Shown here: positions 1 to 64,000 of the stretch, piece by piece
Numbering within the stretch: the stretch's first letter is position 1
Layout of the letters: each line of letters starts with the position of its first letter
From: Dioscorea cayenensis subsp. rotundata
Lineage: Eukaryota > Streptophyta > Magnoliopsida > Dioscoreales > Dioscoreaceae
Length of the DNA: 64,000 nt
Direction of reading: 5' to 3'
Assembly: GCF_009730915.1 (NCBI RefSeq)
Contig: NC_052496.1
Coordinates: 1,287,875 to 1,351,874 of the forward strand
Translations under genes and position numbers: made by a program
Notes under the pieces: model-generated
Databases searched by the model: none
Told to the model about the DNA's origin: nothing
The model's input: the letters and a program-made list of their open reading frames with translations, nothing else

Positions 1-252
1 TAAAGGAACATGGTTCTGATAAGACTGAGAATTAAGCCATGCAAATTGCTTTGACCCGTTATGTTGAGTTTGAGATATAGCAAAATATGCAGATGGAATT
101 GAGATATCTAAATTTGATTCTTGATTCTATAAGGCTTCATCATAGTCAGTGAGCTTCTCAAGCAATTCTTCAAAACTGACATAACTTTCTCTTACACGAA
201 TAACAGCTGCAATTTCCTTATACTCATGTCCAATGCCATTTAGGGCATGAAT
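1..252 (-). pseudogene. Ty1/copia gag (UBN2-type) relic
   Basis: Read on the minus strand, one frame gives a gag-like stretch (IHALNGIGHEYKEIAAVIR, then SYVSFEELLEKLTDYDE) typical of the UBN2/retrotran_gag_2 region of plant copia elements. It then continues through an in-frame TAG into a Q/N/S-rich linker. It runs off the left window edge. No LTR or pol is visible, so it is a fragment of a decayed element. Confidence 0.7.
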
Positions 253-808
253 CACAAGAAATATAATAAAATCCCTTTGATATATTAAAAAAAAAACTAA
301 GTTGTCAACAATAATTTTTTTTGCAAAATTTTTACCATATAACTCAATTTATAAAATGTGAAAGGGCCATACAATAAAATTTTGCAAATATTTTTTTCCC
401 TATAACTATAATTTTTTAATGTTGTATATACTAATTCATTAAAAAAAAAAAAAAAACAAAACAAGTGGCAAACAATAATTTCTTGGAAAAAAATTTATAT
501 AAATCAATTTGTAAAATATTAAAGAACTAAAAAAATTGTATTATGTCGCTCTTTGATATATTACACATTGGTATATATATATAATATATTTTTTAAAATA
601 TGATTTTTTTTTTTTAGTGTAGTTTATACATATGTTTTGGATGTACCACCCTTAGAATGAGAATGGAGTGCGTTAGGAATGAATAGTGGTACTATAAAAG
701 CATATTAATTCGCCCAAAATTAGGAGGAATGAATAGTATTAATCTTTGATAGACACTTTTGCCCCTTTGAATATTTAATTAAATAAAACTTATAAAATTA
801 AATAATTA

Positions 809-844
<36 letters not shown>

Positions 845-1526
845 GTAAAATGATATTTTCCCATAATGGAGATTTAATTAAATTAAAATTATTAAAATTA
901 TACTTTTACATCGGTGTATATTTAATTAAATAAAAATTATTAATTATACTAATTAAAGTGTAGTAACACTTTCTCTTATTGAGATTTAATTATATCAAAT
1001 TCAATTATTTAAATAGTTAATTGAAATAATTAAAATAATTAAACTAATAATAATTAACATGAGATATTGAATTTGAATATTTAATTATAATAAATATTTG
1101 TAATAATAATATTCAAAATATTTTTAAAAACAAAAAATTATTTATCATTAATCATATGTAATTGGATTTATGTATATCAAAGATATAAAAGTAATTTTAT
1201 CACATTCAGCATACTTTTTTCATTTCCAATAAAAATATTCTGCTAACCAAACAGTTTTCATTCTCATTTCTATTCTTATAATTTCATCCCCTTTCTATTC
1301 CATGAACTAAATGCACCCTTAGAGTTTTTTTGTTTCTCATGAGAGGAGAACCTTTTTATGCTCGGTATCATTGTTTTTGTCTATGTTATTGTTTTTACTC
1401 CCGATGGACATCGTATTTATTTAGTTTTGCTGTTTGTGTTAGCTGTTTTGGTTTGTAATTGTTGCTTTCTTGTGTTCTAATAAATTAATAGTTTACTTAT
1501 AAAAAAAGGCAATGGCCCCCTTCGCC
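253..1526. other. AT-rich intergenic spacer with (AAT)n microsatellite
   Basis: No coding region is supported. The stretch holds many poly-A/poly-T runs and an (AAT)n microsatellite at about 808-841. The segment at 1255-1320 reads like the end of a small DNA transposon (ends ...AAATGCACCCTTA), but I could not pair it with a clear opposite terminus. The segment 1380-1507 ends in TAATAAATTAATAG plus an A-run, which looks like a LINE-type 3' tail. Confidence 0.5.
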
Positions 1527-1732
1527 TTAGGGCTGGTAACAGGGTAAGGTGGGGGTGGGGAGGCCCCTCCTCGCTCCCATCTCCGCCAATAGTGGGGACG
1601 GGGATTCCGAGTCCCCAATTCCCCAACTAGGGAAATTGCTCCTCCATCCCTGTCCCTGAGGGGATTTCATCCCCATAGGGATCCCCACAGGGATTCCTCA
1701 TTTGCAAACATTGCTATTGCATTTTATTTTAT

Positions 1733-1975
1733 TTTTTGAAAATGTCAATAAACCACTTCAATTAAAGAAAGGAGAGAACAAACAACAAACCCCACATCAG
1801 AGACGGCGGAGACAGAACAACAGCAGACACCATACCAGTAGGCGTAGTAATGACGAAAGAACCAGAAATAGACAGAAAAAATAGAAAACACAACACAACT
1901 GAAAAAACGAGGAACATGCCTCCTCAATCCCCCAACATAAGCACAAACACCCTAACCCGCGTTCTGACCCTAACC
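1733..1975 (-). mobile_element. LINE 3'-end fragment
   Basis: The minus strand ends in GTGGTTTATTGACATTTTC followed by an AT-rich tail. This closely resembles the 3' tail of the LINE fragment near 42031 (GTGGTTTATCTATTTTTC) and the tail near 36310. Only the 3' untranslated part remains, so this is a strongly 5'-truncated insertion inside the hAT-like element. Confidence 0.5.
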
Positions 1976-2146
1976 CTATTGCATTTTAGTACTTTACTTA
2001 TAAATTTTAAATTTTAAAAAAAGAAATTTAATACCAATACATCTATGAAAAATATAAAAGCTATTCAACATAGATCCATATATGAAAAACATGAAAACTA
2101 CTCAATATATATATAGTTTAACAAATTTGTCAAACCAACATATAAA

Positions 2147-2148
2147 AA

Positions 2149-2216
<68 letters not shown>
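2147..2216. repeat. (TA)n microsatellite
   Basis: An almost pure TA run of about 70 bp; a second shorter one lies near 2360-2376. The apparent ORF across it (poly Ile-Tyr) is an artefact of the repeat. Confidence 0.95.
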
Positions 2217-2221
<5 letters not shown>

Positions 2222-2792
2222 ATATATAACTCCAAATAGTTTTCAATTAGAGCAAAACATAAAATTTGGAATTCATATAAACAGGGAGTACAATTTAAAA
2301 TTAAAATTATTTAAATCATTATTTAGGGTTTTGGATTTTGTAATGTTGGGAACAATTATATATATATATATATATAATTTTTATCGGGTCGGGAATCTCT
2401 GCAGGGCAGGGAGGACATTCCTCGCCCCATCTCCATTTAGGAAATAGGGACGGATTGACATTGTCTCCATTCCCATATAGGGGGGAATTAGGGAATCCCC
2501 GTCCCTGTTGGGTTGAGTCTCCAAGAGGATCGGAGATTTCTCATCTACTTCGCCTACTTCAAGCTCCGTCCCTACTGATGATACAGTAGTGTGTGTTTCT
2601 CATCTGTCCGTCAGTGAAGTGCACCTGTGTGTGTTTGTATGTATTTCGTATGTAATCTAGAGTTAAATATGGCATTATCATATATATTATTATCACCTAT
2701 GACCATGAGTATGTGGCTTGTGCGCATATAGAACAACTGCAGGCATTTAATAGTCAATCAAATCAGTGGGAAGCTGCTTTCAAGTTTCAAGT

Positions 2793-3131
2793 ATGGCTGG
2801 TCTGCAGAGATCTACGGAGACATTTAGGAGGTCAGGGTCATCTGGGTTGGTATGGGAGGAGAGGTTCTCAGGTAACCTGAACCAAGGCAAGGGTGGCAAC
2901 GACAAGAACAGGGAGGGCCCAGAACTGAGGCAGTCCCGCAGCGTCGGATCCACCGGAATGATGGAGCGCAGCTTATCGAACGGCGGTGGCCGAGGGTTCC
3001 GAACCATGGGGGTCGAGCCGACCTTTGACCCACCTTCTCCCAAGGTCTCCGCTTGTGGATTTTGCGGCGTTTTCCGCAAGTCCAAGGGATCCAAGAAATC
3101 CAATCCTCGCAGCACCAAGCGCAACACCTGA
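2793..3131 (+). CDS. MAPK kinase substrate-like protein (At1g80180/At1g15400 family)
   Basis: Single-exon gene of 112 aa. The family is small, plant-specific, basic and disordered, and its Arabidopsis members are described as MAP kinase substrates. Visible hallmarks are the N-terminal MAGLQRST..FRRSGSSGLVW block, the central MERSLSNGGG(R)GFRT block and the C-terminal DPPSPKVSACGFCGVFRK block followed by a Lys/Arg-rich tail. SP/TP sites (for example DPPSPK) would be the phosphorylation sites; that is inference. I chose ATG 2793 because the family starts MAGLQRS; the open frame extends 9 codons upstream only through a GTG. The 3' flank (3132-3350) is pyrimidine-rich and looks like a UTR. No lesion is visible, so it is probably functional. 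Confidence 0.85.
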   Translation: MAGLQRSTETFRRSGSSGLVWEERFSGNLNQGKGGNDKNREGPELRQSRSVGSTGMMERSLSNGGGRGFRTMGVEPTFDPPSPKVSACGFCGVFRKSKGSKKSNPRSTKRNT

Positions 3132-3892
3132 AAAAAGTCCTTGTATATATGAATTACATCTTCTTCTTCTTCTTCTTCCAGTGATAACTATTACAGTATA
3201 CATACATAAAATCAATTTCCCTTTTCCTCTTTTGGCCTTTCAGAATTGAGGGAAGCTGCTGAATTTATTCTCTCTCCCTCCCTCTTGTGCAATTTGTAAA
3301 TGGAATGGATGCTTAATTTTCTCTTCTTCTTACAGTTATTTAAATAAACAACAAGGCCGTACATATATATACTTTTCATTACATACATAATTGCTCAACT
3401 TTCTTCCTTCTTCCTCTTTCCTCCTCGGTGCTTTTCTCTGTCTTCTGCGGTTTTGTTTGTGATTGTGATGTTGGGTAAACTTGATGGGAGGAGAGACAAA
3501 GCGGTTAAGCTTATTAAAATTAATTAATCAATAAAATAAAGGCTAAGATGATAGAAGATATTTTAACGATGTTTGATTTGTTTATTAACAATTTGTAGCA
3601 ATGCTCATGGGTGTTGCTGTCATCTCACCTGGGTTGGATGCGTCTATCCTTTTTTATGATATATTTAAAGATTTCAATCGTGTCACTCACCTTGTAGAAT
3701 TAAGGCTCTCTTCATCCAAGTTATTTAAATAAGTGACCTCCGAATATATTTAAAAATATATATATAGTCTGTCTTTTTGATTGAATAACGCTCGTAAACT
3801 AGTAATTAATGATGAAGATGATGAAAAGAAATCAAATAGGGTCCTCTACTTGGTTTGGAAGGGAAAGAAATCCAGTGTTAATCTGTTATCCA
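3132..3892. other. 3' flank of the MAPK-substrate gene and AT-rich spacer
   Basis: Contains a CTT-repeat stretch (about 3162-3178), likely 3' UTR, then AT-rich spacer up to the target duplication of the Pack-MULE. No gene is supported. Confidence 0.5.
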
Positions 3893-3901
3893 TTATATAT
3901 G

Positions 3902-4151
3902 GAGCAATGCTATTCATCCCGATGAATGTTCTCGAATTCATCTCCCGAACGACGTGGCGACCCACGTGACTACATGAATTCCTTTTTCTCTCTTTTCGTC
4001 AGCTTAACTCTCTCATTTTAATGTAAAAAAAATTAAAAAATAAAAAGAAGAGAGAAACATCTGGTCAAAGTGACCGGGCCCTACCTCATCTCATCCCCCT
4101 TCTCCATCTCCCGGCCATCTCCCGGCTATCTCCCATCTTTCTGTGGTCTGT
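3902..4151. repeat. Left TIR of the Pack-MULE
   Basis: Pairs with 5202-5447 in inverted orientation with few mismatches. It includes the shared ACGTGGCGACCCACGTGAC segment, itself a G-box-like palindrome, and the CATCTCCCGGC.ATCTCCC repeats near the inner border. Confidence 0.9.
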
Positions 4152-4412
4152 ATTCAGTTCCAGTTCATCCACAGTGAAAAACAACCATACACATGGTAAA
4201 GAGAGGTAATTTAGCACAAAAAGAAAGATATATTTCTGATAACATTGATTTCTCAATGATACAAAGCTCATCCATTGGTATTAGAAATGAAGAACAAAGG
4301 CACAACATTTTCTTCATAATATTCATCTGACAAGGTTTACAGGTAACAAACTGTACAATAGGGAGAGCAAAATGACAATGTGGGATGACAGTGAGCCATC
4401 TCCTCTATTTTA

Positions 4413-5194
4413 TCAAAGTTTGCTAAAAACCTTATCCTCAGAACCTTTAAGGACTCTTGTTGGAGAGAACATTGGGCTGATGGGAGTTGCTTCTGCAACA
4501 TCATCTGATGCAGGAACAAGCATTTGTTTCAAGTTGTAGAACCTAAAGAAGGGAAGAACATGGACATTCAAACTATAACACATTGACTTATGCTCTTCAT
4601 AGTTCACTTGGAGGAACAGAACATCTGGATTCAACTCTGCAAACTGGCAAATCCGCAAACAAGAAGTATATATCATTCCAAACATAATTCAGCAAACAAA
4701 AAAGATAATTTTTTTTTTAAATTCAAATGTAATGGAACTACCTTGGGATGGAGAGCTTTGCAGCCTCCACAACCAGGGGAGTAGAAATCAACAATGACAA
4801 GCTTGTTATCAGCGTTCAACAAAGAATCAACAAGGTCTTGTGCTGATTGGACCTCCTTCATGTTAGGTTGCAGTCCCTTTTCCCACCATTTCACAGACTT
4901 TCAAATGCGAAGGCTCATCTGCAAATCAACATTTTTTTCATCAAATCAGGTAAAACAAAAAACAAAAAATCCAAAATTCTTATCAATCCGATCAAAGCAA
5001 CACTGATGAACTTCACAATAAAGGAAATCCCTGAAAAAAAAAATGGGGATTTGGAAACCTCTACATACCTTCGGATGGAGACCATCGATGGCGTTCCTCT
5101 CCACAGGTCGCCTTCGACTCCAATCTCCTAAAACCAAACCACCATTACCGATGGAGGAGGAAAAAGACGAAGAAAACCTCAAAGATACAAAACT
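4413..5194 (-). pseudogene. Captured ACHT/TRXL1-type chloroplast thioredoxin-like fragment
   Basis: Three exon-like blocks lie on the minus strand. 5194-5060: transit-peptide-like start (LRFSSSFSSSIGNGGLVLGD). About 4920-4743: WWEKGLQPNMKE, SAQDLVDSLL, VIVDFYSPGCGGCKALHPK. About 4653-4413: FAELNPDVLFLQVNYEEHKS, MCYSLNVHVLPFFRFY, then a Pro/Ser-rich tail. The CGGC active site and these blocks match the atypical Cys/His-rich thioredoxins (ACHT, thioredoxin-like 1) of chloroplasts. Breaks: an in-frame TGA shortly after MSLRI in block 2; the acceptor before ICQFAEL reads GG rather than AG; and after FRFY the conserved GRLCSFSCTNATI-type region is missing, with the sequence jumping to the C-terminal tail. 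Introns are retained, so the capture was from DNA rather than mRNA. It is unlikely to make a working enzyme; a non-coding role is possible but unproven. Confidence 0.88.
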
Positions 5195-5201
5195 TGGAGA
5201 C

Positions 5202-5447
5202 AAACCACAGAAAGATGGGAGATGGCCGGGAGATGGGAGATGGAGAAGGGGGATGAGATGAGGTAGGGCCCGGTCACTTTGACCAGATGTTTCTCTCTTC
5301 TTTTTATTTTTTAATTTTTTTTACATTAAAATGAGAGAGTTAAGCTGACGAGGAAAGAGAGAAAAAGGAATTCATGTAGTCACGTGGGTCGCCACGTCGT
5401 TTGGGAGATGAATTCGGAAACATCCATCGGGATGAATAGCATTGCTC
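5202..5447. repeat. Right TIR of the Pack-MULE
   Basis: Inverted copy of 3902-4151. The inner border falls near AACCACAGAAAGATGGGAG, where similarity to the left TIR ends and the captured coding sequence begins. Confidence 0.9.
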
Positions 5448-5456
5448 TTATATATG

Positions 5457-7773
5457 TTGTCAAGCTAGAGAAGAGAGAGGCAGAAACTAGGGACTATTTT
5501 GTGGTCTTCATCATGAATGACACTCACCGCGAGCACAAACTAATTAAGTTTTTTTTTTTTTTTAACAAAGGTGACAAGCGCCGTCCTACAATGGGGGTGT
5601 CAAGAGACAGACAGATACGAAAATGCACAAGTTACGACGACTTAACAACCCTATAGAAATTTATTAACTCGGTCAGACGTCACACGGGACAATTAGATTC
5701 TTACCATGTGTATGCCCAGAAGATATTTCAAGAATCAAACTAAGTTAATAAATCTCCACTGCCTTGCAACTTTGGAGGGGAGAGAAATGACATCCTCCCA
5801 GAGGGGGACCGGTGAACAATGAATAAACAGTACCACTACAGTATTTTTAGAGTATCTTCAGTATATGCACAGTATTGCCAACACAGGGATTCGATGCTGG
5901 ATTAGCCCATTCACTATCCAAGTAACATACCACTACACTAAGTAGTGGTTGTTCCGGCAGCATGTTGGTTATGAGTAGGCAATGGATGCATGATCAAATC
6001 TGTCTGGTTCTACCTTCTCATGTTCTCTGCAGGTTAAAATGGCACCTGTCCAAGCACACATAACATAATGCTCTCAAATCTAATCTGCGTAAGGTGAGTT
6101 GAGGAACACTTTAGTGTGCCGCATGCGTCATCTTATCTTCATGTCTCCACGCTTCACATTTGTGAAGACTTACAAGGCGGGGGCCTCAACAAAAACCATC
6201 TCTTCCTTCTTTTTGTTTTTAAATCTCTCCTCTCCCTACTCCAATCTCCAATATTTTCCTCTCGCCACTGGAGTTTGATGGACTACAAGAAGAATCGTAT
6301 AGTTTTTTCAAGCATAAGGAATCCTGTAGACTCGGCCAAAGGGAAACCGATGGGCAGTGAATTTCTGCCACTCATGTTGACAATTAGTCAATTTGTTAAC
6401 TCATCATGAAAGCGGCCCGTACCATCCAACTAGATGCCACGCGCGCACACACTTAAAAAAGCTTTTTCACCTAGTCAGAAGGTTTTGTTTGGCGGCCTTA
6501 CCAAAAAAAAAAATGAATTTGTTTTCTTATTAATTATAAGATATGAAACACCTAGTTGAATATGCAGAGATTTTTTTTTAAAAAAGGCTTTAGTTGAATA
6601 TGCAGAGATTAAATTCGTGGTTTTCACTTTATTAAAAAAAAAAAAAGGAAAATTATTTATTTTTATTTTAAAAATAATACACAAAGATCAAAAGATCAAG
6701 TCATCTCCGCCGAATTTGAAAATCACTGATCAAAGAGCACATGTATAATTAGTGAGTATGCCGGAGTCAATTGATATGATTTGTAAACAGAAAGTTAATC
6801 TAAATATCTTTTATAGTTGATATTGTTCCCCTAAAATCAGCCTACTCCGCTGAGTCAGCTTTTGAATCTTGACTATTCATTATCCATTTTTTAGTGTGAC
6901 ATATAGTTCGGTTGTAGCCAACCAAATCATTCACCAACCGGAGATACAAGACTAGGTTGCTCTGATGATTTTCAAGGCCTCTAGCTAGTGTTGGCATTGG
7001 TTGGCAATTTAACAAATGGTCTGATGGTCATGATTGTGTATTAATTGCGACGATGATGTCATCCAAAGAAACTTGTATCATTAAAATTTATAAAGAAATA
7101 AAAATTTCGAAATCCAGTGGGATTTAGCAACAGTGAGCCAACTTTGTAGAAGATAATTAAATGATTTAAGCAGCATGTATAGTAGTATTAACAGTTAGAT
7201 ACAGGAGGAAGTGGCCGGAGGAAAAGAATCATGCAGAGGGAAGCTTAGCTGAGGCAGACATGGGCTCAAGCAGAGCTGGTGGTAGGAGAAACGGACAGGT
7301 AAGTAGATGGGATGAGCAGATCATCTATGGATTGAATGACGACGACCATGCTTATAGTGCGAATAAAGAGTGTCATGTGCTACTGATTCATATGGCACGG
7401 GGGTCTATGTGAATAAGGAGTGTGTTATTTGGGATCCATTTTCACATGGCACGGCTCAGCACCCTGATTCACGCTCGTCACCATCCTCCTATCCTTCCTA
7501 TTCGGCTATTCCTAAGAATCCAAACCCCTCCCTCTGCTGCCTGTGCCTGCTGGCTGCTGCTTCTATTTCTACTTTCTAGGAAGATGCCCTTTCCCTCTTC
7601 CGCTCAGGTCTCTGTTCTTCCGTTCTCCGCTTCCTGGAGTGGAGCTTGAAGAACCCAACAAACACGATCCCTAGAACTAACACACTCGGGTTGCTGCTTA
7701 ATAACCAACCCCCACTCCCCAGCAAACAACATCCATCACACCCCCAATAAATACGTTAAAAAGTCCCAAGTTG
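5457..7773. other. Intergenic region and polygalacturonase upstream region
   Basis: No gene is supported. Poly-T/poly-A runs lie near 5550-5565 and 6630-6650, and a short direct duplication containing AGTTGAATATGCAGAGATT is seen near 6553-6610. The CT-rich stretch 7480-7660 immediately before the next gene may be its 5' UTR or core promoter. I could not place a TATA box with confidence. Confidence 0.4.
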
Positions 7774-8039
7774 ATGGCATTCTTCCATCTGCCTATGCTC
7801 CTGCTCCTTTTTCTCTGTTGGTCGACCTTGGAGCTCGCTGGCTTCAATCCTCTGATCCAAGAGCTCCCAGGTTCCTCCTCTGAGGGTCGGTCTGTCTCCG
7901 TGGACGATTTCGGCGCCAAAGGGGATGGCTACACTGACGACACTAAGGTGCCATCTTCCGTTTTTTGATTTTGTTTTCCATTTATAGATGGTAAAAACCA
8001 AATCCAGTGACAAACATTGCAACGATCATCAATATGCAT

Positions 8040-8073
<34 letters not shown>

Positions 8074-10840
8074 AGCGAGGATTATTATCTATATCAATGT
8101 GTATATGCGGAGGAGGTTAACTAATTACTTTCCATTCATGGTTCTTCAGTTGTCAATGATACCATAATGATAACTAATCGCTTAGTCTATTGAAAAATCA
8201 CATGGTAAGAGGGGTATTACTTTGCATCATTGATTTGGAACTTTCTCTTACTAATTAGTTGAAATACCTGTGGTTGTTGATAGGAATTTCACACAGTGGA
8301 ATGAAAGGGTTGCCCTCATTCCGCCATATGCTCACACTTATCACGTCCCTAGTGTGCATGAAGACGACCAACTCTTTCAAATGCTTGCCTGTTTGTGATA
8401 TTAACAAGATGATTCTCCTTCTTTTAGGCATTTGGAGATGCTTGGCTGTTTGCATGTTCTTCACCTTACAAGAGAATTATTGAAATTCCAGCAGGGAAAG
8501 TGTATCTGGTGAAACCCATTGATTTTGCGGGCCCTTGTAAATCAAAGCTCACATTGTTGGTATGATGCTGCTGCACTTTATCTGTAAGCATGATCTATGT
8601 TGAGGATTATTTATGTTTAGTGTTTGTTGAATAGATCATGGGAACTATCATTGCTCCACCAGATCCTAAGATCTGGGATGGTCAAAATACACGGAAATGG
8701 CTTTATTTTCATGGAATACGGAGGCTAATTGTCACAGGTGGAGGCACAATTAATGGCATGGGTCAGAAGTGGTGGTCTCAATCTTGCAAGATCAACAGAA
8801 CAAAAGTAACCTCTCAATTCTTGAAAATATTGTGACACACATCTGCTGACCTGTTTTGTTTTCCATCACATCAATATTAATCAGTTTAGCAAAAAGATTG
8901 AAAAAATTGAAAATCTGAAGCTGTCTTAATTCATCTTTGCAGCCATGCCAACATGCGCCAACGGTCAGTGGTCTTTTGTATTCAATGCTTTACTACAGCA
9001 ATCCTTGTTCCATTTTTAGTGGGTTTTTTTACACTGCAGATGTGCTATGATGCAGGCAATTACTTTCCACAGAACCAAGCATCTTATTATCCAAGAATTG
9101 ACTCTGATGAATAGCCAGCAGATGCATATGTCATTCACTAACTGCTTTCATGTTAAAGCATCTCGAATGAAATTGGTTGCACCTCCATATAGTCCAAATA
9201 CTGATGGAATACACATAAGCGCATCTACCTCTGTTGAAATTCAAGATAGTACCATTGAAACAGGTTAAAATGCTCTTGCTTTCTGCAATCTATACCCATT
9301 ATGCAGTTCCAAGACATTTTCTTCAGTTTTTTTTCCCACTTTTGCACAATTGTATGCAGATGGAGGAGATTCATTCAAATATCTGAATATTGCAAAGATT
9401 CTCTGTTTTCAGATCAATGTGCTTCCATGAATATGACCGCTATTATTTGTATCTTCATTCTTGATCCATCAGCTTGGCATCTCAAAATCTTAGGAGTAGG
9501 TTATCCTTTTTGTTGCATTATTTAGCCATGCGTGCATGTGTGTGTCTGTATGCATTCTTAATGTGAGAGCATGATACTAAATCCAACTGAGCACCTGCTG
9601 AGCTCAATCAAATACTTCCGGTAAACTATGAGGAAGTTTGGTTAGAGGAATCTAATTGACAGTCCATATGTGTATGTCTGTCTGTATAGAGGTTATGGAG
9701 TGACTTTTCTGGGTGTGTCATGGTAAGTAATTCATGTTATAGTCTGGTTATGTGAATCATGTAGTTGAAACAGATTTTCAAGTTTAAATCAGATTCAATA
9801 CCTCCATCCATTATTAAACCAAAGAAAAGATGTTTTCTTTAGCAGCAAGTTGAATCATCCTCTTGCTTAGTTTGATAAAGGGTTTTGAACAAATGAATGC
9901 ATCAATTTCATATACTTTTTCTCACATGTCTGCTGCAGACATGTGCAATCTTGTTGAATATGGTTGTATCCTCTTATTGCAGGAGATGATTGCATTTCTG
10001 TGGTCAGCAATTCATCTAATGTCCGCATAAGGAATATTGCATGTGGGCCTGGCCATGGCATAAGGTAGAACTCTTAGCTTTGGCCCTGTGCTCATTAAAA
10101 TAGCAGGCAGGCTGTAACACGAAATACTAAATACTCTGAATATCAGTATTGGCAGCTTGGGCAAATCTAGGTCACTTTCTCAAGTGCACGACGTGCGAGT
10201 TGATGGTGCATGTATCTCCAACACTGAAAATGGTGTAAGAATCAAGACATGGCAGGTACTATAAGACAATTGATTGTTTATGCTCAATTGAAAGGAATCG
10301 GTTTTGGTTGTAATTATTGTGAGTGTTTGTTCTGCGTTTGTCTAGGGGGGATGTGGTTTTGTCAGCAATATAATTTTCCACAATATTTTCATGAGGAATG
10401 TTTCAAATCCAATCATCATAGATCAATACTACTGTGATTCTCCGCACCAATGTGCAAACCAGGTTATAAACTTTGCTGACTGCATTCTTTTTTCCCAAAA
10501 TATTAATGGAATTAATTTTTGTTGAGTTTATTTTTGCGTGTGCATGCAGACATCTGCTGTTAAGGTGGAGGATGTTTCATTTATAGGCATCAAAGGTACA
10601 TCAGCTACGGAGAACGCCATAAAATTTGTTTGCAGTGATAGTTTCCCCTGTGAGAGAATATTCTTGGAGGACATATATTTAGCCTTTTCTGGAGGGGAGC
10701 CGACTTCTTATTGCTGGAAAGCATCAGGCCTTAGTTTTGGTCTGGTTCATCCACCCTCCTGCCTTTCAAGCTCTGGTCACCTCAGTCTGAACAAAACAAA
10801 TGGTTTCCCAGCATCCCAGTATGCTGCTGTGAGAATATGA
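7774..10840 (+). CDS. Polygalacturonase (GH28), secreted, 9 exons
   Basis: Exons: 7774-7947, 8428-8559, 8635-8805, 8943-8963, 9056-9263, 9983-10064, 10147-10255, 10346-10462, 10550-10840. All introns are GT-AG and the frame is continuous, giving 434 aa, a normal GH28 length. It hydrolyses alpha-1,4 galacturonan in pectin in the cell wall. Residues 1 to about 22 form a signal peptide ([16 protein letters not shown]). The beta-helix catalytic motifs are all present: SPNTDGIH (212-219), TGDDC (235-239), GPGHGI (257-262) and RIKTWQ (294-299). Exon 4 is a 21-bp microexon coding PCQHAPT. The nearest relatives I recall are the At1g80170-like plant enzymes; I cannot tell endo- from exo-activity. A TA microsatellite sits in intron 1 (about 8044-8070). 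No lesion is visible. Confidence 0.9.
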
Positions 10841-11493
10841 ATTTCACTACCTCATGTGAAGCTCTTTATCACGGTTTATGATATAGTCCCTATTCTTCCA
10901 AATAGTGCCATCTAATATGAGGGCCAGGTTTGATCCTGGAGATCGATGAGTCAAAAAAATCTTCTGTGATTAATCTTTACCATTAGAATGTGTCTGACTG
11001 GTTGCCTTTCAAATATGGCATTCTACAATGGTAACGTAAAATTTTATTTTTATTTTCTAGAAATTTACAGTCAGTTTTGCTAGCATGGTCTCCACTAAGT
11101 GACAAATGTTTTGCAAAATTAATTGACAACACAAGAGAATCCCAGCCCTGCCATTTGATGAGGAAACTGACCAATAATACAGCACCAACTGTCAGTCAAC
11201 TCCAATCCAAGTGCAGCAATTAATTACAGGCCCTACCTGTTGATAATATGATCATCAGTTGTTGCTATTTGAGCGGCAGCTCCAAGCAATGTAATCATTC
11301 GCTAAACAAAAATCAGTACCTTGTTAATCCATTCCCATGTTGCAGATCACTTTATCAGGCAGCTTTTGCATCTCAGCTTAATATTTCCATGGCCAATGAC
11401 AGAATTCATCTTTGCGAGTTTGAAAGGTACACAATTAACAACCTCTTTGCTACTCAAAGTGATTCCAGTTCCACAGGTCATGTAAAAGATAAT
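10841..11493. other. Convergent 3' spacer between polygalacturonase and PDF1A
   Basis: The two genes end tail to tail here. A forward open frame at 11248-11508 overlaps the PDF1A stop, but it shows no recognisable domain. I regard it as non-coding 3' UTR sequence. Confidence 0.45.
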
Positions 11494-14400
11494 TCATTGA
11501 ACACCTAGTTTTGGACATCCCATAGGGAGCGGCAGATCCAAATTTTCTACAGTCCTGAATGTCCTCGGCACCATTTTGTCCACAAAGATTGTTCCATCAA
11601 GATGATCACACTCATGCTGTAGTATACGAGCTTGCCAACCAGCTGCATCTATTTTGATAGGACGCCCACTGCGGTCTAATCCAGTGACTTCAACTTCAAG
11701 GTGACGCTCAACCACAGCCCTAAATCCATCTACACTGGTGAAGAAGATTCACATGTCACATTCAAATAATTAAAATCAATGAGAGAAAGTATTAATGACC
11801 CAGTCAAAACCAAAAGTACAGGAGCCATGTGTTGCGAATGTAAATAGAATTTTCCTTCAAAAATGCATTAGGAATACAATAGATAATGAAATTTAATCAA
11901 ACGAACAGAATTTCCTTTTTCTGTTTTGACTTTTCGAACATGTACCCTCAAGCAACCAATAACAAGGACGAATCCTTTGAAATATGGCACACATTAGATA
12001 TCATCATAACTTACGTCTGAAATCAGAAAAATTTGATCATATGATATTGCATAACAAGAATAAAAAATCACAAAGTTGTAATATGCCTACAGCCTACCTA
12101 AGACATCCTTCAAAGAAAAGTGCTGTTTTTGTTCCCTTCTTCTTCAGCTTTGGGTTCAATATGACCTGTGTCAGGAAAATTACGACCTAATATCAAAATG
12201 ATAGAGGATAAGTTAGCTGAAGGTTCTCTAACAACTGGGCCTAAAGATCAACTTACAAGAAGATCAAATGAGCGACGGTCTTGCATTTCAATTTCTTTCC
12301 TAGATGCGTAACTAATGTATTGTTTTGTATCCTCCAGGACAATTATCTGCCATCAGAAATTAATATTTCAAAATGTATCAACAAACAACTCCAAATTGTT
12401 AGTGATGAAAATTAAATTTGGCATAGTGATGAACCATGCAGTTTAAGCTTTTCAAGCAAAAATAATATATATAGCAAATACAAGAAAGAAGAGAATGGAA
12501 AACACAATAAATACAATGGGCATGGATTTCTAGTGTCTTGTGAATATGACCAGCCTTGACAATTTCCTAAATTATGCAAATATCCTTAGCATAATGCTGT
12601 CAGATAATTCAAGACCAAGGCACTCGTAACAGTTTGATAAATGAGTCAGTGATAATCTGCTTAACCTACAATTGATATATCTGGTAATGTCGCAGGAACT
12701 TGTGAAAAAAACAAGTCCAAACCTAAACCCGCTTTAATATTTCAAACCCAAACTTGTTTATAGTCACTATTTAAATTCCAAATCTGTCCCATCACAAAGC
12801 CGGTAAACCTGTTCCAAACCCATTCAATGTTTTAAACTGAAAAAAAAAACAATAAAAAGCCTTTAGAAACTTAATATACACTAATTTCTAATAATCATAA
12901 CCTTACTAAATAAATTCATTTTCAAAAATTCAAACAAAGATTTATAGGATAAGAAATAAAAAGATATAAAAAAATGACAAATCTAAAAGATTTTAACCTG
13001 TTGAGGTGTTGCTAAATGTCAAATAAGGTGATATATTTGTTCAACTTTGATTATAGGAAATAAGGGTCAACAAGCTTTAAGGAATAATATAAAAATTAGG
13101 AAAAAAGGAAGTTGTTCAAATTATGGTAACAAACTAATTGGGCTAAAGATTTTAGATAACAATACTAATGAAGCATTCTGATTATATATGTGTATATATA
13201 GTCTTAAGTAGATATATTTACATATAAATATTTAGTTTGCAGATTTCGGTTTTCACTGATTCTATGCCGGATACACTTGAAATATATATATAAACGGGTT
13301 CAGGTAGTGAATAACCAAGGGTCAAATTCCAAACTCATCCTAAATTCATTCGAGTTTTAACTTTTGTTTTTAAATCCCAAAAACATCTCATACCCAATGG
13401 GATTTTTAAATGGGCCTTACTAACGTTTGGGTAAACCGTTAGTATAAATTTGTGCTAAATTCAATAAGTCTGATTATGCCTTTTGTGTTTTAAAATCTAA
13501 AGTCAAAGAGCAAGGACCAAAGGCAGATAAACTCATATTTGTGTTAAAACTAGAAAGAGTTCGTGAGGCTATACAAAGCAAATAAAAGTGGACCGTTAAA
13601 AATGATCCAATAAAACATAAAGGCAAACTACTCAGAAATTTCGTAGTCATGTCCACTCTCGAACAATGGGCTGTTAGGGTATTACAGATGGAGTGGCTCC
13701 TCTTTACCAGGAACACAACCTCAATAAGCTTTCGCCATTTGGAGTCATGAGCTGCATTAAACCATAATAAGAGCCTGAAATCAATATCAAGATCGCTTTT
13801 GGAATAAACACATTTATTATGAAAACATCTTCTATTACGCTTAATCCAAATATTCTAAAGAACAACAAGACATGTGAGTCCCAAGCCTAGATGGAATGGC
13901 TTGTCCATTACCAAGAAACACCAAGAACCAAAGATCTCACATCCTTTGAGGCAAGGAAGATGCCCAGGACAAGGTACAAAGGTATTGCAAGATAAGAGTA
14001 GCAAAGAAGCATGATATGGGAATCAACTCCTCCACTGAACAGCCCCCCCAAAAAAAAAGGGAAAGAAAACATGTGAGTGTTTCCATAGTTGTGATTTGCA
14101 AGGCTGACCAGAGTAAAAATTTTATTGACGAAAACAAACCACATGAAAAGCTTGATCTTAAATGGACACAGATGCGTCCAAAAGGACGAGGGGAAGAGGT
14201 ACTGACCTTAATGTTCACAAGAAAACAATATAGCAATTGTATTGAAAAGGAATGTTTGGCCATCAAGTTCCAAGTTTGTGAGTCAACTTCAAAGGACACT
14301 GAAACTTAATCAAAGAAGGAAAGCATGCAGAGGAGGCAATGCAATTCCTTTCCAGAAAAGGGAATTGAGTAACATGAAAGAGGAGCCAAGATGTCATTTT

Positions 14401-16124
14401 TTGAATTACGCTTGCTAACAAAAGCAAGGAGAGAGAGGAGTATTACACCAAGATACACAACATAGGGCAGCTGAAGAGGATCCATTAAGTCAACCAAAAA
14501 ACAACTAAGAATTACTACCAACCTACAAAACCACATTTGCAAGGAATACAGCACAGGACTGACAAACAACTCTCCCAAAAAAGAAAAAGGCTTTGGTGGG
14601 AGGCTAGTGGTGTGGATCAATGAAAGAGCACACCATCTATGATAGAGATGCCTGAACATTTTCTGATAAGGGCTGCAGAGGGTCTTCCACCACAACTTTC
14701 TATAAACGGGCTGATGAAGAGAAAAATATTGAGAATATCCTGTCCACCTAGCTTCCTAGGGAGGCACAAGAGGCTACAACTAACAAGCCTGAAGGATTTC
14801 TTAGTCTAGTCAATTCCCTTCCAAAGGAAATTGCAACAACATACATCAATACTTCTCATGATCCACGTGAAAGATGGTAATCAAACATCCAGGGTTATGA
14901 TTCAACAAGATAACCAAGTTGAGGAGAATAACTTCACCATCAAATGAAGAAAATGGGTTGGTCTCTCAAAAAGAAAGCTTTTTATAATTTTATCAATAAG
15001 GCATATCTAATTAATTCAACTATGTCGAAGTCTTTTTTAAAATAAATTTTGACAAGTGCCCCATTAGATCTAATATTCCTTAATCTGAAAATGAGCTCCT
15101 TTGCCACAACAACATTATCATGGATGGAGTGATGATCTTGACAGAGCAGTTGCAAAGTTGATCGGCCTGCTATCAGAAATCATGGCTGTGGAAGATTTTG
15201 CTATTTAATAATTTTTGCAAACAGAAAACAGCTTAAAGCGAATGTGGCAAGGTATGAGATATAGCAATATATGTGGTAAAATTCTTTGAGTGATGACACC
15301 GTTCCATTTAGTTGACAACTAGAAAGAGCTTGTTCATGTGGGATGCAACAAATTAAGTAACATTGTCTATAGAATACAAGTCAATATGAACTCGCAAGGG
15401 CAGGATAAGAGATCCGAGTTCAAATCCTAATACTAAAGGGGATCATCAAAGGCGCACGAGGGAAGATGGAGTTTTTCATTCGCTTACCACCCTGAAGACA
15501 TCACCCTCCAGTCTCCGCTTAGAAAACAACCCCACAGGTTTTGTTTGAGCTGAAGAAATTAGTTATTTAATTAATAGTGACCAAAATCACAGGGGTCTGA
15601 GTTACTTATGAAAAATATCTAACAATGGTGTAGGAATCACTTGGAAGATTTTCATAAAGATGGCAATGCAGAAAATATATACAAGAATGATCTGAAAAGG
15701 CAGAGCTCACATTCAAAGGGACGCCGATCTGAGGAGCAGCAAGGCCGACTCCAGGAGAGTTCCTCATGGCGGCGATCATGTCTTCGATGATTTCCTCTAT
15801 CCTTTGAGAGCCAATGTCCGCGACAGGGACGTCAGCAGCCGGTTCATGGAGGACAGGGTCCCCTGCCTTGACGATGTCCGGCTTCTTCTTCCCTCCAAAG
15901 CCGGAAAACCATCCAGCAGCAGCGAGGATTCGGGAGGGGACTCTGTATTCAACGATCAGGATGCGGGATTTGGATTTGGATTTGGATTTGGAAGGGAATC
16001 CAAAGGAATGGCGGCAAGGGAGCCCAAGGGCGTTAGTGGAGGGGCGGCGGCGGAAGATGAGGCTTTCGGTAACGGAGATCGGGAGGAATCGGCTCCAGAC
16101 GCGGCACACGGTTTCCGCGGCCAT
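11494..16124 (-). CDS. PDF1A: Peptide deformylase 1A, organellar, 4 exons
   Basis: Minus-strand exons: 16124-15711, 12346-12257, 12165-12098, 11734-11494. GT-AG introns join in frame to give 270 aa. The enzyme removes the formyl group from N-formyl-Met of proteins made in organelles; plant PDF1A is mainly mitochondrial. All three metal/active-site motifs are intact: GVGLAAPQ (125-132), EGCLS (187-191) and QHECDHL (230-236, the two His and the Glu of the metal site). Residues 1 to about 60 are Arg/Ser-rich, fit a transit peptide and include a (KS)n run from a GGATTT-type repeat. I chose the start at [10 protein letters not shown] (16124); an upstream in-frame ATG at 16178 would add 18 residues less typical of a presequence. 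Intron 1 (12347-15710, 3.4 kb) holds a LINE relic. Exon 1 is much more GC-rich than the rest. Confidence 0.9.
13450..15200 (-). pseudogene. LINE reverse-transcriptase relic inside PDF1A intron 1
   Basis: In minus-strand order: an RT-like block ([19 protein letters not shown] then FKKDFD, the A-box region of plant L1 RT) at about 15130-15010; a PRKLGG..I block and [12 protein letters not shown] at about 14830-14640; a zf-RVT-like region; and [12 protein letters not shown] at about 13850. Frameshifts and stops interrupt it throughout, and the RT-to-tail distance is far shorter than in an intact LINE. It is in the same orientation as PDF1A, so it would be transcribed within the pre-mRNA. Confidence 0.7.
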
Positions 16125-16575
16125 CTCGCTTTTGGGCTTCAGATAAGGAAAGACGAGGTCGGGACTCGGAATACACAACTTATCCTATCTGTCCCGTGTC
16201 CAACCATGTAATCGATTCGGGTGAGCCGCCACATGATCATCGGACCACGTCTTCCACAACTTGCTAATCGTATTCCTAATTAAGTCATGCTAATTGAACT
16301 GAATTTCGCACCAATGACATGGACATCTTACGTGGCATCAACATCACTTCAATTTTTTTAATTCTCTTCTGGTGCATTTCCGGTGTTTTTTTTTTAATTT
16401 TTTATTTTATTTTTTCCCCCTATTTTTACCGACCACCAACCACACCGCTATTCCCTCTTCATAGCATCTTTCTTTGATAAAGCCAGAATCACCCGAAAAA
16501 AAAAACCAATCATTATCTCCACCCCAAAGTCCAGATAAAAAAATTTCATTTCATATCTCTAATTTTCCAAAAATT
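16125..16575. other. PDF1A upstream region
   Basis: Presumed promoter and 5' UTR. It contains a long T-rich run near 16387-16420 on the plus strand. I see no confident promoter element and no gene. Confidence 0.4.
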
Positions 16576-16578
16576 TAA

Positions 16579-17245
16579 GGTAGCGTTTGGTTAGATGTAG
16601 TTGAAAATACAGTAGATTTCCAATTACGGTGTAATTGTAAATTCTGGAGTTGAAAATGCAGGAGAGTCAAATTTGGTGTTTAGTTGATCAGAATTGAAAA
16701 ATCTTTGGATTTCAAAAATTTTTGTGTTTGTTTGGAAGGATTTAGAATCCTGGATTTGAAAACATGCTGTTTGGTTGGATGTATTTAGTACGATATAAAC
16801 ACCCTCTAAGGATATCCCACCTTGGGTCATTATTAAATTTAATTAATTATAAATACACAATTAATTGTTATTAATAGTAACTAAAATAATTATGCATATA
16901 ATTACTTAATTTAATGTAAAATTATCTTTTTCATTACAAAATATTGTTATTTTTAATAATTATAAAAAATATATTACATTATTTATAATTTTTTATATTG
17001 ATAAAAATTATAATAGTAACCATTTATTATTAAGATAAAATAATATCATGATTTTATTTTTATTTTTATCACTTTGGAGATTAAACTACAGCCGATTTGA
17101 ACGTAGTTCCAAAACCAACCAAATCCATCTACACTACATTTCTAACTACTTTCAAATTCTCAAATCCAACCAAAGAAACAAGATTTTGATGTTTTTTGTA
17201 ATTACAATTACATGTAGTTTTATATCCGGCCAAACAAACACACCC
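16579..17245. mobile_element. Tourist-like MITE (PIF/Harbinger), 667 bp, TAA target duplication
   Basis: The left end GGTAGCGTTTGGTTAGATGTAG and the inverted right end (GGGTGTGTTTGTTTGGCCGG) form imperfect TIRs. Both flanks are TAA (16576-16578 and 17246-17248). Subterminal regions share inverted words such as ATCCAAC / GTTGGAT and GTAATTACAATTAC-type motifs. The middle is AT-rich and non-coding. The 3-bp TAA duplication fits the Tourist/PIF-Harbinger superfamily. Confidence 0.65.
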
Positions 17246-17248
17246 TAA

Positions 17249-17793
17249 ATGCTCATTTGCAGTCATTCCATATCGATAATTAAAACAAAATAATTAATGT
17301 ACATCATAATAAATCCCATACAGTCATCTTTTTTGAAAAAAAAAACAAACAAAATTAAATTAAAAACATAGGAATGGATGAATGAATCAATCAACTCTAT
17401 TGAAACACTCGCCAAAAAGCAAACATCAACAAATCAATGAAAAAACACCAAGAAATCAAAACCCCAGCCTTTCACCTCCTTAAAATTGTTCTCTTCAACC
17501 TTATCATCAAGGAAATTAAAACACGCTTGATGAGAAACTCCACAAATCCATGCATTTTTACTAACCTTTCAAACCACTTATACCTCCTTTGGAACCACGG
17601 CTACAAGTCCAGAGTCCTTCACCCTGAGTTATAGTACAACACCGCTTCCATTGTTTGTTCCTCCGTGCTGGAGCAGTAGATCTAGTGGTTTCTAAGGATG
17701 AAGATAATGATAGGCTTTTTTTCCGAAGCCTTTGGCTTTGTCCGATGCTAGAGAAAGAAAGTGATGGTAGATGAAGGGGCAAAGAGGATGAAG
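17249..17793. other. AT-rich spacer leading into the MULE cluster
   Basis: No gene is supported. The segment 17640-17793 appears continuous with the first copy of the direct repeat at 17794-17944 and may be the inside of an older, truncated MULE. Confidence 0.35.
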
Positions 17794-17813
17794 AGAAACA
17801 GAAGGCACTAGAA

Positions 17814-17857
<44 letters not shown>

Positions 17858-17944
17858 AAGAACTGATGTGGATGGCACATAAGGCATCCACGTCATTCGT
17901 GCGAGATTTTCGTGAAGTCTTTTCGGTTCAAATAGCTTTACTTA
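17794..17944 (+). repeat. Direct repeat R1 abutting the left end of the 7.6-kb MULE
   Basis: R1 matches R2 (25601-25750) in the same orientation over its whole length: AGAAACAGAAGG, a (GA)n run, CATCCACGTCATTCGTGCGAG, and the end TTCAAATAGCTTTACTTA. R1 ends exactly where the MULE begins, and R2 begins exactly where it ends. The R sequence itself looks like a MULE TIR outer end (CCACGT and CGTGCGAG words). Confidence 0.8.
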
Positions 17945-18059
17945 AAGTAATGCTATTGCTTCCTACCATACTTCCCGAACTGTTCACCCGAATGGCGTGG
18001 CGGCTGATGTGGCATCCAACTACTCCATATAATCTCTTTCCTAATCAACAACATTTAAA

Positions 18060-18960
18060 ACAAAATAAATAAAACAAGATAGGTTGGAAAAAATGAAGCC
18101 TTAAATCTGGTGTCCTCTTGCCCGTCTCCTGGTCCCCCTCTGGCCGTCCTTGCTCTTATCTCACCATCGTCGTTCCGGCTGACGCCATCACCGTCCTCGT
18201 CCCGACTGTCACTGTCACTGTGGCTAACAACCTTTCGATCACTTTGATTCCTTTGATCCTTTGAAGAAGGGCGAGTGGCGAAGAAATTAGCAGTGGGAAT
18301 GAAAATGCCGGGCGGATTGCTAGGAAGCAAGTTTGTCAACAAATGGTAATGACGGTGATCTTTTTTCTCTTTTTCTTAAGATCGAGTTTTGGTGATTTTT
18401 GCTCCTCTTTTTTGTGAAAATTTGATTGTTGTGAATTGGCAGCAAGCATTCAATGAAATGTATCAACTCAAGGTTGGTGGTAATCACGAAGAAGAAGTAG
18501 GAGATGGTGAGGTTCTTGAAGAAGGATGTGGCCGACCTCATCTCGCTCAGACTCGATTCCATCATGTTTGGCAGGGTATTTATCTCATCTTTGTTTGATT
18601 TTTCTCTATGTTTTCTTTTCTTGTTTTTGTTTTGTTTTTTATCTCATCTTGTTTTTTACAGAAATCCTCTATGTTTGGCAGGGTATTTGCTCTGTTTCTG
18701 CAGCATTATGTTTGAAGGTTATATCGTGTTCAATGGATTTGAGAATGATACTCTGAATTTTCTTGTAATCAAACTAATCTAACATCTTACTTGATATTTC
18801 TAAGTTGTTTGATTTGCCAGGAAACTACTCGAAGCTCTTTCTATTTTTATAGTTCAACACCCCATCTTGTTTGATTTGCCAGGTAACGAATATACAGACA
18901 TTATGGACAAGCATGCTTGTTCAAATTCGAGCCCCATGCTTTTCCATCAAGGCGGTGACC
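18060..18960. other. Left arm of the large MULE; possible captured exon fragments
   Basis: A GC-richer stretch (18100-18570) stands out from its surroundings. Plus strand: GGLLGSKFVNKW, a GT..AG-bounded gap (18346-18440), then QAFNEMYQLKVGGNHEEE and LKKDVADLISLRLDSIMFG. This looks spliced and protein-like, but I cannot name the family. A minus-strand open frame (18342-18055) covers part of the same segment. Confidence 0.35.
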
Positions 18961-18964
18961 TTCC

Positions 18965-19190
18965 CAATTGGTTACAGCTATTGCTGCCGAAGCTGCCCTA
19001 GTGTTCTAGTCCTTTTGTTTTCTTTAGCACTTATTGGCACTTAAGTGAATTGGAATCAGAATTGTGTAATCAAAATGCTTATGTGAATTGGCACTTATGT
19101 GAATTGGAATCATAATTGGAATGCTTATGTGAATTGGCACTTATGTGATTTGGAATCAGAATTGTGTTATCATAATGCCTTTTGCATTAA
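18965..19190 (+). repeat. Degenerate tandem repeat (GTGAATTGGCACTTATGTG units)
   Basis: About three imperfect copies of a unit containing GTGAATTGGAATCA.AATTG and AATGCTTATGTGAATTGGCAC lie between about 19030 and 19190. Non-coding and internal to the large MULE. Confidence 0.6.
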
Positions 19191-19400
19191 CAACAATATT
19201 GTAAATATGAAAACTGTGAAATGTAGATTTTCTGCAATGATTTTTGCATAAACCAGGCCTTTCTCCATCATTAAAATATGTCCACGTAATAAATAAGTGA
19301 GCCAAGCACAAGGGAATATATGAAATCTGCAAATAGAACACATGAAATCTGGAGAAATTCAAGAACATAATTATGAAAATGGAATAAATTAAACCTAAAA

Positions 19401-19600
19401 ATTCAATACACAGTTTGTTTCATCCAAGCCACAATAGAAATTCAATACACATAGTTGCTTTCATCCAAACCACGATAGGAATTCAATACACATAATTGCT
19501 TTTATCCAAGCCATGATAGAAATTCAATACACATAGTTGCTTTCATCAAAGCCACAATAAAATTCAATACACAGTTTTGAAATCCAAATAACTACAATAC
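19401..19600 (+). repeat. 40-41-bp minisatellite, about 4-5 copies
   Basis: The unit starts ATTCAATACACA and continues TAGTTGCTTTCATCCAAGCC. Copies start at 19401, 19440, 19481, 19522 and 19562, so the spacing is 39-41 bp. It lies inside the large MULE and contains no coding sequence. Confidence 0.85.
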
Positions 19601-22074
19601 AAAACACATATTTCTGCAAAAATCTAACAAACTAGAATCCAAAATAGTTGCAGTGCAAAACATTGGATCTGTAAAAAAAACAATGCCCAACTCTTAAAGA
19701 TCAAGGTGAAAATAAAAACACTTATTCCTATTGTTTCTTCAACAACATGCTTACTTCGGTAACAAGGCTACTATTCTCTATCAGTCATTGTCAGATTAGT
19801 TGATGGTATATTCTGCTACAAATATTGTATAAACTTTTAGTCATCTAAATCATATGTTTAGAAATAAACCTTTCTAGTTATCTATGATGAAGAATCAATG
19901 CCAATATTTTGTAAAGTGAAGCTAGAGACATACATATTCAAGGTATTTGGAAGAGAATTTGAATTCACCTAAGAAAAAAAAATTTAGTCTATTATATTAA
20001 AAATATTATACGAAACAACATAACAAATATACTCTTTAATAACATCATATTACCACACTTTCTTGAGTACAAAGTTCTTGTGTGCCATCTGGAGTTTGTG
20101 CATTTCCCTTAGGATGACTTTTTTTGAGTAAATAAAAACATAAATTTTAGTGTAGCAAATATTAAAAATGATATGAAGAGTATGAGTACCCTTTTCTAAT
20201 TTCTAATGATTAATTCTTCAACTTTTGACTTCTTCCTCTTCAATGGTGATCGGCCCTTAGTTCGAACTTTTAAAGGAGTTCGAAACTTTGTTATTGAAGA
20301 TGTTTCTTGGTGTTGTTCATGATCTTCATCCATAACAGTTACTTTGGATGACTCTCCCCATAATTTGTATCATCCATCAACTTCACTATTGCTTTATCCA
20401 CAAATTTTATTAGAAAATTATATTTCTCAATAGATTGTGCTCCAATTTTAGTAGCTTTGGAAAAATGAGATCATAAATTATTGTATCATAATGTTTGCTC
20501 ACAAGTGTCTGTATCATCGTAATAATTCATCACTTATGTATACCTGCGTTTAATATTCTTCTCCAATGAGGTAAAATATATTGAGGTGGAAGCTCTTTGA
20601 CATTCTTCTCAATGAAAACCTTTCAAATATGTCTATAAATAATTCCTCTGAACTCAAATAAACGGCATTACCATTTAGTGTCAAATTCAACTTCATTATG
20701 ATAGACATTGAATACCACTTATCTTCTGAATATGCCTTCTTTTCCTCTGAAAATATTTGTCACATAAAATATATGTAATGGCCCATCTGAATTTATAAGT
20801 GGAAGATTGCAATATAGCATTCTTCTTAATTCATCTTGAAACAACCCAAAATTTTCATTTGTGTAGGCTTCTTGTTGTTGCTTCTCAAAATGACAATCAG
20901 TTAACATGTGAAAGCTTGTGTTAAAAGAAGCAAAATGTGGTTTGTTTTCCTTCTCAATCTTACTTTTTGCGCATTGTCATATTGCTCCACAAATTGCTTT
21001 AAAGATGTTGTTGGAAAAACATAGCCATAAAAAAAAAAAAAACATTTATGCTTTCACTTCTTTGTGTGGTAGACATTCCAACCCAAAAAATTCCTTTAAC
21101 ATAGATAGGGCCCATCGGTGATGAATTTTGTATAAAAAATTCAACCACTCATTTCTTTCAACATTGTAGTCCTTATCATCTTCAACCAAGTATCTTTGAA
21201 TTCTTGAATATCCATTGCCTTATAAATGATGCTCTTTAATACCTTCTTTATTGCTTTGTACTCATTTAACCCTCCAAGCTTCTCAGGATCTTTCTTCATA
21301 ATATGCCATAGGCAAAGTCGGTGATGAGAATTCGGAAAAACTGCCTTAACTGCACCTTGAATAGCCATGCATTGATATGTAATTATTGGCTTAGGAGCCT
21401 TACCAGACATGTATTCCAACAAAGTATTGAACAACCAAATATAAGTTTTTGTATCTTTTTCGACAATAAACCACATCCAAATAATATAGTTTCCCCGTGA
21501 TGATTTATACCAACAAAAGGAGCACAATGTATGTTATACTTATTCGTCAAGTATGTTGTGTCAAATGATATTACATCACTAAAAGACTTATAGGCTGCTA
21601 TGGACCTTGCATCTGCCCAAATACATTTCTTAAACGACCTTCATCATCTCTATCAGGCATCTGAAAGAAATTTGAATTTCTCTAGTGCATGCGAGAGAAA
21701 TAATTGGTAAGGGTTTCAGTATTCCCAACACCAAGCCTAAGCTGCCTTGCTTTTGCAATGTAATTTCTGCAATCTTTTTCAGTATATGTTAAATTCTCAT
21801 AACCACCACTTTTAACCACTAAAGAATGAAAATTCTTACTCAATCATATGCCTGCTTGATCATTTAACTGAAGTCTTCTTTTCACATATCCATCCATTTT
21901 TTTATTGCATCGCTAAAAACGAGAATTTTGTGGAATGAGTGCATGAATTTTTTTCCCGAATTAACACGCGATATATTGCATTGTTTATTATCACCGATTA
22001 TAACATTAATCTTGGCTTCAAAATTCATCTTAGTAGATAGTCTTGGGTTGAAAGCATTTTTGGCAGTGGATATT

Positions 22075-24162
22075 TGTTATAACCAATTTTTTACTGTAGC
22101 TATAGTCGGCCCAGCACTATAGTTGTTTTTAGCCCAACTTTGTGGCAACATGTTACTGTAGCATCACAAATTTTTCATTATTTCTTTCTTCTTGCTTTAG
22201 CTCATTTGGCCGAACACCTCAACTTTGGAGAATTTTTTCCGGCAACTTGTTTCCGGCGGACCAAGCTCGAAATTTCTTTCGCCCTTTCTTGTGAGTACTT
22301 TAATAAGTTTTGATTCAAGTTTTAGGCCATATTTTACTCGTATTTCACTGTTTTTGAATTCTTTGTAAACCTACAATTTGAGCATGTTGTGTGGTTGATT
22401 TTAGGCTCAAAGTGAAGCCCTTGTTCTTGTTATTATTTTTTTTTTTTTGAATGTTTGTAAAGAAATCTTTTGGTTAGATGTTATAAATTGGGCCGGTTTT
22501 ACTGTAACACCGATAAGCTTTAGTTGTTTCTTTGATTGTTTTGGATTAGAGTGAAGCTCAAAACCTTAGGACTTCATTGGTGACCTTTAGACCTAGCTTT
22601 GAGCCAACCCTAGGATTGATTTAGGGTTGTTTGGTAGAAGGAACCTAGGGTTTCTTTGCTTGGATTTTTGTACTAATCTTTGATGTTGTTTGTTGTGATT
22701 GGCAAGGAGGTGAAGCGTTGGCTCCAGGCAAAGAGTTAGCCAAGGATTAGTTTGCGAGGAAGAGAAATTGTCAATTTAGTGAGTGGGACTATTAAGCATG
22801 ACTCTATTAGAAGATTATCCATATTCATATGTTTATATAATCTATCTTGGTTAATGAGTTTTTGTGGGTTATTATGATTGCTTATGAGAAGTTTTCAACC
22901 CTGGAATGAGTTTATTGCTTGGTGGTTCTTTTATGCAAATCTGTGTTAAAATGGAAAAATTTCTGGGTTGTCCCTTAAGTTGCGTATTGTGTTGTGATTC
23001 ATGTTTAACTATTTTGAGTTGTGTGTGCATCATTCCTTTGTGGAATGGATGGCGATTCTTGATTTATTTGAGTATTATGTTAGCTATTGTACTCCGTGTG
23101 GAGTTGTGCTTATTGTTGAGTTTGTATGGTGATACCCTACTACAGTAGGCAGTCCCACGGTCAGCCTTTTGAGGTGTCATGGTAGATCGGCTGATTACTA
23201 CGAGGACCAATTCAGCTAGGAGTGTAAAATCCTGACTGGATATTCATCGGGTAGCCGTTGTCACCATACGGTGAACTGATGGATCAACGTCAAAGGCATG
23301 AGTACTTTGATGGCTTTGAACCTAGTCGCAACCACAGTGAAGGTTTAGGGAGGTTTCTAGACCACTTTATACTGGGTGAGTGTTGGGTGTTGTTTTATTT
23401 TGGGTTTGAGATTTATTCCCATTGTTTCTTTTGTAGTGTCATCTTGAATTTGTGGTAAGTGGGCGAAACCCATCTATCGCTCTTAGGAGGGCAGTCTCCC
23501 GTAAATTCGATTAGGAACTAATATTATGTTTACTTATTGTGAAACTAATGTTATTTACTTTGTTATACTTATAACTTGGAACTATTTTGATTTACATGTT
23601 TATTGTGGATGCTTTGCTTCATGATTAGCTTATTTTCATAATTTGAAACTCTATATTCAGTATTTTTTCACTTTGATATTTTAAAACCCTAATTGAGGTA
23701 GAATGCCTTCTTATTCTATCTTTCTTGCTATTTTGTATTAAAGTTTGCTATTATATGTATTCATGCTCTAAACTAGTCATTTTATTTGTAAAGTATCATA
23801 TTTGGAGATTTATGTCATTATTGTGGTATATTTCTATTAGAGTTGTGCTAAACTCCACTTACTGAGTAACATTAGTTGCTCACCCCTCTTTCCTTTTCCT
23901 AGCCTTTTCCAAGCAGTAGGTGCGGCTGTGTAGCAACGTGCTGAGCATTTTCTATTGTCCTATCTTCTGTGTATCTTTTTTAGTTTATGTATGTTTATTT
24001 TTATCGTGGACATGTTGTTTGACTTATGGATCCACTAGTGTGTAGCAAACCTTGTTGCATGGTTTTGTATCTAAACAACTCTTAAACTCTTGGTGTATCA
24101 GTTGTGTGTTGTTGTTATTGTTGCTTCCCTGTGCATTTGTGAACCTCCATATTTCTGTTTAT

Positions 24163-24238
<76 letters not shown>

Positions 24239-24399
24239 ACTTCTAGTGTACTTATATATCTTGTACCAGTGTAAATATTGTTGTTTCCAAGTCGTTAGTT
24301 AGCCTTGTGGCACCCTGAGTGTTGAGTGGCGGAGTGTCCCTCCTTCGGATCGTCGCGGCAGTTGTTGCATCCCGTGGACCTGTGGGTCGGGCCGTGATA
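22075..24399. mobile_element. Solo LTR (2.3 kb, gypsy-type) inside the MULE transposase
   Basis: Begins TGTTATAACC and ends GGGCCGTGATA. It is flanked by the 5-bp duplication ATATT (22070-22074 and 24400-24404). The FAR1-domain reading frame resumes across it, which confirms the insertion. There is no internal retrotransposon sequence, so it is a solo LTR left by recombination. The 3' part has the words ACTGAGTAAC...GTTGCTCACCCC shared with the other solo LTR at 26572-30149, pointing to the same gypsy lineage. The terminal CA has become TA. Confidence 0.85.
24164..24238. repeat. (TTG)n microsatellite
   Basis: About 24 perfect TTG units inside the solo LTR. The poly-Cys and poly-Leu open frames across it are artefacts. 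Confidence 0.97.
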
Positions 24400-24560
24400 A
24401 TATTCTTTTGCCACCTCTTACACATGCAAGTGTGTAATATTTCAATTTTTCATCTTCTCCTAATCTTGTACTTTGTTTGGTAATACCAAAACCTTCTTAC
24501 CGAGCATATTCAATGTACAAATTGTGTACTTCTTCTTGAGAATTGAGCTTCATGCTTACT

Positions 24561-25500
24561 TTTGGAACAACTTTTCCACATGTTGGTATTTCCATATTTA
24601 CCATTTCTTCATTTTCTTAGTTCAAAATTTCTAAACTTGAAGACCCTACTTCTATCCCCTTCTTGCATGGTTCAGAGGACCCAATTTTTTATTCTGATAT
24701 AATATTCTTGATTTGTATGATGGGCTATAAAAAACCCTATATATAAAATATTACACAATTAATGTTACAAGTATCTCAAAACAACAAATCAATTTAGAAA
24801 TTACCACCTGAAAATGAAAAACAATGATCTTACAACAAATCAATTCAAAACAATATAAACTCACTTGAAAATGAAAAAACAATCGGCACAACAAAAACAA
24901 TTGGGACAGGTCCTTCTTCTCTTTTTTGGATCCATAGACAAAAATAATTGTTTAATTTCAAAAATTACTCATTAACAAAACATGGATGGTTAACCCAGCA
25001 AATAAGCAAAAACAAGATCAAAAACAAAGCATGCCTTGTGTACTTCTCTGTAGATGGAGATTTTCCACTAAGGAGTCAAAGACCAGAGGCTGACAACGGT
25101 AACGACGACTATCAGAATAGCTGGGGTTGGGGTGAGGAGACTGTGGAAATAGGACGAGGATAGTGGCGATGGTGAGAGCTTGTGTTCGATCTTGAAAATA
25201 GAATGATGAAGGCGGCGGAGGTGGTGAGAGAGTGATTATGGCGGAAGTAGTGAGAGGATGACGATGGTGGGTGGTGATAGCTTGTGTTTTGACGGTGGAA
25301 ATAGGATGATGATAGTGCGGTAGTGAGAGCTTGTGTTTGACGGCAGCGGTGAAGATGATGACGACGATGGCAACGGCGGCGGCGGGAGCTGCGAGAGTAG
25401 GATGACGGGAGAGAAAAGAGAAAAGGTGGAAGATATTAGAAATGGTTATTATTATTATTATTATTAGTAGTAGTAGTAGTACTACTACTATCTTGCTGAC
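24561..25500. other. Right arm of the large MULE
   Basis: AT-rich to about 25040, then GC-richer with GGTGGTGA / GACGATGG-type low-complexity repeats (25040-25440) and (TTA)n / (TAG)n runs at 25445-25492. No family is recognised. The GC-rich block could be captured host sequence, but nothing shows this directly. Confidence 0.35.
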
Positions 25501-25600
25501 TAGGAGGTATGAGGGTTCGATGACATAGATGCCACATGGGCATCCACATCATTCGGGTGAATAGTTTAGGAAGTCTGGTAGGAAGTAATAACATTTACTT

Positions 25601-25623
25601 AGAAACAAAAGGTGCTTGAAAGC

Positions 25624-25654
<31 letters not shown>

Positions 25655-25750
25655 TAAGTGATGTGGAAGTAATGTAGATGCCACGTAAGGCATCCACGTT
25701 ATTCGTGCGAGATTTTAGTGAAGTCTTTTTGGTTCAAATAGCTTTACTTA
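25601..25750 (+). repeat. Direct repeat R2 abutting the right end of the 7.6-kb MULE
   Basis: Same-orientation copy of 17794-17944, differing at roughly one base in ten. It starts within the right target-duplication sequence and ends TTCAAATAGCTTTACTTA before TGTAATTTCCC. Confidence 0.8.
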
Positions 25751-26658
25751 TGTAATTTCCCAATTTGTTAAGCCCTTTGTGCATATATAACCAGTGGTGT
25801 ACTAAATTAATAGGATAAGCAATGTGAATATGTTCATTTGGATTGATTAATGATTTATACATACCTAATTATGTTGGTAATTTTTTTTGGGAGGGTGCCA
25901 ACCTTAGCTCTTATGTCAAATTGAGTACCAACTTTCAATTTGTATAAAAATCAACACTAAGCTTTGATTTGATTGTACTGGTAGGATATTTGGGGATTTC
26001 CAGTGCGAATCCGTTGGCATAGATATCAGAATGCATGCGTGAACGCCAACAATCCACGTCATCTGCACTGATGGAAGGTGCCATGTCAGCAACTTATACA
26101 CATATCGTTTCCTTCGTCTACGCCAACAATCCTTCTCTTTCCCTTATTTTCTCTGTGGATCACCTTGCCTTAGAAGTCCACCCACGAGCCACCCCTTCCG
26201 CCCGAGCCCGAGAATGCTGGGAGTAATTTTTTAAGAGGTTCGTAGATCTAGAACAGGAGACCAAGAACACAGAACTAAATGACAATGACTAGAACTTGGC
26301 TAGCTCATTCCTTAACCTACCTTGAGATATTTCATGCATAAAAAAACTTAAGAAAAGCACATACATGTGCTTCCATGTGCTCTTTTACTATTTTTGCTTA
26401 TCTTTTAACTTTCATTAGTTGAATCTAGTGAGAAAAATCACATAATGTTTAAAAGAACATAATCATATATAACTCTGCAAATTCCTAAACATGGATTATA
26501 ACTCTACTTGAATTATACACAACTATATAACTCTACAACATCATATAACTTAAATTTTACGAATTCTTTTTTGTGAGAACCGGTTCGTTTCTGTGTTTGT
26601 GTTATTTTGGTCGGCCTCAAGGTGGGCGAGGGTTAATCTTTACAAAGGCCATTTTGAG

Positions 26659-26693
<35 letters not shown>

Positions 26694-27605
26694 TCTAAAC
26701 ATATATACTTTGAGTTATATATATACATATAAGTATAAATGTATAAGTTGAGATATATATATATATATATATATATATGTAAGTGGATATATATAACCAT
26801 TTGAGCTAAACACATGGAGGCTTTTGAAATGCTATGTGTGTGTATATATATATATTTATTATATATATAAATCCTTTTTAATTTATTTTTCTTTTCTTTT
26901 CCCTTTTCATTTCCTTCTCGTTTCTCTTTGATTGTTGATCAGTTTTCTTTTAAAATTATTTGCCATTTCCATCGTGGAAGCTAGGAGAATGGTTTTAGAT
27001 GTTACTCTACTGTTTCACACGGAAAAATTGGCAATTGGAGCTCGTTTCTTCGAGTTTAAGGGTAAGCCCTCATCCAACCTTTGGGTTTGGATTTTTTTGA
27101 ATTAAATTGAGAAATTTCTTGAGTATCTTAGCCTTAGAAGAGAATAAGAGTAACAAGGGACTTGAATCCCTTGTTATTTCTCCGTTTTGGAGAAGATTCG
27201 AAGTTGACTCTTCGTCGGTATAATTAGGGCTCGTATAGGGCCAAGGGTTTATGGAGAACTATTATGTTTCCACATATTATTCAAATTAACTCACCGGTTG
27301 TTGAACATGTGGAGGTGAAAGTAAGGTTGATGGCAAATCAAGAGAAGCAAATGGAAGCTGAAAACATGGAGACTTAGGAGGGGTTGATTACAAATCAAGA
27401 GAATCATTGGATGGAGGGTTAGGCTGGCTGGAAACAAAAAGAAGGATCTCTAGGAAATGGAGGACCATAGCTGAAGGGACACATGGATGGCCAGATATTG
27501 GAGGCCGTTGCAAAATCAACGGCTAAGGTTTGCGAGGGAAGAATCTCCAGAGAAAGGAAAACAAGCACACATTTGGATGGCTTTATCCATTCTGACTAGA
27601 AGAGG

Positions 27606-27613
27606 ATATATAA
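27606..27613 (+). promoter_or_regulatory. Putative LTR TATA box
   Basis: TATATAAG followed by a purine-rich AGAAGAAAGGG, about 1 kb into the solo LTR, which is the usual U3/R layout. It would drive transcription rightwards. Position is inferred from the motif only. Confidence 0.35.
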
Positions 27614-28339
27614 GCAGAAGAAAGGGAGAGGAGAGGCATCGAATAACTCAGTATAAGCTTGAGGAACTGCCGAAATGGGGGATAAGGACTAGAACTTCTC
27701 CTTTGAATTTCCTGGTTATTTTTCTTTTAGTCTTTAGTAGTCTTTCAGAGATATGAACTCTGCTTCTTCATGTTTGTGGATGATCAGTTTGGAATGTTGG
27801 TAGATGATGAATTGTTTTCAGATCTATGGTTATCTATTAATCTGGTATATCTATTGTTGGTTTGTCTTGTTATAAATTTTCTACAGATCTATTACTAGAT
27901 CAGGAGATTTATGAGACTCTTTGTTTATTTAAAGATTAAATTCAATGAAATTGGAGATGAGAGCTCTTTACTGGTGTTTGGGTTGAAAAAGAATTGCTAA
28001 TTGAACTTGCATTCATAATAAGAACCCTTAGTTCTATCTACCCCTATGGGGAGTATATGAGTGAGGTTAGCTAGCTTGTGGGTTTGTTTGAGGTCGTTTA
28101 GAGGTCGATTTGCGAACCCTAAGGGTTCTATTGCATACTAGGGTCGCATGTTCTATTTTCTTTTATTTCTATTGAAAGCCTTTAACCTGTATTTGGTTGT
28201 TGGTCAAACTTGTCCCAGGAGGCAAGACCTTAGGCAAAGGCAAGGGCAAGGAACCGGTGGAGGGTAATGTCAAACTTGGGGTCATCCACGTCTGTGAGTG
28301 GGAACAATTAATATGCATGGTTTACTCGTTTTATCCATG

Positions 28340-28362
28340 TTTATATATATATATATATATAT
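28340..28362. repeat. (TA)n microsatellites in the solo LTR
   Basis: TA runs at about 26662-26690, 26754-26778 and 28340-28362 all lie within this LTR. Confidence 0.85.
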
Positions 28363-30154
28363 ATTTGTATATCTTGTTGGAAAATCTTCTGTTATGAATA
28401 TTGGTTTCCTTTTTGGTATTTTCGTCGATGGATTGTTTTTGGAAAAATACCTGTTGATGTGAATTGGGTTTTCCGAAGGTTTTCCTGAAAATGTGTGTGG
28501 AACAGTATATTGTATCTTTGGTAAATGAATTTTGTTATATTGATTGATAGCCTATGGGCCAGCAAGTGTTTATCTTTTTTGGACCTCTAGGCCGGATATT
28601 GATTTTAGCGTGCAGACAACATGTTGTTCTGGTTTAATTGTGTATTTGAAAAATCAGTTTGGTAATATTGTGTATAGCCTTTCAGTGGACTATTGTATTC
28701 GTTTACGAGCTGTATATGGATTACAGCTATTGGGCATGTTGTTATTTTTGTCTTCAGACGGCTAACGATTTTCACATGTGGGCGGTGCACTGGTCATAAG
28801 CCTTCAAGTGGTAGGGTTAGTGCATTAGTTTTGTTAGTGGCATAGGTTATGGCCCTAACTACTTACTAGTAAGATGGGGCCCATAGACCGCATGTAGAGG
28901 GGTGTGGAAACCTGTATCCAGTTGTTTCAGCTCGTAGAGATCTCGCTCTTAGCGGTGTTGACTAAGAGCCTGGGGGTCACCACACGTGGTCTCAATGCCC
29001 AACACTGATAGGCGTGACCTCTGGTGGCTTTGGACTTAGCTGCGACCACGACTAAGGATGGAGGGTTTTGAAGCTGGTTACCAATTCTCGGTTTTACTCT
29101 ATTATTTGCTAAACTACTGTGTTATAAGAACAAGGCTGAAGATTGATATATGTTTTCCAAATACGATTGCAATCTGATTATCATATTGTATTTTTAATAT
29201 GGATGTTTACTTGTGGGTATTGTTTCCTTTATACTATTCATATATCGTATTATATATAAACTGTGTAATAATGATTATGTGTTGTGATATGTGTTTTGTA
29301 CTAGTTAGACATGTTATTTTATTTGATAACTGATATGAATCTACTACGAGCATATGTATTGCAATATTATAAATCCTGTATTTCATATTTCATATTTTCT
29401 ATTTTGTATAAACTCTACGATAATGATTATATGTTATGATATGTACTTCATACTATTTGAATATGTTACTTTATTGGATAAACTGATATGACTCTAGTAT
29501 GAGCACAGTTATTGGGATGTTGTAAATTCTATATTCCGTAATTCATATGTCATATTTACATAAATTGTGGCACAGGTTTACATCGCATATCTTGTGTGTA
29601 TACGATATGTATTCCATGCAATTTCCTTCACTAAGTAACGTAGTTACTCACCCATCTCCATCCTTTTCTAGGTAATAGGTCTCAGTAGCAATGCACGCGG
29701 GCTGGTTGGGCTAGAGTTTGCACCAATTTTTTGTTTGCATTTCTTTTTGTATACGTACACCTCCTGGATATATGTGCATATAGGTGGGATCCACTTGTGC
29801 TGCGCTTTCTTGTATTCTGAAATTGTATTTGGTTTGTGTGTTTCTTGTTTGTGTTGATCGCCAGGTATTTGTTTGTACCCTGACTTGTGCTTTTGTAGAT
29901 GTTGTTGTAGATATTCTTGCATTGTCTAGGTGTTGTTAAATGGTGTACCGTTGTTTGTTGTGCTTGTGTTATTGTAAACAATATTGTTGATATTCCTGCT
30001 TGTCTAGGTGTTCTTCAGGGGTGTACCCTAGTTTGATATATTATTATTCTGTATTATTCTTGTTATCATGGTCATACCAGGTCACAGGTTAGCTATTACG
30101 GTGATCCGAGGTTAGGGTGACGCCGGGACCTGCAGGTCGGGGTGTGACATTTTT

Positions 30155-30785
30155 GTTGAAATACAAAAAATACAGAAATCATGATGTAGGAAGACAAAAT
30201 CAGATAAACCAAATTGGAGTACAATATTGCAAAAATACAGACATAACTTTTACATAAATTTAATTAAATTATACATATTACTTGAATTATATAAACAACT
30301 TTGCATAAATACAAAAATATAGAAATCAGCTAACTTTTCTGCATAAATACACTTTGGGGAGCACGTCGAAGGAATACACCTTGGGGTGTAGAACAATTGT
30401 GAAAAATACAACATTGTCCCAGAGTGTTGTAGATGCACTAGCCCTTAATAATAATAAAAAAAAAGATAACAACATCACTCAAGAGGCCTTCTAATTTGTA
30501 GATGCACTAGAACCTCCCAAACCATGTGGAACCCATATTCTCCTTTTTTTTCCACAACTTCTTTCTCCTTGGCCTTCAAGGGCTTATCCTTCATTTGGGG
30601 CCTCATCATAGAGCTTCTAAAGGTTGCATGGACCTTCTTTGCTGCCTTTTTCTTTTTATCTGTTTCCATGGCCATTTGCTTTTGTTCTTTTTTACTTGTA
30701 AAGTAATTTGAGGCCAACTCCAGTTGAGAATTGTTTTTTCCTTCCCCTTGTCATATTATTTTCTCTACCCCCCTCCTTTGATTGG
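30155..30785. other. Interior of the long-TIR segment; short basic ORF
   Basis: AT-rich to about 30470. A minus-strand open frame of 80 codons (30717-30475) is Lys-rich (KKKKAAKKVHATFRSSMM). It is GC-richer than its surroundings, but I do not recognise it and will not call it a gene. Confidence 0.3.
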
Positions 30786-30791
30786 TTGGTT

Positions 30792-31300
30792 ATGAGTTGT
30801 GCATCCCTTGCTGAGATGTGTCAGTAACTAGCAATGATGAAAAACTTATTTACATAACTGGTGTAGATTAATGGTTGTGAATAACTTGATGATGTTAAAT
30901 AAAATTAATCTCATTTGTGATGAGCTGCGCAAACCTTGCTGAGATGTGTTAATCACCTGTAGTGGGGGAAAAACTTATTTTGATAACTAACTAATCAATG
31001 CATGTGAAAGTTAGAAGCTGCTAACTGTAATTGATTTCACCTGTGATGAGCTATACAGACCTTGCTGAGATGTATCAAGCACCTGCAATGATAGAAAAAC
31101 TTATTTAGATAACTCATTAATGCCTGTGAATGCCTTGATGCTGATAAATATAATTAATCTCACTTATGATGAGTTGTGCATACCTTGTTGAGATGTGTCA
31201 ATCACCTACAATGATAGAAAAACTTATTTAGATAACTCATAAATGCCTGTCAATGCCTTGATGCTGCTAAATAAAATTATTCTCACTTGTGACGTAACCT
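30792..31300 (+). repeat. Tandem repeat, ~123-128-bp unit, 4 copies
   Basis: Each unit contains GATGAG(C/T)TG(C/T)GCA, CCTTG(C/T)TGAGATGTGTC and AAAAACTTATTTAGATAACT. ATGAG starts fall at 30792, 30920, 31046 and 31169, with a partial fifth copy near 31290. The unit is not open in any one frame, so it is probably non-coding. Confidence 0.85.
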
Positions 31301-31619
31301 CTGCTTTAGGCTATTCAGATGCTTCATGTTTAGCATTAAGTTGGCCTCCACTTAGTAGATCAGCCTTGCATTATGTACAAAGATCTAATTTAGATTGTAA
31401 GATGGAAAAAAGCCCCCCAATATAACATCATTTGAATATAAAATGTAAAACCTAGTTCACTTAAAATGTAGAACTAATTGTTCCCTATTGCATTAATGCT
31501 TATACTTACGTATGTCATTGCATAATAAAATGTAACTAAATTATTTTTACATTGATTTAATTTTTCACATACATCATTTGCCTATAACAATTCTCCAATC
31601 ACACATACAAGTTATTCGG

Positions 31620-32109
31620 ATAAATTTTTCCAATGGGTACCTAAGTTTGGCTTTATATTAGTTTAAGCACTAACTTTCAAATTGTATCAAAATGAGTATC
31701 AAGTTTTAATTTCATTTCTCCGGCGGGGTAATTGGGGATTTTCGGTCTATTTTTGGTGATATGAGTGCCGGAAAGCTTGCGTGGATGCCTTGGGTCCATG
31801 TCACTAGCTCAGCTACTTAACCAATGTGGTGTTTTTTTTGTCCACGTAGGATGTACACGTTAACTATTGTACGTCCTATATGGACCAAAAAAAGCCACAT
31901 TGGTTAAGTGCCTGAGTTGGTGAGTTGGTGATGTGGACCGGGCATCCACGCAAGCTTTCCGGCGTTCACATCACCAAAAATCCACCGGAAACCCCCAATT
32001 ACTCCTCCAGAAAAATGAAATTAAAATTTGGTGCTCATTTTGATACGAATTGAAAATTAATGTTCAAACTGATATAAGGTCAAACTTAGATACTCACTGA
32101 AAAATTTAT
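31620..32109. mobile_element. 490-bp fold-back (MULE-like MITE) element
   Basis: Almost the whole length is one inverted repeat: the arm beginning ATAAATTTTTCCAATGGGTACC pairs with the right end, and the arms meet near 31865 with little loop. Internal words pair exactly, for example GGAAAGCTTGCGTGGATGCC (31769-31788) with GGCATCCACGCAAGCTTTCC (31941-31960). The arms resemble the outer arms of the surrounding 25888-33556 segment, so this is a related element nested within it. No clean target duplication is seen. Confidence 0.8.
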
Positions 32110-33080
32110 ACATGTATCAAAAGCAACAAAAATTACTGCATTATCAAAAGAAAAGAAGTATTCAAATGAATACGGAACAATTTGGTGAAATGAACAAGTT
32201 AACAATTTAAATTTATCCTAGGGCATTGATTTAAGTCCAAATACATATCATTTTCTCCAAATGAAATCAAAATGCACCTATAAACTACACCCTTGATGAT
32301 GCTATTTCCTCTAAAACAACACAACTACAACTAGAGGGAATTGCCACTTCTTCCCAAACAAACTAAATCAAATAAATTTAAAGAGAATAAATTTGAAGAA
32401 AAACACCAAGTTTTAGAGTATTCGCATATATCATTTAGTATAACATGTAACCAATTACACAGCTAAACACACTCTATCAAAAACAACAAAATAGTTATAT
32501 TGTCCAAATAAAAGAAATACTCAAATGAATATAAAATAATATGGTGAAGAGAATAATTAATGTAACAACTTTAATTTATCCTAGCAAATTGATTTAGTTC
32601 CGTATATATACATATCTAATTTTTTCCAAATGAAATGAAATTACTCCTATAAAGTACACCCTAGAATGCCATTATCTAAGAACATGTTCCAAAGTGTAAA
32701 ACCTAACTACTACACTATCTGAACTCAATCTTAGGGGGAAAAAACACAACACCTACTAAAGCACTAACACTTGCAATGAACCCAATGAACTAAACAAATT
32801 AACAAAATCTAGTAATATCCATGCAAAGATTATATTTTCCTGCCCCATTACCTCAAAGAATAGCCCAATTCAAGTTTACAGAAACTAAAGAAATTTCACA
32901 TTATAACTTACTTCAAGTCTGTACTAATCATTGCGCTTGAATTATTTACCATCATAAACTTTATTTAAAAATAAAAATAAATAAATTGTTCGAAACCCTA
33001 GCATGGATTTATAATATAAAGTTTAATTAGAACAATAAACAGAAAAGCTTAGGTAAATTGGTCGCTTTACATTCGGCGGT
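32110..33080. other. AT-rich interior sequence
   Basis: Nothing beyond A/T-rich DNA with no long open frame. A diverged internal duplication is suggested by CATATCATTT / ACATATCTAATTTT and TCCAAATGAAAT repeated near 32250 and 32620. Confidence 0.4.
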
Positions 33081-33556
33081 CTTATGGTCCAATCAACAAC
33101 AATGATGAGCCCACCAAACTTCTCTCCTAATTGTACCGGTATCTGTGCCTCGGTCTCCAAATATGGAAGTGTAGGACTCTTAAAAATGTGCTTCCGGCAT
33201 GGAGAACTCCATCGAGAGGCAGGCGGTTTTTTTGCTCTCGACATTCTCAGGCTCAACCGGAAGGTGGCTCGCAAGTGGATTTCTAAGTCAAGGGGATTGG
33301 GACAGAAAATGGGGAAAAGGATAAGTGTTACATGGCATCTTCTATGGACTAAATAAATGGCACGTGTATAAGTTGATAACATGGCACCTTCCCCTAGTGC
33401 AGATGACGTGGACTGCTGGTGTCCATGCATGCATGCATGCATTCCGTCCTACGTTAACAAATTCTTACCAAAAAGCCACAAATATCCTACCAGTGCAATT
33501 AAATCAAAGTTCAGTGTTTATTTTAATACAAACTAAAAGTTGGTGCTCAAAGTGGA

Positions 33557-34557
33557 GAAAAAAAAAAAAAGAAGTAAAGGCCACTACTCACCCAAAAAAA
33601 AATTACCCCCCAAAAAAAATTACCCCCGATTATGCATGCGCTCAACCCCCGATTATGCATGCGCTCAACCTCAACATTTGAACAGAGTCTCTGCTGTGGG
33701 ATTTGCAAATTCTATGTTAATTCTTTCTTTATTTTTATATTTATTTATAAAAATGGCACAGGTCTCTACCGCGAGGAATAACCTCAACTTATGAACTGGT
33801 GATATCCGTTTTGGACTTTGGCCTGGGTACTGGGGCTGCATCCTAAAACATCACGTTTTGGACTTTGGCCACGTAGTATTATGATCGGACTACCTCTTCC
33901 CTGATCAAGACTGTTGGGTTAATTGAAGATTGGATCAACATGTAGATCTGGGAAGAAGTTTCAAACTTAGTCTTTCAGGTATGGAATAACTTAGTTTCAA
34001 ATTTTTCTACAAGTTGGAGGAAGTTGACAGAGCCAGCCTATTATTGCATGTTATGGGCGGTGAGTGTTTCCTCCCCATGAACAAATTGATTTCCAAGCAA
34101 AGTTGGAGGTGTGACATTGACAACTTCTGTGACGGAAAGAAGAATTAATTTTAATTGAATCAAACCACATGACTTAATTGTGTTTGAGTTCCCTTGTTTT
34201 GGCTTGGTGCTTCTTTATTATTATCTTTTCAACATAATTAAAAAGTCAAGAAAGGAGGCGGATGTAGGGAAATTGTTTACTAGGAAGCTGCACCAAATAG
34301 TAGGGCCTCGTTTAACCTCAGCCGCACGTTTCGACTTATATATCCGATCACGTGCTGTTTTGAAATTCCAAACCTTACAACCTTTACAGCTAGCTATGCC
34401 GTCTGGTGGGAAGCAACCTACCGTAGAAACTCGCGGATAAGGCAGCACAATTATTTAAAGCATGCTCCCATTCGGGCCATTCACATCCCCATCAGCAATC
34501 TCAAAATCCTCCCCCTTTCCGAACAATCACAGCCAGCTCAAAGCACTGTTATAAGCC
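33557..34557. other. Intergenic region upstream of the DUF761 gene
   Basis: Holds two copies of CCCCCGATTATGCATGCGCTCAA (about 33624-33668) and two of CGTTTTGGACTTTGGCC (33810 and 33855). The CT-rich 34460-34550 segment is a plausible 5' UTR. No further gene is supported. Confidence 0.4.
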
Positions 34558-34872
34558 ATGCGGACCGCAAGCTCTTTTTCTGCTCCTATCAGCGAGCATG
34601 ATCGGAAGATAAGTAAGGATGAGAAGGTCCCCAGCAGCAGCTCGCCTCCTCCTGCTTCTTCGGGAAAGGCCTCAGAAGCAACAGTGTTTGATGGCAGACC
34701 CCGGAGCCAAGTTGTGAACTCGCCGCCTGCTGTTGCAAGGAGACCTGTGTTTGCTCCAGATGACATTAACGAGAGTGCAGAAGCATTCATCAACAGGTTC
34801 AAGCATCAGCTCCAGCTTCAACGCCTCCAGTCCATTGAGAACTACAACCAGATGCTCGCTAGAGGACTCTGA
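34558..34872 (+). CDS. Small DUF761-domain protein
   Basis: Single-exon gene of 104 aa. The first 70 residues are Ser/Pro/Ala-rich and likely disordered. Residues 68-104 form the DUF761 motif, here DDINESAEAFINRFKHQLQ followed by LQRLQSIENYNQMLARGL at the extreme C-terminus, where this domain normally sits. DUF761 proteins are plant-specific and often stress- or growth-related; the molecular function is unknown. The ATG at 34558 is the first in the frame and gives a normal N-terminus. The frame is intact and the base composition (GC-rich) differs sharply from the AT-rich flanks, which supports a real gene. Confidence 0.8.
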   Translation: MRTASSFSAPISEHDRKISKDEKVPSSSSPPPASSGKASEATVFDGRPRSQVVNSPPAVARRPVFAPDDINESAEAFINRFKHQLQLQRLQSIENYNQMLARGL

Positions 34873-35677
34873 CTGACTGCATCCCCTTCTGATCTCTGTG
34901 TGAATCTGCATGTTCTTGGTTTGATAGGTTATGGACGGTGCCTTGCAATTTTTTTTTCTTCCTGACTACTACCACACAAAACAATATGTCGGGCCACCCA
35001 GGCTTCTGCTGGCAGCAATATCTTCATTCCTTATTCATGTTGTTCTTAATTCAATGTCATCTTGGATTTTTTTTATCATATCTTCTACGATTGTGTTTGA
35101 TTGTTTTTTAATAAAAAAAAATTTCATGGGTCATTTTCCAGCTAAATAATCTATTTATTTGTCAAAATTTTTGTGAAAAATTTTTCCACAAACTCTATCA
35201 TGTGACTCTATTTTCTCTCAGTGGAAAATTTTTCCTACATCCCCTTGGGAAAAGTTTTATGGGGAAAATATAAGGAGCTATGTGAAAAGATAACGATTGA
35301 AATATTTAAAATAATTTTTCTTTTAAATTTTTATTAAAAAAAATAAATTATATAACTTGAAAATATTTTAAATAAATTTATCCAGATAAAGTGAACAGAT
35401 CTCGCGATTTTTTCCATGGAAAATGTGACTTTTTCCAGGGAAAATTGATGCAATCAAATAACAAATGAGGTTTTTTCCATTGAAAATATTACATTTTTCA
35501 TGGAAAATAAAAGCAATCAAACAACAAAATCTGAATTTTTCATAAATTTTTTTAAAATTTTCTAGCTATAAAAATAATCTGCGATCAAACATTATTTTTT
35601 TCGTTTCCAGTATAAAATTTTTTTCTTTTTCAAAATTTATTTTTCCAGTATTCCTAGATCAAACACAGCCTACTTTC

Positions 35678-35727
<50 letters not shown>

Positions 35728-35914
35728 GTTTACCTTGGTTCACGTTCTCAAAGACATTCCGTATGATTCTAAAATAGGCAACTCTGAAATCAGGGAACAC
35801 GTGCCAGATTGTTCTTCAAGCCTTTGATTGGAGTGATTGTTCAAAAAAACAAAACACATATTTTAACGGTCGTTCATTTTTTGTTTTTGTTTTTGTTTTT
35901 ATTTTTTTTTTTGT
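34873..35914. other. 3' flank and AT-rich spacer with (TTA)n microsatellite
   Basis: The first 250 bp are a probable 3' UTR. The segment 35150-35665 has many GGAAAATTTTTCC-type inverted words and ends GATCAAACACAGCC; it may be a degenerate MITE, but I found no paired left terminus. (TTA)n runs at about 35680-35727. Confidence 0.45.
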
Positions 35915-36340
35915 CTAGGGTCTTAATTTGGAATGTTTGGCTTGAGCGTAACAGAAGAATCTTTGATGATTGTTTTGATGATTGTTTATCTGTGATTATT
36001 AAAGTTTCTCATTTGTTTATGTTTTGGGTTTCCGCAGTTCCTGAGCAGAAAAGACAAAGGCTTGAGGAGGCTTCGCATTCAGTCAAGAGGAGCCTGGAGT
36101 TTGCTAAGCCCAGGAGGGGAGAGTCTAGCAACCCCTGATCACCTTGGGTAGTTCCTAGTGGTTTCTTCCCCGCTAGGTTGCGTTTTTATCTTTCTGTTCT
36201 TTTCCACATCTAGTGGATCTGGTTTTCGGTCTGTGTGTTGTTCTTTGGTACTGGTCGGCCTCTCTGGTTGTGTTGCTTTATGTTCTTGTTTGAATCCTTT
36301 TAATAAATTGTGGTTTATCCACTTTTTCAAAAAAAAAATA
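35915..36340 (+). mobile_element. LINE 3' fragment (zf-RVT C-terminus and 3' UTR)
   Basis: The plus-strand open frame VLIWNVWLERNRRIFDDCFD continues to FMFWVSAVPEQKRQRLEEA and SVKRSLEFAKPR, then a stop at 36136, a GT-rich 3' UTR and a tail ending TAATAAATTGTGGTTTATCC plus an A-rich run. The ORF matches the same region of the 42031-43145 fragment (NVWLARNDCLF..., SIRRSLEFLGPR). It is heavily 5'-truncated, as LINE insertions often are. Confidence 0.8.
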
Positions 36341-36683
36341 AAATAAAATAAAAAAATTTTTTATTAATTTTTTCAAAACAAAATTATGTTTAGATACACT
36401 AATATGTATTTTCAAAATATAAAAAATAAAAACACGTTTGATTTTATATTTGCACAAAATTATGATGACTTTTTTTATTATTTTTTAATTCATATTTATT
36501 ATATTTTTTATGAATTATTTTTTTATATTAGTTTAGTTGATTGTGCCAATATCTTAAACAATAAATTTTTATAAATTCTTTTTTTGAAAAAAAAAATATT
36601 TTTTTATGTTATATCCTAATTTATAAAAATCAAGGGTCAAATAATGATTTTCATAAATATTTTTTAAAATATAATTTTTTATA

Positions 36684-39600
36684 GTGGAAATTGCCAAAAT
36701 AACCCCCTAAATTTCTAATATTTCCAAAAACACCCCATTAATTTGGGAATCCCTAAAAACCCCTTCCTTTTAAATACTGATGAATTTGAAACCCCCAAAG
36801 CATTTAATGGAGTTAGTTTTAAATTTTTGGACTGAAATTATCCCTTGCATGGGAAGTTGTGGCAAGTGAGGCGTGGTTTGACCATAGCGCCCTTTGTTGC
36901 GATAGTTTTTTTCTCTTTAAGAGGAATCGGGTTTTTTTCTTGGTAAATCCCGGAGAACACCAATATTGGTGTTGGTTTCTTTTTTCTCACTTCATCTCTT
37001 CATCTCTTCAGCTTTTCTTTTTTCAAAGTTGTCGTTGTCTGGACATCTTCTGTAGGATTGGACCACTGCTTCGAAGGAGAACTCCCACTCAACTCTTTGA
37101 CATTTCATTAGTTTGCGCTCCAGGTATTGAGGCGAGGTGGATGCCGTTGAAGATGTTGTCAGGTTTCCTTTTGTTTTGATATTCGTGGGTTTCTTTTTTT
37201 AGTTTGATTTCTAAAGTATTCTATTAGAAAGAGAAATTTTTTTCGGTTTTTATGGTGTGATTATTGGATGATCTTGTAGTTTGTAGGGAGATTTTTTTCG
37301 TGCAAGAGTTTTTGTTTGTTTTTCATTTTCGTTTGTGTACATAATCAAAAGCGATAATATTATGTTGAAGGAGATTTTTCGATTGTTTTGCAATTTCATT
37401 GTGATGTCCGACTCGATCCACATTTGTCTAGGACGGTCATGTTTAATTTTCAATGTAAATATTGTTATTTCTTTTTAACTATCAATTGTTCTATTTAAGT
37501 TTCAAAGTTTATGTTTAAATATCAATGTTTCTGTTTAACTACGACAGTTTCTATTTAAATTTCATCATTTCTTTTTAAATTTGAGTTTGTTTATGAAAAC
37601 GATTTTCATAAATAACGAGCAAAATGTACAATAATATGCGATAGTTTGTGGCAAACGTATGTAATGAATATGAGTTATCATTTATGCTTAGTTGGCGATA
37701 GTTTCTTTCCAAGATCTACGATTGTGTCCGCACTCGTGGTAGGGAAGTGAGTTTTTTAAATGGTTAGCGCCTACAAAACGTTGTCCGACATGCAATCACA
37801 AAACTTCAAAATGATCTAACGAGTTAGGAAGGCCTACTAAATCGTCAGGGTGGCCTTGAGGTGGGACGGATACGCTCTTAGAATCCGAATACCTACTAAA
37901 ATCATTTCTGTCTAAACTGAAACTGGATATATTTAAAACAGAGACATAACATTTTAAACAGAGACTTGATAAATTTAAACGGAAACATTTATGCTTAAAC
38001 AAAAAACTGTATAATTTTAAACGGAAAGAAGGACATGACAATAATAGTTTAGAAAAAACATAAGTTTTAAGTGGAAACTGGGATAATTAATCAATAATTA
38101 ACTTGTACAACTATGTTTATGTTTAAATATCATTGTTTCATTTTAAATTTGCGTTTGTTTATGAAAACGATTTTCATAAATAACGAGCAAAATGTACAAT
38201 AATATGCGATAGTTTGTGGCAAACGTATGTAATGAATATGAGTTATCATTTATGCTTAGTTGGCGATAGTTTCTTTGCAAGATTTACGATTGTGTCCGCA
38301 CTCGTGGTAGTGAAATGAGTTTTTTAAATGGTTAACGCCTACAAAACGTTGTCCGACATGCAATGACAAAACTTCAAAATGATCTAACGAGTTAGGAAGG
38401 CCTACTAAATCGTCAGGGTGGCCTTGAGGTGGGACGGATACGCTCTTAGAATCCGAATACCTACTAAAATCATTTCTGTCTAAACTGAAACTGGATATAT
38501 TTAAAACAGAGACATAACATTTTAAACAGAGACTTGATAAATTTAAACGGAAACATTTATGCTTAAACAAAAAACTGTATAATTTTAAACAGAAAGAAGG
38601 ACATGACAATAATAGTTGAGAAAAAACATAAGTTTTAAGTGGAAACTGGGATAATTAATCAATAATTAATTTGTACAACTATGTTTATGTTTAAATATCA
38701 TTGTTTCATTTTAAATTTGCGTTTGTTTATGAAAACGATTTTCATAAATAACGAGCAAAATGTACAATAATATGCGATAGTTTGTGGCAAACGTATGTAA
38801 TGAATATGAGTTATCATTTATGCTTAGTTGGCGATAGTTTCTTTGCAAGATTTACGATTGTGTCCGCACTCGTGGTAGTGAAATGAGTTTTTTAAATGGT
38901 TAACGCCTACAAAACGTTGTCCGACATGCAATGACAAAACTTCAAAATGATTTAACGAGTTAGGAAGGCCTACTAAATCGTCAGGGTGGCCTTGAGGTGG
39001 GACGGATACGCTCTTAGAATCCGAATACCTACTAAAATCATTTCTGTCTAAACTGAAACTGGATATATTTAAACAGAGACATAACATTTTAAACAGAGAC
39101 TTGATAAATTTAAACGGAAACATTTATGCTTAAACAAAAAACTGTATAATTTTAAACGAGAAAGAAGGACATGACAATAATAGTTGAGAAAAAACATAAG
39201 TTTTTAAGTGGAAAGCCCGGGATAATTAATCAATAATTAACTTAGTACTAACTATGTTTATGTTTAAATATCATTGTTTCATTTTTAAATTTACGTTTGT
39301 TTATGAAAAACGATTTTTCATAAATAACGAGCAAAAATGTCTAATAATATCGCGATAGTTTGTGGCAAACATATGTAATGAATATGAGTTATCATTTATG
39401 CTTAGTTGGCGATAGTTTCTTTCCAAGATCTACGATTGTGTCCGCACTCGTGGTAGTGAAGTGAGTTTTTGAAATGGTTACCGCCTACAAAACGTTGTCC
39501 GACATGCAATGACAAAACTTCAAAATGATCTAACGAGTTAGGAAGGTCTACTAAATCGTCAGGGTGGCCTTGAGGTAGGACGGATACACTCGTAGAATCC

Positions 39601-41127
39601 GAATACCTACTAAAATCATTTCTGTTTAAACTGAAACTGGATATATTTAAACAGAGACATAACATTTTAAACAGAGACTTGATAAATTTAAACGGAAACA
39701 TTTATGCTTAAACAAAAAACTGTATTATTTTAAACAGAAAGAAGAACATGACAATAATAGTTGAGAAAAAACATAAGTTTTAAGTGGAAACTGGGATAAC
39801 TAATCAATAATTAACTTGTACAACTATGTTTATGTTTAAATATCATTGTTTCATTTTAAATTTGCGTTTGTTTATGAAAACGATTTTCATAAATAACGAG
39901 CAAAATGTACAATAATATGCGATAGTTTGTGGCAAACGTATGTAATGAATATGAGTTATCATTTATGCTTAGTTGGCGATAGTTTATTTCCAAGATCTAC
40001 GATTGTGTCCGCACTCGTGGTAGTGAAGTGAGTTTTTTAAATGGTTAGCGCCTACAAAACGTTGTCCGACATGCAATGATAAAACTTCAAAATGATCTAA
40101 CGAGTTAGGAAGGCCTACTAAATCGTTAGGGTGGCCTTGAGGTGGGACGGATACGCTCGTAGAATCCGAGTACCTACTAAAATCATTTCTGTTTAAACTG
40201 AAACTGGATATATTTAAACAGAGACATAACATTTTAAACAGAGACTTGATAAATTTAAACGGAAACATTTATGCTTAAACAAAAAACTGTATAATTTTAA
40301 ACTGAAAGAAGGACATGACAATAATAGCTGAGAAAAAACATAAGTTTTAAGTGGAAACTGGGATAATTAATCAATAATTAACTTGTACAACTATGTTTAT
40401 GTTTAAATATCATTGTTTCATTTTAAATTTGCGTTTGTTTATGAAAACGATTGTCATAAATAACGAGCAAAATGTACAATAATATGCGATAGTTTGTGGC
40501 AAACGTATGTAATGAATATGAGTTATCATTTATGCTTAGTTGGCGATAGTTTCTTTGCAAGATTTACGATTGTGTCCGCACTCGTGGTAGTGAAATGAGT
40601 TTTTTAAATGGTTAACGCCTACAAAACGTTGTCCGACATGCAATGATAAAACTTCAAAATGATCTAACGAGTTAGGAAGGCCTACTAAATCGTCAGGGTG
40701 GCCTTGAGGTGGGATGGATACGCTCGTAGAATCCGAGTACCTACTAAAATCATTTCTGTTTATACTGAAACTTGATATATTTAAACAGAAACTTGATAAT
40801 TTTAAACGGAAACATTTATGTTTAAACAAAAAACTGTATAATTTTAAACGGAAACAGGGCCAGGACAAGGATAAAAGTCTTCCAAAGTTTGTTTCAGAAA
40901 ATAAAAAAGAAATGTAAAAAATGTTAGACATGATGTGATTGGACGGTTTTTTTCCCACCATTTTTAAGGGCAATGATGGAATTTCACAATATGGACCCAG
41001 TCCAAGTGACCTACAAGGGGTAAAAAGGAAGTAAAATGATAAAGGAAGGGTTGTCCGCGGTATTCATAACTTGCAGGGGTTGTTTGGGAAATTTGAAACA
41101 GTGTAGGGGGTAAATAGTAATTTTCCC
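36684..41127. mobile_element. MULE (4.4 kb) with internal 568-bp tandem array, exact 9-bp TSD
   Basis: The left end GTGGAAATTGCCAAAATAACC and inverted right end GGGAAAATTACTATTTACCC lead into similar TIRs with CCCCCT and ACCCC words. Flanks TTTTTTATA (36675-36683 and 41128-41136) are identical 9-mers. This end type (GGAAATTGCCAAAATACCCC-like) is common in plant MULEs. No complete transposase is visible: the interior is about 0.75 kb of unique left arm, the tandem array, and a short right arm. Confidence 0.85.
37440..40870 (-). repeat. 568-bp tandem array, 6 units, each with a zinc-knuckle-like ORF end
   Basis: The landmark GTTGGCGATAG recurs at 37691, 38259, 38827, 39405, 39972 and 40539 (spacings 568, 568, 578, 567, 567). 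On the minus strand five of six units keep the same open frame: NRNDFSRYSDS.SVS, PQGHPDDLVGLPNSLDHFEV, LHVGQRFVG, HYHECGHNR(K/R)SCKETIAN, stop; the first unit (37691) reads out of this frame before the end. The GHNR.SC ending recalls the CCHC knuckle at the C-terminus of MuDR-like transposases, but the first two Cys are not in register. Within each unit lies a ~24-bp minisatellite (TTTAAACNGAGAC.T words). The 39.2-kb unit carries several 1-bp insertions. Confidence 0.85.
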
Positions 41128-42030
41128 TTTTTTATACAATATAAACTAATTTGTAAAATTCCAACATGCCAAATAATAAATTTTTATAAATATTTTTTAA
41201 AAAATATTATTTTTTAGACTATTGGTATTAATTTGTAAAAAAATGATAAATTTTAAAAATTAAAAATTAAAAACTAGAGAGAGAGAGAGATAGAGAGAAA
41301 GAGAGAGCAGCAGAAAAGGAGGACCTCTAATGGAGGTAGCCAGGTAGGTGTGGTTTTAAAACCGTTTTCAAAAAAATTAAAAATTTCTATTTTTTTTAAA
41401 AACATGAGAATTGTTGCCAAAATTTTTGAAAATAAAAAACAAGGTGCTAAACATGTATTTGTTAGTTTTGTTTCTAAACATACAATTGAAAATAAAAATA
41501 GAAATTGGCTATGATGCCAAAAAACCCCTTAGTTGTGTATGTTTATTTTTTTTTTTAATTTTTTATTTTTTGAAATTATGAATAAATCACTTGTATTAAA
41601 TAAAAATTGATTGTTTATAAAAATGTATTTTTTTAATATATTTAATAATTAAATTTTTAAAAGTAATAAACTTAATAAATATGTTATTGTTTTAATTTTA
41701 ACATATCAATTTTTTATTAAATATTAATTAAATGAAAATTTAGTCCGTTAAAATAAAAATTCTTATCAGCCATGTTTTAAGAAAGATTCTTTTAATTTCA
41801 TATTATATAACTCACCCAAAAATATTATGTGAATTTATAATTTTTTAATAAGCTTTTAATAATGATAAAAATATTTTAAACAAATTTTTAAAAACTAGAG
41901 AAAATTAGAAAACATAACTTGTGAAAGATTGAATTGATTGGAATATTGTCTTATTGTGAGTGTTGAAACTACCGCATCCAGTATCAAACAAGTAACAGAA
42001 GAATGGTATTTTTTTAATTTTAATTTTTTT
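41128..42030. other. AT-rich spacer
   Basis: Over 75% A+T by eye. A (GA)n run at 41275-41308 is the only distinct feature; no gene is seen. Confidence 0.5.
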
Positions 42031-43145
42031 AATTTTGAAAAATAGATAAACCACATTCATTAACTAAGAGAATAACAGAAGAAACATACAACAAACCTCT
42101 ACCAACAGTAGAGAACACCACAACAACAACAAAAAAACAACCCCAAGACCAACACAGAAACCACTAGCCGTGGATACAAAAACCCAAACACCCCACACCA
42201 TGATGAGGAAGCGGAAACTTCCTCAAAGCGCTCTGCACCGGCTGCTACCCCACGCTCTGCTCCTGAAACTCCTCTGGTACTGAGACCTCCAGTCGCTCCT
42301 CAACACGAGGTCCCAAAAACTCTAGACTACGTCTGATACTAGCCAGAGAGTCAAGCATCTTCTCCTGTGATCGATCCCCCACTGAAGAACACCAGGACAA
42401 AATCATGCGATCAATTTTAAGGATGACAGAATAAACATGCAGAACATTGGCATTAAAAAGACAGTCATTTCGAGCAAGCCAAACATTCCACAAAATAGCT
42501 TTAATCATAATATCGCTCATGTCTCGCAGTGTATGTCCCACCGACATCCGCCACGAGTCCCACAGATTTTCCACTAAAGGTGGAGGCTCAGGCAAGTGTA
42601 GCAAATTACTAAAATAGCCCCAGATACGTCGTGCAAACGGGCAATGAATGAAAAGGTGATCCGCAGTTTCAATGTCCGAGTGGCATAGAACACAGGTCGC
42701 CGTTGGCATTCTATTACACCTCCTCTTTTCAAGATTCTCTAGAGTAAGAATTTTGTTTTTCCATACCAACCAATTGAAAAGGGAAATTTTTCTAGACACC
42801 GGGCAACGAACACCCCCATCGATCAAGAAGTTGTAGAACAACTTCACTGAGAAGTGCCCGTTTCCAATGAGCTTCCAAACTTTGACATCCTCTCCCTCAC
42901 CTCCACCATTTATTAACCGATCACTAAACCCTTGAATCACAGTGCTATCACAAAAGGGTGTCTCAGACAAAAGATGAGCGCACTCGTGCACCGTACCATT
43001 TTGCATATGAGCATCCCCGAAAGCATCTGGCCAAATGTTCATAGGGGCTACACCATTTAGCCAGGAATCCTTCCAAAAGAATGTTTCCCGCCCGGACCGA
43101 ATCTCGTGAGAAATGCAGGCTCTCATCGCCGAGACATAAAGGCTG
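42031..43145 (-). mobile_element. LINE 3' fragment with zf-RVT domain
   Basis: The minus-strand open frame 43126-42245 (293 aa) is clean. It reads EIRSGRETFFWKDSWLNG, then the zf-RVT block FNWLVWKNKILTLENLEKR, CVLCHSDIETADHLFIHCPF, then AILWNVWLARNDCLF and SIRRSLEFLGPR. This is the C-terminal third of an L1-type ORF2 (after the RT domain). It is followed by a 3' UTR ending GTGGTTTATCTATTTTTC plus an AT-rich tail at 42031. Endonuclease and RT are absent, so this is a 5'-truncated insertion whose remaining frame is undamaged, suggesting it is fairly recent. Confidence 0.88.
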
Positions 43146-43294
43146 AATTATAGATGAAGTAGACAACTAGTACTCACAAGAAGCGAATATAGATTAACAA
43201 TCCGATAGAGAAAATGCAAGAGAAGAAAAAAAAAGATTACAAAGACATAGTTAGAGTATTAGAGGTAGCTAAAACTTCGGGACTACCCGGCAGT

Positions 43295-44846
43295 TAGACC
43301 TGTCTATGAGCCAGCCGATGTACGTCTATAATTACTAAAATTCAAGCTTATCCAAGCCCTGTCTGCCATGAAAATATGGGCCCTAATTCTTGTTAGAATC
43401 CGCCCAAATTTAATGACCTCTGACCAAGGCCAGCTCAAGCCCGTCTAAATAAGTTTTTCATTAAATAATATATAACTTATAAAAAAATTAATAATAATAT
43501 TAATCTGTGAACATGGCCAAATATTATTCAACAAAATACTTTAAAATTAAAATATCAAATGCACATCTTTATACAATCATAACAACTAAAATTCAAACCA
43601 TGAGTAATGCTATATCTAACGAATTCCTTAGCCGAATGATGTGGAGGTCCACGTGTCACCCATTTTTTTTTTATCACACTCACCCCCTCTAAAAATTAAA
43701 ACAAATAACCCAATCTTCATCATACGACCGCCACCATCACACCTCCCACACCACGATTGCCGTCTCGCATGACGCCATAAATACCATCGCCGATGTCGTC
43801 GCCGCCACCGCACCACCATCAAACATCACATTCACCACAAAGTCCTCTCCAGAAGAACAAGTCTCCATTTTTTTGGATCCAATTTATCATCTACGGCCAA
43901 AAACAAACAAATTTACAATTACTTAGCCTTAAAATCCTCCCCAAGAAGCACATGCAAAAAACAACTAAAAGAAACATAGACAAACCAGAAAAAATTTCCA
44001 GCAAAACAATAAAAACATCCAAACAAATTAAGATCATGTCATCAAGTCCCTCAAAAAAATCCAACTTTTGAATCCACTCAAATATACCTCCCCCCTTCAC
44101 ATCTCTCCCTTACCCTTAATTTTTTTTTTTTTTAAATTTGGGGGAGGTGATTTGAGGCTAGAAATGAAGGGGACTTGTGATGGTGGTAGTCACCATGGCC
44201 ACCGCACCACCATCACACCGGTTTAAAGAAATTATGAGATGGTGACGAAGCTGAGACGACGAGACCATATCTATGGTGAGGGGCTTGCATTGTGCAAATA
44301 GGAAGGTGATTGTGGTGTGGTGGCGGCGGCGAAGTCGGCGACGGCACCGCTAGCGTCAAGCGAGACAACAATCATGGTGTGGGAAATGTGATGGTGCGGT
44401 CGGATGATGAAGAAGACAATTAGGTTAGGATAATTTGTTTTAACTTTTAGAGGAGGTGAGTAAGACAAAAGAGGGGTGACACATGGACCTCCATGTCATT
44501 CGGTGAGGAATTCATCAGATATAGCATTACTCTTATAATCAATGGCAATCAACAATAAATGTATACTATATAAGTATATACAAAAATAATTAATAAATAA
44601 TCAATGGAAATTTAAACCATTATATATATAAATATATACAAAATTAATTAATAAATATATTTTATAATTTGGGTTTGGTTGGGCCGTTCTTTAAATAATG
44701 AAAACCAAATTCGGCCCGTTTTTAAAATGGGCTCCCTTTTTTGTCCAAGGCCCGGACATGAGGCCTTATATATTTGTCCAAGCCCTCCCAAATTTTTGAG
44801 CGGGCTTTCAGGTTTGGACGGATAGTCCAACCCTTGGACAACTCTA
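43295..44846. mobile_element. hAT-like element (host of the nested MULE)
   Basis: Termini TAGACCTGTCTATGAGCCAG and the inverted TAGAGTTGTCCAAGGGTTGG match at 14 of 20 positions. The subterminal regions share GGCCC / AAGCCC / CCGCCCAAATTT words in opposite orientation. The adjoining 8-mers CCGGCAGT and CCGATTGT agree at 5 of 8, so the target duplication is weak. No transposase is present. Confidence 0.45.
43602..44532. mobile_element. Short MULE (931 bp) with ~180-bp TIRs
   Basis: Starts GAGTAATGCTATATCT and ends with its inverted copy AGATATAGCATTACTC (one or two differences further in). The TIRs stay similar through GGAGGTCCACGTGTCACCC and AAAATTAAAACAAAT. The ends resemble those of the Pack-MULE at 3902-5447 (GAGCAATGCTATTC), so the two are members of one group. 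The interior has GC-rich CACCATCAC/GGTGGTGG low complexity and an unrecognised 92-codon frame (43793-44071). No 9-bp duplication is obvious. Confidence 0.75.
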
Positions 44847-45523
44847 CCGATTGTCAAATTGGCAGCCAAATTATCTTCATCATCTATTGCATGGGTTTTG
44901 TGAACCAAGTCCACTAGGCTTGAGCCTAGGGTCGCTGGCATTAAGAGAAGGTTTAAAACTCTTGTAATTGAGCCCAAGTTGTTTAGAGAACTTGTGGCTA
45001 CCTTGAATTCTCATACATGAATGATAGGTTGTTCTCGTCCATCTCACTTGTGTCAGGTGGCACCAAGCCCCCATTCCTCTCAAGCAGTGCACCAACAGGA
45101 CCATAGGGTTTGGAAGAGCTTGGCTATGGTCCTATAGTTGTAGTCAATGAAACTAGTCCCAAAGAAACACCCCAGGAGCCGCATAGTTAGCAAGCTGCCT
45201 CGATTATGCCAGACTTGCCCATCCCATTGTGAGAGTTAGAAGGCTCAGCCATAGGAAATGATGACTTAATGGGCGTCAAAGTTGGAATGAAGCATCGCCC
45301 TCCATGAGTGGAAGTTTAATCACCGAAACTGGCCCAGGAAAACCACCCTGGTAGCCACATAGTGAGAAAGCTATATGAATTATGCTAGGCTTGCCTATAG
45401 CCATTGTCGTGGGAAGGTTCACATTATATTGTGGGAGTTGGAGACCTCAACCACGCACAAGGTAAGATGTCTCAAAGGTTGATGAAATAGAACTATCCAC
45501 AGGTGCCAGAGCAAAGCAACGCC
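44847..45523. other. Unidentified repetitive sequence
   Basis: A segment with internal similarity (…CAAAGAAACACCCCAGGAGCCGCATAG… near 45161 resembles …GGAAAACCACCCTGGTAGCCACATAG… near 45337). Related wording also appears at 52560-52740 on the far side of the copia element, so the copia element seems to have inserted into an older repeat. I cannot classify it. Confidence 0.4.
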
Positions 45524-45528
45524 CTCCA

Positions 45529-45778
45529 TATGAAAACTAGGAAGCAATGGTTTGAGGTTTGTAACTGGTACACCTTTCAGGTGGCATACCTTCTCATATT
45601 TATATACAAGATATTGTTACAAGTGGATGGCTTACAATCAAAGTTGATACCGATCCCAATAATTATGTGATACGATTTGATTGTTGCCAACTATACATGG
45701 ATCCTACTATATAGTTCGGTTGTTACCAAGTATACATGGATCATACTATATATGGTTGGAAGATATTATCTTAACATC
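45529..45778 (-). repeat. 3' LTR of the copia element
   Basis: 250 bp, plus strand TATGAAAACTAGGAAGCAATGG ... ATCTTAACA. Nearly identical to 52293-52539; in element orientation it begins TGTTAAGATAATATC. Confidence 0.92.
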
Positions 45779-46690
45779 CCCCTTCAATCACAACTGATGA
45801 AGATTGAGATTGAGCTTGAATTTCTCCTATTGCCATAGTTGTCATACTGACAATGGCTTCATAAAACCATTTGCCACTTGATGTTGTGAAGGTATGAATC
45901 CAATGTCAAAAACATTGCGTGTAACTCGTTCTCGGACAAAATGTAAATCCACTTCAATGTGCTTGGTCTTGGCATGGAAGACAGGGTTCACTGACAAGTA
46001 GGTGGCACCAAGATTGTCACACCATAAGCATGCCGTCCGAGATTGAAATACACCAAGTTCTCTACATAACGATTGTACCCAAACAATCTCTGCTATAGCA
46101 TTAGCAAGTGCTTTATATTCTATTTTTGTGCTAGATCGAGAGAATATTGCTTATTTGCTCGCACTCTACGAGATCAAGTTGGATCCAAAGAAAACAACAA
46201 AAGCCACCTGTAGACTTCCCGTCATCCGAATATTCCTCCCAATTGGCATCGCAAAAGGCACTCACCAAGGTGGAGGCAGACCTGCAAATCTTCATACCAA
46301 TTGTTACAAACTGTCATGCATCCCGTGTGCATTGGTAGGAGAGTGCAGGAATTGGCACACCTTATTTATAGAGTAAGCGATGTCAAGCCGTGTGAGGACA
46401 GTGTACTGAAGCACCCCAACAGTGCTTCTGTATTTGGTCACCTCATTGAGACCTAATAGATCCCCAACAGTAACAGAAAGCTTGTTAGTGTTTGACATAG
46501 CAGTAGTGGCACATTTGCATGTCGTCATGCTAACCTGACATAGAAGATCTGTCACATACTTGAACTGAGAGAGAACAATTCCATCGTCTAGTTTCTTCAC
46601 CTCAATTCCAAGAAAGAAATGTAACTCACCAAGATCCTTTAAAGCAAACTCACTTTGCAAATTTCGCAAAAGAGTCTGAACCACCAATGA
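45779..46690 (-). pseudogene. Copia RT C-terminus and RNase H
   Basis: The open block 46687-46304 reads FALKDLGELHFFLGIEVKKL, FKYVTDLLCQVSMTTCK, VTKYRSTVGVLQYTVLTRLDIAYSIN, the standard end of copia RT. RNase H follows to about 45850: [15 protein letters not shown]-like wording, [30 protein letters not shown]. It is separated from the catalytic YVDD block (49170) by the hAT insertion at 46695-49130. Confidence 0.85.
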
Positions 46691-46694
46691 GGAG

Positions 46695-49130
46695 TAGGGA
46701 TGGCAATTTATACCCTACTTAATGGGTATACTCGTACCCGGTCAAAGAGGGTATTTACTGTCTTTAATCGGGTACGGGGTAAGGGTATTACCTGTTATTT
46801 TTTTAGCGGGTACAGGTCGGGTAAGGGTATGCCCCTACCCATACCCTTACCCGTTGAGGATAGTACGGTTTTACCAGTACCCGTACCTTTACCCTCATAT
46901 ATATATATATATATAATTTTTTATTAAGCTAAACATTTAAACACAATTTACCCAAGATACAATTCATTACGATTAATTTGAAAATAATACTTTAAATTTT
47001 CTCTTAATATATTATTTTGAAATTTATTTAATTTTTATATTTATATTTGATATAGCACAATATTTTTTTGGATATAAATATTATGGATTACAATTAAATT
47101 AAAAAATTTAAACATTATAAAACAAATATAAAAAATAATATTATAATAAATTATTCTATAAATTATAAAAACCACCTGAAAAATAAAATACTAATAAAAA
47201 ATCAATTGGTTATGAGAATTACTTATAATATTTTTTATATTTAAAATCTCACTGGACATTTATAGAATTTGAAACTATAAAATATAAATAGTAGATATAT
47301 GAAAAAATTTAAAACAAAAACCAAGATAGTTAAACATAAACAAAAAAAGGTATAATTGCCATTGAGTCCAAAATAGACGCCAATGAAATCAACAAAGTTG
47401 TTATTTTGTATAAATTAATTTGTTACGTATAACTTTTATGTGATTATATAATTTAAGATAAACAAATATATATCAACTTGTAATTTTGAATTTACGGACA
47501 TGTGTTTAAACATTGTATTATTATTATTTAAATTTAATTCGATAATTTGAACAACGGATAAGCAGGTATCCTACGGGTATAACCGTATCTTGCGGGTAAG
47601 GGTAAGGGTATGATTTTTTATACCCTGGAGGGTACAGATAAGGGTACAGGTAGACGTGGCCATTTTGAACCGAAACCGTGGAACCGAACCGGAACCGAAC
47701 CGCCAAAAACCGGAATCGGAACCGGAAAAACCGTAACCGTCCTAAAACCGGAACCGGAAGCTTCATATAAGGTTCGGTTCCGGTTTCAAAATTTAAAAAC
47801 CGTGAAACCGGCGGTTCCATATGCGGTTCTATATGCGGTTTAACCGGCAGTTCCATATACGATTCAACCAAAGGTTCAAAACAAAAGTTCATATTATATT
47901 ATATAAATATAATATGAATAATGTCATACTATATAAATAACGTCATTTATGATTAGGTTTTTATTTTGTTAATATCATTAATTAGTAATTAATTAAGTAA
48001 TTGCATGTTTAAAGATATTTTAAATAATTAATTAAAGATATTAACCAAATTGATTATTGATTAGGTCTGATTCTGAATACTTGATTAGCCGATTAGGTCT
48101 AATTTGTGACATTCGTCCAACTTATATGTACTGTGCCATGCGAAACTTTGTTACACATGCAAGAGGATAAGTTATAATTAATTGATTATGTCACAAATTA
48201 TTAGTTACAAATTAAATATGGATTTATTAAAATAATTTAATTAACGAGAAGTACTTAAATATTCAATTCTTTAGTAGATTTCCATATTATTTTTATAATT
48301 TAATATAAAAAACAAACACTAGATTTTATATATCTTCCGTTTTGAAACTTACAAAATTAACGTAGTTCATATTAAATTATATTTATTTTATATAAATGAA
48401 AATATACTGAGTAAAATGCTCTCATGTAAAACATTTGAATCATTAAAAAAATATATAAATAAATAAAATAAAATAAACATGAATATATATGTGTATATAT
48501 ATCAATTTGCCTGATTTTGTTGATCATTTATATATATATATATATATTCCAATATATAGATAAAACTCCCAAGATTTTCAATTTGTAAACTATGCAACTT
48601 ATATAAGTATACTAGAAATCAAAAAGAAAAAAAGGAAAAAAATAAAAAAATAAAAAAACAATTCCTAAAGAAAAAAACAAATAACATACATGAACATTAA
48701 AAAAATAATAACAACAAAAATAAATAAAACATTGAAACCTTGGGTATACCGTGATACCTACTAACTTAACCTACTATCTTATATTAGTATTAAATTAATT
48801 CTTGTATTTTTTTGTGTTAATTAATTTGAATTATTGAATTATTTAGTTTAAAAAAACCCGAACAGTATGAACCAGTCAAACCGGAACCGTTGAACCAAAC
48901 CGCTAGAACCGGAACCGAACCGCCAAGAACCTTGCCTAGGAGGTTCGGTTCCGGTTCAAGGTTTCCTGAACCGAACCGCGGTTCAGGGAAACGATAACCG
49001 CGGTTCGAGAACCGTGAATCGGCGGTTCCTGAACCGTGGCCATGTCTAGGTACAGGTATGAGATAGGGGTTACTAGTACGGGTAAGGGTTTTGGCATACC
49101 CTATCCATATCCTACCGTTTGCCATCCCTA
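46695..49130. mobile_element. hAT element 1 (TIR TAGGGATGGCAA), inserted in copia RT
   Basis: Termini TAGGGATGGCAA ... TTGCCATCCCTA form TIRs, with an exact 8-bp duplication ATGAGGAG (46687-46694 and 49131-49138). Subterminal regions hold many GGGTA / TACCC repeats (46720-46890, 47560-47650, 49050-49120), as in hAT elements. No transposase is found, so it is non-autonomous. It contains a second hAT near its right end. Confidence 0.93.
47651..49048. mobile_element. hAT element 2 (TIR TAGACGTGGCCA), nested in hAT 1
   Basis: Left end TAGACGTGGCCATTTTGAACCG and inverted right end CCGTGGCCATGTCTA, with exact 8-bp duplication GGTACAGG (47643-47650 and 49049-49056). The subterminal zones are dense in AACCG / CGGTT repeats. 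The interior is AT-rich and non-coding. The open frame 47892-47524 is created by the CGGTT repeats. Confidence 0.93.
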
Positions 49131-52100
49131 ATGAGGAGGAGCCAGTGACAATAATGTCATCAACATAAATGAGAATAGACAGTAGTTGTACCATTGATAT
49201 AAATAAACAAGGAAGTGTCAGCGCAAGATGATATGAACCCAAGTTCCTGTAGCTTTGAGCTTAGTCTAGCATATCAAGCTCGTGGTGCTTATTTTAATCC
49301 ATACAAAGCCTTATCCAGCTTGCACACAAGATGCGGTTGCCGTGAGTCTGTGTACCCAGGTGGCTGACACATAAAGACTTCCTCTTCCAGAACACCATGC
49401 AAAACGCGTTCTGAACATCCAATTGCCGCAAGTCCCAACCACCCACGTGATACAGCAATTGAGAGAACCAAACTAATTGTAACAGATTTGACCACTGGGC
49501 TGAAGGTATCCTCATAATCAATATCATAATGCTGTCAAAATCCTTTGGCCACTAGACGAGCTTTATACCTGTCGATGATGCTATCTACCTTGTGCTTAAC
49601 CTTGTAAACCCACTTGCAGTCGATGATGTTTTGACCGCTAATGGGATGAACAAGGCTCCAGGTGCCATTCTACTGAAGTGCCTCAAATTCCTGGTCCATA
49701 GCATGCTTCCAGTTAGGATCCGCCAATGCCACATCAAGCGACTCCGGTTCACTGGTGGTACTATAGTCATAACGAACAATGTCATTTGTGAATGTACTAG
49801 GGACCCGGATGTTGTCACGGAGACTTGTCGTCATATGGTGAGTGTGCCCATGTGGGGCAGGTGGCACAACAGTAGGTGTGGAGACAGTACTAGAGACTTA
49901 GATGATGCAGAAGTGCTCGACACTGTACTGGGTGCAAAGACAGGGTGCAAAGACCAACCATAAGCAAAGAGATGGCAAAGGGAAACACTTCCTCATCGAA
50001 AACGACGTCGCGGGAGATGTATATACGATCAGATGTTGGATTAAGGCACTTATAACCCTTATATTGAGTACTATAGCCGAGAAATACACATTGGTGAGAG
50101 CGAAACTAAAGTTTACGGCATTGTAGGCTCGAAGATGAGGCCAACACGCAGACCCAAAAACCTTTAAAGAGGAATAATCAAGTTTGATATTAAACAATTT
50201 TTCTAGCGGGATAGAATTGTGTATAACTTTGCTTGGTAGTCGATTGATGAGGTAGTTGGCAGTGGTAAAGGATTCATCCCAAAATTTGAGGGAAACACCC
50301 AAAAAAGCAAGAAGGATAAAACCAGTTTCAACGATGTGCCGATGTTTACGTTCGGCTATACCGTTTTGTTGGGTGTGTGAGAACAAAAAACATGATGAGC
50401 AATGTCAACTTGATTAAAAAATGAGTATAATTTTGATGCCCCCACCGCCTCCCCTACCCCACCCCCAATCAATTTGCATGCAAAGAATCTTTCTATTAAG
50501 TTCCTTTTCAACAAGAGTTTGAAAATGAACAAATGTGCTAAGAACATCAGCCTTACTTTAAGAGGGAATGACCAAACGAACTTGCTGAAATCATCGAGGA
50601 AACTCACATAATATTTAAAACCCCCAGCAGAGGTAAGAGCAAGACCCCATACATCGGAGTAGACAAGTGCTAATGGAGACAACGAAATTGCATGTGGAGT
50701 AGTGTAAGGTAACTGGTGACTTTTAGCCTGTTGACATGAATCACAGACCAATACATTACTGGAACTATTGGAACATGGAAGATTATTTAGACTAAGGACA
50801 CAACGAACTATAGAGAGTAATGAATGACAGAGATGACTATGCCATTTTTCTTAAGTAGGTGTGGCAACGGAGTAGGCATGCTTGGAGGGCGTAGATGGTA
50901 AACTTGATATGAGAGGATAGAGGCCACCCCTACATTCCCCGCGAAGAACCATTCTCTTCGTTTCCCGATCTTTAATAAGAAAATGATTAGGATGATATTC
51001 AAGGAAGATGTTATTATAAGGGTTAAATGATGAACGGAAATAAGATTTTTCTTGGCATTAGGAACATGAAGAATATGTTTCAAGGATAAATCTTGAAGCG
51101 GGGTATTAATTAAGGAATGCCCAATATGACTAATAAACATACTTCCACCATTTGCGGTGTGCGCTTGATCACGACCATGATATTTGTCACGGATCGTTAG
51201 CTTGTCGAGCTAGCCCATGATGTGGTCGGTAGCGCCCATGTCGGTGTACCAATTTGTATCGACATTGAAGGAGATGGTGTTGGTGTAGTTAGCCACACGA
51301 TCATCCTCCGCCTAGTAGGAATGATTGAAACGGTAATGACACTTCAACACACTGTGCCCCACCTTACCGCACAGCTGACATGTGGGCCTTGAGCTACCAC
51401 CGTCCTTCTTGTTCTGGCCCTTGGAGTAGTCGCAGTATTCACGGCACTTCTGTTGTGGTTCACGATTGCCAATGCCACGATGACCTTCTTGGCCGCCACC
51501 AAAATGGCCTCTTCTGAAACCACCACCATGGCCGCCGCCTTGATAGCCTCAAGAAGCGAGATTGATAGTCGAACCGATCTAGAGAGCATGGTTCTGTTGC
51601 TCCAGGCGAGTCTCGTAGGAGAAAAAGTAAGTATAGAACTTGGATAAGCCGATCGATTCAGACCTGTTCATGACAAAGGAAGCCAGTGGGTTGTACTCAG
51701 CATCGAGGCCTGCCATGATATAGCCGATTAGATCATCATTGCTCATCAGGTAGCCAATAGACACCATCTGATCCGCAAGCGATTTCATGCGATTGAAGTA
51801 CTCTATCGTGCTCAGATCATTCTTGCGTGTCGTGGAGAGTTGCATCCGAATTTGCATGATCCAGGCCTTAGATTATGATGCGAACATGTGTTCGAGTGCA
51901 ATCTACACCTCTACTGCCGACGTTAGGCCAATGATCTGCGACAACACTGGTTGTTCGAGCTACATGAGAAGTGCCCCAAGTACTTACTGGTCCTTGAGAA
52001 GCCAGGCATTGTACTCCGGGTTGGAGATGACCTTCTCAACTAGCTTGCCGTCAATCGTCTCAGTCACCTTGATGGTTGTTGGCGGTGTGACCTCCGACCC

Positions 52101-52260
52101 ATCTACAAAACCAAGGAGTTGATGACCTCGAAGAATAGGGATCTGCTACGCCTTCCACAACAGGTAATTTTCCTTTGCGAGCTTCACATTGACGAAGTTG
52201 GTGACACCAAGAGATAGCACCGCCGCACCAGCCGAGGAAGCACTATAATTCATTGGATGT
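49131..52260 (-). pseudogene. Copia gag-pol, 5' portion (gag, PR, INT, start of RT)
   Basis: Minus-strand remnants: gag with LAKENYLLWKA (52150) and RMKSLADQMVSIGYLMSNDDLI (about 51780); a CCHC knuckle CQLCGKVGHSVLKC (about 51380-51340); protease region NWYTDMGATDHIMG then a stop (about 51255), with the DSG active site altered to DMG; integrase VCDSCQQAKSHQLPY (50745), VYSDVWG and YYVSFLDDFSKFVW, then SHTQQNGIAERKHRHIVETG (50380) and LPSKVIHNSIPLEKLF; RT start with [30 protein letters not shown] (about 49430) and ILIYVDDIIVTGSS (about 49170). Several frame changes are needed between blocks, so no full polyprotein can be made. Confidence 0.88.
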
Positions 52261-52278
52261 TTTGTGGAAGAGAACCTA

Positions 52279-52292
52279 GCTCTTTGATACCA
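52279..52292 (-). promoter_or_regulatory. Primer-binding site (initiator Met-tRNA type)
   Basis: The minus strand reads TGGTATCAAAGAGCT immediately after the 5' LTR. It matches the TGGTATCAGAGC copia PBS complementary to the 3' end of plant initiator Met-tRNA, with one extra or changed base. Confidence 0.85.
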
Positions 52293-52539
52293 TATAAAAA
52301 CTAGGAAGCAATGGTCTAAGGTTTGTAACTGACGCACCTTTCAGGGCACATTCCTTCTCATATTTATATACAAGATATTGTTACAAGTGGATGGCTTACA
52401 ATCAACGTTGATACCGATCCCTTTAATTATGTGATACGATTTAATTGTTACCAACTATACATGGATCCTACTATATAGTCGGTTGTTACCAAATATACAT
52501 GGATCCTACTATATATGGTTGTAGGATATTATCTTAACA
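52293..52539 (-). repeat. 5' LTR of the copia element
   Basis: 247 bp, plus strand TATAAAAACTAGGAAGCAATGG ... ATCTTAACA. It directly borders the primer-binding site. Confidence 0.92.
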
Positions 52540-52544
52540 CTCCA

Positions 52545-53069
52545 TTCATGGTTGTTGGTGTCACCTAAACCAGTTTGAAAGAAACATCTGAGCAGCTATG
52601 CAAGGAGGTAGCTACGTCGACCATGCATGGCTTTCCCACCACCACTGAAATGGGATGATTCACATCGTGGGAATTAGAAGCCTCAACCATGGGGATGAAT
52701 GTCTCAAAGGGCGTCAAGAAGGAGCTGGCGAAGGACGTCATACTTGATAGGCAAGGCCATCAAGATCTTCTTCTCCTAGGTCGCTATCCTCATTGTTTCC
52801 AGCCTCATTCTCAGCTTCGGTGTCAACTATATCATGAGTGACAACTTATTGTTCTCCTAAGCGCCTTTTACCATATTTAAAAAAAAAAAAGTATATTTGT
52901 TTTTTTTAATCTATTGAATAGCCCAATGGTATGACACCAAAGTTATAATAACATCTTGTTAAACATATTCAAAAACCAAATAAATAAATAAATTTTAATT
53001 ATAAATATTATTTGGTTTTTTGGGGTTTGATAAATTCCATGGGGCTTATTACCATTAAAATATAAAAGG

Positions 53070-53111
<42 letters not shown>

Positions 53112-53432
53112 AATGGATAAGACATGTATGAGACCTGCATTATCAAATTCAACCCGTCTGACGCTGGAACCACATATACACAACTACTATTCACAACTCC
53201 AAGAAATGTACCCTCATTGAGAATCGAACTTTCAATTATTCGGTGAAAATTCTATCAGTGACCCGTATACCAATAAATCCGAAGGTGGGTTGGCTATGAA
53301 ATTGTTATTTTAGCTGACAGAAAATGTAATATAGGCGAGTTGCTGGGGGACTTGCATAGAGTCTCAGAATTGGAGCGGACTTGTTTAAGAATTGCTGGGT
53401 GGATTGGGTGTTGAATTAGAGGGAAGTAAACG
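52545..53432. other. Spacer and ARP6 promoter region
   Basis: The left 250 bp continue the unidentified repeat seen at 44847-45523. A (TTA)n microsatellite lies at about 53069-53109. No other gene is seen. The ARP6 5' UTR probably lies within the last 100-150 bp; no TATA box is clear. Confidence 0.4.
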
Positions 53433-56157
53433 ATGTCGAGTGTGGTGGTGCTGGACAACGGCGGGGGCCTTTGCAAGGCTGGCTTCGCCGGCGACAGAGA
53501 TCCCACCGCCGTGGTTCCTAACTGCTTGGGCCGCTCAGGTGCGTCGAAGAGGTGGCTGGTGGCCGACCAGCTCCTGGCCCCTGACTCCGATGTCACCTCC
53601 GTATCCATTCGCCGTCCTTTAGACCGCGGTTACCTCGTCAACCCCGACCTCCAGCGCGAGGTCTGGGACCGCATCCTCAGGTCTCTCCTGCGCGCCGACC
53701 CCGCTCACTCCTCGCTTCTGCTTGTGGAGCCCCTTTTCAACCCCCCCTCCGTCCAGCGAGCCACGGACGAGCTCATCTTCGAGGACTTTGGTTTCCAATC
53801 TCTGTGCGTGGCGGATTCCCCCTCCCTGATCCATCTTTACGAAGCTAGCCGGCGGCCGTGCCTCTCGCAGTACTGCTGCAGCCTCGTCGTCGACTGCGGC
53901 TTTTCTTTTATCCATGCCGCCCCCGTCCTCCACAACTTCACCCTCAACTATGGCGTCCGCAGGCTTGATCTCGGCGGCAAGGCCCTCACCAACTACCTCA
54001 AGGAGCTTGTCTCCTACCGCTCCGTCAATGTCATGGATGAGACCCTCATCATAGACCATGCCAAGGAGCAGCTCTGTTTCGTCTCCCTCGACGTGGCCCG
54101 AGATCTCGAACTCGCCAGGTGAGCCATTGTGTTCATCAAAATTTGAATTTCAACAGCAGTTCATCTCGGCACAGTAGATGCTTGATGATTTCCCTCATCC
54201 ACCGTGTCTCCTTTTCTTTTCATTTCCAATATTTTTTGTGGCTGATGCCCATTTCCCCATCTCACCTTCTAATGCAATTTATGATTAATGATTTTGCTTC
54301 TAAACCGAGAAAACTCAATTGTCACGGCTTGGGGTTTATATGAACAGCATCACATTTGACATCTCGTCAGAAGCATTTTGTGCAAGACACTCCATGACAT
54401 TCTTGCAAATGGAACAAGTTTATCTTTAAGACAAAAACTCTATGTTAAACATCCTCAATGCAAAGCAATCATTGTTTTTCACTTAAGTTATCTATGGCTC
54501 ACACAGAACATGCTAGATTTGTTCACTCAAATTGCTGTTTAGCTGTAAATTGAAACTGTTGATGAGTGCTTCTCGAAAGTAAAATAAAAAAACACAATTA
54601 TGTTCTACTTGTCGTAATTGTTTGTGCGCACCATATTTCCTCAACTAGATGAGCATGCACCTCAAAGTTGTTGATAGAAGATTATGCCATTGGTTAGCAT
54701 GATTCATCTCAGTAATGATTATCTGTGCATCTTGTTCACTAGGAAATCAGGGGAAGACAACCCATTCAGGTGCACTTATGTTTTGCCAGATGGTGTTACA
54801 CATACAAAAGGTTATGTGAAAGACATGGAGGAGGCCCGGAGGTATCTCTCTCTGCCATCTCAGAGTACCATCAATCAGTCAGTGGCAAATGAAGAGCTAG
54901 ATTGCCAAGAGAATGCAAAAAGACCAGAGGCTAGGAGGCAGATTGATCTAACAAAAAATGTGTTGCCTCAATCTGACTACTGGCTGAAAGGATTTATCTG
55001 TTTTTGTTCGTCTGGCTCACATAAGTTCTTCTGTGCAGGAGTTTTCTCTGACAAATGAGCGCTTCCTTGTGCCTGAGATGATTTTTCATCCTTCTGATCT
55101 GGGTCTGTATCGCCTTAATCCATTTGAGAGTATCTAATCTTACATTTGAGGCTTAATTGCGACATGATGAACTTTGCAGCTTCTATCAGCTTGCACTGTC
55201 TGCATTTTGTGGACTGGAGTTTGAAAAGATTTAGGTTGTGACTCCTTGTTGGTCAACTTAGACAGGATACTATAGTTTTGTGCCATTATTACTGATGTTA
55301 TCTGACTTAATTATCATTCACCTTCTTATGACTATCATTGTCTACATAATATTAGTATTTGCATCCAGTCTATTTTACAGTGCTTGTGTTTTAAATCTGT
55401 GACTTAAGATGAAATCATTTTTGTAAATCTTATCCTTGTAGTGTGGATCTCAGGTGCATTTTTCATGGGTTAAATTTGTTCATGGTGCTTAATTTGGTTC
55501 TGTGGATATTTACAGGTATGAACCAAGCTGGATTAGCTGAGTGCATTGTACGAGCTGTTCAGTCATGCCATCCTCAACTTCATCCTCAACTTTTTGAGAG
55601 GTGATTCTTTATGCTTTGAGATTACTGCCATGTGTTTCTGTTCATTCAATTACATGGTTGAATAACAGGCAGAATGTCATCTTTAGTTTATAGTTCGAAA
55701 CTTACTGATTAAAACATATGTTACTAATCACATTAATTATTTTGGCAGCATTATTTTGACTGGTGGGAGCACATTATTTCCTCAATTTAGGGAAAGACTG
55801 TAAGATGCTTATCTTATGACCTTTCAATTGGATGAAGAGGCAAGCCAATTGTCAATTCTGTCTTTTTTCTTCCTATAGAGAAAGAGAGCTTCGACCTCTT
55901 GTCCGGGATGATTACAAAGTGAAGATAGCTACACAAGAAGAGTATAACAATTCCTCATGCTTGTTTTCTGCATCTTGTTGTAAGTTTAAATTTCTTGAGC
56001 ATTTTATACAGCTCTTCTATGGTGCAGTCCCATTTTAGGTGTATGGAGAGGCGGATCATTACTAGCATCAAGCCCTGATTTTGAATCGATGTGCATTACA
56101 AAACTGGAGTACGAGGAAATTGGATCTGCCCGTTCACGGCGTCGTTTCTTCCACTAA
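53433..56157 (+). CDS. ARP6: Actin-related protein 6 (SWR1 complex), 7 exons
   Basis: Exons: 53433-54118, 54743-54959, 55039-55102, 55516-55600, 55749-55799, 55879-55941, 56028-56157. GT-AG introns keep frame to a stop, giving 431 aa (plant ARP6 is about 420). The nuclear protein is a core part of the SWR1 complex that deposits H2A.Z and affects flowering and temperature responses. Visible actin-fold pieces: VVLDNGGGLCKAGFAGD (phosphate-1), GYLVNPDLQREVWDRIL, SLVVDCGFSFIHAAP (phosphate-2), RLDLGGKALTNYLKEL, FLVPEMIFHPSDLGMNQAGL, SIILTGGSTLFPQFRERL (adenosine region) and ILGVWRGGSLLASSPDF near the end. The C-terminus ..SRRRFFH is typical of ARP6. Exon 1 is GC-rich, the later exons AT-rich. The minus-strand frame 54059-53619 is a shadow. 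No defect is seen. Confidence 0.95.
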
Positions 56158-56820
56158 GGTAATGCTTATGGTTGGTTGCGTGAATGCTATGTATAAAATG
56201 TAGTCTAGATGACTGATATTTTAAGTAGTTATTTATTTATTTCTTGTAGCAGAAGAAAAGGTCTTCATCATGGTTGAGGTATGCAGATAATCAAGGTACC
56301 AATCTTACGGTCTGGTTGGGGGGTTTAGGAAGTGACTAACATTCGGCATACCCTGAATGCCACATCTCCTGGAAAAGTTGTCAACTACAACTGATGGATT
56401 GATCATTTCTTGTAAAGGATTAGTTCCATCTGAAGCTGAAGTCATGCCCCATTACTTCATTCATGATTCATGAGCTATGAGAATAGATGTATCACTTCCT
56501 GAAATGATGTCAAATTGACGTCATTTGACCATTTTTCTTGTAACCAGTGTTTCAGATGTTCTGTTGCATTTTTCTGGTTGCTGGTCATCAGTTATTTTCT
56601 TGTTTGCATTACTTAGTTGCTACATCTTGAACAATCGTTATTAAGATGTAATACTTCCCTACCTGACCGGTTAATTTGTGGTTTTTGGATGGGGCATGGA
56701 GCAAACACTCTGAATTCAGATACTTGACATCATTTGTGAATTCAGTGACTGCTGGTTCTATTTCAAACTTTATCCATGAAATAGTTTTGCAGCATGTTCT
56801 GCGTCAATGCAATAGTTTTG
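56158..56820 (+). other. ARP6 3' UTR and flank
   Basis: Contains the probable 3' UTR, possibly with a spliced segment (a GTAATGC...TTGTAGCAG pattern follows the stop directly). It runs up to the LINE insertion. No other gene is seen. Confidence 0.4.
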
Positions 56821-57002
56821 CACCATTCATTAGAGATAAGTGGCCTTTATCTCTTCTTCCTCTCCTTTCACACTGCTTGCCTTCTTCTTCTTCATCCTAT
56901 TCCTCTCACTTCGTGAACCAGAAGACATTCAAGTCATGACCTCCACCTGAAACGCTCCCCTTCCACCTGAAACACTCCCCATTATTCGTCATCCCCCTTG
57001 CC

Positions 57003-58745
57003 ATGGCAAGCGGGGACAGGCAACCAGTCCCTCCTCTCCGCCAGCAGCCTAAATCTTGGGCACAAATCGCCTCTAAACTGCATCAACCCTCTGATAACTC
57101 ACCACTCCACAATCCTCACATTCTCAGTAAAATCAAGGACTCCACTACTGACTTTGTTCGTCTTGATGGTGATACCATGAGTAGAGCCCGCTTGAAGTTC
57201 CAGCATGCTCTGTATGGTAAGCTATTTGGGAAACCCCCCACTTTCGACCAAGTAAAGATTGAGCTTCTTTCCAAATGGAGCTCGTTTGGAGAGGTCCTCA
57301 TTTCTGATTTACCCAATGGTTTCCTACTGGTCAGATGCTCTACTCAGCAAGCTATGCAACATATTCTCCTTAATGGACCATGGTCCGTCAACGGGATTAT
57401 TCTTCAACTTTCACCATGGGAGCCTTTCTTTGAACCTACCTTTGCTAAGCTCAACACTGCAGTGGTATGGATTCAATTACATAACCTCCCTGTGGAGTTT
57501 TGGGAAGGAGAAACGCTCGAAACGATTGCTAATCAATTTGGTTCTCTCATTAAGGTGGATGATTTTACTTCCTCGTTGAGTCGGTCTAAATTTGCTCGTC
57601 TCTGTGTTGAGATCGACCTGTCCAAACCACTCAGTCGTGGCTTTTGGATTGGCGACGATCTTCATAGAGTCTTCGTGGTTGTCATGTATGAAAGACTCCC
57701 AACCTTTTGCTATACCTGCGGAATGATAGGACACGGCAGTAACTCCTGCTGTTCGTCTCTGTCGCCTGGTGCCGGTGAGACCGTTCCGACCCGCCCCTCG
57801 TGGCGAGTTGAAACCAGGCCTACCTTGGTATCAAGCCTCGATGACCAACGCATGGAGGACTCCGTGCCCACTATTGATCATTCTTTGCCGGAAAAACCTG
57901 ATAATACTGTTCATGCCATGCCGGATTCTGATTTTGGCCCCTGGCTACTTGTTTCCCGACGGCGAGGTAGCTCCCGCGGTCGCGGCGGCAACTCGCGTGC
58001 CAGTCACGTGACCCCGGGAGTTGCAGCCGTTTCGGGTCCCGACGCCTTCAAGTCTCGAGGCACGTCATATCACAGCTTGCGTGGTGGAAAGAGATCCGAT
58101 CCGAGTGGGCGGCACCCCCCCACTCACGTCTCCCCCCCCCCTGAATCTGCACATTCGCATATCCCTGCTGATCAGTCACATCATAGCTCTCCCGTTGTCT
58201 CTCCCCTTTCCAATGCAGTGACCCCTTTTCCTAGAAGCCCACCTCCTAACCAACCTGACCCACCGCCTTCGCACGCCATTCTAGATACGCCTTGTCTAGC
58301 TGTCACTGCTATTGCTGGTTCGCTGCCTAAGCCCTCCACTCAAAGCTCGGCTCTTCACCTTCCCCCACTTTTCGAGATCAACTCACGTAGCCGTTACAAA
58401 TCCCCACCCCCTGCCATCCGTTCCTCGTTACATCCGCCAAACCCCTCTTCTTCCCTTCAGGATCCCTGTTCGCATACTAGCTTGGTGGATAAGATCTCCA
58501 CTGCTCTTGAGGGTGATGGTATGGAGGATGTGGGCTCTCAAGATGGACAATACACTGACGAAGATGATGATGATGATGAAGAGATGTCTGATGAAGGTGA
58601 TCCCGCTCTTGAACCAGATGATGCAATGACCTTAGTTCAGTATCAAGCTGAGGCTCGGAGGGAGGCCCTCATCCGAAAAAGCTCAAATACGTCGGAAATC
58701 TCTCCGAAGAAGGGGAGGATTGAGTCAGGGGGTCCCTCTTCCTAA
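57003..58745 (+). CDS. LINE ORF1: DUF4283/zinc-knuckle RNA-binding protein
   Basis: 580 aa, uninterrupted. The DUF4283 domain covers about residues 50-230 (RARLKFQHALYGKLFGKPP, ELLSKWSSFGEVLISDLPNG, VWIQLHNLPVEFWEGETLE). A CCHC knuckle CYTCGMIGHGSNSC (236-249, C-x2-C-x4-H-x4-C) follows. The rest is Pro/Ser-rich with an acidic tail (DEDDDDDEEMSDEGD) and a KKGRIE end. In plant L1 elements this protein binds the element RNA in the ribonucleoprotein. The ATG at 57003 gives MASGDRQPV, followed by SWAQIAS, which is typical of ORF1 starts. ORF2 begins 80 bp downstream in another frame. Confidence 0.9.
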   Translation: MASGDRQPVPPLRQQPKSWAQIASKLHQPSDNSPLHNPHILSKIKDSTTDFVRLDGDTMSRARLKFQHALYGKLFGKPPTFDQVKIELLSKWSSFGEVLISDLPNGFLLVRCSTQQAMQHILLNGPWSVNGIILQLSPWEPFFEPTFAKLNTAVVWIQLHNLPVEFWEGETLETIANQFGSLIKVDDFTSSLSRSKFARLCVEIDLSKPLSRGFWIGDDLHRVFVVVMYERLPTFCYTCGMIGHGSNSCCSSLSPGAGETVPTRPSWRVETRPTLVSSLDDQRMEDSVPTIDHSLPEKPDNTVHAMPDSDFGPWLLVSRRRGSSRGRGGNSRASHVTPGVAAVSGPDAFKSRGTSYHSLRGGKRSDPSGRHPPTHVSPPPESAHSHIPADQSHHSSPVVSPLSNAVTPFPRSPPPNQPDPPPSHAILDTPCLAVTAIAGSLPKPSTQSSALHLPPLFEINSRSRYKSPPPAIRSSLHPPNPSSSLQDPCSHTSLVDKISTALEGDGMEDVGSQDGQYTDEDDDDDEEMSDEGDPALEPDDAMTLVQYQAEARREALIRKSSNTSEISPKKGRIESGGPSS

Positions 58746-58825
58746 CTCTTTTCTCCTTTACTCCTCTGTGTTGGACCTATTTTTCAGGAAGTTTTTTATT
58801 GCTCTTACATCACTTTGGTTTTCTC

Positions 58826-61800
58826 ATGAATACGACTAAACTCATTTGCTGGAACTGCAGGGGCATCTCCTCGCGAGACACCTCTTCCCGGGTTTTTCGG
58901 ATCATTCGATCCCATAAACCAGCTGTGGTTTGTCTTGTTGAAACCAGAGCTGACTCTGACCGGTTAGATCGCTTTTACAGGAAGATCCCCAAGACTTGGG
59001 ATTGGGCCGCCGTGCTTGCCAACGGCTTTTCCGGCGGCATCATTGTTATGTGGCATAAATCCATTGGCAGGGTTTCTCCTATCGCTGTGTCCAGACGTGC
59101 CTTACATATTATTATTACTGATAACTCCTCCAATGCCTTCCTTATCTCCGTTGTTTATAACTCGTCTCGCATTCGTAATCAGTGTTACCTTTGGAATGAG
59201 CTCTCGAGGATCACCCCTCTTAAAATCCCTTGGCTTATTGTGGGAGACTTCAATTCGGTGCTCCACACGACTGAGCATAAGGGAGGTCCTGCAAACTACT
59301 ATGAGCGGAAAACCCGTTTTTTCCTCGACTTCGTGGAGTATAACAATTTGATTGATCTTAACTATACAGGTCCAGCTTTCACTTGGTGTAACAATCAGTC
59401 TGGGCTAGCTCGGCGCTGGGCTCGTCTCAACAGATGCCTTATTAATCTTGCTTGGGCGGGTTTTTTCAGATCAAACACTTTAAAGCATCTCAACCGTGCT
59501 TTCTCTGATCACACTCCTCTTTTTCTTCTCTCCTCTCCGTCTACCTCGACTCCTAAAAAAATTTTCCGTTTTGATAATAGTTGGTTTGATCTTATAGGTT
59601 GCCATAATGCCGTCCGGGATGCCTGGGGTTTGTCGCCGCATGGGAATCCTATGCAAGCCTTCACGCATCTCTTGTCTCGAACCCGTTACAATCTTTGTGG
59701 TTGGCGTCGTTCCGGATTTAACAAGATTGAATCTGCTCTCATTAATCTTGACAAGGATATCAATAATCTGGAAAACTCTGACTTCAATACCATATCTCAA
59801 TCCCTCCTCATGGATCGCTACGCTAACCTCTCTGCCTTGCAGCGTCAGTGTAGTGTCAAGTGGGCTCAGCGTGCCCGTTTACAGTGGATTAACGATGGGG
59901 ATAAGAATACCGGTTTCTTCCATGCCCTTACCCATATTCGTGCATATACTAATTGTATCTCGCAGGTCGTGGATTCCTCTGGAAACACGTGCAATGAGCT
60001 CCCACACATTGAACAAGCCTTTCATCATTATTATAAGAATCTCTGGACCACTCCAAATAATACTTCTGCTGATATTCTTAGCGCCCTTCCCATTGTCCTG
60101 CCATGTCTATCTGCTTCAGAGTCGGACATGCTGTGTCGGGAGGTTTCTAAAGATGAAGTGTATCGTACCATCGCTGCCCTCCCCACAGGTAAGTCTCCTG
60201 GTCCTGATGGGTTCAACTCAGAATTTTACTTGAAGTTTTGGCCTCTCATCGGGAACCAGGTTTTCTCTGCCATCAGGTTCTTTTTCGATAATTCCTATAT
60301 GCCTCCTTCTTGGGGCAAAACCTATATCACTCTTATTCCAAAAAAAGATAAGCCCAAGTTGGTTTCCGATTTTCGCCCGATTTCCTTATGCAACGTTAAT
60401 TTTAAAATCATTTCTAAAATCCTTGCTAATCGACTTCAGCTTGTTCTCCCTAAGTTAATTGGTCGAGAGCAAGCTGGTTTTGTTTCTGATCGCTGCTCCT
60501 TCGATAATATTATTACTGTGCAAGAGCTGGTGCATACTTTACAAACTGATACCAAGAACCCCCCTAGGATGTTAATTAAACTCGATATCGAGAAGGCGTA
60601 TGATACCATAGACTGGAGTGCAATTCTTGCTATCCTCTCTCGTATGAATTTCCCAGACCGTTGGATTTCTTGGGTTGCCAAGTGCCTCCAATCTTGCTCT
60701 TTCTCTCTGCTGATTAATGGCAATTCCTCTCCTTGGTTCTCTTCTTCTAGAGGAGTTCGCCAAGGAGACCCGATTTCACCCTATTTGTTTATTTTAGTTT
60801 CTCAGACCCTTACTCACATGCTTAACATCGGCCTTTCCATCAACATGATCCCTGGTTTTAATCCTAATCTTCCAAATAACTTCAATCATCTCATGTATGC
60901 CGACGACCTCATCCTCTTTACTAAAGCCTCTAGAAGAGCTGCCCGTAGTGTTAATCTTTGTTTGGATTTATACTCTAAGCTCACTGGTCAACACCCCAAT
61001 CTCTCCAAATCCCAGATTTTCTTCCCTTCTTGGTGTAATAAACATGTTTCAAACAGAATTTGCTCAATCCTGAATCTCAAAGCAGCCTCTTTCCCTTTCA
61101 AATATCTCGGTGTTCTGATCTCTCCCAAGAGAATCGCTTCTTCGGCCTTTGTGCACTTGGTTGATAAGATTAGCCTCACTTGTAAGCGTTGGAGTAATTT
61201 TCACCTCTCTCCAGCTGCTAAAACTGTTCTGATTAACTCTACTCTCCTTTCAATTCCCACTTATACTCTGTCTGTCTACCCAATTCCAGATGGAATTCTG
61301 TCCGAGATCACCAAGGTGGTCAGGAAATTTTTCTGGAGCAAGGATAGCAATGGAAATGGCATCCATAATGTGAGTTGGAATGTTATTAACGAAGGTAAGA
61401 CTGAGGGGGGTCTTGGTATCAGGAATCTTGCTCTTGCTAAATATTCTCTTATGGCCAAGCATGTTTTCAAGTATTTGAACAATGATGATGCTTTTTGGGT
61501 CAATATTCTGAAATGGAAATACGGTAATTTTAACTTTTGGAAGAATCCCACTCCTGTCAATTGTTCCTGGTTCTTTCGTAGCTTAGTTAGAACTGTTGAT
61601 CGTATTAAACCATTTTGTCGCATCAACTCAATGAATATTAATTGCACCTCCTTCAATTGGGACCCGTGGTGTTTTGACATCCCTCTCGCTCTCAAACCTA
61701 CATACATCAACATGGATGTGGATGTTGCTCAGTTTCCTATTTCTGATTTGATTCGTAATACAGCGTGGGATACTTCTCAGCTCAATTTTTTGTTTAGTCC

Positions 61801-62892
61801 CATGGCTAACTTGCAGGATCTTGCCCTCTGTAATATTGACAATAGTTCTTGTAATCATTGGGGCATATTAATATCTCAACGTCTGTGTATAATCACCTAA
61901 GTCACCTCAATCATTTATCTGATTCTTGGAACGGCTGGGCATTGCTTTGGAAACTTTATACTGCCCCTAAAGTGAAACACTTTCTTTGGACCCTGTTCCA
62001 TGGCCGGCTCTCTACTTATAGTTATCTTTTTCATTTGAATCTGGGACCCAATGCTAATTGTATCCTTTGTGGCCTTGCCCCGGAGACTACGGAGCATCTC
62101 TTTGCTGAATGCTCTAAATCTCAGTTGATTTGGTCTTATTGTAGTGTGCAGGTTAATACTCATATTCAGTTTCCTAATGGTTTTGCATCTGGTGATTGGC
62201 TTACTAATGGAAATCTTTCCACAAAATTAATCTCCACCATTGCTGCTGTTACCTGGTTCATCTGGAAACTTCGTTGTGATATTATTTTCAGGAATACCAA
62301 CCCCAATTTCCCACTTGTTGTCTGTAAAGCTTTGGCTCATGTGCAGGAATTCAGCAGGAGTCGGTGTAACCTTCTTGGCCAAAAGTTCATCTTGAGCAAT
62401 TTCTCTTGTACTAATGGCCTTCTTCTCTTTTCGCACGTCAACTGCAATCAACGCACCGGGGTAAGCTCGACTGGCTTCTATATTACCAACACTGATTATG
62501 TTATATTGCTTGCAGGTTGCTGCTCCCTTCCGTTGGACGGTGCAACCAGAGTTGTCCTTGCTGGTCTCAGCATTGCCCTTCGCGTTGCTGCAGATTTTCA
62601 TTGCGTTATCAAGCATATCTGTGTCAATACCTCTGATATCCCTGCAATCATCAATGGAAGGGCCCAAGTAACCACCTGGCGATTTAATTCTTTGATTGAG
62701 GATATCATATCTTTACTGGGCATCCATGGCTATCCAGCTATTCATTGTATACCAATTTCCTGGATGCATCCTGCAGTCTCTCTTGCTACCCATGGTTTTA
62801 ACTATGCATCTTTGAACCTGTTCTTGTTTGGTCGCGAGCTTCCGCATTGGATCATGAAGACTTTCACAGTTGCTGGATTTATGTTTAGTTAG
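58826..62892 (+). pseudogene. LINE ORF2: endonuclease-reverse transcriptase, one frameshift
   Basis: 58826-61900 encodes APE-type endonuclease (LICWNCRGI, CLVETRAD, IVGDFNSVL, FSDHTPLFLL) and RT (LIPKKDKPKLVSDFRPISLCN, QAGFVSDRCSFDNI, KLDIEKAYDTIDW, RGVRQGDPISPYLFIL, MYADDLILF). The frame is then lost near 61858, in a G run. A second frame (61858-62892) carries on with SVYNHLSHL, the zf-RVT block (KVKHFLWTLFHGRLS, CILCGLAPETTEHLFAECS) and an RNase-H-like tail. The two frames overlap by 43 bp, which fits a single-base change. All catalytic RT residues are intact. The tail lacks the conserved acidic residues of RNase H at the positions I can align. The ORF start is MNTTKLICWN. Confidence 0.88.
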
Positions 62893-63004
62893 CTTCGTTG
62901 TTTTCGGCTCCTTTGTTTCTCTGGTTTTTTCCTTGTGTATCTTTTTGCCTTATTAATTTAATAGCCCTTTGGGTTCTTTTTAAAAAAAAAAAAACAAGTT
63001 TTGC

Positions 63005-63571
63005 TGTAAATTTTTTTAGTTTACGGCACAGTTTTTAAAGAATTTGCTTTCGACGTTGCTTATGAATAGAGTAATATATTCCCCAAACCTACATTTCTAT
63101 TTCTTGAAAAGAATAATACACGAGTTCATTGATGAACAGCAAATATAGGTTTTTAACTTTCTACCAATTAGCGCCAAACCTAATTAGATTTGCACATGTT
63201 GCAGACTAAAATATATTCATTAAAAACCTGCCACTTGTTTTCTTTTGTCGTTTTGGTAATTAACACAAACCTCTTGAAATGGAATGCACTATAATTTAGG
63301 ACACGTGAGGAATTGATCCTCCCAAAAGTATTGTGAAGCATTCTGCATATGGCAATGATGGGAGCAATGGGCATCTATGGTTCACCGTCCTGGAGCCAAA
63401 GGGTATATCTCCTCTTGAGATGTATTTTTATCATGTTTAAAGCCCGTGGGTGCTATGTGCTTTTGACTGGATAGGTCAGAAAATGGCAGGATCCAAAAAC
63501 CAGTCAATATAACAGTGACAGTGTATCCATGCAAAGATGCACCAATTTCCTTTGGTATTGCCAAATACCAG
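63005..63571. other. 3' flank of the WDR11-like gene
   Basis: No separate gene is seen. The portion nearest the stop contains a second, degenerate copy of the last coding exon end (see the tandem duplication). Confidence 0.5.
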
Positions 63572-63636
63572 TCAATATAACAGTGGCGCCGTATCCATGC
63601 AAAGATGAACTAATTTCCGTTGGTACTGGCCATAAT
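63501..63636 (-). repeat. 68-bp tandem duplication at the gene's 3' end
   Basis: CAGTCAATATAACAGTG recurs at 63501 and 63569, each followed by a diverged copy of GTATCCATGCAAAGATG and CAATTTCC(T/G)TTGGTA. The right copy contains the true stop and the last codons of the WDR11-like frame; the left copy lies beyond the stop. Confidence 0.85.
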
Positions 63637-64000
63637 ACTCACTAACTGCGATTAGATCTTCATCTCTCATACTCTTACCAGGCAAGAAAAACTTCAGTTT
63701 CTCCCCAACTGCTTTATCTGAATCTTGAGATTTCAAGAAAGAGTCCGCATTTATTTCATGGCATGCAAGCAAGAACATGGCAGCTGAATCTGGCTGCTGT
63801 GCGTTACGAAGTGCAGCTAATGCTTCATGCAGAGCACCAGAAGCAACGTATAAAATCAGAGCCCTGCAAGGTTAGCATGAATTACCTGGTCCATCTGTAG
63901 TAGCAAATTAACAACACTGTCCTACTATAACTTTGTGTTACCTCCAAATGTTGTGTTCACTATGAAGAACATAATCAGCCCACCGTTGCAATACCCTGCA
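63572..64000 (-). CDS. WDR11-like WD40/transducin protein, C-terminal exons (partial)
   Basis: Two minus-strand exons are visible: 64000-63942 (runs off the window) and 63863-63572, joined by a GT-AG intron in frame. The sequence reads RVLQRWADYVLHSEHNIW then RALILYVASGALHEALAALR, SAAMFLLACHEINADSFLK, LPGKSMRDEDLIAVSEYYGQ and YQRKLVHLCMD, stop. These are the C-terminal helical repeats after the two beta-propellers of plant WDR11-like proteins (the At3g33530 type); human WDR11 works in endosome-to-Golgi trafficking. The EYYGQYQRKLVHLCMD block is the strongest hallmark. The last four residues (APLLY) come from sequence also present in the duplicated copy, so the extreme C-terminus may be altered. 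Confidence 0.72.

Follow-up and report, generated by a model that had tools for sequence, protein, structure and literature searches.

A probable non-autonomous Mutator-like element family of yam whose arms enclose a non-coding array of 568-bp tandem units in variable number

Background

The genome of the yam Dioscorea cayenensis subsp. rotundata very probably contains a family of non-autonomous Mutator-superfamily elements (MULEs) in which a non-coding tandem array of ~568-bp units lies between the two arms, is inherited with the element, and is then resized and homogenised. At many loci one and the same pair of arms encloses an array, while TSD and unit number differ from locus to locus. A 9-bp TSD, inverted ends, many copies and the lack of a transposase gene characterise non-autonomous plant MULEs. 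The yam element has the 9-bp TSD, the inverted ends and the many copies in common with them, and no transposase gene was seen in it; their interior, however, is a deleted transposase gene or a captured host gene, whereas the yam element is filled by a long tandem array in which the number of units varies.

The origin of satellite DNA from transposons is usually inferred after the fact. The yam family illustrates clearly how such DNA can come into being and reach new places, the array seeming to be copied along with the element: dozens of insertions, with 2-14 units in the copies read, descend seemingly from one ancestral array. As one ancestral array seems to underlie insertions at different sites, comparison of the copies allows its growth, shrinkage and homogenisation to be followed, and arrays that have left the element to be sought.

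Structure of the element

The window, that is, the whole stretch of 64,000 nucleotides that was analysed, contains one copy of the element at 36684-41127, made up as follows.

36675..36683, no strand: left TSD TTTTTTATA, exact match to 41128-41136
36684..37444, plus strand: left arm, its outer ~110 bp a degenerate inverted end that starts with GTGGAAATTGCCAAAATAACCCCCTAAATTT
37581..38148, plus strand: unit 1, 568 bp, antisense frame broken by an internal TGA stop
38149..38716, plus strand: unit 2, 568 bp
38158..38180, no strand: inverted repeat TTTATGAAAACGATTTTCATAAA of 23 bp near the start of unit 2, forming a hairpin
38717..39294, plus strand: unit 3, 578 bp, with tail variants most of which also occur in other copies
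39295..39861, plus strand: unit 4, 567 bp
39862..40428, plus strand: unit 5, 567 bp, antisense frame ending 5 codons early
40429..40880, plus strand: unit 6, partial and most divergent, continuing into the right arm; its end, placed approximately, reaches into the piece taken as the right arm
40856..41127, plus strand: right arm, its outer ~110 bp a degenerate inverted end with final bases GTAATTTTCCC
41128..41136, no strand: right TSD TTTTTTATA, exact match to 36675-36683

The first-pass annotation had described a MULE-type transposon with an exact 9-bp TSD and an interior made up mostly of six tandem 567-578-bp units, and this description holds: the two TTTTTTATA copies are identical, and start-to-start spacing of the units is 567-578 bp at 92.4-98.4% identity, with the sixth unit only partial. 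Of 59,538 positions in the window, 3 have an identical 9-mer at the TSD spacing. Gaps aside, 43 of 56 aligned bases are paired in the outer 60 bp of the inverted ends and, within 110 bp, 73 of 105, and their local score of 33 was equalled in 1 of 2000 dinucleotide shuffles and in 3 of 1610 same-spaced window pairs. The ends are conserved across copies, and a 31-bp degenerate pattern made from the left end has 1169 matches in the genome at no more than 3 mismatches, against 0 for the control. Since the same structure is seen at 36 loci, the window copy included, it is beyond chance. The element is placed in the Mutator superfamily on its end sequence and on its TSD length, which lies within the 9-11 bp of that superfamily, only. 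None of the 11 ORFs scanned, from the 16 of at least 50 aa in the element, contained a Pfam domain above cut-off, and no RNA family matched 36600-41200 at gathering score.

TTTATGAAAACGATTTTCATAAA has 4 exact copies in the element and 0 in the rest of the window; across copies it is exact in 42 of 127 complete units and within 3 mismatches in 98. Variants in the window element group the units both as 1,4,5 against 2,3,6 and as 1,2,3 against 4,5,6, and this four-gamete conflict records exchange between its units. Derivation of the spacer from the arms was considered and dropped: the spacer that follows the last internal motif matches neither the right arm, with a score of 19, equalled by 293 of 300 shuffles, nor the part of the left arm ahead of the 20-mers, with a score of 22, equalled by 256 of 300. 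Longer stretches with the shared motifs align at scores of 49 and 78, both taken without a control. The gene ARP6, also in the window, matches that of D. rotundata at 100% identity over 200 aa.

Copies in the genome

The genome searched was 584 Mb, and 36 copies, including that in the window, were examined in detail. Related MULEs with other unit numbers, which the first-pass annotation had proposed looking for, were found: unit cores number 2 in 1 copy, 3 in 8, 4 in 12, 5 in 7, 6 in 1 and 7 in 3, and the largest arrays have 8, 9, 12 and 14 cores (1 copy each). A one-unit ancestor was not found among the 36 copies. An exact 9-bp TSD at fixed ends is present in 17 of the 29 two-ended copies (control 2/812) and absent in 12; 4 more of the 29 have one with a single mismatch (control 21/812). 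The copies have 16 distinct TSDs, and the TSDs are 95% A+T. In a deletion subfamily, one junction (left arm ~539 to core 123) is common to all 10 copies, and unit number still varies among them.

These data bear on the possibility that the satellite came first, the 568-bp monomer being an independent satellite that a MULE captured or landed in. We consider this very unlikely. Of the 36 copies, 33 have left-arm sequence next to the array (absent in 3) and 35 have right-arm sequence there (absent in 1), and no unit was seen beyond a present arm in any of them. Both arms were present in 5 of 5 further arrays that were read, and an inner left arm lay no more than 12 kb upstream in 6 of 13 further loci, chosen among the core matches listed. 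Matches to the core at up to 3 mismatches number 281. On the question raised earlier of whether the monomer also occurs outside MULEs, the 36 copies and 5 arrays speak for confinement between the arms, but two contigs leave room for the opposite. C607 has 10 exact core matches across 8.65 kb, spanning ~16 unit positions, and C2000 has 3 across 2.3 kb; the inner left arm had no match on either at up to 2 mismatches. These arrays could, however, belong to deletion-subfamily copies, which are without that arm piece, or be cut by contig ends. A 25-bp core pattern had 0 matches in IMG/VR viral contigs.

A falsely expanded array or an unpolished repeat in the assembly is extremely improbable. The stretch 39150-39360 holds 9 of the 11 indel events of units 1-5, and copy C10:1072468 (L057) is apparently indel-rich, both of which would fit such an artefact. 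Against it, arrays of differing length occur at 36 loci, each with its own flanks. A patch of sequencing error at 39150-39360 was likewise dropped: because 155 of its 197 15-mers are found in other fetched loci, and its best match in another copy has 95.7% identity and 7 gap positions, the stretch is mostly real variation.

Relationships among units

Units are 94.2% identical within a copy and 91.2% between copies, and the closest relative of a core lies in its own copy for 80 of 165 cores, where 200 label shuffles gave a mean of 5.7 and a maximum of 16. Position in the array is also reflected across copies. For 21 of the 36 first units the nearest unit in another copy is itself a first unit (200 within-copy permutations: mean 9.8, maximum 18); for last units the corresponding number is 19 of 36 (permutation mean 9.2), which falls within the permutation range, as one permutation gave 22. 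Taken together, the likeness of units within copies and of first units across copies suggests that multi-unit arrays were probably inherited via transposition and afterwards expanded or contracted in place, and that the array was probably multi-unit already in the ancestor of the copies. The arrays have the marks of a satellite, namely head-to-tail units, variable copy number (2-14) and homogenisation, and since sub-repeats of 20-21 bp make up each unit in turn, one satellite is nested in another. Heterozygosity of the cores across copies is 0.173 at CpG against 0.076, and this elevated CpG variability suggests methylated, decaying copies.

The history that we favour would run as follows. The ancestral element would already have carried a few units, and elements would have transposed with the arrays inside them, using transposase supplied by a partner element. 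Once an element had inserted, its units may have changed in number by unequal exchange or by slippage, while exchange or gene conversion may have homogenised the units. The antisense open frame described below would be a by-product, at most a dead relic.

The antisense open frame

Unit 2 has the following antisense frame.

38256..38654, minus strand: longest antisense open frame of unit 2, with 132 aa and HYHECGHNRKSCKETIAN just ahead of its stop, taken to be non-coding

The first-pass annotation had reported that most units keep the same antisense frame and stop, and had read this as a zinc-knuckle-like ORF, possibly a piece of the C-terminus of a MuDR-type transposase. The first part stands. 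In the alignment the stop is common to all six window units, though the frame is broken in unit 1 and short in unit 5, and the stop is kept in 163 of 165 cores. The knuckle label, in turn, is unearned, because none of the element's six frames contains a strict CX2CX4HX4C.

A rival reading takes the unit for a piece of the 3' end of a MuDR-type transposase, comprising the C-terminal knuckle and 3' noncoding DNA, that was captured or retained and amplified inside the element. It has points in its favour, and we hold it to be quite unlikely. GHNRRSCKE is similar to the knuckles of plant MULEs; the retained stop fits a coding origin; and a frame as long as 132 aa arose in just 13 of 2000 shuffles. 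Seven of 9 key knuckle positions are matched, a score that none of 3000 shuffles and none of 207 chunks of the window equalled, by a scoring that was devised post hoc. Several results stand against it. The 165-core consensus has Ser and Tyr at the Cys1 and Cys2 positions, so that two of the four knuckle ligands are missing, and the frame is open for at least 70 codons in just 73 of 165 cores. Comparison of synonymous and non-synonymous change, suggested earlier as a check, revealed no coding constraint: pN/pS of the antisense frame is 1.34 in the window, the highest of the six frames, and 0.69 across copies, within the 0.66-0.86 of all frames, and heterozygosity at its three codon positions is 0.093, 0.084 and 0.095. 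Two antisense ORFs had no Pfam match at E<=1 and three further ones none above the curated cut-off; a search of 5.8 billion proteins returned 0 of 5 and 0 of 17 candidates at E<=10. The ~21-bp sub-repeats also favour an open frame. The zinc-knuckle ORF was therefore rejected as a gene, on its lack of homologues, missing ligands and lack of coding constraint, and the same results give no support to a transposase C-terminus; a decayed knuckle relic in the antisense frame is possible.

Motif clusters

The sub-repeats carry the motif TTTAAACAGAAAC, of which the element has two kinds of cluster.

37445..37580, minus strand: left cluster of 20-bp sub-repeats, TTTAAACAGAAAC in minus orientation
38472..38596, plus strand: right cluster of TTTAAACAGAAAC in unit 2, most copies in plus orientation and one overlapping site in minus

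A similar TTTAAACAGAAAC cluster is present in each unit. At up to 2 mismatches, 49 copies of the motif occur in the 4.4-kb element and 6 in the other 59.6 kb of the window. Neighbours on the same strand less than 100 bp apart are spaced by 20-22 bp in 26 cases, by 42 bp in 4 and by 62 bp in 1, and 20-21 bp is about two helical turns. Autocorrelation of the left cluster is 0.688 against a shuffle maximum of 0.548 (0/1000). The left and right clusters align as reverse complements with a score of 45 (shuffle maximum 41, 0/500), whereas in direct orientation their score of 19 was equalled by 260 of 500 shuffles.

Density, phasing and the pairing of the clusters solely as reverse complements would fit a functional array, in which phased clusters are bound by the element's transposase or by an anti-silencing protein like VANC and extra units are favoured because they multiply the sites. 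A study of VANDAL21 (PMC5735166) describes its target regions as dense in a short motif, in one orientation and often in fast-changing tandem repeats. Such a function is unlikely here. Across 127 units the motif columns are no better conserved than the rest (heterozygosity 0.089 against 0.081 and 0.077; p 0.79 in a permutation test for lower values), so selection on the motif copies has no support. Among window units 1-5 the difference is slight, 2 of 98 motif columns being variable against 22 of 470 others with 39150-39360 excluded. The motif differs from YAGTATTAY, and sub-repeats alone can give such spacing.

An extension of this idea, which we regard as speculative and improbable, would make the element a satellite that moves, with its units multiplied as landing pads. 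In each unit, the two clusters of the 13-bp motif, inverted and in helical phase, would be bound by a transposase or anti-silencing protein that a partner encodes; unit number would tune how readily the element is mobilised or evades silencing, and the longest arrays, such as that of C607, would be turning into free satellites. The inverted phased clusters also offer a plant case outside Arabidopsis for the idea of tandem targets of element-encoded proteins. The inherited and resized non-coding array remains the reading that we prefer.

Comparison with known systems

Transposon-borne arrays have precedents in the VANDALs of Arabidopsis and in Tetris of Drosophila. A literature search found no paper matching 'mutator-like' with 'internal tandem repeat', nor one for a minisatellite query. 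VANDAL MULEs (PMC5735166, PMC10398659) have degenerate ends and non-coding regions that are often motif-dense tandem repeats, and these repeats expand, contract and evolve together. The yam family resembles them in being a plant Mutator-type family with degenerate ends and tandem repeats dense in a short motif. VANDAL21 copies, however, are described there as carrying the VANA, VANB and VANC genes, whereas no VANC-like gene was seen here, and their motif is YAGTATTAY, from which TTTAAACAGAAAC differs, being also no better conserved than its surroundings.

Tetris (TIR-220) of Drosophila virilis was placed in the Mutator superfamily by its authors on 8-10-bp TSDs, and their paper (PMC4079207) presents its internal tandem repeats as variable in number and as building blocks of satellite arrays, with unequal crossing-over invoked. 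It is like the yam element in its Mutator-type placement and its variable internal tandem repeats. Tetris is, however, an animal foldback element with ~220-bp repeats within its inverted ends and satellite-like arrays of up to 66 copies (PMC4079207), whereas the yam element is of a plant, its 568-bp unit fills the interior between short degenerate ends, and its arrays are known here inside the element.

Structure of the element

The MULE-type, probably non-autonomous element at 36684-41127 is flanked by identical copies of TTTTTTATA, and the exact 9-bp TSD described in the first-pass annotation is thus present on both sides. Its ends are degenerate inverted repeats in which 43 of 56 aligned bases are paired over 60 bp; the local alignment score of the ends was matched by 1 of 2000 shuffles and by 3 of 1610 same-spaced pairs of window segments. 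The element is composed of the following parts:

36684-37444, left arm, 761 bp
37445-37580, about seven sub-repeats of 20 bp, between the left and right arms
between the left and right arms, six units at a spacing of 567-578 bp
~40856-41127, right arm, ~270 bp

The tandem array of six 567-578-bp units was seen as annotated, the sixth unit being partial and the most divergent; pairwise identity between units is 92.4-98.4%.

Copies in the genome

The whole element was used as query against the genome of the host, most probably a yam (584,211,761 bases; 2249 contigs); 36 of 3900 first-look candidates were scored, and at least 66 matches were obtained. These matches form 36 regions, the window's own among them, which served as the family sample. 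Cores, the unit stretch compared among copies, were counted if longer than 100 bp, including the truncated first cores of a deletion subfamily. The first-pass annotation had envisaged related MULEs with other unit numbers, and the 36 copies carry 2-14 cores each: 2 cores in 1 copy, 3 in 8, 4 in 12, 5 in 7, 6 in 1, 7 in 3, and 8, 9, 12 and 14 in 1 each. Left-arm sequence flanks the array in 33 of the 36 copies and right-arm sequence in 35. It had also been considered that arrays might run past the ends of the element; among the 36 copies no units were seen beyond an arm wherever that arm was present, while the side of a missing arm, left in three copies and right in one, gives no verdict. At fixed ends, the TSD was exact in 17/29 copies with both ends and had one mismatch in 4/29, compared to 2/812 and 21/812, respectively, for mismatched pairings of ends.

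All ten copies of the deletion subfamily have one junction in common, from about position 539 of the left arm to core position 123, and despite this junction they differ in unit number. Across 165 full cores of the 36 copies, identity was 94.2% within copies (417 pairs) versus 91.2% between copies (13,113 pairs), and the closest relative of a core lay in its own copy in 80 of 165 cases (200 shuffles: mean 5.7, maximum 16). When only units elsewhere were considered, the closest to a first unit was another copy's first unit in 21/36 cases (200 permutations: mean 9.8, maximum 18). The corresponding figures were 19/36 for last units (permutation mean 9.2, but one permutation reached 22) and 52/93 for middle units (permutation mean 45.5). 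From these comparisons, the family is read as one in which multi-unit arrays would have been inherited via transposition, with expansion, contraction and exchange in place. Within the window, sites 133, 140 and 171 separate units 1, 4 and 5 from 2, 3 and 6, whereas sites 302 and 336 separate units 1, 2 and 3 from 4, 5 and 6, a conflict that implies either exchange among the units or recurrent mutation. Variability among units across copies was 0.173 at CpG-context positions versus 0.076 at others, as expected for methylated DNA.

Further arrays and abundance

With the monomer as query, 39 of 685 candidates gave at least 197 matches, and among the matches listed there are at least 12 array regions additional to the 36 copies, one of them on contig C414. 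Flanks were read for 5 of the 12, and in all 5 the array lies between a left arm and a right arm. A left-end match lies at the expected distance for the arrays on C4, C9, C16 and C2 (at 7.74 Mb), as does the inner left arm for those on C4, C9, C16 and C3 (at 540 kb); for the array on C19 at 30.99 Mb, a same-strand match to the inner left arm is found 7.4 kb upstream. Thirteen further loci, including C607 and C2000, were chosen among the core matches listed; the inner left arm lies within 12 kb upstream in 6 of the 13, and at a seventh, C6:19051326, a left end is 615 bp upstream.

The arrays on C607 and C2000 are long or dense and are candidates for lying outside the element. C607 has 10 exact core matches from 70507 to 79158, spanning ~16 unit positions (region 70507-79186), and C2000 has 3 over 2.3 kb (region 19697-21989); none of the genome matches to the inner left arm at two or fewer mismatches is on either contig. 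These arrays may have left the element, may belong to the deletion subfamily, or may be cut by contig ends.

A 29-bp core pattern had 281 genome matches at three or fewer mismatches, 137 of them accounted for by the 36 copies, and the inner left arm had 110; the control gave 0 for each. The 31-bp left end had 1169 matches at three or fewer mismatches (control 0), and so these ends far outnumber the arrays seen; a very large group of elements has this left end in common. At least 8 more window-type left ends have no counterpart among the monomer matches listed, and units are nonetheless present at 2 of them, C10:1072468 (83.6%) and C8:16317303 (core match 1.1 kb on), which makes the array-bearing share of ends uncertain. 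The unit copy at C10:1073100-1073900 (83.6% identity) apparently has more small insertions than other copies and looks like an old copy or poor sequence.

Antisense frame and motif clusters

The length of the 132-aa antisense frame was equalled in 13 of 2000 shuffles. Most units had been said to keep this frame and its stop; the stop is retained in 163/165 cores, and the frame is open for at least 70 codons in 73/165. The consensus terminates SLHYHECGHNRRSCKETIAN, and the zinc-knuckle likeness first noted is incomplete: the His and last Cys are present, but Ser and Tyr stand at Cys1 and Cys2. The pN/pS of the frame was 1.34 within the window, the top of six frames, and 0.69 across 1500 between-copy pairs (all frames 0.66-0.86), so that synonymous and non-synonymous change gives no sign of constraint. 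Homology searches found no homologues of the frame and no match for the proposed origin of the unit from a MuDR-type transposase C-terminus. Because two ligands are replaced, pN/pS is like that of other frames and homologues were not found in these searches, we treat the frame as non-coding, possibly a decayed relic.

Within the element, the motif TTTAAACAGAAAC has 49 copies at two or fewer mismatches, versus 6 in the remaining 59.6 kb of the window. Adjacent same-strand sites less than 100 bp apart are spaced at 20-22 bp (26 cases), 42 bp (4) or 62 bp (1). Sites left of the core have one orientation and those right of it mainly the opposite, and the left and right clusters align solely as reverse complements. 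The clusters resemble VANC targets as presented in PMC5735166. A putative binding function is a minority reading only, because across 127 complete units the motif columns are no better conserved than the rest.

Comparison with known elements

In PMC4079207, Tetris is put in Mutator by its authors on 8-10-bp TSDs, and its ~220-bp internal repeats seeded satellite arrays. VANDALs have quickly evolving tandem targets in non-coding DNA (PMC5735166, PMC10398659). This family, probably of yam, unites a long unit, an interior that is mainly array, many insertions and a plant host; no earlier report of such a family was found in the literature searched, from which most subscription papers are missing.

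Other features of the window

42245-43147, - strand, open frame of 300 aa containing zf-RVT, a LINE-like fragment at a distance of ~1.1 kb from the element
53436-54122, + strand, beginning of an ARP6 gene, identical (100% across 200 aa) to the Dioscorea cayenensis subsp. rotundata actin-related protein 6
56940-62892, + strand, LINE-type element, three ORFs with domains

The window ARP6 has 90% identity to an actin-related protein 6 of D. zingiberensis, and these protein matches point to a yam as the probable host. In the LINE-type element, ORF1 (601 aa; DUF4283 and zinc knuckle) is followed by a reverse transcriptase ORF of 1058 aa with an endonuclease domain and an overlapping third ORF of 345 aa with zf-RVT. 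The AT-rich stretch at 46690-47665, perhaps another small transposon, has TACCC/GGGTA-rich ends resembling imperfect inverted repeats and contains two motif-like copies, at 47309 and 47329, 20 bp apart.
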